A stretch of 49,628 nt of DNA from Desulfobacterium sp. (lineage in GTDB: Bacteria; Desulfobacterota; Desulfobacteria; Desulfobacterales; Desulfobacteraceae). The stretch lies in assembly GCA_016342325.1 (NCBI GenBank), contig JAEINR010000044.1:1-49628 (forward strand), in the 5' to 3' direction. Made by a program: the position numbers and the translations under genes. Below the pieces are notes generated by a model that made no database searches, was not told the origin of the DNA, and was given only the letters and a program-made list of their open reading frames with translations. Shown in pieces: positions 1 through 49,628 of the stretch (within the stretch, counting starts at the first letter, position 1; each line of letters starts with the position of its first letter).

Positions 1-4
1 ATTA

Positions 5-73
5 GTGGACGGATTCCAGCGGAATGGGTGGACGGAATAAATCGGATTGAGTGGACGGAATGATCCGGAATAT
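5..73. repeat. Three tandem 23-bp repeats, probable IS21-type element end
   Basis: Three copies begin with GTGGACGG at 5, 28 and 51, spaced exactly 23 bp, and share a CGGAAT/CGGATT block about 15 bases in. Multiple short direct repeats near the ends are characteristic of IS21-family elements, where they are transposase-binding sites. I infer that the rest of the element lies left of the window and that its edge falls near position 74. No transposase is visible, so the family assignment rests on repeat layout alone. Confidence 0.55.
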
Positions 74-859
74 GCATATAGCAATGGTTCTGAACTAATC
101 ACTAATAGATCTCATTACAACTATAAATTATTAAAGAAAGTTTCCTGGCTCAACAAATCTGAAGAGCCTATTAAAACACGAGTAATTGAAATAGAGGATC
201 AAGACGAGAAAGTCTTCCCAGTTCCAATTCAAAATATTCAAATACATTTTACAGGTTATAAAGATCTTTGCCCTGGTAAGAGTAAAGGAATTTGCAATTT
301 CGCAGTGCAAAACAACACATCATGCAACAATAGCTTCAATTGTGTTTTTAGAGCAAGCAATGATTATATAATTCGATATCCTGATGTTTCAAGGTTAATA
401 AAATTACAGAGACACATGCATGATTTGGATTTTTCATTAAAAAGATTAATTACAACAAAAATTCATCATAGTTCAAAGGTAGCGAGGATGAACTATATGG
501 GAGATAAAATAATTCGCTTTCTTCTTGATACATATTTAAAAAATCCAAGATTAATGCACGATAAGGTGTGGTCAAGATTAAAAACATATCGAAATAAAAG
601 CAATGTCAGTCGTTCAGTAAAAAATTGGGTTGAAAAAGATATATTTTCTAAAAACACTTCCGTTCTTCCAGAAGAAGTGTTCCAATGTTTAACTAATGAA
701 GATAATCCCGATAGAAATTGCAACTATTATTCTCTAATCATGCGAATAATTGAACATGTCTCTGGTATGACAGATAGATATGTCTCTAATGAATACAATA
801 GATTAAATCAAAGTGGTCGAGAAATTGAAACCCAAGATGAAACATACTTTTTCTATTGA
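47..859 (+). pseudogene. Truncated protein with dGTPase-like C-terminus
   Basis: The open frame (270 aa) starts from a TTG inside the 23-bp repeats, so its first ~9 residues are repeat-encoded and the true N-terminus is probably lost to the insertion. The C-terminal stretch HVSGMTDRY near residues 241-249 resembles the conserved GMTDRY signature at the end of dGTPase/HD-domain triphosphohydrolases. The catalytic HD motif expected upstream is absent, as expected for a 3' fragment. An unusual Cys cluster (CPGKSKGIC, then two further Cys) sits near residues 75-101. The region is clearly AT-rich compared with the 3.5 kb onward, suggesting acquired DNA. The dGTPase relationship is an inference from one motif; it could instead be an unrelated hypothetical protein. 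Confidence 0.4.
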
Positions 860-975
860 TATTTGGTAATATTACAACAAATAGGCTAACATTTCGGTAG
901 AACCAACCGCGTGGACAAGCCAGTGAGCTAAACATTAAATTTTTCTCCGGCTCAAGTCAAATTGGGAGGTAATTT

Positions 976-1080
976 ATGGGCATAATGAAAGATGTCGCAG
1001 ATGGGATCAGACTTCAGTCCCCCTGGCATAAGGGGGCTGAAAGTCCTATTATTATTAACTCTTTAGTGAAAGTGATATAA
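976..1080 (+). CDS. Small hypothetical ORF (34 aa)
   Basis: A short frame starts MGIMKDVADG and ends just before the next gene. It has a convincing ribosome binding site, GGGAGGT, five bases before the ATG. I recognise no domain. Inside it the DNA has a CCCC...GGGG potential hairpin (CCCCCTGGCATAAGGGGG, 1019-1036). It sits in an AT-rich, mobile-element-rich stretch, so it may be the beginning of a decayed gene rather than a functional small protein. Confidence 0.3.
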   Translation: MGIMKDVADGIRLQSPWHKGAESPIIINSLVKVI

Positions 1081-1108
1081 GTTTGAAAGCATAGGCAAGG
1101 AGGAAAAA

Positions 1109-1717
1109 ATGCTTCAAACTTACATCCCATATACTCCCAAAAGTAGCACTCCTATCAATAAAAAAATAGCCATGGATATTGAGGATGATCAAGTTGTCTT
1201 TTTTACAGCAACCGGGCCTGTATATTCTTTCAGAAAAAATGATAAATTTGCAAAAAGGTTAGGACAGGGCCTTCTCGTGTCCTTGGGACTTGCAAATTCG
1301 TCAGAACTTGCTAAAGCGCTTGGCGTAAATCAGTCGACAGTATCAAGGAATATACAAATTTATAGAGACAAGGGTCCCGCGGGCTTTACCGATGATCGAC
1401 TCAGTAGGCCTCCCTACAAATTTAACAAAGAAAAACAGCGCATTGTTAAGCAGCTTCTTGATAAAGACCACACAATCAAAGCCGCAGATGCTGAAGTGGA
1501 CGTTAGCAAAGGATCTGTTAATCGAGCCTTGAAAAATGGCACAATAGAAAGAAAGACAATCCGTTCAAAACAAAGCGTTGCTCCTGCTGGCATAAAAGGA
1601 CCAGCCGCACGATTCAAAGAAGATGTCAGTAACTATGGCTATATTTACCCTTACACCTTTACCGAGGAAATAGGTTTTTCCGGAACGTATCCGAATGCAT
1701 CTGCACTGATCATATAA
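1109..1717 (+). pseudogene. HTH transposase-like protein, probable N-terminal remnant
   Basis: The 202-aa product has a clear helix-turn-helix at about residues 65-90 (ELAKALGVNQSTVSRNIQ), then a second possible HTH around residues 115-150 (KAADAEVDVSKGSVNRALK). Paired HTH domains like these form the N-terminal half of several bacterial transposases and recombinase-like proteins. No DDE catalytic domain follows: after residue ~170 the sequence becomes unlike a folded domain and stops. A good SD (AAGGAGG, 1098-1104) precedes the ATG. I infer a broken mobile-element gene; a free-standing DNA-binding regulator is the alternative. Confidence 0.45.
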
Positions 1718-1741
1718 CGATTAATTTCCCTTAGGAAGGAT

Positions 1742-1807
1742 ATGATGAAAATGAAGCGACCTCGAAACCAAACGGTTCTTGTATGGAAAGACAAAACGAA
1801 TGAATGA
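1742..1807 (+). CDS. Very short ORF running into the microsatellite
   Basis: A 21-codon frame beginning MMKMKRPRNQ has an AGGAAGGA-type ribosome site just upstream and stops inside the GAAT repeat array. Its stop position therefore depends on repeat number, so slippage could extend it. It may be a leftover piece of the preceding transposase-like gene in another frame. No function can be proposed. Confidence 0.15.
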   Translation: MMKMKRPRNQTVLVWKDKTNE

Positions 1808-1833
1808 ATGAATGGATGGATGGATGGATGGAT
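1798..1833. repeat. Tetranucleotide microsatellite (GAAT)4(GGAT)5
   Basis: Four GAAT units are followed directly by five GGAT units with no interruption. The array lies between the decayed transposase-like gene and the RDD gene, about 125 bp upstream of the latter. Confidence 0.9.
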
Positions 1834-1889
1834 GGAACAATACGTTATACAAATTGAAAGAATTGCAGTGTCATTAGAAAAATCTTCTG

Positions 1890-1930
1890 TTTTTCCACCT
1901 CTTTCGGGTTTTCCGCCCGACGGGTGGAGG
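1890..1930. repeat. Hairpin upstream of the RDD gene
   Basis: The stretch CCACC...TCGGG-ttttccg-CCCGA...GGTGG folds into a stem-loop with two short GC arms. There is no U-tract after it, so it is not a classical terminator. It lies in the leader of the next gene, about 30 bases before its start, so it could be a leader structure. Confidence 0.35.
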
Positions 1931-1961
1931 GCATCGTTATTCCTTTAGGAGGACATGGTAC

Positions 1962-2384
1962 ATGAAAGAGCAAGAATATGCAGGTTTTTGGATTAGAACA
2001 GGGGCAGCAATAATAGATTCCATTTTAATGATCATTATTATGATGCCAATTCTAATCTCAATTTATGGTGCTGATTTTTGGGTTAATGAATCTTTTGTTA
2101 CCGGGTTATGGGATTCTATATTCCAATATCTATTGCCGGCAATTGCAGTAGTGATTTTCTGGATTTACAAATCTGCCACTCCCGGTAAAATGATTACAGG
2201 ACTGATCATTGTGGATGCCAATACCGGAGAAAAACCCTCTACTGGACAATTCATTGGTCGATATCTTGGATACTATGTGTCAATGTTTCCATTATTTCTT
2301 GGCATCATATGGGTTGGTATCGATAAAAGAAAACAAGGATGGCATGATAAGCTTGCTGGAACAGTTGTGATTAAAGACAAATAA
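1962..2384 (+). CDS. RDD family integral membrane protein
   Basis: The 140-aa protein has three hydrophobic segments at about residues 13-38, 58-76 and 104-125. The RDD hallmarks are present in order: Arg-Thr-Gly...Ile-Asp-Ser in the first helix, the ATPGKMITGL loop motif after the second helix, and the C-terminal DKRKQGWHDKLAGT motif. RDD proteins are small membrane proteins of mostly undefined role; some have been linked to ion transport. The start has a strong AGGAGG site. Codon and base use are AT-rich like the neighbouring accessory DNA. The family call is firm, the function unknown. Confidence 0.85.
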   Translation: MKEQEYAGFWIRTGAAIIDSILMIIIMMPILISIYGADFWVNESFVTGLWDSIFQYLLPAIAVVIFWIYKSATPGKMITGLIIVDANTGEKPSTGQFIGRYLGYYVSMFPLFLGIIWVGIDKRKQGWHDKLAGTVVIKDK

Positions 2385-2410
2385 CCTTAACGAGTCAGGA
2401 AACAAGGCAA

Positions 2411-3319
2411 ATGAAAAAGCGCTCGCCTTTATATTGCAGGTACAATGGGGCCATGCTTGGAATCTTCATGTTTCTGAACCGTTTCGAGTTTGCCCGGGAT
2501 CTGTTTTGTGTGTTTCAGAAGCGGATGCAACAGTTCCTGAACGAGATTGACGCCAATTTTCAGCTTCCAACATCCCATGAACTCTTTAGAGACAAGTTCA
2601 CGGATCTTTATTCTGCGGTCCTGCATGTGTTGACCGAAAAGGAGAATGGTAGGAATATCGGTCTTTTCCAACCATTTACATTGGGGTTTGGTTTTTTAGC
2701 TAAAGCCTTGGATATGCCGAATCAGACAGATGAGGCCATGCTGAAATCCTTCATGACTGAATCCAGCCTGGATCCTGCATTGATACAGGAGTATGCGGGG
2801 CAGGTCCCAAGGGATTTGGGGCGAATTTCCTTAGACGATGTGATGAACCCAGCACTTATTTTTTTGCAGCAGCTCATTCTGCCGCTGGAGGTTGAAACAG
2901 ATACATGCTTTGTAGCTATGCCATTTTCTGAACCGTTTAATCGTTTTTTTCCAGCGATATACCAGCCGTTGCTGGAGAAGAATGGATTTCGCAGCATCCG
3001 GGCATGGGGAGGACTGTCAAATGAATTTCATCTTGATTTACTATTAACACTTATTGACAAGTCCGGGTGCGTACTTGCCGAGACCACGGGTCTGAATTCC
3101 AATGTCATTTTTGAGATGGGCTATGCCTTTGGCAAAGATAAACGTGTCATCCAGCTAGGCGATGTATCCAAACCCACATCCCTTGCCAACACGAGAGGCC
3201 TTGCAGCAATACCGTACGACTCGTCCAAGAACAAATGGGAAGATGATATCGTGAATGGATTGGGGGATTTGACCATGAAGGCGATTTTGAAAGCAGCAGC
3301 GAACAAGAATGCCATTTGA
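2411..3319 (+). CDS. TIR/nucleoside 2-deoxyribosyltransferase-like protein
   Basis: The 302-aa product has a helical N-terminal part of about 160 residues with no recognised motif, then an alpha/beta domain of about 135 residues. That domain starts CFVAMPF (166-172) and contains NSNVIFEMGYAFG, where Glu235 aligns with the catalytic glutamate of nucleoside deoxyribosyltransferases and TIR-like NAD/nucleotide-cleaving effectors. The phrase '-ET-G-NSNV-FE-G-A-' is typical of this fold. Such domains often serve as effectors in anti-phage systems, but no sensor or nucleotide cyclase gene is adjacent. It stands 230 bp upstream of the patatin gene on the same strand. The fold is fairly sure; substrate and defence role are inference. 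Confidence 0.65.
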   Translation: MKKRSPLYCRYNGAMLGIFMFLNRFEFARDLFCVFQKRMQQFLNEIDANFQLPTSHELFRDKFTDLYSAVLHVLTEKENGRNIGLFQPFTLGFGFLAKALDMPNQTDEAMLKSFMTESSLDPALIQEYAGQVPRDLGRISLDDVMNPALIFLQQLILPLEVETDTCFVAMPFSEPFNRFFPAIYQPLLEKNGFRSIRAWGGLSNEFHLDLLLTLIDKSGCVLAETTGLNSNVIFEMGYAFGKDKRVIQLGDVSKPTSLANTRGLAAIPYDSSKNKWEDDIVNGLGDLTMKAILKAAANKNAI

Positions 3320-3549
3320 CTACAAAACCAATTGGCGGTTTCGGTCTGTGAGGATGCAACCCGATACGCGTTTCCATCAAACGATGGATACCGGGCTTGC
3401 AACATATTCATTGACATTAATTCCAGATTGCAAGATGTTTGTTACCAATGGGTGTAAACCGCCCTTTATCATAAGATAGATGACACCTGGGGACGCAAAA
3501 AAATAAAAGTCTGAATTTGAAATAATATGTTTCTTACAAAGGATTTTTT

Positions 3550-4614
3550 ATGGCGGACAAAAAAAAAGTTGCTATTGCTTGTCAGGGAGGCGGAAGCCAG
3601 ACGGCATTCAGTGCGGGCGTACTGAAATCGTTTTTTCAAAACAACGTCCACAAAAAAAAAGAGATCGTCGCCCTCAGCGGCACCTCGGGGGGAGCGGTGT
3701 GTGCGACCCTGGCGTGGTTCTCCATGCTGAAAGCGGCCAAGGGAGACATGACACCCATTGAACAGGGTCTGACCGATTTCTGGCGGGCCAATTCCACCCA
3801 AAACATGATGGAAGAGATGCTCAACGCGTCCCAGGTCAACTATGTTCAGCTTGTGGATAACGGAATGATGCCGGAATGGAAAAGCAGCCCCAGCGCACCA
3901 ATCAACCAGGCAATGGTTCTCGCCTCCAAAGCAATGTTTCCTCGGTTTTATGATTTCAAAGGGTTGTTGGAAACATATATCGATTTCGGAGAAATTAAAG
4001 GGCTTGTCACCCCGGCAAGCCCTGTTCTTCTGCTGGGGGCGGCCAATGTTCTTACCGGCGAATTCAAGAAATTCAATTCCTTGAAAAACGAGATCCAGGT
4101 TGAGGCAGTTCTGGCTTCAGCGGCCCTGCCTTCGATCTTTCCCGCCGTGGAAATCGGAAAGGACGCCTATTGGGACGGCCTGCTTTCTGATAATCCGCCG
4201 ACAGATGAACTGGTGGAAGCAAACTTTGTTGGAAAAGATCGCATCCCGGATGAACTCTGGGTGATTCAAATCAATCCAAAAACCCGCAGGGACATTCCCG
4301 TCACTCCTGAACAGATTATTGACCGCCGCAATGAAATGATCGGAAACGAGTCCTTGTTTCAGGATCTCAAACATATCATGATGGTAAATAAATTTCTAAA
4401 ACAAGGCGCATTCACAAAGGAATATGTCACAGAGCACCGTTTAAAACCCGTGGAGATATTTATCATAAAAATGTCCGAGGATCTTCTGGAAAGCCTGGAC
4501 GCTTCTTCAAAGGTGAACCGGAATGCCGCCTATATTGATCGTTTAATAAAGGATGGGGAAAACCAGGGTGATCTTTTTCTTCAAACCCAGAAAACGATGA
4601 GATACAAGGGGTAA
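3550..4614 (+). CDS. Patatin-like phospholipase, putative T6SS lipase effector
   Basis: Patatin signatures are all present in this 354-aa protein: the oxyanion loop QGGGSQ (residues 12-17), the nucleophile elbow GTSGG with Ser46, and the catalytic dyad aspartate in DGLLSDNPP near residue 215. Patatins hydrolyse membrane phospholipid acyl chains. No signal peptide is present. The gene begins a five-gene plus-strand cassette that ends with vgrG, which fits export or injection as a T6SS lipase effector. Alternatives are a housekeeping lipase or, given the upstream TIR-like gene, a membrane-damaging defence effector. The next gene starts 6 bases after its stop. Confidence 0.8.
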   Translation: MADKKKVAIACQGGGSQTAFSAGVLKSFFQNNVHKKKEIVALSGTSGGAVCATLAWFSMLKAAKGDMTPIEQGLTDFWRANSTQNMMEEMLNASQVNYVQLVDNGMMPEWKSSPSAPINQAMVLASKAMFPRFYDFKGLLETYIDFGEIKGLVTPASPVLLLGAANVLTGEFKKFNSLKNEIQVEAVLASAALPSIFPAVEIGKDAYWDGLLSDNPPTDELVEANFVGKDRIPDELWVIQINPKTRRDIPVTPEQIIDRRNEMIGNESLFQDLKHIMMVNKFLKQGAFTKEYVTEHRLKPVEIFIIKMSEDLLESLDASSKVNRNAAYIDRLIKDGENQGDLFLQTQKTMRYKG

Positions 4615-4620
4615 ATACAG

Positions 4621-5631
4621 ATGGATATTTTCACTGACGTGTACAACAAATCCAGGGACGTACTTCAAACAAAAGGCTTGGATATCAACTGGCAAACGAT
4701 TGAACAAAACCTTACCTCATTGCTGGAACGCGATGGCCCCAATGCCGGTGAGGCCCAGGTCTTGGATGACTTGCGAAAAAAGTTAAAACAAGCCGTCAAA
4801 TTAAAACTGCTAAAGGGAGACGCAATCGCCAAGGAGATTTTTAACGCCAGCACGCCGGGGACTGCCGGATTCCAGGACCGCGCGGCCATGCTCAAGACGA
4901 TGAATCACTTTTACCTGGTTGCTAAAAAAGGAAACCAGAGCATTTGGGTGGTTGATTCTCCAAAGGCCTATGGAAAATGGAGCTATGACCTGTTCATGGG
5001 TAAAGACAAGAGCGCCTTGATCACCCAGCTGAAAAAAAAGCAGGAGGTGTTTGGCGCCAACAACAGAAGCATGATGTCAGACGCCCTTCAACATGCCCGA
5101 AAATGGAGTGCGGATGTTGAGGTGCTCCTGGGAAAAAAGGAAGGCAAAGTGAAAGAGACCGTAATGCGTTGGTTCCATGGGGCCGACTCGACGGAGGAAG
5201 CGGTACAGGCCTCCATGACCACCCTGGCAGCCGGGTTTAAAAAAATCCATGCATCCTGCAACTCCACCCAGGTCATTTTTTCAGATCGGCCTGAAAAACG
5301 TGCGAGTGGAGAGTGGGACGAGGTCTATGCATCGGTGAATGCAGGTGACGTCATGCCCGTGATCTACATCTACCAATTGTTCCTGAAAACGGGCAAAAAA
5401 AATCTTTTTGGTGCTGTTCCCAAGATGTGGTTGTGCGCCTTGACCGTGATTCATGAGTTGTCCCACAAGGTGGCCAATACCGATGACATACGGTATGATG
5501 ACGATGGGTTAAAACCAGGTGTTGGTTTCCCGTCAAATCAAGCCCTTAAAAATGCCGACAGCTGGGCTTATTTTGCCGCGGATCTGGTGGGGGCGTTATC
5601 CAAAGGAACCATCAATAGAACATTGGTATAG
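4621..5631 (+). CDS. M35 (aspzincin)-like zinc metallopeptidase, putative effector
   Basis: The 336-aa protein is helical and charged for the first ~270 residues. It ends with a zinc-peptidase core: HELSH at 278-282, TDDIRY three residues on, and NADSWAYF at 311-318. This arrangement (HExxH, an Asp in a TDD..Y motif, and a trailing NADSYA-like motif) matches the deuterolysin/lysine-specific M35 family, in which the aspartate is the third zinc ligand. No signal peptide is seen. It follows the patatin gene by 6 bases and shares the cassette with vgrG, so secretion by T6SS is the simplest idea. Target unknown. Confidence 0.65.
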   Translation: MDIFTDVYNKSRDVLQTKGLDINWQTIEQNLTSLLERDGPNAGEAQVLDDLRKKLKQAVKLKLLKGDAIAKEIFNASTPGTAGFQDRAAMLKTMNHFYLVAKKGNQSIWVVDSPKAYGKWSYDLFMGKDKSALITQLKKKQEVFGANNRSMMSDALQHARKWSADVEVLLGKKEGKVKETVMRWFHGADSTEEAVQASMTTLAAGFKKIHASCNSTQVIFSDRPEKRASGEWDEVYASVNAGDVMPVIYIYQLFLKTGKKNLFGAVPKMWLCALTVIHELSHKVANTDDIRYDDDGLKPGVGFPSNQALKNADSWAYFAADLVGALSKGTINRTLV

Positions 5632-5654
5632 ATCGGTTGGAGACTCAATTTCCC

Positions 5655-6083
5655 ATGAAACATCGATTCTTACTCCTGATGATGGTCAGCGTGGTGGTGT
5701 TGTGTACCGGCGGAACACAGGAAAAAGACCAGGAGATAAAAAACCATAGGGAGACCGCAATGGAAAATGCAAAACGAAGGGTCAAGCGGGTTAAACCGGT
5801 ATCAAAACATGGCATCCGCTATGAGGAGATTAGAGGGGCCAGGGCACGTGGGTTTCCTCAGAATGGAGGCATTATAGCAGCCATTGACGAGACCACGGAA
5901 AAGGCGATCTGGACCCTTGTTGTCTATGAAACGGTTTACGACGATCAGGAAGAGTTGGATGTCCAGGATGTCTATATTACAAAACTTAAAGTAAACTGGC
6001 GAGGCACGATACTGACCGTTGTTAATGAGCGGCACAAAAAGTACGAAATAAAGTTAAAAGATCAAAGTATCATTGAAAAATAG
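5655..6083 (+). CDS. Small exported protein of unknown function (possible immunity or accessory protein)
   Basis: From the ATG at 5655 the product is 142 aa. It begins with a signal peptide (MKHRF then a hydrophobic run to about residue 19); a Cys follows, but the lipobox is poor. An in-frame TTG at 5637 would add six residues and spoil the signal peptide, so ATG is preferred. The mature part is basic and beta-rich with no recognised domain. Its place directly after two putative toxic enzymes and its periplasmic targeting suit an immunity protein, since T6SS effectors acting in the envelope are usually neutralised there. This is positional inference only. Confidence 0.5.
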   Translation: MKHRFLLLMMVSVVVLCTGGTQEKDQEIKNHRETAMENAKRRVKRVKPVSKHGIRYEEIRGARARGFPQNGGIIAAIDETTEKAIWTLVVYETVYDDQEELDVQDVYITKLKVNWRGTILTVVNERHKKYEIKLKDQSIIEK

Positions 6084-6167
6084 CCTGCCAGTCAAGTTTG
6101 GAACAGGTGATCGGGCATCATAATCCAGCGGAATTGAAATAGATTTTGATTATTAAAGGGGATTTGA

Positions 6168-7526
6168 ATGGCAAATGATGGAAAGACAGCACCCGGGCGC
6201 ATGCCATGCGGACAGGTAAAACTTGCAATCGATGAGGCCCTGGAAATCGGCCTGAAACTCCACCAGAACGGCCACCTGACCCAGGCCGAGATGCTCTATG
6301 TGAGAATTCTTGAGACCGCACCGGAAAATCTCAATGCCCTGCACTATCTGGGGCTTCTGTGTCACCAGCAAAACCGGAGCAAAGAAGCCGCCGAACTGAT
6401 AAAGCATATCATCACCCTTGCACCGGAGAATGCCGATGCCCACAACAATCTTGGCAACGTGCTCGAGGGCATGGGAAAGATCGGTCAGGCAGAAGAATGC
6501 TATAGAAATGCCATCGCCCTTTTTCCCGACCATGGACCTGCCTTAAACAACCTTGGGGTGGTGCTCATGGCCCAAAACAAACCGGCAGAAGCGGTGGCTA
6601 CTAATAAGAATGCCATCAGGGTGGCGCCGGATTCCCCTGATTTCCATTATAACCTGGGCAATGCCCTGGTAAAATCAAAGGATGGTGATGGGGCCATCGC
6701 CGCCTACCAGCGCGCCATCGCCCTGAAGCCTGACTATGCCCTTGCATGGCAGAGACTGGCCATGTCTTTTCTATCTGCCGACCAAAGAGAAGCGGCTGAA
6801 GCGGTATTTGAAAAATGGCTCACGGTTGAACCCGGGAATCCAACGGTTCGGTATCTGCAGGCGGCCTGCCTGGGCATCGACGCCCCGGACAGGGCACCCA
6901 ACCAGTATGTTCAGCAGGTTTTTGATGATATGGCAGACAGCTTTGACAGCCATTTGGTGGAAAACCTGGATTACCGGGCACCCGATATACTCATGGAAGC
7001 GCTCACCCAGGCACTGCCACAGCCCACCGCCGGCCTGGCCATACTGGATGCAGGCTGCGGCACCGGTCTGTGCGGGCCGCTCCTTCGACCCTATGCCGAC
7101 CAACTGACCGGCGTCGACCTCTCCTCCCGCATGCTGGCCAAGGCAAAGGGCAGGAAGGTCTATGACACGCTTGCTGGAGCAGAACTGACGGCCTTCCTTG
7201 ATCAGCAATCCCAACCCTTTGATATCATCGCATCGGCAGATACCCTCTGCTACTTTGGCGCGCTTGCGCCGGTATTCGAGGCATCGGCAAAAGCCTTAAA
7301 ACCGGACGGACTTCTCGCATTTACCCTGGAGGCGGCCGAAGGGAACGCCGTGAACTTCAGACTCAACTCCCACGGCAGATATTCCCACACCCGATCCTAT
7401 GCAGAGGCGACCCTGGCTGATGCGGGACTTGAAGTGCTTTCCATTTCATCAAAGGCACTGCGCAAAGAAGAGGCCCGGCCCGTGTCGGGATTTGTGGTGG
7501 TTGCAAAGAAAAAAAAGCGTTTATAA
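6168..7526 (+). CDS. TPR repeat protein with class I SAM methyltransferase domain
   Basis: Residues 21-220 of the 452-aa protein form about six tetratricopeptide repeats (e.g. ALNNLGVVLMAQNKPAEAV). From residue ~245 a Rossmann-type methyltransferase begins, with SAM motif I ILDAGCGTG at 292-300, an acidic GVDLS turn at the end of the second strand and a DIIASADTLCYFG motif IV. The architecture matches proteins called predicted TPR methyltransferases. The substrate is unknown; the TPRs could present a protein partner. It lies between the effector genes and vgrG, 29 bases before vgrG, so it might modify or chaperone T6SS cargo, which is inference. Confidence 0.75.
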   Translation: MANDGKTAPGRMPCGQVKLAIDEALEIGLKLHQNGHLTQAEMLYVRILETAPENLNALHYLGLLCHQQNRSKEAAELIKHIITLAPENADAHNNLGNVLEGMGKIGQAEECYRNAIALFPDHGPALNNLGVVLMAQNKPAEAVATNKNAIRVAPDSPDFHYNLGNALVKSKDGDGAIAAYQRAIALKPDYALAWQRLAMSFLSADQREAAEAVFEKWLTVEPGNPTVRYLQAACLGIDAPDRAPNQYVQQVFDDMADSFDSHLVENLDYRAPDILMEALTQALPQPTAGLAILDAGCGTGLCGPLLRPYADQLTGVDLSSRMLAKAKGRKVYDTLAGAELTAFLDQQSQPFDIIASADTLCYFGALAPVFEASAKALKPDGLLAFTLEAAEGNAVNFRLNSHGRYSHTRSYAEATLADAGLEVLSISSKALRKEEARPVSGFVVVAKKKKRL

Positions 7527-7555
7527 AGAATTCTTGACCATAGACGGGGGCTTTC

Positions 7556-9754
7556 ATGTATACACAGGAAAATCGGCTTCTTGCCGTTGACACGCCACTC
7601 GGTAAGGATGAACTGCTCCTCACCGGGTTCCACGGGAGAGAAGGACTTTCAGATCTGTTTGCCTTTGAGCTGAGGATGATTTCTGAAAGACACGATATCT
7701 CTTTTAAAGATATCATCGGAAAAAACGTCTCCGTTTCCATCATGCATGCAGACGGCAGCAAGCGGTATTTTAACGGCCTTATCGCAAGCTTCGGCCAGGC
7801 CGGTGGCGATAAAACCGACAGTGACACCCAGTTTTCGTCCTATTCAGCCACCATGATGCCTTGGTTCTGGCTCCTTACCCGGACAGCGGATTCAAGGATA
7901 TTTCAGAAACTCTCCGTGCCCGATATCGTTGAAAAAATATTTTCCGAATACGGTTTCACCCACCACAGCCTGAGGTTGCAAGGACGTTATGAACCACGGG
8001 ATTACGCCGTACAGTACCGGGAAACCGACTTTAACTTTATCTCACGCCTCCTTGAGGAAGAGGGAATCTACTACTTTTTTGAGCATGATGAAAAAATGCA
8101 TACCATGGTGCTGGCAGATTCGCCGACGGAACATAAACCCTGCCCACACCAGGAGCTTGCAAGATACCTGATAACCGACGGCGATGGGGATACTGAGGAT
8201 ATCATTACCACCATCGCAGTAATGAACGAGATACGGGCGGGCAGATACACGCTGAAAGACTTCAACTTCCAAGTCCCCAACACCGACCTGAAGGTGACAA
8301 CCGATTCAAAATATCAGCTGGGACCGGGAGAAAGGGAGATTTATGATTATCCCGGGGTATACACCACCCACAGCCACGGCGACCGGCTGACCACCATACG
8401 CATCGAAGAGGAGGAGGCCCGCATCACTACCATCACAGGCAGCGGCAGATGCCGGTCGTTTGCCAGCGGCTTCCGTTTCACGTTGAAAGAATATTTTCGA
8501 GATGACATGAATGACAAGGAATTTGTGCTCACCCACGTTGAACACGATGCAGACCAAAAGGAAGCATACAGGAGTGGACCAGCAGCAGCCGGTTCAACGC
8601 CTGCCGGCTATGCAAACCGGTTTGAATGCATTCCATTTGACGTCCCCTTCAGACCGGCACGAACCACGCCGAAACCGGTGGTAAAAGGCGTCCAGACGGC
8701 CATAGTGGTGGGACCGGCCGGTGAAGAGATTTATACGGATGAGTTTGGCCGGGTCAAGGTTCAGTTTCACTGGGATCGTGAGGGAAAAAATGATGAAAAC
8801 AGTTCCTGCTGGATCCGGGTGTCCCAGGTATGGGCCGGAGCAAACTGGGGGGCCATGTATATTCCTCGAATCGGCCATGAAGTGATTGTTGAATTCATTG
8901 AAGGGAATCCCGACAGACCCATCATTACCGGAAGGGTCTACCACGGAAACAATATGCCGCCCTACCCCCTTCCGGCCAATAAAACCAGAAGCACAATAAA
9001 GTCAAACTCCTCCCTAGGCGGCGGTGGATCAAATGAATTTCGTTTTGAAGACAAAAAGGGCGATGAAGAGATTTACCTCCACGGCCAAAAAGACTGGAAC
9101 ATCGTCATTGAGAACAATAAAACCCAGTCCGTCGGAGTGGATGAATCCCTGTCCGTTGGCCACGACCGGACGAAAACAGTGGGCAATGATCAGAAAGAGT
9201 CCATCGGAGTCAATAATAGCATAACGGTGGGGGCAAGCCATAGTGAGTCGATTGGAAGTAATATGACCCAGACCGTGGGGTCCAACAAAGCGGAAACCAT
9301 TGGGGTGGCAAAGGAATTGACCATTGGCGCCGCTTACCAGATCACTGTGGGAGCCGCCCTGAATGAAACCGTCGGGGCTGCAAAGGCGGAAGATATAGGG
9401 GCTGCTAAATCTGTGAATGTCGGGGTAAACTCCAGTGAAAACATCGGCAAGGACAAATCCGTAACCACAGGGGCAAACTCCAGTGAAACCATCGGTGAGG
9501 ACAAATCCGTAACAGCAGGTAAGAATATCACCATGACCTCAGGCAAAAAAACCACCTTGACCTCAGGGGATGACGTTACTGTCAAGGGGGATAAAAAAGG
9601 TGTTATCGAGATTAAAGACCAGTTGACCATCAAGGTGGGTAAAGCCTCTATCACATTGAAAAAGAATGGCGACATTACGATTAAAGGGAAAAAAATAACC
9701 ACCAAGGGTTCCGGGAATATCATCATAAAGGGCAAAAAGATATTGGAAAATTGA
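7556..9754 (+). CDS. vgrG: Type VI secretion spike protein VgrG (TssI)
   Basis: The 732-aa product has the complete VgrG plan. Residues 1 to ~370 correspond to the gp27-like hub (FHGREGLSDLFAFEL near the start, RETDFNFISRLLEEEGIYYFF in the middle). An OB-fold follows with the hallmark DEFGRVKVQFHWDREG and CWIRVSQ.WAG..WG...PRIG.EV. From about residue 500 to the end run short repeats of the VG-x-N-x-S-x-T-V/I-G kind that build the triangular beta-helix needle, ending in a Lys/Ile-rich tip. No extra effector domain is fused at the C-terminus. VgrG trimers cap the Hcp tube and carry effectors, which fits the enzymes encoded upstream. Confidence 0.95.
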   Translation: MYTQENRLLAVDTPLGKDELLLTGFHGREGLSDLFAFELRMISERHDISFKDIIGKNVSVSIMHADGSKRYFNGLIASFGQAGGDKTDSDTQFSSYSATMMPWFWLLTRTADSRIFQKLSVPDIVEKIFSEYGFTHHSLRLQGRYEPRDYAVQYRETDFNFISRLLEEEGIYYFFEHDEKMHTMVLADSPTEHKPCPHQELARYLITDGDGDTEDIITTIAVMNEIRAGRYTLKDFNFQVPNTDLKVTTDSKYQLGPGEREIYDYPGVYTTHSHGDRLTTIRIEEEEARITTITGSGRCRSFASGFRFTLKEYFRDDMNDKEFVLTHVEHDADQKEAYRSGPAAAGSTPAGYANRFECIPFDVPFRPARTTPKPVVKGVQTAIVVGPAGEEIYTDEFGRVKVQFHWDREGKNDENSSCWIRVSQVWAGANWGAMYIPRIGHEVIVEFIEGNPDRPIITGRVYHGNNMPPYPLPANKTRSTIKSNSSLGGGGSNEFRFEDKKGDEEIYLHGQKDWNIVIENNKTQSVGVDESLSVGHDRTKTVGNDQKESIGVNNSITVGASHSESIGSNMTQTVGSNKAETIGVAKELTIGAAYQITVGAALNETVGAAKAEDIGAAKSVNVGVNSSENIGKDKSVTTGANSSETIGEDKSVTAGKNITMTSGKKTTLTSGDDVTVKGDKKGVIEIKDQLTIKVGKASITLKKNGDITIKGKKITTKGSGNIIIKGKKILEN

Positions 9755-9834
9755 TGGCGCGAATGGGGAGGTGGAGGTGGGCGCACCTGGAAAGCAAGTA
9801 ACAGGATTATTCCCATGGCGCTCATCTTTCCTAA

Positions 9835-10764
9835 TTACTTAAACAGATTCTTAAAAAAAGATCCCTTGGATTTGCTTTTTTTATTTTCTAATGATTGCTG
9901 ATCTTCCTGTTGACCCTCCATTGCATTGTTATCTGTCGGATGGTTTGCAGGAACAACATCGGCAACCTCAGCAAGTCGTCCCCCTTCCAGAAAAAGAAAT
10001 GTCGGCCCCTGACAGGTGAGGGAAAGCCTGTCTTCAGGATTTAATGGCGACGGACTGTCAATGGGACGATTGTTTATCTGCACCTGATTCTGGCCGGTGA
10101 GATCCTTGATCCAGTACCTGCCCTGGCTAAAAAACAGCTGGGCATGGCGGGCAAGTATCATGGGATCGCTCAGCACGACATCACAGTCCGTACCACTGCC
10201 CACCGTGATGGGAACCTCCTTGAATGACTGGAGCATGGGACCGTACTGGATCACCAGGGGTGCCATGACGACTTCCACGGAAATGCCTTCAACCGGGCTT
10301 GGCTGTTGGACTGCCGGAGAAGAATAAACCGGGGCCGAAGGGAGGACCGGAGCTGGGGCTGGAGCTGGAGCTGGAGCCGGGACACTGGGAATTCCAGCCG
10401 GTTGGGGCTGCACACCCCCCTCAACCGATGGGACCCCCTCTTCCATTCGGGTCAAAAAGCTGACCTTGGGCCCGCCCTCGGTGAACATCAGCACATCCCC
10501 GTCCTTTAAAAAACCACGGGACACCCGCTGGCCGTTCAGAAAGGTTCCGTTGGTGCTGGTATCTAAGACTTCGAAACGGTTTCCCTCCCGTTTAATGCTG
10601 GCGTGCCGCCTTGAAATGACGGCAAGCTCCCTTGGAAAGCTGAGGTGGCAGGAAGGGTGCCGCCCGATCTCGATGGCGGGTTCACTGAACTCCTGGATGG
10701 TGCCCATAAGGGGACCATGGATGTGGACAAGCTGAACAATGATCCTGGGTACGGTTTTCATCAA
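9835..10764 (-). CDS. Double FHA domain protein
   Basis: The 309-aa protein has an N-terminal FHA domain (about residues 30-90) with IGRHPSC, SRRHA and TNGTFLNG, which are the residues that bind phosphothreonine peptides. An Ala-Pro-rich linker lies near residues 120-155. A second FHA-like domain (about 175-250) has lost the GR and serine of the phosphopeptide site (VGSGTDC, ILARHAQ). The last residues are basic. FHA proteins transduce Ser/Thr kinase signals to T6SS assembly. Its start overlaps the stop of the LysM/TPR gene by 4 bases, so they are translationally coupled. The kinase and phosphatase of the same putative pathway are divergently encoded at 14.4-16.8 kb. Confidence 0.85.
   Translation of the reverse strand: MMKTVPRIIVQLVHIHGPLMGTIQEFSEPAIEIGRHPSCHLSFPRELAVISRRHASIKREGNRFEVLDTSTNGTFLNGQRVSRGFLKDGDVLMFTEGGPKVSFLTRMEEGVPSVEGGVQPQPAGIPSVPAPAPAPAPAPVLPSAPVYSSPAVQQPSPVEGISVEVVMAPLVIQYGPMLQSFKEVPITVGSGTDCDVVLSDPMILARHAQLFFSQGRYWIKDLTGQNQVQINNRPIDSPSPLNPEDRLSLTCQGPTFLFLEGGRLAEVADVVPANHPTDNNAMEGQQEDQQSLENKKSKSKGSFFKNLFK
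10349..10378. repeat. Hexanucleotide repeat encoding an Ala-Pro linker
   Basis: Five GGAGCT-type hexamers in tandem (one GGGGCT and one GGAGCC variant) encode alternating Pro and Ala in the FHA protein. Slippage would change linker length without frameshift. Confidence 0.8.
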
Positions 10765-12248
10765 TTGTCACTTTTCTTGATCGTTTCCAGTCGTTGGTAA
10801 AGCATTTCAGCCTTTTTGAGATTCGGAGTCACATCTTTGTATCCGGGGTCGATATCCGTTACAAGCTGCCACTCGGTTATCGCCTTCTTGAGTTGCTCCT
10901 TGCCAAAGTGGAAAATGCCCATGGTATAGTGTTTTTCTTTATAGGTATCCAAAGATTTTTCCATGTACTCTGAACACTTTTCACAGTCAGGATTGTTTTC
11001 CCGGGCCGCCTCGAAACTTTTTGCCGCCTCCAGGAATGCATCACTGGAATGGTGGAGCAGGCCCTGCTGAAAATGGGATTGATAAAGAGAATCTAGGACC
11101 TTTGGATTGCCGGGGTCCGCTTTTTTAGCAAGGTCGAACTCGATGATGGCCGCTTCATACTCTTTTTGGTTGAAGAGTTCTATGCCCTGGGCAAGGTAGA
11201 TCTCGACATCGTCAAAGGTCTCTTTGGGCACCACCGGCGGTTGGATATCTTCCGGCGCAACCATGGCCAGGGTATCCAATGACACGCCGTTCCCTTCAGC
11301 CGTACCGGCCAGGGACGATTCATCGGCCACGCCTTCATCTCCCACGGTATCGAGTTCCGGTGACAGGCTGTCCAGAGCGGCTTCCCCGGCATGGACCTCG
11401 TCTACCCGGGCCTCGACCGGTGCCGCGTCAACCTGGGTTTCGTTAATCTGGGTTTCGTCTACCGGGGTCTCATCCCGGGCAGTTGTTACCGGTTCAACAG
11501 CCTCCTCTTCATCCATCGGTTGAAGGCGATCCAGGGGGTCGGGCGTTTCACCGGGAAAGTCGGGTTGCTCTTTCTTAGACAAGGTCCCGGTTCCAGGTAT
11601 ACTTGGTTCGGCTCGTTCACGGGAGGCGAGGTAGGCGGACTGCCGCTTTTCAAGCTCAGTAACGGAGATGCCATCAATCTCCGGCACCTTGACGGTCTGT
11701 CCCACCCGTACCTGGGTTGCATTTTTCATGGCGTTAAACTTGGCGATCAAGGGATATTTTTTATAATTCCCATAATAGCGAAGGGCGAGTCTGGAGATAC
11801 TCTCACCGGGCCGGATGGTGTGAACGATAAACCCTCTCTCCTCTTCTACCATACCAGTGGTTAACATCTTCTTTGCCCCTGAATGGTCCGGCCAGTTCTG
11901 CAGGGCGGCCAGGTACTCTTTCCTGGCCATTTCATACTTTCCCTTCTTGTCCAAAACAACGCCTTTTTCGTAATGGATCTGTGCCCGTTTCCGCAACATT
12001 TTTTCCACCGCTTTGATCTTCCGGCTTGCGATCTTACTCCTTGAATCAATGGCTGAGGCAAGCTTATACTCTTCAAGGGCGCTGGTAATATTGTTCTCTT
12101 TTTCAAGACGTTCGCCCTGGGTCATATGCTGCTGGAACAGGCTTACATCCTTACTATCCAGCGTTTTTTGCGTACCGGTGAGGGAGGCGCATCCTGAGAT
12201 TAGAACGAGGACGAAAAGCAAGGAAACAGCACAACGCGATTTTTTCAT
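10761..12248 (-). CDS. LysM and TPR lipoprotein
   Basis: The 495-aa product starts with a lipoprotein signal peptide whose lipobox is LISGC, giving a lipidated Cys near residue 20. TPR-like helices occupy about residues 35-125, a LysM domain (HTIRPGESISRLALRYYGN) about 143-195, a low-complexity acidic/Thr stretch about 225-340, and more TPRs (about 350-485). LysM binds peptidoglycan, so the protein should tether to the cell wall at the outer or inner membrane. It is the middle gene of a deacetylase–LysM–FHA operon (6-base gap upstream, 4-base overlap downstream). A role anchoring a T6SS or other envelope machine is inferred from context. Confidence 0.75.
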   Translation of the reverse strand: MKKSRCAVSLLFVLVLISGCASLTGTQKTLDSKDVSLFQQHMTQGERLEKENNITSALEEYKLASAIDSRSKIASRKIKAVEKMLRKRAQIHYEKGVVLDKKGKYEMARKEYLAALQNWPDHSGAKKMLTTGMVEEERGFIVHTIRPGESISRLALRYYGNYKKYPLIAKFNAMKNATQVRVGQTVKVPEIDGISVTELEKRQSAYLASRERAEPSIPGTGTLSKKEQPDFPGETPDPLDRLQPMDEEEAVEPVTTARDETPVDETQINETQVDAAPVEARVDEVHAGEAALDSLSPELDTVGDEGVADESSLAGTAEGNGVSLDTLAMVAPEDIQPPVVPKETFDDVEIYLAQGIELFNQKEYEAAIIEFDLAKKADPGNPKVLDSLYQSHFQQGLLHHSSDAFLEAAKSFEAARENNPDCEKCSEYMEKSLDTYKEKHYTMGIFHFGKEQLKKAITEWQLVTDIDPGYKDVTPNLKKAEMLYQRLETIKKSDN

Positions 12249-12254
12249 AACGTT

Positions 12255-13250
12255 TCACCTTAACGAAACAGAATTAAATGTTTTCAACCGGGATATAAAT
12301 GATTTCATATCCCTTTTTAATATCATATCCCGCTTTAAATCAAGGGGATTTGAAAAAAAGGGGTTGGTTCCCCGCTCAACTGTAACAGCCATCTTATATC
12401 CCGCAGCCTTCGCCATGGCAATGGTCCCGGCATTGGATCGCCCAAAGGGAAAGGAGAAAAAAATCGTATCCTGATCAAGCTCCCGGTCGATGATTTTTTT
12501 TGAGGTCACAAGCTCGTGTTTCACCCGGTCAAGGAACTGCTCCTCAGTCTCGTTTATCCCGGGCCGGGTCAGGTCGGAATGGGCGACGGAGTGGGAACCG
12601 ATCGTGAATCCGGCCGCTTTCATCTCCCTGAGATCGCCCCAGGAGAGCGCCTTGGACGAGATGCCGATATAGTCGGTATAGACAAAAATAGTGGCGACAA
12701 AACCGTAGCGCTTCAGAATAGGCCAGGCAACATCCCGGACAGAGCGATAGCCGTCATCAATGGAGATGATCACGGAACGTTTCGGTATCTGCTGACTGAA
12801 ATCAAGGAAGCCCTGGAGATCGTCCGGGGTGATCACGTGGTAATTGTTTGCCTTAAGGTAACGCATCTGGTTCTCAAAGACATGGGCGGGCATGTTCATG
12901 GGCGATGATCCCCCTTGGCCGAACTTGTGATAACAGAAGATGGGGACGCCCTGGAAACCATCTTCGTACAATCCGCCGGGCCTTGTCTGTTTAAGGGGAA
13001 CAATCATCAGGTCGCCGGGCTTGAAATCGGTGTTACCGTTGGCCTCCCGGATGAGCCAGGCTTTACCGGCATTGCCCCAGAAACGCTCTGAAAGGGAGGC
13101 AGGGGTATCGTTGTTTCCGAGCTTGTAAAAAAGATACTCATCCGAGCGGAACTTAACCCCCTCCGGAGATAAACCTGTTTTGCACCCCGGCAGGACAATA
13201 AGCAGAACCCCAAAGGCCGCTAGGCAAAAGAGCCTGAAAGACATCATCAT
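12255..13250 (-). CDS. Polysaccharide deacetylase lipoprotein
   Basis: The 331-aa protein has a lipoprotein signal (VLPGC, Cys ~23). A LysM-like segment (about residues 45-90) follows, then a NodB-type deacetylase domain from about residue 100. In that domain SIDDGYRSV provides the catalytic base and metal-binding Asp pair, and HSVAHSDLT the two zinc histidines. Enzymes of this family remove acetyl groups from peptidoglycan or other aminosugar polymers; the wall-binding segment suggests peptidoglycan. It is the first gene of the minus-strand operon and could open the wall locally or mark it for the following LysM lipoprotein. Substrate is inference. Confidence 0.8.
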   Translation of the reverse strand: MMMSFRLFCLAAFGVLLIVLPGCKTGLSPEGVKFRSDEYLFYKLGNNDTPASLSERFWGNAGKAWLIREANGNTDFKPGDLMIVPLKQTRPGGLYEDGFQGVPIFCYHKFGQGGSSPMNMPAHVFENQMRYLKANNYHVITPDDLQGFLDFSQQIPKRSVIISIDDGYRSVRDVAWPILKRYGFVATIFVYTDYIGISSKALSWGDLREMKAAGFTIGSHSVAHSDLTRPGINETEEQFLDRVKHELVTSKKIIDRELDQDTIFFSFPFGRSNAGTIAMAKAAGYKMAVTVERGTNPFFSNPLDLKRDMILKRDMKSFISRLKTFNSVSLR

Positions 13251-13383
13251 ATCGCTCCTGGGAAATCGTGATCATCAAACCGAACAGAAACACCGTTAGC
13301 CACAATAGCGATAGATAAGGCCCATGTCCAGCAAAAAGAGTCCTTCGACGAAACGACCTCCGAAAGCCATGGACCACGGTTTT

Positions 13384-13405
13384 CCGGACAATTCGCCCTG
13401 TCCGG
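13384..13405. repeat. Perfect 7-bp inverted repeat, possible operator
   Basis: CCGGACA and TGTCCGG flank an 8-base centre, about 20 bases upstream of the candidate -35 box of the kinase operon. It could be a regulator site shared by the two divergent operons or a chance dyad. Confidence 0.3.
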
Positions 13406-13426
13406 TTACGACATGCAATAACGAAC

Positions 13427-13456
13427 TTGACAGACACACGGTTTTACGGGTAGTCT
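13427..13456 (+). promoter_or_regulatory. Candidate sigma-70 promoter for the kinase operon
   Basis: A consensus TTGACA (13427-13432) is followed after 18 bases by TAGTCT (13451-13456), a weak -10 box. It points toward the sensor gene that starts at 13558. Confidence 0.3.
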
Positions 13457-13557
13457 AAACCCGACGTTCACACTGTTTCACCAGAGATATCCTTGGAACA
13501 ACCGACCGGGAAGGGTTTTACCACGGTCCAGCCCAGCAACCCTCGAAAAGGAACGTT

Positions 13558-14421
13558 TTGATGACACGCGTAATAAATGACGTCCCAGGCAAAGATATCA
13601 CCATCAGGTTGTTGTCTGCCCTGATCATCTGGTTTATATTTTTCACGGTCTGTTATGTTTTCCTCTTTTTAAAAGACGATCATCGCAAGGAAGAGCTGAA
13701 AAAGGTCGGGGTCTTTATATCAAAGGACATTGCAAGCCAGGCAGGACTGCCCCTGCTCGAGAAGAACATCGATCGCCTGGGTCAGCTGTTGAAAGAGGTT
13801 TCAGAGCGTCCCGGGGTCGTGTACGCCTCGATCATTGACCACAAGAACAAGCTCATCGCCTACACGGACCAGAAGCAGTTTTTAACCCTCAACCAGGCCG
13901 GGTGGAATGTCCTGGACGATGTCCAATACTCCAAGGCCACTGAAACAAACAACCGGACAGTAATCAACTTCTCTTCGAAAGTCACCTTTTCCGGGACCCG
14001 TATAGGAGAGATATTCATCTCCCTGGCAACCCAGAAAATATCCTCGAAAAGACAGATCTTCCTAGGTGCCGCATTTTTATCCCTGGTGTTGATACTCGCG
14101 ATCTTTGTCTCCGTCCAAAAAAAGATGGCGTTCCCCCTGTGGATACGATTCAAGGCACAGTTTCTTAAAAAAGAGACTGAAAAAATGCCGGTGGCAAATA
14201 ATCTTGAAATCAACTGCCCCTTGTGCGGAAAAGAGAGCACCATTGCCTCAAAAGAGTTTGCACTGTTCAGCCTGAACCAATTTCCAATTCTCAGAACAAC
14301 GGCCACCGAAAAAGACCCCATTCTGTTGAACGATCTGCACAGGGCCGAGGAGATGACTTGGTTAAAACAACGGATCGTCATACAGTGCACTGAAATCATC
14401 ACCAAACTCACCGCCAACTAA
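13558..14421 (+). CDS. Two-TM sensor protein with a zinc-ribbon-like tail
   Basis: The 287-aa protein has a transmembrane helix at about residues 18-40, an extracytoplasmic domain to about 160, a second helix at about 165-187 and a cytoplasmic tail. The tail has one CPLC motif. The periplasmic part (PLLEKNID-L--LL, ASIIDHKN-LIAYTD) resembles that of the kinase encoded next, pointing to a duplicated sensor module of the Cache kind. It ends 14 bases before the kinase gene. I infer that it forms a complex with, or modulates, the kinase. No enzymatic domain is seen. Confidence 0.6.
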   Translation: MMTRVINDVPGKDITIRLLSALIIWFIFFTVCYVFLFLKDDHRKEELKKVGVFISKDIASQAGLPLLEKNIDRLGQLLKEVSERPGVVYASIIDHKNKLIAYTDQKQFLTLNQAGWNVLDDVQYSKATETNNRTVINFSSKVTFSGTRIGEIFISLATQKISSKRQIFLGAAFLSLVLILAIFVSVQKKMAFPLWIRFKAQFLKKETEKMPVANNLEINCPLCGKESTIASKEFALFSLNQFPILRTTATEKDPILLNDLHRAEEMTWLKQRIVIQCTEIITKLTAN

Positions 14422-14435
14422 TCGGGAGAAAGTCA

Positions 14436-16076
14436 ATGTCCGTGAGCGATAAACTATCAACAACCATGACATGGGCAAAACAGATGACAACCGGAACATT
14501 TAAGAGTGTGAGCGGCACCCTGCTGCAAAACACCTTCTTCAACAGAAACAAGAAGCCGTTGGCGATTTATGGTGGAATCTGGCTGATCGTGGTTGCGATA
14601 TCCTTCCTCCTGGTCCGAAATGCTGCCACCGACTTTCGGCAAGAGTTCCTGGACAAAGCCGTTACTGCGGCAAATTCCATGGCGGAAAAGATCAGCTCCC
14701 CCCTGCTGGAGAACGACATCCTGACCCTGAACGTCTCCATCGGCGAATTAGAAAAAAAAATTGCACCGGTATTTGCGGGAATCCTTGACCACGAAGGGGT
14801 TGTCATCGCCCACAGCGACCCCTACGCCATGAACCTTAAGATGGGAGATCCCGTAAAAAAAAGAGCGCTGACCACCCTGGGCGGGGTGACCGTGGAGCAG
14901 AGTGTGTTTCCAAAATATGGAAAATCCATCACCTTTTCCAAGGCGCTCTTTTTCTCAAAGGTCAAGATCGGCACCCTTGTTTTCGGGCTTGACTCCAAAA
15001 AACTTAGAAAGGCCAGGACCCGGTATAACCTGGTGTTCCTGGCCGTTCTGGGTGTAAGTGTCATCCTCTTTCTGGCCCTGATTATCATGACCGACCGCCA
15101 TCTCAGAAATAAGGCCGCAAGGGAGCTTAAAGCCTTTGAGAATATGGAAAACGTCGGTCCCTATCTGCTGAAGAAAAAAATAGCCCAGGGCGGTATGGCC
15201 GAACTCTATCTTGCCGATTACATCCGGGATGACGGATTCAAGCGCACCGTTGCCATAAAAAAGATCCTGCCCCACCTGGCCCAGAACCAGGACTTTGTGG
15301 CCATGTTCATCCGGGAGGCAAGACTTGCCGCCATGCTCCAGCACCCCAACATCGTCCAGATCTTTGACCTGATAAAATTGATGAACATCCACTTCATTGC
15401 CATGGAGTATGTCAACGGAAAAAACCTTGCGGAGATCATGGCCCATGAGAAATCCGGGCTCTCCGTGGATCTATCCCTGTTCCTGATCCAGAAGATCAGC
15501 TCAGGACTCTACTACTCCCACTCAAAAAAGGATGACCACTCAGGAGAGCCCCTGAACATCGTCCACAGGGACATAAGCCCACAGAACATGCTGATCTCCT
15601 TCAAGGGAGAGGTGAAGATCAGTGACTTTGGCATCTCCAAGGCCCGGAGTGAACCCAGTTTCACCCAGGCCGGGGTGATCAAGGGCAAAATTGCCTACCT
15701 CTCCCCTGAGCAGGTCCTTGGTAAAGAGGTGGATCACCAGGCAGACATCTACGCCCTGGGCATCATCTTCCATGAGATCCTCACAGGAAAGCGGGTCTAC
15801 AATTTCTCCAACGAACTGGAGGCCATTCGAACCATTCCCACCATGAAGATCCCGGATGTAAGGGAATTGAGGACCGACCTTCCCAAATCCTTGGCTGCCA
15901 TCATCGCCAAGTGCCTGGCAAAGCGTAAAACCCGCAGATATCAAACGGCAAAAGAGCTCCATGACGACCTGGCAAATCTGAGATCCGAACTTCAAATCTC
16001 CTATGACGAATCCAATCTTGCCGAGTTCATGGCCGACCGGTTTAAAAACGACCCCCTCTCCCCACCCAAAGGTTGA
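14436..16076 (+). CDS. Membrane Ser/Thr protein kinase (PpkA/PknB-like)
   Basis: The 546-aa protein places its sensor first and kinase last. Helices lie at about residues 43-62 and 195-217 around a periplasmic domain, then a Hanks-type kinase occupies about 240-520. The kinase motifs are intact: a glycine loop (IAQGGMAELYLADY), VAIKK with the ATP lysine, HRDISPQN catalytic loop, DFGISKA magnesium loop and SPEQ. PknB-like enzymes usually have the opposite order, so this topology is unusual. With the PP2C phosphatase overlapping downstream and an FHA protein nearby, it fits the threonine-phosphorylation switch known from T6SS (PpkA-PppA-Fha). Kinase activity is near certain, the pathway inferred. 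Confidence 0.88.
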   Translation: MSVSDKLSTTMTWAKQMTTGTFKSVSGTLLQNTFFNRNKKPLAIYGGIWLIVVAISFLLVRNAATDFRQEFLDKAVTAANSMAEKISSPLLENDILTLNVSIGELEKKIAPVFAGILDHEGVVIAHSDPYAMNLKMGDPVKKRALTTLGGVTVEQSVFPKYGKSITFSKALFFSKVKIGTLVFGLDSKKLRKARTRYNLVFLAVLGVSVILFLALIIMTDRHLRNKAARELKAFENMENVGPYLLKKKIAQGGMAELYLADYIRDDGFKRTVAIKKILPHLAQNQDFVAMFIREARLAAMLQHPNIVQIFDLIKLMNIHFIAMEYVNGKNLAEIMAHEKSGLSVDLSLFLIQKISSGLYYSHSKKDDHSGEPLNIVHRDISPQNMLISFKGEVKISDFGISKARSEPSFTQAGVIKGKIAYLSPEQVLGKEVDHQADIYALGIIFHEILTGKRVYNFSNELEAIRTIPTMKIPDVRELRTDLPKSLAAIIAKCLAKRKTRRYQTAKELHDDLANLRSELQISYDESNLAEFMADRFKNDPLSPPKG

Positions 16077-16081
16077 GACCC

Positions 16082-16810
16082 ATGACGCAAATACACTTGT
16101 TTGGACAGACCGACCCGGGCTTGGTGCGCAAGAACAACGAAGACGCCTTTTACATCGAAGAAAAGCGGGGCTTCTGCCTGGTGGCAGACGGCATCGGCGG
16201 AACAAAAGGCGGAGAGATTGCAAGCAGACTCTTTGTCGAGGAAACCGTGACCGCGTTTGCCATCCCGGATATGTTGACCGAATCCAATGCCCCGGGCCTG
16301 ATTCGCCAGAGTTTCCAACGGGCCAATGCCGCCATTCTGGAGTATGCAAAGGACAATCCCAGCTGCAAGGGCATGGGATGCACGGCCGAGCTGATCGCCT
16401 TTTTCCCGGACGGATTTGTCCTGGGGCACATGGGGGACAGCCGCAGTTTCCGCCTGAGAAACAGCTCGTTTAAGCAGCTGACCTCTGACCACTCCCTGGT
16501 TCAAGAACAGCTGGACCAAGGGTTGATCTCTCCTGAAGAGGCCCAGAAGCACTCCTACAAAAACGTGATCCTCCGGGCAGTGGGGATTGAGGAAAAACCC
16601 TGCCTGGACATCATCAAGGGCAAGGTATTTCCCGGGGATCTTTTTCTCCTCTGTTCGGACGGGCTCACAGACATGGTGGAACCCCGGCAGATTCAGCCCC
16701 TAATGGGCAGTTCCGCAACACTCAAGGCAAAGGTCACCGCCTTGATTGACCAGGCAAAAGCCAGTGGCGGCAGGGACAACATCACCGTTGTTCTGGCCGA
16801 AATCCTTTGA
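16082..16810 (+). CDS. PP2C-type protein Ser/Thr phosphatase (PppA/Stp-like)
   Basis: The ATG at 16082 (242 aa) has an AAAGG site about nine bases upstream. A TTG at 16073 that overlaps the kinase stop is possible but less likely. The metal-binding motifs are present: NEDAF near residue 18, VADGIGG, GHMGDSR, CSDGLTD and GGRDNIT at the end. The small size and lack of transmembrane segments match bacterial PP2C enzymes that reverse Hanks kinase phosphorylation. It practically abuts the kinase gene and most likely shares its transcript. Confidence 0.92.
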   Translation: MTQIHLFGQTDPGLVRKNNEDAFYIEEKRGFCLVADGIGGTKGGEIASRLFVEETVTAFAIPDMLTESNAPGLIRQSFQRANAAILEYAKDNPSCKGMGCTAELIAFFPDGFVLGHMGDSRSFRLRNSSFKQLTSDHSLVQEQLDQGLISPEEAQKHSYKNVILRAVGIEEKPCLDIIKGKVFPGDLFLLCSDGLTDMVEPRQIQPLMGSSATLKAKVTALIDQAKASGGRDNITVVLAEIL

Positions 16811-16824
16811 CGGTGTCGACGGAA

Positions 16825-17613
16825 TCAGACAAGGTCGGTTTTTGAAGTACTTTCCATGATCTGGTCCAGGAATTTCTGCATCTGATCCCGAAGATCCGTC
16901 AACATCTGAGCTTTTGGATTCTCCGGCTGATCTTTCTCTTCAAACGGTCTGAGGAGGTGGGCAAACAGCTGGTCAATGGGTTGTTGAGACATTTCCTGAA
17001 GCGCTCTGTCACTCTCTTCCATCAACTGTGTCATTCTCTCCAAGAGGGTTTCCCCCTGGCCGGCAAGGGTTGAGGCAGGAGGTAGTGCCCCATAGCTCTC
17101 CTGGGAGACCTCGCTCATCATGGTGTAGGAGCGCTGCATGTTGATATCTGCGGAAAATTCTGAAACCGTATCATATCCGGTCATGCCAAGGGCGGTTTCA
17201 ACGGCACCGTCCATGTCACCATCCCCCATCTCACCGAGGATCTCATCCAAGCTTCCCATCATCTTCTCGATATCATCGAGTTCCTGGTCGCTGAGATCGC
17301 CTTTTACCGAAAAAGTAAAGGAGGATCCCGATTCCAGGGTCATGGTTCTGGAACTATAATGGGACTGGGTCTCTGATGAACCATTGACAATCTTTCCGCG
17401 CTGATCATAGGACGACGCGTTCAATTCCGAAAACGAAGCTGCATTGATGGTGACGATATCCCCTTCCTTGGTTGTCAGGGAAAGATCAACATTGCTGCTT
17501 TCGGATGCGGCCAGGGAGTGCCGCTGGGAGGATCTGAAACCTGTCTCGGTCATGGAACTGTTGGGATTGCCATGTCCGGACAATGCCTGGGCGTACGGTA
17601 AAATACGATTCAT
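16825..17613 (-). CDS. Hypothetical protein, helical C-terminus
   Basis: The 262-aa product has no signal peptide or transmembrane segment. The N-terminal half is Ser/Thr-rich and polar. It contains SVKGDLSDQELDDIEKMMGSL-type text around residue 105, which recalls proteins annotated DUF5610-like in other Gram-negatives; I am not sure of this. The C-terminal third (about 195-255) is strongly helical and may form a coiled coil. A perfect AAAGGAG site precedes the start. It converges on the phosphatase gene with only 14 bases between stops. No function proposed. Confidence 0.65.
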   Translation of the reverse strand: MNRILPYAQALSGHGNPNSSMTETGFRSSQRHSLAASESSNVDLSLTTKEGDIVTINAASFSELNASSYDQRGKIVNGSSETQSHYSSRTMTLESGSSFTFSVKGDLSDQELDDIEKMMGSLDEILGEMGDGDMDGAVETALGMTGYDTVSEFSADINMQRSYTMMSEVSQESYGALPPASTLAGQGETLLERMTQLMEESDRALQEMSQQPIDQLFAHLLRPFEEKDQPENPKAQMLTDLRDQMQKFLDQIMESTSKTDLV

Positions 17614-17632
17614 ATCTAAACACTCCTTTGGG

Positions 17633-17657
17633 GGGTCGGATACAAGAAGAACGACCC
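17633..17657. repeat. Small hairpin in the leader of the hypothetical gene
   Basis: GGGTCG and CGACCC flank a 13-base centre just upstream of the AAAGGAG ribosome site, on the minus-strand transcript. It could pair in the leader; with stems of six bases this may be chance. Confidence 0.25.
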
Positions 17658-17717
17658 TGTCTGCGTTCGTTGCTCCATATCCCTATCGGCCGAATTCCTG
17701 GCAAACGTTAGTGTTTA

Positions 17718-20111
17718 TCAATTTTTTTTATAACACTCCACCCGGTTACGCCCTTTTTTCTTGGCCCGATACAGGGCCTGGTCCGCATGCTTCATCAGCG
17801 CTTCGATTCCGTTGTCGCTGCTGTTCCAGGTGGCAACCCCAAGGCTCACGGTAAACGAGATCTCGCCCTTGTCCAACGTCACGGAACTTCGTTCACAAGC
17901 CTGCCTGAAGCGTTCGGCAATGGCAAACGCCCCCATGGGATCGGTCTCCGGAAGAAGAATAATAAACTCTTCTCCACCCACCCGGGCGAAAATGTCCACA
18001 TCCCTGAGGGCCTTCTGTCCCATATAAGCAAAGGTCTTCAGCACCAGGTCCCCAATTTCATGGCCATGGGTGTCGTTGATAACCTTAAAATGATCCAGGT
18101 CCAGCATGATCAACGAAAGACCGCCATGGGCGTATCGCTTCTGGCGCTCCAGTTCGATTTTTCCAAGGGTCATGAAGTGCCTGCGGTTGCACAATCCCGT
18201 CAAATAATCCGTGGTGGCCACCTGTTGGAGCGTCTCCTGGTACTGGCGCTTTTCCGTGATGTCATCCACCATCCAGACCACCCCCTTTGACAGATCCGGC
18301 GGGGAGGAGGAATCAATGGCTTTGCCGGAGAGGGTGCACCACACCGAGGAACCATCCTTTTTCCTGAGCTGATACTCCACCTGGATCTGTTCCCCATGGA
18401 CCAACCTATTGAAATATTTTTCCCCAAACTCGATGAACCGCTCCTCAGTGAGATGAAGCGCCTTCATGTTCAACCCCACCATCTCTTCAGGCGTGTCGTA
18501 ACCAAGAATATCTGCCAGCCGCTGGTTTCCCTTGTACAGGAGCCGGCCGCCCTTGAGGAACATAATGCCCACCTGACTATATTCAACAATGGTTGAAAGC
18601 TCCTCAAGAGCACTCTTCAGCTTATGTTCCATCTCTTGCCTGAAGGTGATGTCCCTGAACTCAACCACCCTTAAGATGCGCCCCTTGTAGGGGATGGCCT
18701 TGCCCTGGAGCTCAAGGGGATAGAGGGAACCATCCTTTCTTATGCCCTCGACAGAATAGGGCGTTTCCGAGTCTGAGGCAAATTTGGACCGCACCGTATC
18801 ATGCCAGGCCGGAGCAATGAGCTTATATCCGGCCAAGCCGATCACCTCCCTGGGCGGGTATCCGGTCATGTTTGAAAAGGCCTGATTCGCATCAATGATA
18901 CAATCCTTATCATGGATGGCAATGCCGCCTGAAGAGGCCTCGTGGAGGATACGAAACCGCTCCTCGCTTTCCCGGAGTTCCCGCTCCGCACGCTTTCGCT
19001 TTTCAATGTCGGTTTTCAGCGTTGCGTTCACCCCGGCAAGCTCGGCCGTCTGACCCTCCATCTGCTCGACCATCCGGTCCACCTCCCTGGCGAGGGTGCC
19101 GATCTCGTCGTTCTGGGGAATGGCGATGCGGGCGGAGAGATCCCCTGTCCCGGCAACGGTGAGGACATGATCGGTCAAAGCCATGATGGGGGAGAGAACC
19201 ACCTTTCGAACAAGAATGATCACCAGAAAAGCCATGAACAGTCCAAGAACGGATATCAGTGTCAATGAATAGGTAAAAGTGCTTTTCCCCTTTGCAAGGA
19301 TCTGCCTTGGAACCGCTGCCCGTATGAGAAACCCCTGGCCGTCGCCGATATCGGGTAACCGGGAATAGATAAGAAGGGGATCACCCTCGCCTGCCTCCAG
19401 GATGTGAACCGCATCAGGGGCAAGGGTTCTTGAAATTTCCTCCTCTTCCCGGGTCAACCCGCTCCCGGCCATGGCAAAGATACTGAAATCCACCTCAACC
19501 TGTTCAGCCAGGTGTTTGATAGACATGGTATCAAGAAAACGGCCCAGAACAAGCACCCCCCGGACAGGTCCCTGGTTGCCGGTGGTGATGATCGGCCGAA
19601 AACTTATCAGCATGGGCCCCCTGTCGCTGTTGCTGATCCCTGTAACCTTCACCAGGGAGAGATCCTCTTGATCCGGAAAATCGGAAGCAAGGGGATGAAC
19701 ACCGGAAAGCAAATGTTCAGGAAGAGAGGTCAACACCGTTTTTTCCTTTTTTGATAAATCCCATCTTTCACAAAAAAGGACGTTCCCCGGGATGTCGGTG
19801 ATGCAGATAAGGTTCAGCCGGTTGTTCACCATGGTATCCGGATTGAGGTTTCTCTCAACAAAGCCGGGGGAGGGTGAGGCCGTAAAATCGTATAGATTAT
19901 CCCAGGCAGCCCAGTCGTGGCAGAGGGTGTCCACATGGTAGGTCTCCTCCCTGATCACCTTGATGCAGCGCTCCATATCCTTTTTTGCCTCGCTTATCTC
20001 CAACGTTTTAAACCCCGGCAGGATGATAAAACGATGGATGCCATAATTCAAGGAGGCAAAAAGGAAAAAAACCAGTACCAGAATCAGGAGTACCTTTGTT
20101 TTCAGGAGCAT
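17718..20111 (-). CDS. CHASE4-HAMP-PAS-PAS-GGDEF diguanylate cyclase
   Basis: The 797-aa membrane protein starts with a TM helix (about residues 7-27). A CHASE4 sensor domain follows, with the typical HDWAAWDNLYDF near residue 65, then a second TM (about 280-305), HAMP (VVLSPIMALTDHV, NDEIGTLAREVDRM), two PAS domains and a C-terminal GGDEF domain. The active site reads GGEEF and an RxxD inhibitory site (RDVD) sits five residues before it, so c-di-GMP synthesis with product feedback is expected. No EAL domain is present. It is transcribed alone, with an AT-rich upstream region of about 160 bp. The signal sensed is unknown. Confidence 0.93.
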   Translation of the reverse strand: MLLKTKVLLILVLVFFLFASLNYGIHRFIILPGFKTLEISEAKKDMERCIKVIREETYHVDTLCHDWAAWDNLYDFTASPSPGFVERNLNPDTMVNNRLNLICITDIPGNVLFCERWDLSKKEKTVLTSLPEHLLSGVHPLASDFPDQEDLSLVKVTGISNSDRGPMLISFRPIITTGNQGPVRGVLVLGRFLDTMSIKHLAEQVEVDFSIFAMAGSGLTREEEEISRTLAPDAVHILEAGEGDPLLIYSRLPDIGDGQGFLIRAAVPRQILAKGKSTFTYSLTLISVLGLFMAFLVIILVRKVVLSPIMALTDHVLTVAGTGDLSARIAIPQNDEIGTLAREVDRMVEQMEGQTAELAGVNATLKTDIEKRKRAERELRESEERFRILHEASSGGIAIHDKDCIIDANQAFSNMTGYPPREVIGLAGYKLIAPAWHDTVRSKFASDSETPYSVEGIRKDGSLYPLELQGKAIPYKGRILRVVEFRDITFRQEMEHKLKSALEELSTIVEYSQVGIMFLKGGRLLYKGNQRLADILGYDTPEEMVGLNMKALHLTEERFIEFGEKYFNRLVHGEQIQVEYQLRKKDGSSVWCTLSGKAIDSSSPPDLSKGVVWMVDDITEKRQYQETLQQVATTDYLTGLCNRRHFMTLGKIELERQKRYAHGGLSLIMLDLDHFKVINDTHGHEIGDLVLKTFAYMGQKALRDVDIFARVGGEEFIILLPETDPMGAFAIAERFRQACERSSVTLDKGEISFTVSLGVATWNSSDNGIEALMKHADQALYRAKKKGRNRVECYKKN

Positions 20112-20272
20112 TATCTCAGTTACCTTTATTCCACAGATAATCTTTTTACTATATTTGCTAACTTATATTCAGATATCCCCTGAAAAGTCTATGTTTTTTT
20201 ACGTTGCGCGATCCTGGATTATTGTTTATAAGGCTCTAAATACAGTGAGATTTCACAAAAGGATGCCCAAGG

Positions 20273-21094
20273 ATGCTCAGCTTTCCATTTACCCGAAAAA
20301 AATTTCTATCCCTTACCCACCAGGGGCGGCACCGCTGGGTCATCAAGTGGCTCTCAACGGTATACCAAAAAATTTCATCCAATCGGGTCGGCCCGGAAAA
20401 CCTTGGACTCTTTGCCGGGGAGTACACCCGGGTGATGGAGTGGTGCAAAACCCTCCCCCAAAACCTGCCCGAGCCCAACGACCGGAGGGGTTGGCTGGAG
20501 TTTATATCCGACGCCATCCATTGTGAGCGGAGTGCCGCAGGGATTGTCCCCAAAGACCAGGACCTGTTGGCAGCAATAGAGACAGAGGACAGCCAGGAGG
20601 AGAAAAGCGAGTTTCCACGGCTCGACTTTCACATGGCCCTGGACGGCCTCAGGAGCCTGTTCAATGTGGGATCGATCTTCAGGACCTGTGATGCCGCAGG
20701 ATTCTCCTCCCTGATCCTGGGCAACACCCCCGGCGGGGAACATTCCCTGGTGCAAAAAACCTCCATGGGCGCAGCAAGCTGGATGCCCCACACAAAAACC
20801 CGGGACCTTGCCCACACCCTTATTACGATGAAAGCCCAAGGGTACCGGATCACGGCCGTTGAAACGGCTAAGCAGTCCAGGCCCTACAATGACAATCCCT
20901 GGCCTGGCCGGGGGGTGGTTGTGATGGGCAATGAAGAGTATGGGATCTCCTCCCATGTGATGCGGGTGTGCGACGAGGTGGTCCACATTCCCATGTTCGG
21001 CAGGAAGAACTCCCTCAACGTTGCCAATGCCGCCGCCGTTGTTCTCTTTCACATCGCATCCACCCGGTACGCCCAAGGGCCGCAACCGGTTTAA
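20273..21094 (+). CDS. SpoU/TrmH-family RNA 2'-O-methyltransferase
   Basis: The C-terminal half of this 273-aa protein is a SPOUT knotted methyltransferase. Motif 1 is LRSLFNVGSIFRTCDAAG (residues ~126-143), motif 2 VVMGNEEYGIS (~223) and motif 3 IPMFGRKNSLNVANAAAV. These bind SAM and the RNA ribose. The N-terminal ~110 residues are not the usual L30e-like substrate domain and I do not recognise them. The start is less certain: AAGGATG gives a short spacing to the ATG, and an in-frame later start is possible. Likely substrate is tRNA or rRNA. Confidence 0.85.
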   Translation: MLSFPFTRKKFLSLTHQGRHRWVIKWLSTVYQKISSNRVGPENLGLFAGEYTRVMEWCKTLPQNLPEPNDRRGWLEFISDAIHCERSAAGIVPKDQDLLAAIETEDSQEEKSEFPRLDFHMALDGLRSLFNVGSIFRTCDAAGFSSLILGNTPGGEHSLVQKTSMGAASWMPHTKTRDLAHTLITMKAQGYRITAVETAKQSRPYNDNPWPGRGVVVMGNEEYGISSHVMRVCDEVVHIPMFGRKNSLNVANAAAVVLFHIASTRYAQGPQPV

Positions 21095-21118
21095 AATCCT
21101 GAAAATACAAATTTAATC

Positions 21119-21146
21119 TTGCTTTTTAGACGCCTGGGTATATAAT
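21119..21146 (+). promoter_or_regulatory. Sigma-70 promoter for the ABC transporter operon
   Basis: TTGCTT (21119-21124) and a perfect TATAAT (21141-21146) are 16 bases apart, upstream of the substrate-binding protein gene at 21215. The spacer holds a CCTGGG that recurs inverted as CCCAGG at 21165 and again as CCTGG at 21180, so the region may also contain an operator or a leader hairpin (CCAGG/CCTGG). Confidence 0.6.
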
Positions 21147-21214
21147 AAAAGACTTTTTATTGCCCCCAGGTTTGGTAAGCCTGGAGCAATGTTAAAAACA
21201 ACAAGGAGTAGTCA

Positions 21215-22201
21215 ATGAAAACCATAGTCACAACGATGGTGGCCGCTGTTCTGATCGCCTGTTTCGCGTTTTCGACAGTCGCAGCCCAGGACTCTGTCCG
21301 GATCGGCATCTCGAAGATCGTTGCCCACCCGGCCCTTGACGCCCTGGAAGCCGGGGTCCAGGACGGGATAAAGGAAAGTTTTCCCAGCGCACGGTTTGAC
21401 CTTCAAAACGCCAACGGAGAGCTGGCAACGGCCGCCTCCATTGCCCAGAAATTCAAGTCCCAGAAAGTGGACATTGCCGTAGGCATTGCAACCCCCACGG
21501 CCCAGGCCCTGGTCGGCGCAATCAAAAGAAGCCCCGTACTCTTCTGCGCCGTGACCGACCCTGTTGGCGCAGGCCTTGTGGAATCCACAGACCAAGGGGA
21601 GAAGAACGTGACCGGCACCTCGGACATGACCCCTGTGCGGGAGCAGATCGAGCTGCTAAACCGGATCAAGCCCCTCAAGACCCTGGGTCATGTTTACTGC
21701 AGCAGCGAAGCCAATGCCGTTTCCCTGGCTGTGATTGCCAAGCAGGTGTGCAAGGAAATGGGCATCACGTTTGTTGAAACCACGGTGACCAACTCGGCCG
21801 AGGTGATGCAGGCGGTTCAAACCATCGCAGGCCGGGTGGACGGCATCTACCTGAGCAACGACAACACCGTATTTTCAGCCCTTTCCGCCGTCACCTCAGT
21901 GGCCATGAAACACAAGATTCCGGTGATGTCGGCCGACCCGAGTTCGGCTGCGGACAACGATGTCCTGGCCGCCTGGGGATTTGACTACTACAAGATGGGC
22001 AGGGTGACCGGTCATCTTGCGGCACGGATCCTCAAGGGTGAAAAACCGGAAAACATCCCCACCGTCTTCATGACCGACCCAAGCGATGTGGATCTGTTGA
22101 TCAACATGGATGTGGCCAAAAAACTGGGCCTGGTATTTCCCGAGGACGTTATCGCCTCGGCCAACACCATCATCGAAAACGGAAAACCCACGAGAAAGTA
22201 A
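21215..22201 (+). CDS. ABC transporter substrate-binding protein (TrpX-type)
   Basis: The 328-aa protein has a Sec signal peptide (MKTIVTT... cleaved near residue 24, AAQDS). The rest matches the ABC_sub_bind family, with SKIVAHPALDALEAGVQDG near the start, ALVGAIKRSPVLFCAVTDPVGAGLV and a closing VFPEDVIASANTII. Homologues bind tryptophan or related aromatic/nucleoside ligands; which applies here cannot be read from sequence. A good ribosome site (AAGGAG) precedes it. It starts a three-gene operon with the permease (7-base gap) and ATPase. The protein is periplasmic. Confidence 0.85.
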   Translation: MKTIVTTMVAAVLIACFAFSTVAAQDSVRIGISKIVAHPALDALEAGVQDGIKESFPSARFDLQNANGELATAASIAQKFKSQKVDIAVGIATPTAQALVGAIKRSPVLFCAVTDPVGAGLVESTDQGEKNVTGTSDMTPVREQIELLNRIKPLKTLGHVYCSSEANAVSLAVIAKQVCKEMGITFVETTVTNSAEVMQAVQTIAGRVDGIYLSNDNTVFSALSAVTSVAMKHKIPVMSADPSSAADNDVLAAWGFDYYKMGRVTGHLAARILKGEKPENIPTVFMTDPSDVDLLINMDVAKKLGLVFPEDVIASANTIIENGKPTRK

Positions 22202-22208
22202 AACAACC

Positions 22209-23099
22209 ATGATAGAAGGCATATTTGTTGAAGGGCTGATCTACTCGATCATGGCCCTGGGGGTTTTTTTTACCTTTCGCATCCTCGACTTTCCAGACTT
22301 GACCGTGGACGGTTCGTTCCCCATGGGAGCGGTGATCATGGCCGCCTGCCTCCACCAGGGTGTCAACCCGGTCTCTGGATTGGTGATGGCCTTTTCAGGC
22401 GGGGTTATGGCCGGGGTGGTCACGGCCGAGATCCACAACCGGCTCAAGGTCCCCCACCTCCTGGCCGGCATCCTCACCATGACCATGCTCTACTCGGTCA
22501 ACATAAGGATATTGTCAAACCGGGCCAACCTGCCGCTCCTGCGGGTGGACACGATCCTGACAAAGCTCCATGCATGGAGTGACGGCTTTATCCCACCGGA
22601 ATGGGCGTCCCTTATCTTCTTCATCCTGGTGGTGATCGTGATCAAAAAAGGGCTGGACCTCTTTTTTATCACCGACATGGGACTCATGTTCGGGGCCCTG
22701 GGCAACAATGAACAGATGGTAAGGACCCAGGGGGTCAACCCCGCCATCCTCAAATCCATTGGTGTGGGTCTCTCCAACGGGCTTGTGGCACTTTCCGGCG
22801 CCTTTGCCGCCCAATACCAGGGATTTGCCGACGTCAACCTGGGCCAGGGCATTGTGGTGTCGGGCCTTGCCTCCGTGATGCTCGGGGAGTTTCTGCTCAG
22901 GTCCAACCGCATCTCCATTCTCACCCTGAGGGTGGTCCTGGGAACCATCCTGTTCAAGGCGATCATGTATCTCGGACGCTATTACGGCTACTACATCAAC
23001 ATGACCCCCAACGATCTCAAGCTCATTGCCGGCATCCTCATCATCATCTCCCTTGCTGCGGCAAACATAAGGAATCGAAAGGAGAAAGCCCGGTCATGA
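22209..23099 (+). CDS. ABC transporter permease (TrpY/branched-chain type)
   Basis: I place the start at ATG 22209 (296 aa) rather than an upstream in-frame codon inside the previous gene. The sequence from here, MIEGIFVEGLIYSIMALGVF, opens at once with a membrane helix, as in LivH/TrpY permeases. About eight hydrophobic helices can be traced, and the motif GNNEQMVRTQGVNP is the usual cytoplasmic coupling loop. The stop overlaps the ATPase start by 4 bases, showing translational coupling. Confidence 0.88.
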   Translation: MIEGIFVEGLIYSIMALGVFFTFRILDFPDLTVDGSFPMGAVIMAACLHQGVNPVSGLVMAFSGGVMAGVVTAEIHNRLKVPHLLAGILTMTMLYSVNIRILSNRANLPLLRVDTILTKLHAWSDGFIPPEWASLIFFILVVIVIKKGLDLFFITDMGLMFGALGNNEQMVRTQGVNPAILKSIGVGLSNGLVALSGAFAAQYQGFADVNLGQGIVVSGLASVMLGEFLLRSNRISILTLRVVLGTILFKAIMYLGRYYGYYINMTPNDLKLIAGILIIISLAAANIRNRKEKARS

Positions 23100-23890
23100 T
23101 ACGACTCGAAAAGATCAAAAAAACCTTCGGCCTTGGCACGGCCGGAGAAAAGACTGTGATCCGCAACCTCGATATTGTGGTTGAAAAGGGCGATTTCATC
23201 ACCGTTGTGGGCAGTAACGGGGCGGGCAAGACCACCCTGTTCAACCTCATCTCCGGAAGCATCTTTCCCACCCAAGGGAAGATCCTGATCAAGGGGAAAG
23301 AGGTCACACAGGATCCCGAGTACAAGCGGGCCAAAGCCATTGGCCGGATATTCCAGGACCCCCTGGCAGGCACCGCCTCCAACATGACCCTGGAGGACAA
23401 CATGATGATCACCAGCAACAAGGGGTTCAAGTGGCCCTGGATCAGCCTGACCCGCACCATGAGACAATCGTTCCAGGAGCAGGTCAAACAGCTTGAGATG
23501 GGTCTTGAATCGCGGCTCAAGGAGAATGTCAACACCCTTTCGGGGGGCCAGCGCCAGGCCCTGACCCTGCTCATGACCGTCACATCCAATCCCGATATTC
23601 TGCTCCTTGACGAGCACACGGCCGCCCTTGACCCCAGGAACGCCAAGATTGTCATGGACCTGACCAAACGATTTATCAATGAAAAGGGCCTTACCACACT
23701 GATGGTGACCCACAACATGAACCACGCCATCGAATTTGGTAACCGGCTCATCATGATGGACCAGGGAGAAATAATAATCGATGTAAAACAAGAGGCCAAG
23801 AAGCAACTGACCAAACAACGCTTAATCGAAATGTTTAGTGAAATCAAGAAACGAGACTTTGAAAACGATGAAGTTCTCCTCACGTCTTAG
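23096..23890 (+). CDS. ABC transporter ATP-binding protein (TrpZ-type)
   Basis: The 264-aa protein has Walker A GSNGAGKTT (residues ~38-46), Q-loop (RIFQDPLAGTASNMT), signature LSGGQRQ, Walker B ILLLDEHTAALD and the switch histidine in VTHNMNHA. All catalytic residues are intact. It completes the importer with the two preceding genes and powers uptake of the ligand bound by the periplasmic protein. typA starts 15 bases downstream, so read-through from the same promoter is plausible. Confidence 0.92.
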   Translation: MIRLEKIKKTFGLGTAGEKTVIRNLDIVVEKGDFITVVGSNGAGKTTLFNLISGSIFPTQGKILIKGKEVTQDPEYKRAKAIGRIFQDPLAGTASNMTLEDNMMITSNKGFKWPWISLTRTMRQSFQEQVKQLEMGLESRLKENVNTLSGGQRQALTLLMTVTSNPDILLLDEHTAALDPRNAKIVMDLTKRFINEKGLTTLMVTHNMNHAIEFGNRLIMMDQGEIIIDVKQEAKKQLTKQRLIEMFSEIKKRDFENDEVLLTS

Positions 23891-23905
23891 AAGGAATAGA
23901 TTTAA

Positions 23906-25711
23906 ATGAAGAACAGAGCTGAAAACAAAAACATACGTAATATCGCCATCATCGCCCATGTTGACCATGGAAAAACCACCCTTGTGGATGCCATGTTCAA
24001 GCAGAGCGGCATGTTCCGCCAGGGCAAAGAAGTGGACGACAGGATCATGGACTCCATGGACCTTGAAAGGGAGCGGGGCATCACCATCTCTGCCAAGAAC
24101 TGCTCCGTGGTATGGAAGGATATCAAGATCAACATTCTCGACACCCCCGGCCATGCTGACTTCAGCGCCGAGGTGGAGCGGGCCCTGTCCATGGTGGACG
24201 GCGCCATCCTGCTGGTGGACGCCTCTGAAGGCCCCCTTCCCCAGACCCGGTTTGTCCTAAAAAAGGCACTGACCGCAGGCCTTCGGATCGTCGTTGTCGT
24301 CAACAAGATCGACCGCCCCGATGCCCGGGTAGAGGAAGTCCTGGACGAAATATACGACCTGTTCATCGATCTTGATGCCACAGACGAGCAGATCGACTTT
24401 CCCGTGCTCTACGCCATTGGAAAAGACGGCATCGCGAAGAGGGAGATGGCAGACGAGTCAGACAGCCTGACGCCGTTGTTCGACACCGTCCTGAGCGAAG
24501 TCCCCCCGCCGACCTATGACCCGGACGAGCCCTTCCAGATGCTGGTATCGGATCTTGGCCACTCAGATTACACAGGAAGACTTGCCATTGGTAAGATCTC
24601 CAACGGCCAGGTCACCTCCAAGGATGAGCTGGTCCTCATGGGCGCGGAAGGCAAAATCGAGAAGATCAAGGTCTCCAGCCTCCAGTCTTACGACGGCGCC
24701 TCCCTTTCCGTTGCCGAGCATGTGGAATCCGGCGACATTGCCGTGGTTTCCGGCACCGACAGCTTCAAGATCGGGGACACCGTCTGCACCAAGGATTATC
24801 CCAAGGCCCTTCCCCGGATCGCCGTGGACGAGCCCACCATCACCATGATGTTCACCATCTCCAACTCCCCGTTTTCAGGCATGGAAGGCAAGCTTGTCCA
24901 GTCCAGCCGAATCCGGGAGCGGCTTGAGAAAGAGGCCCTGTCCAACGTTGCCATCAGCGTTGAAGACACCGTGGAAAGGGACAGATTTAGAGTCAAAGGC
25001 CGTGGCGAGTTCCAGATGGCCATCCTGGTCGAGACCATGCGACGGGAAGGATTTGAGCTCTGCGTGGGCCGTCCCGAGGTTATCTTCAAGGAAGGCGAGA
25101 ACGGTGAGAAACTGGAGCCTGTTGAGCGCCTCTACGTGGATTGTGAAGAGGCCTTTACCGGTGTGGTTACCGAGAAACTCTCCATCCGAAAGGCACGGAT
25201 GACCAACCTTGTGAACAAGCGTGGCCGGGTAAACATGGAGTTTTCAGCCCCCTCCCGCTCCCTCATCGGATACAGGGACGAGTTTTTGACCGACACCAAG
25301 GGTACGGGCATCATGAACTCCATCTTTGCCGGTTATGAGCCCTTCCGGGGCGATTTCCCCACCCGACGCACCGGATCCCTTGTGAGCGACCGCCAGGGCA
25401 AGAGCGTTCCCTACGCCCTCTACAACCTGGAGCCCCGTGGCCGACTGATGATCACCCCCAGCACCGCGGTCTACGAGGGAATGATCATTGGCGAGCACAG
25501 CAAGGACCGGGATCTTGACGTCAACCCCTGTAAGGAGAAGAAACTCTCCAACATGCGGGCCTCGGGCAAGGATGAAGCCACCACCTGTGCACCGATAAAG
25601 CCCCTGACCCTGGAGCAGGCCCTGAACTTCATCAATGCGGACGAGCTTGTTGAGGTCACCCCCCTGACCGTCAGGGTAAGGAAAAAAATCCTTTCCAAAC
25701 AGAAACGATAA
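23906..25711 (+). CDS. typA: Ribosome-associated GTPase TypA/BipA
   Basis: The 601-aa protein is a full-length translational GTPase of the usual ~600-residue size. GTP-binding motifs are AHVDHGKTT (G1), RGIT (G2), DTPGHADF (G3) and NKIDRPDA (G4). They are followed by the beta-barrel, the EF-G-like domains (ERDRFRVKGRGEFQ) and the BipA-specific C-terminal domain (PRGRLMITP, ANMRASG-like NMRASGKDE). TypA acts on the ribosome in 50S assembly and stress or cold growth. It lies just after the ABC genes and before a strong hairpin. Confidence 0.97.
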   Translation: MKNRAENKNIRNIAIIAHVDHGKTTLVDAMFKQSGMFRQGKEVDDRIMDSMDLERERGITISAKNCSVVWKDIKINILDTPGHADFSAEVERALSMVDGAILLVDASEGPLPQTRFVLKKALTAGLRIVVVVNKIDRPDARVEEVLDEIYDLFIDLDATDEQIDFPVLYAIGKDGIAKREMADESDSLTPLFDTVLSEVPPPTYDPDEPFQMLVSDLGHSDYTGRLAIGKISNGQVTSKDELVLMGAEGKIEKIKVSSLQSYDGASLSVAEHVESGDIAVVSGTDSFKIGDTVCTKDYPKALPRIAVDEPTITMMFTISNSPFSGMEGKLVQSSRIRERLEKEALSNVAISVEDTVERDRFRVKGRGEFQMAILVETMRREGFELCVGRPEVIFKEGENGEKLEPVERLYVDCEEAFTGVVTEKLSIRKARMTNLVNKRGRVNMEFSAPSRSLIGYRDEFLTDTKGTGIMNSIFAGYEPFRGDFPTRRTGSLVSDRQGKSVPYALYNLEPRGRLMITPSTAVYEGMIIGEHSKDRDLDVNPCKEKKLSNMRASGKDEATTCAPIKPLTLEQALNFINADELVEVTPLTVRVRKKILSKQKR

Positions 25712-25725
25712 TATTATTTTGATGG

Positions 25726-25759
25726 GGTTTGAGAATGGAGAAAGATTCTCGAACCCCAC
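25726..25759 (+). terminator. Strong hairpin after typA
   Basis: A 13-bp stem (25726-25738 with 25747-25759, one G-U pair) encloses an 8-base loop, 14 bases after the typA stop. No U-tract follows on either strand, so it may act as a transcript-stabilising or partial-termination structure rather than a classic terminator. Confidence 0.5.
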
Positions 25760-25782
25760 CGATTCTATGAGGAGTTGACACG

Positions 25783-26847
25783 ATGACAGACTTTAAAGCA
25801 GACGCACTTCCCCTTCTCATCGGAAGCCTGCCCATGAAAGACCATGACGCAGCAACCCGGCTGATCCTTGAGTTCACCCCTGAAGTTCCCCTCTGGGCCC
25901 AGCTCCCCATGTTTCTGGAGGAGGGCATGGCCGCTCAGTTCCTTCCGGGAATGCCGGGATTTACCGAATCCCCGGAAGGCAAGCTCTACATTGACGAGAC
26001 AAGCGATACCTTTGACGCCGAATACCTCGCCTTTTACGAGGAGTACCTGGCCGTAAGCGAAGCAGGCGCAAGCCTTGACGATTCACGGTTCAGCCTGACC
26101 CCTGCCACCGGCCGGGGATTCAAAGAGTTCATGCGCCAGGTGGACCAGGACACCTCAGGTTTCAAGGCCCTCAAAGGCCAGGTCACCGGCCCCTTCACCT
26201 TTGCCACCAGCGTCACGGACAAGGAAGGCAAGGCCATATTCTACAACGACCAGCTCAGGGACGCCGCAGTCAAGCACCTTGCCATGAACGCCAAATGGCA
26301 GGCCCGCACCTTTGCATCACGGAACCTCACCCCCATCATCTTTTTTGACGAGCCTGCCCTGGCAGGATTCGGCACCTCGGCATTTATCACGGTGTCCCGC
26401 AAGGAAGTGACCGAGGCCATCAACGAAGTGATGACAGCGGTCCATGAAGAAGGCGGCCTCACCGGCATCCACGTGTGCGCCAACACCGAGTGGGACCTGC
26501 TCCTGGATTCAAAAATCGACATCATCAACTTTGATGCCTACTCCTATTTTGACAAGTTCATCCTCTACCCCGAGAAGATCAAAAGCTTCATCGCCCGGGG
26601 CGGCATCATTGCCTGGGGCATCGTTCCCACGGACAATGCAGATGACATTGCCAAGGAGACCTGCGATTCCCTCGGAGAAATGCTTGAGGCCCAGATCACG
26701 CAAATGGAGGCCATCGGCATTGACCGGACAACCCTCCTGTCCCAGTCCTTCATCACCCCCAGCTGCGGCACCGGCTCCATTGACCTGGATTCCGCCAAGC
26801 GGGTACTCATGCTCACCCGGGATCTGTCCAAAAGAATTCGCGCATAG
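25783..26847 (+). CDS. UROD/MetE-like protein (cobalamin-independent methyltransferase fold)
   Basis: The 354-aa protein shows the UROD/MetE TIM-barrel pattern: an N-terminal IGSLPMKDHDAA, GQVTGPFTFA, IFFDEPAL, the zinc-ligand-like HVCANTEW and a terminal TPSCGTGS. The His-x-Cys and later Cys match the metal-binding triad of MetE-type and corrinoid-dependent methyltransferases, so it probably transfers a methyl group to or from a thiol or corrinoid. It is not a classical heme-pathway HemE. Such proteins are common in sulfate reducers and methanogens, often with unknown substrates. A GAGGAG site precedes the start. Confidence 0.75.
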   Translation: MTDFKADALPLLIGSLPMKDHDAATRLILEFTPEVPLWAQLPMFLEEGMAAQFLPGMPGFTESPEGKLYIDETSDTFDAEYLAFYEEYLAVSEAGASLDDSRFSLTPATGRGFKEFMRQVDQDTSGFKALKGQVTGPFTFATSVTDKEGKAIFYNDQLRDAAVKHLAMNAKWQARTFASRNLTPIIFFDEPALAGFGTSAFITVSRKEVTEAINEVMTAVHEEGGLTGIHVCANTEWDLLLDSKIDIINFDAYSYFDKFILYPEKIKSFIARGGIIAWGIVPTDNADDIAKETCDSLGEMLEAQITQMEAIGIDRTTLLSQSFITPSCGTGSIDLDSAKRVLMLTRDLSKRIRA

Positions 26848-26855
26848 ACACCTTC

Positions 26856-26879
26856 GCCTGGATCCCTTAAGATCCAGGC
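26856..26879 (+). terminator. Hairpin terminator after the UROD/MetE-like gene
   Basis: A perfect 9-bp stem (GCCTGGATC / GATCCAGGC, loop CCTTAA) begins 8 bases after the stop. The following bases are not T-rich, so termination strength is uncertain. It also lies between convergent genes and could work on both strands. Confidence 0.6.
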
Positions 26880-26914
26880 ATACCCCCATCATACAAGCAA
26901 ATCCGGTCAAATCC

Positions 26915-26967
26915 GGGGACACCGTATTTAATTGAGTAATAATCCCGGTATTTAATATGGTGTTCCC
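26915..26967. repeat. REP-like imperfect inverted repeat
   Basis: The left arm (26915-26932, GGGGACACCGTATTTAAT) and right arm (26950-26967) match as inverted copies in 14 of 18 positions. Related GGGGACACC-TATTTAAT sequences recur, to my recollection, in Desulfobacterales genomes next to RAYT (REP-associated tyrosine transposase) genes. No transposase is nearby. The element sits between convergent genes, the usual place for REP sequences. Confidence 0.55.
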
Positions 26968-26973
26968 AGATAG

Positions 26974-27897
26974 TTAAACGATGCAGACCGTTCGGGTGTG
27001 GGCGGCTTGGATCACCTTTTTACTCACCCGACCCAGGAAGAAATCCCTGACCCTGGAGACCCCATAGCGGCCCAGGACAATGGTGGAATAGTCTTCCTCG
27101 TCGGCGATCCTTGCGATGGTGCCAGCCCTGGAACCGGCCCCTGTGATCACCTTATGATGAATATTATCATGCTTGTAGCCCCCTTGGATGAGCTGGCTCC
27201 TGGCATCCTCAAACACCTTGAGCATGGCAGTTCGGCCCACACCTTCGGCTCCATAATAGTCATCGGAAAAGATCTCGTCCTCCCGGACAACATGGATAAG
27301 GGTCACGGAAAAATCGGTCGTCCCGGTGGTCTTTGCGACAAACGCCACGGCCGCCATGGCCGATTCGGAGTTGTCCATGGCGATGAGGATCTTATGGGAT
27401 ACGGGTTCGGCCCCCACAAAAAACAAGGGCACAAAATCAAGGGACGTCATGAGCTTGTCCGCCACAGAGCCCACCAGGATACCGGGCACCTTGGTGAACC
27501 CCCGCCGCCTTGCCACCACTGCGGCATAGCCGTTCTTTGCCTCGGCAATGATATCCCGGGTCACCCCTTTTTCCAGGTTCCGGATACGGATCTCAATGTC
27601 ACCCTCCTGAAACCCGGAGGTCCTGAGTAATGCAACACTCTTCTCCATGAACCGGTCAATGGTCTCCCGGTTCTGCTGCTCCCAGGAGGCCATATGCACG
27701 GCCCGGCCGTTCATCATGGGGGTGTTGGTGAGATCCCAGTAGTATTCCGGGATCTTGTGAAACACGTTGAACAGGACCACCTTCATATTACTGAAAGGCG
27801 AAAACCCAGCGATATAACGAATGGTTTTCAACGATCGTTCAGAGCCGTCCACGGGAACCAATATTTTCTCTTGTTTGTCAGCTTTATGCGCCATCAT
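26974..27897 (-). CDS. Tandem universal stress protein (two UspA domains)
   Basis: The 307-aa protein contains two Usp domains, each opening with the strand motif (ILVPVDGSERS near residue 14 and KILIAMDNSESA near 170). The second ends in GRYGVSRVRDFFLGRVS, the ATP-binding G-x2-G-x9-G-R/S pattern. The first domain's equivalent (ARRRGFTKVPGILVGSVA) is looser, so nucleotide binding may rest on the second half. It lies 10 bases downstream of the PatZ-like gene on the minus strand and should be cotranscribed. Usp proteins respond to starvation, redox or metabolic stress. Confidence 0.88.
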   Translation of the reverse strand: MMAHKADKQEKILVPVDGSERSLKTIRYIAGFSPFSNMKVVLFNVFHKIPEYYWDLTNTPMMNGRAVHMASWEQQNRETIDRFMEKSVALLRTSGFQEGDIEIRIRNLEKGVTRDIIAEAKNGYAAVVARRRGFTKVPGILVGSVADKLMTSLDFVPLFFVGAEPVSHKILIAMDNSESAMAAVAFVAKTTGTTDFSVTLIHVVREDEIFSDDYYGAEGVGRTAMLKVFEDARSQLIQGGYKHDNIHHKVITGAGSRAGTIARIADEEDYSTIVLGRYGVSRVRDFFLGRVSKKVIQAAHTRTVCIV

Positions 27898-27907
27898 AAT
27901 TCCTCCC

Positions 27908-30586
27908 TTAATTTAAGGTTGAAAGATCTATCTTCAATTCATACTCCGAGGAGCCAGAAACCCTTGCCGCCTCAAACCCGAGTTTCTTCCCAAGTTTCAG
28001 CATCTGGCGGTTCTCCGCAATCACAAGCCCCCACACGGTCCCAAGACCCTTTTGCTTTGAAAGCCGGAGGCACCGCTTTAACAGCGATGCGCCAATGCCC
28101 CTGCCCTGCCACTGGTCGGCCACGGCAACGGCAAACTCACCGTTTTTTCCGTTGGCTTCCCTGATCACCCTGGCAACCCCGGCCATCTTCCGGCCGGAAG
28201 GGGTATCCACCAGGGCGATCAAGGCCACCTCCCGGTCATAGTCCACCTGGGTCAGCCGGATAAGCATCCACTTGGAAAGCTGCTTCATGGGAAAGAAAAA
28301 GCGCTGGTAGACGCTCTTTGGCGACAGGGCGTTGAAATGCTCGATCATGAGACCCGCATCCTCCGGCCGGATGGGCCGGATATAAATGCGCTCATTGTCC
28401 ACGGTAACATCCTCTGCCTCCTGATCCCAGGGATAGGAGGAGATCACAAGATGCCCGGGCGCAACCTTGGCTGAAGGTTTCACCACCACCCGGGCATCCA
28501 CGGCAACAAGCGCGCCCCGGCTCACAAGCACCGGATTGATGTCAAGGGCGTCGATCTCCGGAAAATCCGTGACCAGCCGGCCGAGGCGGATCAGGATCTC
28601 CTCCACCAGTTCACGGTCCACGGCCGGGATGTTCCGGAACCCGTCAAGCACCCTTGAGATCCGGGTGCCGTTGATGAGGGTGCTTGCCAGGGGACGGTTC
28701 AAGGGCGGCAGCCCCATGGCCGTATCCCTGAACACCTCTGTCATCACCCCGCCCATGCCAAAGAGCACCACGGGTCCGAAGGCATCGTCCTGCTTTGCCC
28801 CCATGATGAGCTCGTAGTCGGCACCGGAATTCATGGACTGGACCGTCACGCCGAGGATATGGGCGGTGGGATCGTAGTTCCGGGCGGACGCCATAATCAG
28901 CTCAAAGGCCTGCCTTACCCTGGTTTCGTCCCCAAGGTTCAGCTGCACCCCACCGGAATCGGATTTGTGGAGGATATCCCGGGAGCAGATCTTCAATGCC
29001 ACGGGAAACCCCATGTTCCGGGCAAGGGCCACGGCCTCTTCCCTGGTTTCGGCAAGGTCACACCGGTTCACGGGAATGCCGTAGGCCCGCAGCAGATCCT
29101 TTGCCTCCACCTCGGTAAGTCCCTTGTCCGGTTCAGCCAACCCCATCTGGATGATCTCCCTGGCCCTGGCCCGGTCGATCAACAGCCTTTTGTCCCTGCG
29201 GATGGGAATCTCGTGGAGCATCTCGATGTTCTTTCCGTACTGGTAGAGGTTCATGAACGCCCGCACCCCTCGTTCCGGGGTGTCGTAGGTGATCACCCCT
29301 GCCTGGTTGAAGATCTTCCTGGCCTTGTCAATGTGGGTGCCGCCGATCCATGCCGTAAACACGGGACAGGTGCCGGTCTTTAAAAACGCTGCCAGGGGTT
29401 TTGCAAGGGCTGACGGGTCATACATCCCCACCGGCGAACAGATCAGGAGAAGGCCGTCGGTCTCCGGGGCCTCCATGCAGATCCTGGCGGCATTGATATA
29501 GGTTTCCGGGGAGGCATCCCCAAGAATATCCACGGGATTCTGACGGCTCCAGCTGGAAGGCAGCAGGGCATCGAGCCTGGAAATGGTCTCGTCACTCAAA
29601 AGGGCCGGCTCCGCGCCTTGGGCCCCAAGGGCATCCGCCGCCATCACGCCCGGCCCCCCGGAATTGGTCACGATGGCAAGCCTTGCCCCCTTGGGACGCT
29701 GCTGCTTTGCCAGGAACTCGGTACAGTCGAACAGCTCCTGGAAATCATCGACCCGGAGGATACCGGCCCGCTTAAAGGCGGCATCATAAATGGCGTCGTC
29801 CCCTGCCATGGCGCCGGTGTGGGAGGCGGCCGCCCTGGCACCGGCCTCGGACCTGCCCGACTTAAGCGCGATAATGGGCTTGATCCGGGACACGCCCCGG
29901 GCCGCACTCATGAAGTTTCTGATGTTGGTGAGGCTCTCCACGTACATCACAATGCTCTCAACCTCCTTGACCGTGCCAAGGTAATCGATCATGTCGGCAA
30001 AATCCACATCCGCCATGGAGCCCAGGCTCACAAAATGGCTGAAGCCAACCTTCTCCCGCATGGCAAGATCAAGAACAGAGGTGCACACGGCACCACTCTG
30101 GGAGAGAAATGCAATCTTACCCGGCAGGGGAAGCTGGGGAGCAAAGCTTGCATTGAGACCGTTGGCGGTGTTGACCATGCCAAGGCAGTTCGGACCGACG
30201 ATCCTGATCCCGGTCCGGCCGGCAGCCGCCATGATGGAAGCCTCGATCTTTGCTCCCTTGGCTCCCGTCTCCTTGCCCCCGGCCGAGATGACCACACACC
30301 CTGCAACCCCCGCGTTTCCGCAGCTTGCAACCGTGTCGGGCACCGTTGCCATGGGCGTTGCGATAACGGCAAGATCCACCGCCTGTTTGATCGCTCCGAC
30401 ATGGGGATATGCTTTAAGTCCCATGATTGTATCATGCTTCATATTCACCGGGTAGACCTTTCCCTGGTATCCCTTACCCACAAGGTTTTCCATGACGGAT
30501 TCTCCGACACTGCCCCCTCGCTCGCTGGCCCCGATCACGGCCACGGATGCCGGGTTGAACATCCGGTCCAAATTGAGTGTGCCCAT
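27908..30586 (-). CDS. PatZ-like ADP-forming acyl-CoA synthetase fused to GNAT acetyltransferase
   Basis: The 892-aa protein has the order of enterobacterial Pat/YfiQ lysine acetyltransferase: CoA-binding domain (VAVIGASERGGSVGES, residues 15-30), ligase-CoA domains, an ATP-grasp domain (from ~480, with FPVALKICSRDILHKSDSGG), then a C-terminal GNAT domain (~720-890) with the acetyl-CoA loop QGRGIGASLL. His256 in ASHTGAMAG sits where ADP-forming acetyl-CoA synthetases carry their phosphohistidine; I recall that this His is missing in Salmonella Pat. The protein may therefore keep synthetase activity as well as acetylating proteins. It leads an operon with the UspA gene; a candidate sigma-54 promoter lies upstream. 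Confidence 0.85.
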   Translation of the reverse strand: MGTLNLDRMFNPASVAVIGASERGGSVGESVMENLVGKGYQGKVYPVNMKHDTIMGLKAYPHVGAIKQAVDLAVIATPMATVPDTVASCGNAGVAGCVVISAGGKETGAKGAKIEASIMAAAGRTGIRIVGPNCLGMVNTANGLNASFAPQLPLPGKIAFLSQSGAVCTSVLDLAMREKVGFSHFVSLGSMADVDFADMIDYLGTVKEVESIVMYVESLTNIRNFMSAARGVSRIKPIIALKSGRSEAGARAAASHTGAMAGDDAIYDAAFKRAGILRVDDFQELFDCTEFLAKQQRPKGARLAIVTNSGGPGVMAADALGAQGAEPALLSDETISRLDALLPSSWSRQNPVDILGDASPETYINAARICMEAPETDGLLLICSPVGMYDPSALAKPLAAFLKTGTCPVFTAWIGGTHIDKARKIFNQAGVITYDTPERGVRAFMNLYQYGKNIEMLHEIPIRRDKRLLIDRARAREIIQMGLAEPDKGLTEVEAKDLLRAYGIPVNRCDLAETREEAVALARNMGFPVALKICSRDILHKSDSGGVQLNLGDETRVRQAFELIMASARNYDPTAHILGVTVQSMNSGADYELIMGAKQDDAFGPVVLFGMGGVMTEVFRDTAMGLPPLNRPLASTLINGTRISRVLDGFRNIPAVDRELVEEILIRLGRLVTDFPEIDALDINPVLVSRGALVAVDARVVVKPSAKVAPGHLVISSYPWDQEAEDVTVDNERIYIRPIRPEDAGLMIEHFNALSPKSVYQRFFFPMKQLSKWMLIRLTQVDYDREVALIALVDTPSGRKMAGVARVIREANGKNGEFAVAVADQWQGRGIGASLLKRCLRLSKQKGLGTVWGLVIAENRQMLKLGKKLGFEAARVSGSSEYELKIDLSTLN

Positions 30587-30662
30587 CTATTTTACCCCTC
30601 TTGTTCGTTCTGGTTAATGGCAAACTTTTTCTCAATGCTACAGAGTCCCTGCTTTCTAACGT

Positions 30663-30678
30663 AACAAGATATGTGCCA
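30663..30678 (-). promoter_or_regulatory. Candidate sigma-54 promoter for the PatZ-like operon
   Basis: On the minus strand the bases read TGGCAC-ATATC-TTGTT: a perfect -24 element with the correct 5-base gap, but the -12 GC is GT. It lies about 75 bases before the PatZ-like start. The imperfect -12 box makes this tentative. Confidence 0.35.
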
Positions 30679-30774
30679 ACCGATCAGGTCATCCCGGCTC
30701 CGGGTTTAACGGCATATTTTCAGCCAAAAGCCAACGCTATACCCTCTGTTTTTCCATAGATTTTCAGCTATTTA

Positions 30775-30789
30775 TTTACAATGTGTAAA
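30775..30789. promoter_or_regulatory. Dyad TTTACA-atg-TGTAAA, possible activator site
   Basis: A perfect 6-3-6 palindrome lies about 100 bp upstream of the minus-strand sigma-54 candidate and 83 bp upstream of the sigma-54 regulator gene start. A similar dyad (GTTACA-CGT-TATAAA) occurs at 34392-34406 near the other sigma-54 promoter. Enhancer binding by the regulator encoded at 30873 is an inference. Confidence 0.35.
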
Positions 30790-30872
30790 AGAAGCTGACA
30801 CTTTCCGGCGGGGAGAATTTTTTCTTGATTAATCATTTGATTTTGACACGTTAAAAGCGTATTTTCCTTTCC

Positions 30873-32252
30873 ATGGATCCCTATACGATATTTATCATCG
30901 ATGATGAAGAGACCATCCGGGACAGCCTGACCCTGATTCTTGAACCGGACTACACCGTTCACACCTTTGCCACGGGCAGCGAGGCCCTGGGGCCGCTCTC
31001 GGCCACGCCTCCGGATCTCATCCTGCTTGACATCGGCCTTCCCGACATCTCCGGCATTGATCTTCTCAAAACCATCAAAACATCCCACCCGGGAATCCCC
31101 GTGATCATGATCACGGCATTTGAAGACATCGCTACCGTGATCTCGGCCATGAAATCCGGGGCCTATGACTATCTGGTAAAGCCCCTCCACGGCGACACAC
31201 TGGAACTTGTGATCGCCAACGCCCTTGAGACGGTAAAGCTGAGAAAAGAGGTCAAGCGCCTCCAGGAGCAATTCATCCAGGAGAACCTGCCCTGCTTTAT
31301 CGGAGACAGTGATATAATCCAGGACATGCTGGAGTTTGTGGAGTTGGTGGCCAAGAGCCCGGACACCCCCATCCTCATCCTGGGGGAGACCGGTACGGGA
31401 AAGGAGCTTGTGGCAAGCGCCATCCACTACCGAAGCCCCAACTTCCGAAGCAAGTTTGTGACGGTGAACTGTGCGGCCATTCCCAAAGATCTCATCGAGA
31501 GCGAAATCTTCGGCTACGAACGGGGGGCGTTTTCAGGGGCCAACCCGGCGGGCAAAAAAGGACTGATCGAAGAGGCGGCCAGCGGCACCCTGTTCCTGGA
31601 CGAAATTGGGGACCTGGGCCTTGCAGCCCAGGCAGCCCTGCTGCGATTCCTTGAGACAGGGGAATTTTACAGGATCGGGAGCACCCGGAAACACCATGTC
31701 CAGACCCGGATCGTGTCCGCCACCAACAAGAACCTCGACGAGATGATCCAAACCGATCGTTTCAGGCGGGACCTCTTTTTCAGGATCGGGGTCGTTAAAC
31801 TTGAAATTCCCTCCCTGAACGACAGGCGCTCGGACATCCTTGCTTTGGCCGCCTTTTTCCTGGACCGGTTCAACACAAAGTTTTCTAAAAATATCACCTG
31901 GTTCTCGCCTGGGGCTGAAGCGCTCCTGTCCACCCACCACTGGACCGGCAATGTCAGGGAGCTTAAGAACCTCATGGAGCGCGGGGTATTAGTGGCAAAG
32001 GGATCAAAGCTCACCCCCGGGGACATGGGATTTCCCGAACCCGCCAACAATCCGGCCAGGGCAAAGGCAAACGCCCTGTTCCCCCCCCTCTCCCCCGACG
32101 GGGTCGATCTCTCCCTTCTCCAGGAAAAGATGGAACAATTCTATATCAGCGAGGCGTTAAGACTCGCCAAGGGCAATGAAAGCCAGGCAGCAAAGCTCCT
32201 CAACATCAACCACCACACCTTTCGCTACCGCAGGAAAAAGTTCATGGATTAG
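30873..32252 (+). CDS. Sigma-54-dependent response regulator (NtrC family)
   Basis: The 459-aa protein has a receiver domain with phosphoacceptor Asp53 (LLDIGLPD) and acidic pocket DDEE. An AAA+ domain (about 140-370) carries Walker A GETGTGKE, the sigma-54 contact loop as GAFSGA (a conservative Thr-to-Ser form of GAFTGA), Walker B LFLDEIGDL and a sensor arginine region. A Fis-type HTH ends the protein (NESQAAKLLNINHHTFRYRRKK). It must activate sigma-54 promoters. The histidine kinase gene follows after 13 bases, making a cognate pair, and a sigma-54 promoter lies directly beyond that kinase. Confidence 0.93.
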   Translation: MDPYTIFIIDDEETIRDSLTLILEPDYTVHTFATGSEALGPLSATPPDLILLDIGLPDISGIDLLKTIKTSHPGIPVIMITAFEDIATVISAMKSGAYDYLVKPLHGDTLELVIANALETVKLRKEVKRLQEQFIQENLPCFIGDSDIIQDMLEFVELVAKSPDTPILILGETGTGKELVASAIHYRSPNFRSKFVTVNCAAIPKDLIESEIFGYERGAFSGANPAGKKGLIEEAASGTLFLDEIGDLGLAAQAALLRFLETGEFYRIGSTRKHHVQTRIVSATNKNLDEMIQTDRFRRDLFFRIGVVKLEIPSLNDRRSDILALAAFFLDRFNTKFSKNITWFSPGAEALLSTHHWTGNVRELKNLMERGVLVAKGSKLTPGDMGFPEPANNPARAKANALFPPLSPDGVDLSLLQEKMEQFYISEALRLAKGNESQAAKLLNINHHTFRYRRKKFMD

Positions 32253-32265
32253 AAGGAGGCCGCCC

Positions 32266-34284
32266 TTGACCACCCGTCGTGCCCGCACACCGGACTCGGT
32301 GTCTAAAACCTTTAAAGTGGTGAGCCTGCTTCTGATAAAGGAGAGCCAGCTTAAGCCCCTTCTTACCAGCGTCTGCCAGGCCCTCAAGAACGCCCGGCTC
32401 TACAAGGATGTGAGCATGGGCGTCCTTAAAACGGATGATATTGATGCCCCCCCGGAAAGTTATACAGCTTCCGGCACCGGACAAGCGCCCCTGCCGGCAA
32501 AGGAATTCTTCTCAATGAAGCCTTCCCCCGGGTGCATCCAAGCCGTGACCGAGGGGATGACTCCCCTGGTGCTGACCAGGGATTCCCATCGTTGCACCGC
32601 CTGCCCCCTGTCCAAAGGATGTCACAGGTGGGCCGCCATCCTCATGCCCCTCAGCTTCAAGGGGACGCTCCGGGCCATCCTCTTTGTCACCATCCCCACC
32701 GAGGTGGTGTCCGTGAACACCGAGGTGGAATTCCTGGCCGAGATCGGTGAAAACATCGCAGCCGCCCTCCACAGGATCAGCCGGGAGAAGCTCCATCACA
32801 AGACCGCCGCGGCCCTTATAAAAAGGAGCCTTGAGCTCAACTACTTCCACAGCTTTTCCCGGATCATCGAACAACAAGAGCTCGACCTTGAAACCATCCT
32901 CCAAAAGGCCATCGACCTGATCCCGACCTCCATGCAGCACTCCGGCCTTGCCGGAGCAGAGCTGTTCCTTGCCCCCACGGACCGGCGGTTCCGGACCCCC
33001 AACTTCAGGGAGAGCTCCCCACGGCTCAAGAACCGAATCTCAGTGGACAAGGAGGATGTGGGCGTGCTCACCGTGTGCTATCGTCCGCAACCCGACACGC
33101 TTGCCCCCCTGGAATTCCTGAAGGAGGAAAGGGATCTTGTCCGCTCCATCTCCGTGAGAATGGGCAAGGTCATCGAACGCAAACAGGGCAGGATCGCCCT
33201 GGAGGAGAGCGAACAACGGTTCCGGGATCTCACCAACAACGCGGTCACCGGCATCGCCATCCTCCAGACCAAACGAATCGTCTTCCAGAACCCCGAATAC
33301 ACGAAGATCTTCGGTTCCCTGTCCGACGCCTCCACCCTGTTCTGCGATCCCAGGATCCATACCGATGACCTGGAAAAGACCCGGCAGTTCGACCAGGCCA
33401 TTTCCCGACACAATTTCACCACCCTTTCCGTGGACTTCAGGATCTGCGCCCGCTGCCCCCGGGACAAACGCGAGACCATCAAGTCGGTATTCTGCAGGGC
33501 GGCCATGACCGAATTCCAGGGAAAACCCGCCGTACTTCTCAATGTCATGGACATGACCAAGCCAAGGGAGCTTGAGCACCTCCTGAGAATCCAGGACAAG
33601 ATGACCTCCCTTGGCCGCATTGCCGCAGGCATTGCCCATGAGATCCGAAACCCCTTGTCCGGCATCAACATCTACCTGAAATCCCTTGAGAAATACAGTG
33701 CCCCACGGGAAAACGACACCGAGAAAAAGATCATCACCAAGATGCAGAGCGCCTCGGACCGCATCGAATCGGTGATCAAAAGGGTGATCGACTTTTCCAA
33801 ACCCGGGGACCTCAAGCCCACCCTGCTGGATATCAATGTGCCGGTGCAGAACGCCATCGACCTTGCCGCCGTGACCCTTCGAAAAAGCGGAGTGTGCCTG
33901 GAAACAAGCCTTAGTGACACCCTGCCCCGGTGCAACGCCGACAGCCACATGATCGAACAGGTGATGCTCAACCTCATGACCAACGCCTCGGAAGCCATGA
34001 AAGCCCTACCCCCTGACGCCAAAGCCATTACCGTCAAAACCGAGCCCGCGGACGGGACCGAACCCACGGACGGGGCGGCGGTCACCATCCGGGTGGAGGA
34101 TTCCGGCCCCGGGATTTCCGAGTTCCACAGGGAGCGGATCTTCGACCCCTTTTACACCACCAAGAACAGCTCCGGCATCGGCCTCAGCATCTGCCGGCGC
34201 ATCATCAACGACCACAAGGGAACATTAGAGGTCTACCAGAGCCGACTCGGGGGGGCAGGGTTCGTGATCCACATCCCGGTTTGA
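32266..34284 (+). CDS. Cytoplasmic sensor histidine kinase with cysteine motifs
   Basis: I choose the TTG at 32266 (672 aa) because AAGGAGG stands just ahead of it and the upstream frame overlaps the previous gene. There are no membrane helices. A GAF-like N-terminal region (about 15-175) contains HRCTACPLSKGCHRW, i.e. C-x2-C-x5-C. A second helical/GAF-like part follows, then a PAS domain (about 315-430) with CARCPRDKR and a nearby Cys. HisKA has the phosphoacceptor His458 (AHEIRNPL), and the HATPase domain has NLMTNASEA, DSGPGIS and GIGLSI. The paired Cys motifs could hold zinc or an Fe-S cluster, implying a redox or gas signal, which is inference. It is the expected partner of the upstream regulator. 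Confidence 0.9.
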   Translation: MTTRRARTPDSVSKTFKVVSLLLIKESQLKPLLTSVCQALKNARLYKDVSMGVLKTDDIDAPPESYTASGTGQAPLPAKEFFSMKPSPGCIQAVTEGMTPLVLTRDSHRCTACPLSKGCHRWAAILMPLSFKGTLRAILFVTIPTEVVSVNTEVEFLAEIGENIAAALHRISREKLHHKTAAALIKRSLELNYFHSFSRIIEQQELDLETILQKAIDLIPTSMQHSGLAGAELFLAPTDRRFRTPNFRESSPRLKNRISVDKEDVGVLTVCYRPQPDTLAPLEFLKEERDLVRSISVRMGKVIERKQGRIALEESEQRFRDLTNNAVTGIAILQTKRIVFQNPEYTKIFGSLSDASTLFCDPRIHTDDLEKTRQFDQAISRHNFTTLSVDFRICARCPRDKRETIKSVFCRAAMTEFQGKPAVLLNVMDMTKPRELEHLLRIQDKMTSLGRIAAGIAHEIRNPLSGINIYLKSLEKYSAPRENDTEKKIITKMQSASDRIESVIKRVIDFSKPGDLKPTLLDINVPVQNAIDLAAVTLRKSGVCLETSLSDTLPRCNADSHMIEQVMLNLMTNASEAMKALPPDAKAITVKTEPADGTEPTDGAAVTIRVEDSGPGISEFHRERIFDPFYTTKNSSGIGLSICRRIINDHKGTLEVYQSRLGGAGFVIHIPV

Positions 34285-34297
34285 TAATTTCGCAATT

Positions 34298-34330
34298 TCT
34301 CTAAACCCCCTTCTAAATTCTTCTAAACCC
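34298..34330. repeat. Clustered CTAAA direct repeats upstream of the sigma-54 promoter
   Basis: Three closely spaced CTAAA words (34301, 34313, 34323) lie about 100-120 bp upstream of the -24 box, two in the context TCTAAACCC. This is where enhancer sites for sigma-54 activators are usually found. Short and low in complexity, so only suggestive. Confidence 0.3.
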
Positions 34331-34391
34331 GCCTGAACACCCAGCCTCTCCCCCACGCACCCAAATTACAGTTTTCATATTATTTCAAACA

Positions 34392-34406
34392 GTTACACGT
34401 TATAAA
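34392..34406. promoter_or_regulatory. Dyad GTTACA-CGT-TATAAA
   Basis: This 6-3-6 near-palindrome differs from the dyad at 30775-30789 by one base in each arm. It lies only 17 bp upstream of the -24 box, closer than a normal enhancer, so it may be a repressor or accessory site. Confidence 0.25.
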
Positions 34407-34422
34407 CACACTTTTTCGCCCA

Positions 34423-34438
34423 TGGCATGCAAATTGCG
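34423..34438 (+). promoter_or_regulatory. Sigma-54 promoter for the HK–TauE–phosphohistidine operon
   Basis: TGGCAT-GCAAA-TTGCG carries the essential GG (34424-34425) and GC (34436-34437) with exactly 10 bases between them. It lies about 49 bases before the first gene of the operon and directly downstream of the gene pair for a sigma-54 activator and its kinase. Confidence 0.75.
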
Positions 34439-34486
34439 AAACAAGATTTCCGTAAACAACATTGAAACAAAGGAAACTTGACAGCC

Positions 34487-36259
34487 ATGGGAAAAACCCT
34501 ATTTGGAAAAAGAAAAAATACGCCAACCCATGCCACGGTGAACCCGGGCATTTCAGATAATCTACTGAAGACGAGAAACTACTTCAACCAGCTCAAGTTC
34601 CGCCTTGGCATCGGGGTTCTGGCCTGCTTCATCATTCCCCATGCATTGCTCTCCGCCTACTTCCATTTCCAGTTCACCGCTGCATTGAAAAAAACGGGCA
34701 AGCTCAACATCCAGGCATTGGCAAAGAGCCAGAGAAACACGGTGGACCTCTTCCTGCGGGAGCGGGAAATCAACCTTCGAAACCTCTTCTACACCCGGGA
34801 TTTCACCCCGGCCCCCCGGGAAGACAAGATGCTCTTCTATCTCCAGAACTTAAACCACCACAGCGACGCCTTTGTGGATGTGGGATTCCTCAACGGCCAG
34901 GGGATCCAGACCGGCTATGCCGGACCGTTTCCCAACCTCCTTGGTAAGAACTACAAAGACGAAGCGTGGTTCACCACCCTGGTTGCCCAGGAAAAGGATT
35001 ACGTGATCACCGACATCTATCTTGGCTTCAGGAACAAGCCCCACTTCACCATTGCCGTAAAGCAGACCATCAACGGCACGCTCTGCATCATGCGCGCCAC
35101 CATAGATCCGGACAAGTTCTACATGTTCCTGCGCTCCATCGGCAAGGGCAAGGAGGTGGAGACCACCCTGGTGAACGCCCGGGGCACCTATCAGCTGGTG
35201 GATCCTCTAAAGGCAAACCTTTTGGAAACCTCCCGGTACCTCCCCCCATTGGATATGAGTGCCGGCATCTACGAAGTACATGATAAAAACGGCACCATGC
35301 TCACGGCCCATGCCTGGCTCTCCGAGACCCCCTGGGCGCTTATCATCAGCCAGCCCCTCAATATCATCCATGCCCAGATGTACAAAACCCGGAACATGAT
35401 GATGGTCAACCTTGCCATCATCACCCTGTTTCTAGCCCTGGTGATCTGGATAACGGTCAGCCGCCTCATGAACCGGGCCCAACGCATCGCTGAACAGAGC
35501 CACCAGCTCCAAACCCAGCTGATCCACGCCTCAAAACTCGCCTCGGTGGGCGAGCTTGCCACCGGGGTCGCCCACGAGATCAACAACCCCCTTGCCATCA
35601 TCACCTCCACCACCGGGGTGGTTCGGGACATGCTCAACCCGGAATTCGATCTGGACCCACGACCCGAAGCGATCCTGGGGGAGCTTGACACCATCGAGTC
35701 CGCCGCCTTCAGGGCCAGCGGCATCACCCGCCAGCTCCTGGACTTTGGCCGGAAAAACGTGCCCCGGAAGGGCCGCCACGACATCAACGAGATTATTGAG
35801 GGCGTGATCATCGGGGTAAAGAAGCACCGCTTCAACCTTGCCGACATCGCGCTTGTGAAACACTACGCCCCCCATCTTCCCAAAATCCGGGTCGATGCCG
35901 ACCAGATCTCCCAGGTGTTCCTCAACCTTCTCAACAATGCCGAGGATGCCATCTTGGGAAGCGGCACCATCACCATCACCACAGGCCGTGACAAGGACCG
36001 GGTGATCACCATGATCCAGGACACGGGAGACGGCATGCCTCCAGACCAGCTCAAGGAAATCTTCACCCCCTTTTACACCACCAAGGAGGCGGGCAAGGGA
36101 ACAGGCCTGGGGCTCAGCATCTCCCTCGGCATCATCAACTCCATGGGCGGCACCATCGAGGTCCAGAGCCTGCCCGGCAGGGGCAGCCTCTTCACCATAT
36201 CCCTTCCGGCCGACACCCCGGACACCAACGACAACAATGATAAGGGAGGCAAAGGATGA
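34487..36259 (+). CDS. Membrane sensor histidine kinase with Cache domain
   Basis: From ATG 34487 the protein is 590 aa; a TTG at 34478 in frame is closer to the AAAGGA site and cannot be excluded. A TM helix at about residues 38-60 and another at about 305-325 bracket a periplasmic dCache-type domain. HisKA with phosphoacceptor His363 (VAHEINNPL) and an HATPase domain (NLLNNAEDA, DTGDGMP, GTGLGLSI) follow. There is no HAMP or PAS. The next gene, a lone receiver, overlaps by 4 bases, so they form a pair. As first gene behind the sigma-54 promoter it senses an extracellular ligand for the operon. Confidence 0.92.
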   Translation: MGKTLFGKRKNTPTHATVNPGISDNLLKTRNYFNQLKFRLGIGVLACFIIPHALLSAYFHFQFTAALKKTGKLNIQALAKSQRNTVDLFLREREINLRNLFYTRDFTPAPREDKMLFYLQNLNHHSDAFVDVGFLNGQGIQTGYAGPFPNLLGKNYKDEAWFTTLVAQEKDYVITDIYLGFRNKPHFTIAVKQTINGTLCIMRATIDPDKFYMFLRSIGKGKEVETTLVNARGTYQLVDPLKANLLETSRYLPPLDMSAGIYEVHDKNGTMLTAHAWLSETPWALIISQPLNIIHAQMYKTRNMMMVNLAIITLFLALVIWITVSRLMNRAQRIAEQSHQLQTQLIHASKLASVGELATGVAHEINNPLAIITSTTGVVRDMLNPEFDLDPRPEAILGELDTIESAAFRASGITRQLLDFGRKNVPRKGRHDINEIIEGVIIGVKKHRFNLADIALVKHYAPHLPKIRVDADQISQVFLNLLNNAEDAILGSGTITITTGRDKDRVITMIQDTGDGMPPDQLKEIFTPFYTTKEAGKGTGLGLSISLGIINSMGGTIEVQSLPGRGSLFTISLPADTPDTNDNNDKGGKG

Positions 36260-36666
36260 AGGTCCTGCTGGTGGACGACGAAGAACAGTTCCGAACAGCC
36301 GTTGCAAAGCAGCTTTCTGTCAGGGGCCACACGGTCCATGGGGCCGGCACAGGAGAAGCAGGGCTTGCCATGGCCAAAGCGATTTCCCCGGATGTGGTCC
36401 TCCTTGACATGCGCCTGCCCGGGATGAACGGCACCGCCACTTTAAAAGAGATGAAAAGGGTATCTCCCCTGACAGAGATAATCATGCTTACCGGACACGC
36501 CACGGTCAAGGCTGCCATGGAAGCGATCAACATGGGGGCTTTTGACTATATGACGAAACCCATGGGAATCAATGAGTTGATCTACAAGATGGAGGACGCC
36601 TATAAGAAAAAACGACTCGCCAAACAACAGATAAAGGTAGCCACAACACCCGTAAATAACCGATAA
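36256..36666 (+). CDS. Stand-alone receiver domain protein
   Basis: The 136-aa product is a CheY-like receiver with acidic residues DDEE near position 7, phosphoacceptor Asp51 (LLDMRLPG), conserved Thr in MLTGHA and Lys in MTKP. A basic tail of about 20 residues follows, with no DNA-binding or catalytic domain. It probably takes phosphate from the kinase it overlaps and acts by protein contact, possibly on the permease or phosphohistidine protein encoded downstream. It is similar in pattern to the receiver at 41274. Confidence 0.9.
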   Translation: MKVLLVDDEEQFRTAVAKQLSVRGHTVHGAGTGEAGLAMAKAISPDVVLLDMRLPGMNGTATLKEMKRVSPLTEIIMLTGHATVKAAMEAINMGAFDYMTKPMGINELIYKMEDAYKKKRLAKQQIKVATTPVNNR

Positions 36667-36680
36667 AAGGAGTAACAACA

Positions 36681-37955
36681 ATGAACTTTTTTAAACAATG
36701 GGGCCGGTTCATGATCCAGGGATCACGGCACTATGCCCAGTGGGAAATCAACAACGCAAACACCATCCTCAACAGCAGAAAACGGGTCGCGATCCTGGGA
36801 CTGCTCCTGATACCGGCCATCATCGGCGGGGTTGTGTTTGCCGACGACATCGGCACGGCCATGCCCGACCTCATCGGCGGCCACCACGCCTACAGCCCCT
36901 CCTATTACAGCCTGGGCATTTTTGTGGTCTCCATTTTTGTGGGACTGCTTGCAGGGCTCATCACCGGCTGCATCGGCGCTGGCGGCGGCTTCATCATCGC
37001 CCCGGCCCTGATGAGCGCCGGCATCAAGGGTATCCTTGCCGTGGGTACCGACCTGTTCCACATTTTTGCCAAGGCGATCATGGGCAGCGTCATCCATCGG
37101 AAGCTCGGCAACGTGAGCGTTCCCCTGGCCTTTGTCTTTGTGATCGGGGCCCTGTTGGGGGCCACGGGGGGGGGACTGTTGAACCGCTACCTCTACGAAC
37201 TCAACCCGGTGTTGAGCGACGCCTTTATCAGCAGCGTCTATGTGTTCATGCTGGGTTTCCTCGGCATCTACGCCCTCACCGATTTCCTGCACTCGATAAA
37301 TCCGGGCAAGGCATCAAGCGACAGCGGCAGCGACGCCCTGGGAAGCCTTCCCAGGAAACTCCAGGCCGTGACCCTGCCTCCCATGGTCAAGTTCGACTTT
37401 GACATCACCCCGGGCGGCAGAAGCATCTCCTGGCTCTTCCTGGTGCTGTCGGGCGGACTTGTGGGCCTTGCCGCAGGCATCATGGGGGTGGGCGGCGGCT
37501 TCCTCACCTTCCCCATCTTTGTCTATGTCATGGGCGTCTCCTCCATGACCACGGTGGGCACCGACATCTTCCAGATCATCTTCACGGCGGGCTATGCCTC
37601 CATCACCCAGTATGCCATCTACGGGTTCATCTTCTACACCCTGGCCATCGGCATGCTCCTCGGCTCCCTTGTGGGCATTCAGGTCGGCGCCATGGTGACC
37701 AAGGTGGTCAACGACACCACCATCAGGGGGTTCTACGCCATCGCCATCCTCTCGGGCTTTGTAAACCGACTCTTTGCCCTGCCGGTAAAGCTTGCCGACA
37801 TGGAGATCATCTCCCTTTCCCATAAAACAGGGATGATCCTCAACACCATCGGCACCTGGGCCTTCTTCCTGGTGATCGGATTCTTCGGGGTCTGGGTATT
37901 TTCAGTCTTTTTCATGAACATCAAAACCCTCAGGGGTGAGGAGGTGCGCCCATGA
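36681..37955 (+). CDS. TauE/SafE family anion permease
   Basis: The 424-aa integral membrane protein has two homologous halves. Each carries a glycine-rich signature (GCIGAGGGFIIAP near residue 95, GIMGVGGGFLTFP near residue 265) followed by GTDLFHIF or GTDIFQII. That is the internal duplication of the TauE/SafE (DUF81) family, members of which move sulfite, sulfoacetate or related organosulfur anions. A soluble loop of ~50 residues separates the halves. The exact substrate, and the direction of movement, are not visible; sulfate or sulfite is plausible in a sulfate reducer. AAAGGAG precedes the start, and the next gene overlaps by 4 bases. Confidence 0.88.
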   Translation: MNFFKQWGRFMIQGSRHYAQWEINNANTILNSRKRVAILGLLLIPAIIGGVVFADDIGTAMPDLIGGHHAYSPSYYSLGIFVVSIFVGLLAGLITGCIGAGGGFIIAPALMSAGIKGILAVGTDLFHIFAKAIMGSVIHRKLGNVSVPLAFVFVIGALLGATGGGLLNRYLYELNPVLSDAFISSVYVFMLGFLGIYALTDFLHSINPGKASSDSGSDALGSLPRKLQAVTLPPMVKFDFDITPGGRSISWLFLVLSGGLVGLAAGIMGVGGGFLTFPIFVYVMGVSSMTTVGTDIFQIIFTAGYASITQYAIYGFIFYTLAIGMLLGSLVGIQVGAMVTKVVNDTTIRGFYAIAILSGFVNRLFALPVKLADMEIISLSHKTGMILNTIGTWAFFLVIGFFGVWVFSVFFMNIKTLRGEEVRP

Positions 37956-38638
37956 TCGCAAAAAAGAAAGAATTCTACACGGGCGCGTTCATGCTGCTGG
38001 CATTTGCAGCCGTTCTTGTATTTATCTTCTCCCCCATCTACCATGGCAAAAACGGCCTCTGCTTCCTGGACAACATGTTCAACGCCATGTCCAAGGGATC
38101 GGCCTACTACATTCCCGTGGTAAAGACCGAGGCGGCCCGGCTTAACGGCAAGACCGTGGCACTCACCCTTAAGATGGACACGGTCGCCCTGGTAAAAACC
38201 GCAAGCCTGGTGCTGGGCCAGGCCAATGCCCGGGTCACCCCCTCGGGAAAGTCCCTCATGGTTACGGCGGACCTGGGCCAGGTCCTGGACGCCTGTTTAA
38301 AGGATGCGGATGCCATGTACCACAACAATGGCACAGCCATCCGGCAGAAGTACCAGACCGACGAACGGATGATCCTGTTCAACTGGTATCAATTGCTGAA
38401 AAACATGGAAAAGGGGCTGACAAAACAGAAGCTGTTCAAGGAAGCCAAGATCGTTGCCCAGGTGAACCACAAGGCCGTGGAGACTGCCTACAACTACTAC
38501 AAGGTCGAGGCGAAATCGGTCAAGGCCAGCGCCGCCATGCTCGGGTTTGCCCTGGCGTTCTATGTCCTCTACACCCTTTGGTACGGATTCGGCATCATGT
38601 TCGTGTTCGAAGGCCTTGGCATGCAGATAGAACACTAA
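37952..38638 (+). CDS. Two-TM membrane protein of unknown function
   Basis: The 228-aa protein has helices at about residues 10-30 and 195-220 with about 160 residues between them, probably on the periplasmic side. The loop is helical (KQKLFKEAKIVAQVNHKAVE) and has no recognised motif. It overlaps the permease by 4 bases and precedes the phosphohistidine protein by 18 bases. Tight coupling suggests a subunit or partner of the permease. No family recognised. Confidence 0.75.
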   Translation: MIAKKKEFYTGAFMLLAFAAVLVFIFSPIYHGKNGLCFLDNMFNAMSKGSAYYIPVVKTEAARLNGKTVALTLKMDTVALVKTASLVLGQANARVTPSGKSLMVTADLGQVLDACLKDADAMYHNNGTAIRQKYQTDERMILFNWYQLLKNMEKGLTKQKLFKEAKIVAQVNHKAVETAYNYYKVEAKSVKASAAMLGFALAFYVLYTLWYGFGIMFVFEGLGMQIEH

Positions 38639-38656
38639 AGATAAAGGCAGCTTGAA

Positions 38657-41281
38657 ATGATGAACCTGATACCGAAAACACTGGCCCGGCTTTTTAACAA
38701 AGGCCCGAAACCCGACCCATCCAATGCAGAGGAGCTGCGCCTAAATTTCAAATCCAGGTACCATCATTTCAAGCTGCTCCTGAACGCCAACAACCGCTGC
38801 CTGGAGGAGATGGCCGAAATGGAGCAGGCCCTCAAGGGAGACAAAACCTTTGGCATGAGCTTTGTCAGAACCTGCTGCACGGCCATATCCGTGAACGTTC
38901 TCACCATGATCAACAACATGGAGCACCTGTCCCCTGGCAAATACCCGGACCTTGGCCCCCGGTTCGACGCCATCCGCCGGGAGCTTGACCGCCTGCTCCA
39001 CCCCAAAGCCCGGGTCCAGGAGGAAAGACTCGTCATCCCCTTTGACAAGATCAACCAGGAGATGGCCAATGTGGTGGGGGGCAAGATGGCAAAACTTGGG
39101 GAGATCAAAAACCAGCTGGAGATCAACGTGCCCCAGGGCTTTGTCATCACAGCCACAGCCTATGAACGCTTTATCCACCTCAACGACCTCCAGGACGAAA
39201 TCGACACCATCACCCAGGCCTCCGGGGCCGATGATCTCAAAAAGCTCGACATCATCAGCGCCCAGATCCAGCAGAAGATCATCACCGCATCCATGCTGGA
39301 CGGGCTTGAAACCGCAGTAAACGAAAACTGGAACCTGCTTGAACAGAACGTCAACCGCCCCCTACAGCTTGCCATCCGCAGCAGCGCCCTTTGCGAGGAC
39401 AGCCTGGATAGCTCGTTTGCCGGTCAGTACCGAAGCGAGCTCAACGTGGACCAGGAAAACTTTGCCCAGGTTTACAAGGAGGTGGTGGCCAGCAAGTACA
39501 GTGTCCAGGCCATGACCTACCGCCTCAACAAGGGCTTCAGGGACGAGGATATCGCCATGTGCATCGGATGCATGGAGATGATCGATGCCGTGGCAGGCGG
39601 GGTGATTTACACCCGCAATCCTGTGAACGCCGACGACGACTCGGTCTTCATCAACTCAGCCTGGGGCCTTCCAAAGCTTGTGGTGGACGGCAGCGACGCC
39701 TTTGACCTCCTGGCAGTCTCCCGGAACCAGCCCTTTACGATCACACAAAGGGACATCGGCGAAAAAACCATCCGCTACCGCTGCTCCCAGGGCGACGGTA
39801 TCGAGAAAGTGCCGGTGCCGGAGGCCCATCGCACAACCCCCTCCATAGACGACCCCACCGCCCTTACGCTTGCCCGGATCTCCCTGGCCATAGAAGAGTA
39901 CTACACCATCCCCCAGGACATCGAATGGGCCCTTTCCCTGGAGGGCAGACTCTACATCCTCCAGTGCCGTCCCCTGCAGCAAAAGAAGAGAACCATGCCT
40001 GCCCCGGATCTCCCCGGCCTGGCCCCCCCCCTGCTCTCAGGGGGCATCACGGCAAGTCCGGGAACCGCCACGGGTCCTGTCTACCGGGCGATCCGGGATG
40101 CGGACATCCTCTGGTTCCCGGAGAATGCCATCCTCCTGGTGGACCAGGCAAGGCCCAGGTGGGCCCCGCTACTCAACAGGGCCGCGGGCATCATCTCCGA
40201 ACACGGCGGGTTTGCCGGCCACCTTGCCAATGTGGCAAGGGAGTTCTCGGTGCCCGCCATCATGAATATCCAGGGCGCCCTGGAAACCCTTGAACCGGGC
40301 GATGTCATCACCATGGATGCGGACACCTGCTCGGTTTATAAAGGGGAACAGCCCGCCATCCTGGCCAAGGAACAACCTCCCCGGCCCAGCCCCATGAAAC
40401 AGAGCACCGTGTTCAAGCTCCTGGAACAGGCCTGTGATCTGATCGTGCCCCTGAACCTCATGGATCCCGACGCCACCGAGTTCCGGCCGGGTGCCTGCAA
40501 AACCTTCCACGACATCACCCGGTTCATCCACGAGCGGTCGGTCCACGCGATGTTCAACTTCGGCACCAACAACAACTTCCCGGAACATTCCAGCAAGCAG
40601 CTCCACTACCATGTGCCCCTGAACTGGTGGATCCTCAACCTGGACGACGGGTTCAGCGCCACAGTGACCGGCCCCTATGTCCGCCTCAACACCATCGCAT
40701 CCCACCCCATGCTCGCCTTTTGGGAGGGGTTCATCCTCGTTCCCTGGGACGGCCCCCCGCCAGTGGACGGCCGGGGACTGATGTCGGTGATGTTCCGATC
40801 CACCATGAACCCCTCCCTGGTGCCCGGTGTCCGGTCCAAGTACGCGGACAAGAACTACTTCATGATCTCCAGGCACTACTGCAGCCTCAACTCCCGGCTG
40901 GGCTACCACTTTTCCACCATGGAAGCCCTGGTGAGCGGCCGGGCCTCGGAAGACTACATCAACTTCCAGTTCAAGGGAGGGGCCGCAGACTACGACCGCA
41001 GGATCAAACGGGTCCTTTTCATCAAGGAGATCCTGGAAACCTACGATTTCACGGTCACGGTCAGGGAAGACACCCTCACGGCCCGCATGGAAGGCCAGGG
41101 AACCGAGGTACTCAAAACCCGCCTCATGATACTCGGCTACTTAAGCCTCCACACCCGGCAGATCGACATGATCATGTCCAACAGCCGCCGTGTGCGCTTT
41201 TACAGGGAAAAGATTGGCAACGATATTGACGAAAGAATCATAAAACCACACTTCAACAAAGAGGAGGAACACCATGGATAA
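38657..41281 (+). CDS. ATP-grasp plus phosphohistidine-domain protein (PEP synthase-like, lacking PEP-binding barrel)
   Basis: The 874-aa protein has a helical N-terminal segment of ~130 residues. A PPDK/PEP-synthase N-terminal ATP-binding domain follows (VGGKMAKLGEI at ~140, LAIRSSALCEDS at ~240, ending at LQCRPLQ ~445). Then comes a swivelling phosphohistidine domain (~465-560) with His522 in EHGGFAGHLANVAREFSVPA. The usual C-terminal PEP/pyruvate TIM barrel is missing; instead ~300 residues with conserved-looking text (FRPGACKTFHDITRFIHE, LHYHVPLNWW) follow. It should therefore autophosphorylate from ATP and pass phosphate to something other than pyruvate. Flanking receivers make a signalling role attractive. 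The domain calls are firm, the acceptor unknown. Confidence 0.8.
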   Translation: MMNLIPKTLARLFNKGPKPDPSNAEELRLNFKSRYHHFKLLLNANNRCLEEMAEMEQALKGDKTFGMSFVRTCCTAISVNVLTMINNMEHLSPGKYPDLGPRFDAIRRELDRLLHPKARVQEERLVIPFDKINQEMANVVGGKMAKLGEIKNQLEINVPQGFVITATAYERFIHLNDLQDEIDTITQASGADDLKKLDIISAQIQQKIITASMLDGLETAVNENWNLLEQNVNRPLQLAIRSSALCEDSLDSSFAGQYRSELNVDQENFAQVYKEVVASKYSVQAMTYRLNKGFRDEDIAMCIGCMEMIDAVAGGVIYTRNPVNADDDSVFINSAWGLPKLVVDGSDAFDLLAVSRNQPFTITQRDIGEKTIRYRCSQGDGIEKVPVPEAHRTTPSIDDPTALTLARISLAIEEYYTIPQDIEWALSLEGRLYILQCRPLQQKKRTMPAPDLPGLAPPLLSGGITASPGTATGPVYRAIRDADILWFPENAILLVDQARPRWAPLLNRAAGIISEHGGFAGHLANVAREFSVPAIMNIQGALETLEPGDVITMDADTCSVYKGEQPAILAKEQPPRPSPMKQSTVFKLLEQACDLIVPLNLMDPDATEFRPGACKTFHDITRFIHERSVHAMFNFGTNNNFPEHSSKQLHYHVPLNWWILNLDDGFSATVTGPYVRLNTIASHPMLAFWEGFILVPWDGPPPVDGRGLMSVMFRSTMNPSLVPGVRSKYADKNYFMISRHYCSLNSRLGYHFSTMEALVSGRASEDYINFQFKGGAADYDRRIKRVLFIKEILETYDFTVTVREDTLTARMEGQGTEVLKTRLMILGYLSLHTRQIDMIMSNSRRVRFYREKIGNDIDERIIKPHFNKEEEHHG

Positions 41282-41708
41282 AATGAATATCAATCTGTTA
41301 GTCGTTGATGACGAAGAGGAGTTTCTGGTGTCGATCACCAAGAGCCTGTCTGTCAGGAACTTCAAGGTCACTGGGGTGAACCGGGGAGAAAAGGCCATCG
41401 AGGCCGTGAAAGCCCATGCCGTTGACATCGCCCTGGTGGACCTCAAGATGCCCGGCATCAACGGAGAAGAAACCCTTGCCGCCCTCAAAGCTGCCCAGGA
41501 AGGCCTTGAAGTCGTGATCCTCACCGGCCACGGCACCATCGACTCGGCCATCGAATGCACCCGAATCGGCGCCTTTGCCTTTCTCCAGAAACCCTGCGAG
41601 CTGAACGAACTGTTGGACACCCTGAACAGGGCCTATGAAAAGAAACAGAAAAACATCGAAGAGATCAACGAACGCCGGATCAAGGGCATCCTCAAAGCAA
41701 AGGTCTAG
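41274..41708 (+). CDS. Stand-alone receiver domain protein
   Basis: The 144-aa CheY-like protein overlaps the preceding gene by 8 bases and has its own GAGGAGG site. Key residues are DDEEE, the acceptor Asp in LVDLKMPG (about residue 56), Thr in ILTGHG and Lys in LQKP. A charged helical tail of ~25 residues ends it. Translational coupling to the phosphohistidine protein suggests they act together. Confidence 0.9.
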   Translation: MDKMNINLLVVDDEEEFLVSITKSLSVRNFKVTGVNRGEKAIEAVKAHAVDIALVDLKMPGINGEETLAALKAAQEGLEVVILTGHGTIDSAIECTRIGAFAFLQKPCELNELLDTLNRAYEKKQKNIEEINERRIKGILKAKV

Positions 41709-41736
41709 GATTTTATCATCCTCGCCCCAACCGCGT

Positions 41737-41763
41737 CCCCGGCTCCTTGCCCAGGAGCCGGGG
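41737..41763 (+). terminator. GC-rich hairpin between receivers
   Basis: A perfect 10-bp stem (CCCCGGCTCC / GGAGCCGGGG, loop of 7) lies 28 bases after the stop. No U-tract follows. It may partly terminate or process the transcript before the last receiver gene. Confidence 0.5.
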
Positions 41764-41801
41764 AGATCCGGAAAGAAACACGACCACCAGGGACAGCCAC
41801 G

Positions 41802-42200
41802 ATGAATGTATTCAAGAGACTCAGGCAGCTAAAAACCCTCCTCGTTGACGACGACGAATGGATCAGGGACGCCATGTCCATCTTTTTTAAGAGCGAAGGG
41901 TGCGCGATTCAAACCCTTGAAACCGCAGAAGAGGCGTTGCCGTTTTTTGCAAAGGTTCGCTACGACATCGTGCTCATCGATTACATGCTGCCGGGAATGA
42001 ACGGCATCTGCTTTGCCAAAGCCCTGGAGCGCCTCCAGGCGGACCAACCCAAGTGCCAAAGCCCCATCATCAAGATCCTCATCACGGCCCACGGGGAAGC
42101 GGAGATCATCACCCAGGCCAAAGCGACCGGGTTCCATGACATCATCCACAAGCCCTTTACCCCGGAAGACATCGAAATCGCCCTTGGCAAAGTCCTATAA
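41802..42200 (+). CDS. Stand-alone receiver domain protein
   Basis: The 132-aa receiver has DDDE near residue 17, phosphoacceptor Asp in LIDYMLPG (about 60), a Thr in LITAHG and Lys in IHKPF. Compared with the other receivers it has an N-terminal extension of ~10 residues and an insertion around residues 80-90 (LQADQPKCQSP). It has no output domain. A hairpin separates it from the operon, so it may be expressed at a different level. Confidence 0.88.
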   Translation: MNVFKRLRQLKTLLVDDDEWIRDAMSIFFKSEGCAIQTLETAEEALPFFAKVRYDIVLIDYMLPGMNGICFAKALERLQADQPKCQSPIIKILITAHGEAEIITQAKATGFHDIIHKPFTPEDIEIALGKVL

Positions 42201-42435
42201 TCCCAAGTCCTTAGTCCCAACGTGCCGCCTCGGTTTCACCGGGAAAGGGAGCGGTTTTCGGTCTATAGAACAGACCATCAGTGTTCAACCTGTTGATTTA
42301 TTAATGCCATTTTGATATGAGAGGTGGGGCTTTTTGATTGACGGAAACTTTTTTGCTTGAATGAACTGGCTCAGCCGGAATTGAATCTTTGCTGATCTTG
42401 GTTTTGAATTGTGTCCATGGGAGAGGTTAGAGCTA
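42201..42435. other. Intergenic region before the M23 gene
   Basis: About 235 bp with falling GC content. A weak sigma-70-like pair (TTGATT 42293, TATGAG 42316, 17-base gap) and a small GGTCT/AGACC dyad (42260-42276) are present; neither is strong. Confidence 0.3.
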
Positions 42436-43803
42436 TTGAATTTGATTAATAAGTATGTTCAACTGATATGCATTGTTCTGTTGCTGGCTGTTTCGGTAGT
42501 GTTCTTATCCTCAAGCATTGGCATCACCAGTATTTTTCCCTTTTCAGAAGAGAAAAGCACCATCACAAAGATCATTGACGACAATTCACCGGCGTCTGGG
42601 GAATCAGTGCCTGCCATGGAAGCCTTCCCCCCTGATTCCAATCCTGATGATACACCCGGTGACGGCACCGCCATGAAAGAGATTGCCATGGCTGTGGCGC
42701 CTGATATCCAAGGGGTGATCGGCAGGAATAATACCGTCTATGGAAAACTGATATCCTGCGGATTGTCTCCCACTCAAATTTTAAATCTGACACAAGCCTT
42801 TAACAAGACGTTTGATTTTAGAGCTGCCGGGCCCGATGATAAATTCCAGATTTTTCTTGCCGGAAACAATCAACTTAAAAAATTCATTTACAGTCCTGAT
42901 CCCTTGCGTGAATATATTGCCGAAAGGAATGAAACCGGCTGTTTTACAGTATCCAAACAGGAGCTGATTCCTGAAAAAAGGGTTGAGGCAATTGAAGTAT
43001 CCCTTGACTCGTCTCTTTCCAAGGCCATTTTAAACAACGGGGAAAAACAGGGACTGGTTGATCAATTGGTGAATATTTTTTCCTGGGATATCGATTTTTA
43101 TCTTTTCCCAAGAAAGGGCGACAGGATAACGATTCTCTATGAAAAATATTTTATAGATGACACCTTTATCAAGTATGGCGATATCCTGGCTGCCAAGTAT
43201 GCCGGAGAAAACGGGTCATTCTCTTCTTTTTTCTTTGATGGCGGATATTATGATGAACAGGGCGATCCATTGAGAAAAATGTTCCTGCGGATACCGGTAA
43301 AATTTGGTGTCAAAACCTCGGGCTATTCCATTAGACGGTTTCACCCGGTAAAAAAGAAGTATAAAAGCCATAACGGCATCGATTATGGCGCCAGAATGGG
43401 AACAACGATCTTTGCCACAGCCAACGGAAAGGTCATCTTTTCCGGCTGGAAAACCGGTTATGGAAAGGTTATTATTTTAAAACATCCCAATGGGTATCTG
43501 ACCTATTACGCCCATTGCAGCAAACTCATTGCTAAAAAAGGCCAGTTTGTTGATCAGGGTGAGACCATTGCAAAGGTGGGTATGACCGGTATTGTCACAG
43601 GCCCCCATGTTCATTATGAAGTGCGCATCAATGGCAAACCTGTTGATCCACGAAGAATTAAGAATTTCAAGGGTACGCCCCTCTCTCCCCGGAAGCTCGA
43701 ACAATTCAGGACAACCGTGCAATCGCGACTTTTATTGGTGGAGGAGAAAACCCGGCAGAACAGCAAAGAGAACAGGCTTGTTCTGGCTGACACACCTGAG
43801 TAA
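42436..43803 (+). CDS. M23 family metallopeptidase (murein endopeptidase)
   Basis: The preferred start is TTG 42436 (455 aa), with GAGAGG ten bases upstream. It directly yields an N-terminal membrane anchor (about residues 5-27). A long periplasmic region follows, then an M23 LytM/NlpD-like domain at about 310-420 with HNGIDYG (zinc His and Asp), YAHCS and HVHYE (catalytic and zinc His). All expected residues are present, so it should cleave peptide cross-links in peptidoglycan, as MepM-like enzymes do. An OapA/LysM-like pattern in the middle (LSPTQILNLTQAFNKTF) supports that comparison. Base composition is lower in GC than the preceding operon. Confidence 0.88.
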   Translation: MNLINKYVQLICIVLLLAVSVVFLSSSIGITSIFPFSEEKSTITKIIDDNSPASGESVPAMEAFPPDSNPDDTPGDGTAMKEIAMAVAPDIQGVIGRNNTVYGKLISCGLSPTQILNLTQAFNKTFDFRAAGPDDKFQIFLAGNNQLKKFIYSPDPLREYIAERNETGCFTVSKQELIPEKRVEAIEVSLDSSLSKAILNNGEKQGLVDQLVNIFSWDIDFYLFPRKGDRITILYEKYFIDDTFIKYGDILAAKYAGENGSFSSFFFDGGYYDEQGDPLRKMFLRIPVKFGVKTSGYSIRRFHPVKKKYKSHNGIDYGARMGTTIFATANGKVIFSGWKTGYGKVIILKHPNGYLTYYAHCSKLIAKKGQFVDQGETIAKVGMTGIVTGPHVHYEVRINGKPVDPRRIKNFKGTPLSPRKLEQFRTTVQSRLLLVEEKTRQNSKENRLVLADTPE

Positions 43804-43881
43804 ATTTGAAGGGGTGTATCAAGTTTCCCCGAAAGGCCTTAAAGAAGACCTGCAACATAGTTGACGATCACATATAAACAC

Positions 43882-43909
43882 TTGACAAAGTCAACCATAT
43901 CGATAATAG
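43882..43909 (+). promoter_or_regulatory. Weak candidate promoter for the MarR–GNAT gene
   Basis: A consensus TTGACA (43882) is followed by TAATAG (43904) after 16 bases. GTTGAC (43860) and GTCAAC (43890) form a dyad around it. The -10 match is poor. Confidence 0.25.
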
Positions 43910-43949
43910 TTAAACCCAGTAACCCCATAATCACAAACGAAAACGTCCT

Positions 43950-44000
43950 AGGTTCTTCGCTTTGATTTTCGTGTTATTTTGGCAAGAGAATCGAGAACCT
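43950..44000. repeat. Bipartite inverted repeat upstream of the MarR–GNAT gene
   Basis: AGGTTCT (43950-43956) pairs with AGAACCT (43994-44000), and an inner GATTTTC pairs with GAGAATC with one G-U. It lies 37 bases before the start codon. It could be an operator for the MarR-type protein itself or an RNA leader stem. Confidence 0.45.
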
Positions 44001-44036
44001 CTTTGATTCAGCCTTATCCAGGTTAGGAGAAACGAA

Positions 44037-44957
44037 ATGAACGATATTGAAAGAATACGTCATTTTAACCGATTCTATACACAAATCCTTGGTTTACTGG
44101 ACAATAAACTTCTAAAAAGCGACTATTCATTGGCTGAAGCGCGTATTTTATTCGAGCTTGGTCAGAGCCCCAATCTTGTGGCAAGGGATTTGGCAAAACA
44201 GCTCCATCTTGATCCGGCACAGCTAAGCCGTCTTTTGAGGCGTTTTGAGCAACAGGAATTGATTCGCAAAGAAAAATCCTCAGATGATACCCGCAAACAG
44301 GTTCTTTCCCTCACATCCCATGGAAAATCGGCACTTAGCAAACTCCAGGACATGTCAAATGAGCAGATCAGGGCATCACTTGCCGATACCACCCAAGAGG
44401 AACAGCGTCGACTGGTAAAGGCGATGAACGCGATTGAACAAATCTTCACCGGGGAAACACCCCCATCCAAGATGTTCACGCTTCGATCCCATCGTCCGGG
44501 GGATATTGGATATATAACGTATCGCCATGCCATGTTTTATTCCCGGACCTATGGGTTTGATGTTACGTTTGATGCCTATGTGGCGTCAGGCATGGCAGCG
44601 TTTGTAATGCAGTATGACCCTCAAAAAGAACATCTCTGGGTCGCTGAGACGGATACAGCCCTTGTGGGGTCGATTGCCATTGTGAAAGCAGATGAGGATA
44701 CGGCGCAACTGCGATGGTTCCTGGTGGAATCCCAGGCCAGAGGAAGAGGTCTTGGAAAGAAACTGCTCCATGAAGCGGTTTCTTTCTGTAAACGCCAAAA
44801 TTATCAAAAAATCATTCTGTGGACAGTGAGCAACCTGGAAGCGGCCCGCCGGCTCTATGATCAATCGGGTTTTCAGGTCACAACCACCAACACCCACGAA
44901 ATTTGGGGGAAAGAACTCACCGAAGAACTCTGGGAATTAGAGCTAAGCTTAGCTTAG
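44037..44957 (+). CDS. MarR-type regulator fused to GNAT acetyltransferase
   Basis: The 306-aa protein joins a winged-helix MarR domain (residues 1-~145; LAKQLHLDPAQLSRLLRRF recognition helix, SDDTRKQVLSLT wing) to a GNAT domain (about 150-300) with the acetyl-CoA loop QARGRGLGKKLL and NLEAARRLYDQSGF. MarR–GNAT fusions occur widely and are thought to couple transcription to small-molecule acetylation; the ligand is unknown. A good GGAGAAA site precedes the start. The inverted repeat just upstream suggests autoregulation. It converges on the deaminase gene, with stops 8 bases apart. Confidence 0.9.
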   Translation: MNDIERIRHFNRFYTQILGLLDNKLLKSDYSLAEARILFELGQSPNLVARDLAKQLHLDPAQLSRLLRRFEQQELIRKEKSSDDTRKQVLSLTSHGKSALSKLQDMSNEQIRASLADTTQEEQRRLVKAMNAIEQIFTGETPPSKMFTLRSHRPGDIGYITYRHAMFYSRTYGFDVTFDAYVASGMAAFVMQYDPQKEHLWVAETDTALVGSIAIVKADEDTAQLRWFLVESQARGRGLGKKLLHEAVSFCKRQNYQKIILWTVSNLEAARRLYDQSGFQVTTTNTHEIWGKELTEELWELELSLA

Positions 44958-44965
44958 TAATCCCC

Positions 44966-45436
44966 TTATTTCCAGAACCCTTCATGTACTTTTTTTGCGT
45001 CTTCTTCAAGTACAGGCCCGATCACCTCAATGGGCTTTTTGCCCCTTGCGAGGATTTCCCGGCAGGGCAGCAACAGGACTTCTTCATCCCCCTCCCCCAT
45101 CATCCCATAAAGTCCCTCCTCGCTCAGACCGTATACCACCCGCCTCACATTCCCCCAGAAGATGGCACCGGCACACATGGGGCAAGGTTCCGTACTTGTG
45201 TAAAGGGTACATTTAGCGAGGAAATCACGGTCATATTTGCCGGAAGCCTGTCTCATGAGATTTGCTTCCGCATGGCCAGTGCAATCTTTTTCTGTAATAA
45301 TGGTGTTTTCAGATTCTAAGAGAACATTTCCATGTTCGTCGGCAAGTAAAGCGCCAAAAGGTTCATTACCATTATTTCTGGCGTTTCCTGCAATCTCAAT
45401 TGCAGCGCGAATCAACCGCTTATCATTTTCATTCAT
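44966..45436 (-). CDS. Zinc nucleoside/tRNA-adenosine-type deaminase
   Basis: The 156-aa protein has the deaminase motifs HAEANL (His zinc ligand and catalytic Glu, about residue 55) and PCPMCAGA (two Cys zinc ligands, about 84-91). The spacing and C-terminal part (GMMGEGDEE, EVIGPVLEEDAKKVHEGFW) look closer to guanine deaminase/nucleoside deaminases than to TadA. Hence a base-salvage role is likelier than tRNA editing, but both are possible. It is monocistronic, minus strand, and divergent from the helicase. Confidence 0.85.
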   Translation of the reverse strand: MNENDKRLIRAAIEIAGNARNNGNEPFGALLADEHGNVLLESENTIITEKDCTGHAEANLMRQASGKYDRDFLAKCTLYTSTEPCPMCAGAIFWGNVRRVVYGLSEEGLYGMMGEGDEEVLLLPCREILARGKKPIEVIGPVLEEDAKKVHEGFWK

Positions 45437-45535
45437 CTTTGATACCTTTCTGATTCAGGAATCCAACCTGAAAACTATTTTTTAAAAAAACAAACCAAGC
45501 GCGTCCGGCAAAGCGACCAATATACGCTGGCATGG

Positions 45536-45559
45536 CATAAAAATCACGACATTTTTATG
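45536..45559. repeat. Perfect 9-bp AT-rich inverted repeat
   Basis: CATAAAAAT and ATTTTTATG enclose CACGAC between the divergent deaminase and helicase genes. It is 16 bases before the larger inverted repeat below. Confidence 0.7.
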
Positions 45560-45575
45560 GGTCCGGGTCAGCGGT

Positions 45576-45630
45576 TTTCTCTTTCCATGGGGTGCAATCT
45601 GTGATTTAAAGGCCGCCATGGAAAGAGAAA
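45576..45630. repeat. Perfect 15-bp inverted repeat upstream of the helicase gene
   Basis: The arms 45576-45590 and 45616-45630 (TTTCTCTTTCCATGG and its exact complement) enclose 25 bases. They lie 46 bases before the helicase start, so they are within the leader or promoter. Perfect 15-bp arms are not expected by chance. It may be an operator, a MITE-like element end or an RNA hairpin. Confidence 0.85.
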
Positions 45631-45676
45631 TTGTTCTTTACGATAAAAATCCGGCGGCAGAATAATCAATACAACA

Positions 45677-47158
45677 ATGCTTAAAATTACCAGCGAACAA
45701 AAAAAGATCATTGGCTGTGATCTTAAGCCCGGGGAAATCCTGAAGGTCAAGGCCTTTGCCGGCACCGGCAAAACCACCACCCTGGTGGAGTATGCCCGGG
45801 CAAGACCTTGGATGCGGTTTTTATACATTGCATTTAACAAGAGCGTTCAACTGGAAGCGGCCCGGAAGTTTCCGCCCAATGTGACGGCCCGCACCTCCCA
45901 TGCCCTGGCGTTCAGGGAAAAGGGATTTCAATACAAGGAGCGGTTGGTACCGGGATTCCGGGCCAACCAGGTCATGGAAGCCCTGGATCTCAAAACCTAT
46001 GAAGATGCCAGGTTCACCATGGACACCCTGTACAATTACCTGGTATCGGCGGACCCCAAGGTGGCCCACCGCCATATTCCGGTCAAGGCAAGAACATTTT
46101 ACGAAAACCGGATGCCGGACCTTGTGGATCATGCCAACCGCCTGGGACGGCTCATGTGTGACGGCTCCGACGAAACCATCGGCATGCTCCATGACGGGTA
46201 TTTGAAATTATACCAATTATCCAACCCGGTGCTGAACTATGACTGCATTCTGCTGGATGAAGCCCAGGACATCAACCCGGTCACAAGCGCCATTGTGTTT
46301 TCCCAGGCCGGGACGCCCCCCGGTCCTCCAGGCAGTAACAGGATACCGGCGGCCATCATCCTGGTGGGTGACGGCAACCAGCAGATCTACAGTTTCCGGG
46401 GAGCACGGGACACCTTGAACCACCTCCAGGCCTCCCACACCCAATACCTGACCCACAGCTTCCGGTTTGACAACAACATTGCCAGGCTCGCCAACATGGT
46501 GCTCACAACATTTAAAGGGGAAAAACGAAAAATCATCGGCACCCCGGTCCTTCGGGGAAAAAAGCCGAAATGGAATCCCGGCCGTCACACCATTATTGCG
46601 CGAACCAATGCCGGTGTGTTTGACAAGGCGGTTCAGCTATACCCAAAGCACAGGATCGGGTTTGTCGGCGGTGTGGGCGGGTACAGACTCTCCCTGCTCA
46701 AGGATATGTTCCACCTTTACGATGGCGCACCTGCCAGGGTAACGGATCCCTATATCCGAAGTTTTGGTGATTTTCAGCAATTAAGATCCTATGCCAGGGC
46801 GGTGGAGGATCTTGAACTCATGAGCCTGTGCGCCATGGTTGAGAAGCACACCTTTCGTATTCCACGCCTTGTGGACCGGATTACGGAGCAGGCCGTGGCG
46901 GCTGAAGAGGCAGGCATCATACTGACCACGGCCCATAAATCAAAGGGACTTGAGTGGGCCAATGTCCTGTTGATGGATGATTTTCATCCCCTGGTGGAAA
47001 AGGGAGAGATCATTAACCCGTCCGGGGTGGAGCCGGACGAATTCAATCTTATCTATGTGGCCATGACCCGGGCCATGGTGAACCTGAGATTCGCCAAGGA
47101 GAGCTGTATCCCGGAATTCATAGGGCTATGGCAGAAGCAGCAAAAAAAGACCCGGTGA
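45677..47158 (+). CDS. UvrD/FBH1-like superfamily 1 DNA helicase
   Basis: The 493-aa protein has SF1 helicase motifs in order: Walker A AFAGTGKTTT (residues 28-37), IAFNKSVQLEA (Ia), ILLDEAQDINP (II), GDGNQQIYSFRGA (III), SFRFDNN (IV), TTAHKSKGLEW (V) and YVAMTRA (VI). The shape, short and without large 1B/2B insertions, resembles F-box helicase 1-like bacterial proteins. It would unwind DNA 3'-5' in repair or recombination removal. An APH-like kinase gene follows on the same strand after about 66 bases. The paired inverted repeats upstream hint at special regulation. Confidence 0.88.
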   Translation: MLKITSEQKKIIGCDLKPGEILKVKAFAGTGKTTTLVEYARARPWMRFLYIAFNKSVQLEAARKFPPNVTARTSHALAFREKGFQYKERLVPGFRANQVMEALDLKTYEDARFTMDTLYNYLVSADPKVAHRHIPVKARTFYENRMPDLVDHANRLGRLMCDGSDETIGMLHDGYLKLYQLSNPVLNYDCILLDEAQDINPVTSAIVFSQAGTPPGPPGSNRIPAAIILVGDGNQQIYSFRGARDTLNHLQASHTQYLTHSFRFDNNIARLANMVLTTFKGEKRKIIGTPVLRGKKPKWNPGRHTIIARTNAGVFDKAVQLYPKHRIGFVGGVGGYRLSLLKDMFHLYDGAPARVTDPYIRSFGDFQQLRSYARAVEDLELMSLCAMVEKHTFRIPRLVDRITEQAVAAEEAGIILTTAHKSKGLEWANVLLMDDFHPLVEKGEIINPSGVEPDEFNLIYVAMTRAMVNLRFAKESCIPEFIGLWQKQQKKTR

Positions 47159-47224
47159 GCCTGCCAGCCACGGGTATAACATTTTCATCTACAGGGGGCT
47201 TTGATCAAAGCCTGAAGGATCGTT

Positions 47225-48187
47225 TTGAAAGAGTTAACGGATATTGAATATTTAAACCGGGTGGCCCGGGGGTATGGCCTTGAACTGTGCCGTCTCCATG
47301 GGGATGCAGGTATAACCGGAAGCCCGGAGCGCAGCCTGAACCGAACCGTGGCGGAAAACACCCCAGGCGAAAAATACATTATTGAAGAGTTGGCCCCGGA
47401 CAAATCCAAACAAAAGCAACGCCTTGGGGAGCACCAGCACGCCTTGAAAGATCTGACGATTCCCCATGTGCATCCCCCCCTGAAGAACCGTGAAGGAAGT
47501 GTATTGACGGAACGTGACGGGCGGTTTTTCCAGATCACCCCCTATGTTCCCGGCGTGACACTGCCCCGGCCTGAATATGTGATGGATGCCTGGCGGGGTG
47601 AGGCCATGGCGGATTTTCTAATTTCCCTTTACAGAAAGACCCGTGGAACAAAAATGGTCCGCCAGGAAGAAAAAGACGGCCGTTTTTTTTCAATAGCGGA
47701 TTATGTACAAAAAATAGTAAGGGACATTGATCGGAAAAACCCCGAAATTGCAAGCCGGGTCCGCCAGATAACGGCCAGCCTGGAGGACCGGTTTATGGCA
47801 GTGCATGACAATGTGCCCCGGATATTTTGCCATGGGGATTTTCATGTGATGAATGTAATCTGGGGAACGTCAGGCATTTCCGGCGTCATCGACTGGGAGT
47901 TCTGCGGTCTTCGTCCGGATGTGTATGATGTGGCCAACATGATCGGCTGCATCGGGATTGAGGATCCCAATGCCCTGGGCGGCCCCCTGGTTACCCGTTT
48001 TCTTGAAAAGCTCACCCAAAGCGGCTTGATTTCCAAGAGGGGTTGGGAGACCCTGGCTGAATTCATCATCGCCCTGCGGTTTGCCTGGCTTGCCGAATGG
48101 CTTCGGAACAATGACCGGGAGATGATCGAACTGGAGCTGGTTTACATGAAGCTCCTTGCAGACAACCAGGCAACCCTGTTCAGATAA
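47225..48187 (+). CDS. Aminoglycoside phosphotransferase (APH)-family kinase
   Basis: The 320-aa product begins at a TTG with AAGGA about five bases before it. The kinase core is clear: HGDFHVMNVIW (catalytic Asp and Asn, about 208-218) and GVIDWEF (metal-binding Asp, about 225). The N-lobe lysine region is EKYIIEELAP with ITPYVPGVTLP. The C-terminal part is helical. APH-family kinases phosphorylate small molecules such as choline, homoserine or methylthioribose, and some proteins. The substrate here cannot be told. It probably shares a transcript with the helicase gene. Confidence 0.8.
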   Translation: MKELTDIEYLNRVARGYGLELCRLHGDAGITGSPERSLNRTVAENTPGEKYIIEELAPDKSKQKQRLGEHQHALKDLTIPHVHPPLKNREGSVLTERDGRFFQITPYVPGVTLPRPEYVMDAWRGEAMADFLISLYRKTRGTKMVRQEEKDGRFFSIADYVQKIVRDIDRKNPEIASRVRQITASLEDRFMAVHDNVPRIFCHGDFHVMNVIWGTSGISGVIDWEFCGLRPDVYDVANMIGCIGIEDPNALGGPLVTRFLEKLTQSGLISKRGWETLAEFIIALRFAWLAEWLRNNDREMIELELVYMKLLADNQATLFR

Positions 48188-48248
48188 GTAACACCCGGCC
48201 TGACACCGGTGGTTGCCCTGTTCCCTTGGGGGCATTCACGTTACAGGT

Positions 48249-48842
48249 TTAGTGTTCCCCCAGCTTGCTTGCACCCAGTTTGGGAGGGACAGGATTAAGG
48301 GGGTCCAGGCTTGCGATCAACACGTCGACATTGAAAAAACCGGGAACAAGGGCTTTGTGTTGAATCAGGGGGGGGAGCGCCTTGGCGACCATTTTCTTTG
48401 CTTTTTCCGGACAGCCGGCTTCAAGATGTACATAAGTGCCTGCGGCCCGGATCAAAGCCTGTAACACTAATTTCCCAGGGCCACTGCTGTAAAGCCATTT
48501 TGCTTCAACCCATTCATGGACCTCAAAAAACAACCCCTGATCCCATAACAGGAGAGCCACGGCATAGGTGTCGTCAACGGGGAGGGTTGCGGACCGGATC
48601 TGGGCGATTACCGCCTGATACCGTGTGATACGGTCGTCTATATACTGCTCGATAACGGGCTCGCCATGATCCGGTCTCAACTGTTCAGCAACGGCCTGGG
48701 AGGGATCGATATTTCCCCGTTGAATTGAGGTCATCAGGCTTTCTGACAATCCATTCCTGACCTGCCGGCATAAACGGCTTTCAAACGGGTCAAACCTTGT
48801 TATCTTATGTGAATCTGATCGGGCAACCATGGACACTTCCAT
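48249..48842 (-). CDS. DUF309 family protein
   Basis: The 197-aa protein contains the DUF309 signature LLWDQGLFFEVHEWVEAKW (residues ~98-116) with its conserved Glu and His pair, followed by LQALIRAAGTYVH. These residues may bind metal, but no activity is established for the family. A later in-frame ATG at 48830 (MVARSD) is also possible. It converges on the APH-like gene and its upstream side opens onto a 360-base non-coding stretch. Confidence 0.75.
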   Translation of the reverse strand: MEVSMVARSDSHKITRFDPFESRLCRQVRNGLSESLMTSIQRGNIDPSQAVAEQLRPDHGEPVIEQYIDDRITRYQAVIAQIRSATLPVDDTYAVALLLWDQGLFFEVHEWVEAKWLYSSGPGKLVLQALIRAAGTYVHLEAGCPEKAKKMVAKALPPLIQHKALVPGFFNVDVLIASLDPLNPVPPKLGASKLGEH

Positions 48843-49217
48843 AAAAACAATTTTTGATTAACAATCCCATACATTACCCTGACAGTGCCTGAAAATCAAA
48901 CCCTATCCCCTGATATGCCCGAATTTTCAGATAACCACATCTCCATGGTTGATGTGATATATTGAGCTCATAATCAGCTTGAATAAAATCCACTATGATT
49001 GTACGGTTCTTCGGGGGAGTTGGCTTTGACTTTGACTGTTGCATGCGACCTTCTTTTTTTGTAGGTTAAATCTTACAATTCAACCATAATTGGAAGGCGT
49101 TCAATTGTTCAGAGGATAAACCACTCCCCCCATATCCGTTATAATCATGAAAAATAATGTGATATTGAATTTGAAACTCTCTCTTGACCTCGGCCGCTCA
49201 ATATGGAGTTTATTGTT
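48843..49217. other. AT-rich intergenic region
   Basis: No gene is supported across about 370 bp. It holds a CACATC/GATGTG dyad (48936-48956), a TTTGACTTTGAC direct repeat (~49027-49038) and a TATAAT at 49140 without a convincing -35 box. The composition and repeats suggest accessory or mobile-element-derived DNA. Confidence 0.5.
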
Positions 49218-49577
49218 ATGGCAGACAATTGTTTTCGGACTGGCATTCTATCGAAAAGTCTAATCGTGTTGTTTTTGACCTTGACGGTTTATAACTCAGC
49301 GGTTCATGCTACTGGAAGCCCATTCGGTGATGATGCTGAGTTTATGTCTGAGGTGATTGAATGTCTAAGACACCCTGACGAATCAGATATTTACCCTGAT
49401 GATCCATTAAGCGTAGCTAACTCAGCTATCCAAACACAGAACACCACCCCCATTCCCTATAATACGGACCAAAACGCCAGAGATCCTGGCGGGCACATTA
49501 ACTCCCAGGGAGAGATTGGCAATACGCCCGAAAACGATAAAACTGGGCTGCTACCTGGGGTGATGCAAATGGCCTAA
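49218..49577 (+). CDS. Small exported hypothetical protein
   Basis: From ATG 49218 (GGAG nine bases upstream) the product is 119 aa; an ATG at 49203 would add five residues. A hydrophobic stretch at about residues 13-30 ends in Ala residues (SAVHATG), consistent with a Sec signal peptide. The mature part is short, acidic and rich in Asn, Asp, Pro and Thr, with no known domain. It may be a truncated larger secreted protein. Confidence 0.4.
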   Translation: MADNCFRTGILSKSLIVLFLTLTVYNSAVHATGSPFGDDAEFMSEVIECLRHPDESDIYPDDPLSVANSAIQTQNTTPIPYNTDQNARDPGGHINSQGEIGNTPENDKTGLLPGVMQMA

Positions 49578-49628
49578 AAAGGCGTTGAAAACGACTGATA
49601 AAATGTTCCCCAAAGTGATCCCAATCAT

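Follow-up and report, generated by a model that had tools for sequence, protein, structure and literature searches.

A seven-gene cluster of Desulfobacterium with a TauE permease, lone receivers and a PEP-synthase-like protein of altered C-terminal domain

Results

Gene content of the locus

The window analysed here is a 49,628-nucleotide stretch of Desulfobacterium sp. DNA (contig JAEINR010000044.1, assembly GCA_016342325.1). An initial annotation made from the sequence had described seven closely packed genes behind a sigma-54 promoter, with receivers around a large PPDK-like gene, one of them joined to it by translational overlap. Gene calls and overlaps agree with this layout, in a run from 34487 to 42200. 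The features of the run and of the two genes directly upstream are:

30873..32252, + strand: NtrC-type sigma-54 activator, upstream of the run (Pfam)
32176..34284, + strand: second histidine kinase, upstream of the run (Pfam)
34423..34437, + strand: sigma-54-like promoter element TGGCATG-N4-TTGC, TGGCATGCAAATTGC, the sole mismatch-free match in the window
34487..36259, + strand: histidine kinase (HK) with a dCache sensor domain (Pfam dCache_1, HisKA, HATPase_c)
36256..36666, + strand: lone receiver RR1 (Pfam Response_reg; Asp pair, Asp51 and Lys101 intact)
36681..37955, + strand: TauE/SafE permease (PF01925, 126.4 bits against a cut-off of 32.6)
37952..38638, + strand: two-TM protein with a middle part of ~150 residues (hydropathy, conservation in 33 homologues)
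38657..41281, + strand: PPDK-like protein of 874 residues (Pfam, models, alignment with PEP synthase, residue conservation)
41274..41708, + strand: lone receiver RR2 (Pfam Response_reg; phosphorylation residues intact)
41736..41764, + strand: 12-pair hairpin in the gap between RR2 and RR3 (z -2.5; 2/200 shuffles as stable)
41802..42200, + strand: lone receiver RR3 (Pfam Response_reg; phosphorylation residues intact)

Within the run, HK and RR1 overlap by 4 bases, as do the TauE and two-TM genes, and the PPDK-like gene overlaps RR2 by 8 bases. The HK start at 34487 is an ATG picked by eye, and a TTG at 34478 is possible. Whether RR3 is cotranscribed with the genes before it is less certain, because a gap of 93 bases with a strong G+C-rich hairpin separates it from RR2. 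The hairpin has no T run and could serve as an attenuator or for processing. The two-TM protein has no Pfam match; its middle part is probably periplasmic, judging from the positive N-terminus.

The mismatch-free match to the sigma-54-like element compares with ~0.04 expected from base composition. With one mismatch allowed there is no excess, with 3 matches in the window against 2.27 expected from shuffles. A sigma-54 promoter is thus plausible at this run, and the NtrC-type activator upstream is its possible driver. The second upstream kinase is likely the partner of that activator; its start is uncertain because its open reading frame overlaps the preceding gene. At the homologous loci described below, a looser form of the element precedes 10/125 operons (boundaries set by script, the window's own operon being merged with upstream genes and so not scored as site-bearing) against 49/1546 gene starts overall, and a sigma-54 promoter is therefore not a general trait of these loci.

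Domain architecture of the PPDK-like protein

The PPDK-like protein consists of N-terminal helices (residues ~1-120), a PPDK_N ATP-grasp (138-448; PF01326, 297.5 bits), a PEP-utilizers mobile (swivelling) domain with His522 (487-557; PF00391) and a C-terminal domain (CTD; ~578-866). Both the ATP-grasp and the swivelling His522 domain had been proposed in the initial annotation, together with the replacement of the PEP/pyruvate barrel by an unnamed domain, and all three stand. Residues 575-874 have no Pfam match at E 0.1, the PEP/pyruvate barrel included, and the CTD (~290 residues) has no NCBIfam match either. The annotation had also suggested predicting the structure of this domain. The resulting model, from 109 sequences, has a mean pLDDT of 91.4, its predicted elements are not in barrel order, and no PEP-binding barrel is detected; the whole-protein model has a mean pLDDT of 84.8. 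The CTD lacks a good match among PDB chains, and none of the matches of its model to the PDB is confident.

Residues 124-563 align with Neisseria PEP synthase in a stretch that includes His522, whose position we take to be that of the catalytic-His motif. His522, on whose conservation the annotation had made its proposal depend, is kept in 143/145 full-length homologues, and each of seven ATP-grasp residues checked is kept in 142 to 145 of the 145. Within the CTD, residues D619, H625, H751, G774, G775, R785 and D837 are invariant (145/145), while H618, R622 and D805 are kept in 144/145. The invariant residues could equally be the active site of an enzyme.

The protein shares with PEP synthase and PPDK the ATP-grasp, the swivelling domain and the catalytic-His region. 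It differs from them in its extra N-terminal helices, in its CTD where no barrel is detected, and in scoring far under the cut-offs of the PEP-synthase models of NCBIfam (TIGR01418, 304.8 bits against 739.75; PRK06464, 327.8 against 598). Rifampin phosphotransferase (RPH; Listeria 5hv1-5hv3, 5fbs) is the second-best match to the whole-protein model and follows the same ATP-grasp/His logic with a replaced acceptor domain, which appears different from that of the window protein. The score of the PPDK-like protein against the RPH model NF041857 is 196.2 bits, with a cut-off of 999. The domain order of RPH also differs from that of the window protein, and phenylphosphate synthase provides a further case of acceptor-domain exchange in the PEP-synthase superfamily.

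Distribution and gene neighbourhoods

The CTD profile finds a match at E 1e-20 in 107/297 sampled genomes of the phylum, and three matches altogether in the genome of the window. A cassette-free CTD protein (see below) as query gives 140/395 at 1e-40. A full-length query matches in 101/149 genomes of family f68 at 1e-60, a tally that might in principle include a true PEP synthase.

We collected CTD genes from 101 stretches chosen among high-scoring hits, with loci L006 and L007 and the window among them; this is a non-random sample. Locus L005 was omitted as identical to L037, and neither L143 (a 100-base stub) nor L144 entered the counts. Gene calling relied on a simple ORF script, with which spurious ORFs occur. 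The 128 CTD ORFs found, none of them fused to a receiver, a kinase or a permease, reduce to 125 genes once overlapping ORFs are removed. As controls we use 21 genes (13 for ATP-grasp + His proteins, 8 for ATP-grasp-only proteins) from 20 stretches where no CTD was found.

The linkage of CTD genes with receivers and TauE exceeds chance. Within six genes to either side, a lone receiver is found for 91/125 CTD genes against 1/21 controls, any receiver or NtrC protein for 107/125 against 1/21, an HK for 86/125 against 1/21, TauE for 71/125 against 0/21, and the two-TM protein for 38/125 against 0/21; p values of these comparisons are naive because the sample is non-random and relatives are not independent. 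Receivers without a DNA-binding output are the commonest neighbours, and TauE is the commonest non-signalling one. Among 87 aligned lone receivers at most three genes from a CTD gene, the three of the window included, Asp7, Asp8, Asp51 and Lys101 are kept in 87/87 and Thr79 in 83/87. TauE is not called within six genes of 54/125 CTD genes, and the CTD may thus have several clients of which permeases are one.

Conservation of the gene order, a check that the annotation had proposed, holds. TauE, two-TM and PPDK-like genes follow one another in this order, each gap being below 400 bases, at 29/124 loci in 19 lineages: 18 families and an Anaeromyxobacter MAG (L007) of the Myxococcota. A sodium:sulfate-symporter-type gene lies near 11/125 CTD genes. 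Loci L061, L115 and L119, where Pfam on representatives places such a gene near the CTD gene, perhaps present another permease client.

Neighbour types cluster on a FastTree tree of 121 proteins. The window protein falls among loci with TauE and the two-TM protein in one large group. Loci with DUF4881 or its companion gene belong mostly to the other large clade, as do all nine that have PhnD or a dual-specificity phosphatase. By Pfam, the seven window genes and their direct neighbours include neither a PtxB/PhnD-type gene nor a dual-specificity phosphatase, and DUF169 is not among the seven window genes.

Forms with an absent or degenerate ATP-grasp/His cassette

Two kinds of CTD protein described here are new: cassette-free forms, in which N-terminal helices and CTD stand together beside TauE, and forms with a degenerate cassette and an intact CTD. 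In four proteins (L007:13640-14827, of 395 aa, and one each in L193, L197 and L198) the N-terminal helices are joined straight to the CTD, and Pfam finds neither the ATP-grasp nor the His domain. Their N-terminal profile scores range from 40 to 55 bits. All four genes (4/4) are beside TauE. In L007 the overlap between the cassette-free gene and TauE is 4 bases; in L193 and L197 TauE is divergent from the cassette-free gene, with a second TauE on the opposite side in L197; and in L198 only a small gene lies between them. The cassette-free forms do not keep every CTD residue, as H618 is changed in L198 and H625 in L193. A CTD tree puts them at two points within the family, though long branches meet and a single origin is possible.

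Two full-length proteins, L086:2965-5697 and L088:2890-5637, have lost His522, K143, D248, E423 and Q436 and keep all the CTD residues checked. In L086 a paralogue three genes away is intact. Together with the four cassette-free genes beside TauE, these two degenerate forms suggest that N-terminal helices and CTD are therefore the constant unit, and that the phosphohistidine chemistry is an added control.

Beside the cassette-free protein of L193, the receiver L193:2704-3102 (Pfam) has a Glu at the phosphoacceptor Asp site, as read by eye, and the short L197 and L198 stretches show no receiver. These few cases are in keeping with receiver phosphorylation being tied to the cassette.

A sister cluster for nitrate sensitivity in Desulfovibrio

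The large clade with PhnD and phosphatase genes leads to a published gene set. We fetched 20 stretches from family f68, presumed to be the Desulfovibrio family, and called a CTD gene in 19. One of them, L191, has the order TauE, a 228-aa membrane protein, PhnD, HK, receiver, PPDK-like protein with CTD, and phosphatase; several others hold parts of this set. The L191 order is that of DVU0251-0245 in the Desulfovibrio 'nitrate cluster' (DVU0251-DVU0245 / Dde_0597-0605; Korte et al. 2014, PMC4001038). From the cluster order and the domains listed for it in that report, DVU0246 appears to carry the CTD.

Isolated D. vulgaris mutants with insertions in DVU0246 (PPDK-like), 0247 (receiver), 0250 and 0251 (TauE) show equal growth in the presence and absence of 100 mM nitrate, while nitrate sensitivity remains in a DVU0245 insertion (PMC4001038). 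For 0250 and 0248, tests in pools and on isolated mutants do not agree, and the homologues of 0245 have opposite signs in the two strains. The authors propose a leaky thiosulfate transporter and favour barred nitrate entry, citing as unpublished data mild thiosulfate defects of G20 mutants. The gene numbering and the L191 order suggest transcription from 0251 to 0245; if so, polarity on 0245 is not the cause of the 0246 effect, and the permease gene is intact. On our reading, both the PPDK-like protein and the receiver are needed for permease-dependent nitrate sensitivity.

The nitrate cluster and the window share a clustered TauE permease, HK, lone receiver and PPDK-like protein; the nitrate cluster has a membrane hypothetical protein, and the domains listed for its PPDK-like protein in the report (PMC4001038) include no PEP barrel, as in the window. 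The window differs in its two-TM protein, its three receivers, the absence of PtxB/PhnD-type, DUF169 and dual-specificity phosphatase genes from the seven, and its position in the opposite large clade. To call the window an undescribed system, as the initial annotation did, is thus too strong, since a sister set was published in 2014; what stands is that the cluster was reported there without a mechanism (PMC4001038). The annotation's link to anion transport is strengthened by the same genetics.

Interpretation

The observation behind the annotation is confirmed and its interpretation partly supported: components and linkage hold and outside genetics backs the link to anion entry, while the type is not wholly undescribed. 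We tentatively prefer, at a little short of even confidence, a permease under signal control, governed by a phosphohistidine switch that ATP would load. In this mechanism the dCache kinase would sense a ligand outside the cytoplasm and phosphorylate the lone receivers. The PPDK-like protein would carry a phosphoryl group from ATP to His522 by means of its ATP-grasp and swivelling domain, as PEP synthase does, and the loaded His522 would face the CTD in place of a PEP barrel. N-terminal helices and CTD would be the constant effector unit, working with TauE and the two-TM partner to license anion passage, and the receivers would determine when the switch is loaded or read. Phosphorylation of His522, the direction of transfer, docking on the permease and the natural substrate are inferred. 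Transfer from His522 to the receivers, to a permease partner or to a new acceptor, as the annotation had proposed, is a candidate step of this scheme. A bolder version is possible but doubtful, namely that N-terminal helices and CTD together form a permease-control unit of a new type, and that the intervening cassette is a new kind of phosphohistidine relay coupling ATP and receivers directly to the opening of anion permeases.

In the PTS, the phosphohistidine state controls transport with PEP as the donor. The window system would be alike in phosphohistidine control of transport, with ATP rather than PEP as its donor. It is not a PTS member, as HPr and EII families have no Pfam match among the seven window genes.

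The most serious competitor to the switch is a metabolic enzyme, in which the CTD binds a small molecule imported by TauE, His522 phosphorylates it, and the two-component genes merely regulate; PEP synthase with pyruvate and RPH with rifampin are the model cases. We regard it as unlikely, and still serious because the CTD, with its invariant His, Asp and Arg residues, could contain an active site. The ATP-grasp and His halves are those of PEP synthase and RPH, and acceptor-domain exchange is known in the superfamily (RPH; phenylphosphate synthase). Yet the commonest neighbours are receivers without a DNA-binding output, and the four cassette-free and two cassette-degenerate forms retain most CTD residues. 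Moreover, if the enzyme acted downstream of uptake, its loss should leave nitrate inhibition in place, yet the reported insertion abolishes it (PMC4001038).

Distinctly unlikely, in our view, is a general signalling hub in which the CTD controls TauE, sodium:sulfate-type symporters and others, the permease link of the window being one branch. The symporter-type (11/125) and universal stress protein (24/125) genes near CTD genes speak for it, as do the 54/125 without TauE within six genes, but TauE is the commonest non-signalling neighbour and stands beside all the cassette-free forms. Futile ATP use, in which nitrate mimics the natural signal and the switched-on PPDK-like protein wastes ATP, loss of any part of the chain protecting the cell and the permease having no need to carry nitrate, fits the same mutant pattern but is very improbable, as the authors favour barred nitrate entry and mention the mild, unpublished thiosulfate defects (PMC4001038).

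These results connect a published and unexplained phenotype, the sensitivity of sulfate reducers to nitrate, with a defined protein architecture, that of the 107/297 sampled genomes. Since the sister set makes cells nitrate-sensitive, the proposed phosphohistidine switch is testable, with the named residues and the natural constructs to serve such tests. If true, it would be a further phosphotransfer route to transport control, beside the PTS and classical two-component output, and would bear on nitrate control of sulfide production.

Other genes of the window

Upstream of the run, the window holds a universal stress protein gene (26974-27897), of a kind found near 24/125 CTD genes elsewhere, and an acyl-CoA-synthetase/acetyltransferase fusion (27908-30586), of a kind found near 7/125. 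Further along are a gene that fuses a MarR-type DNA-binding domain to a GNAT acetyltransferase domain (44037-44957) and an APH-family phosphotransferase-like gene (47225-48187).
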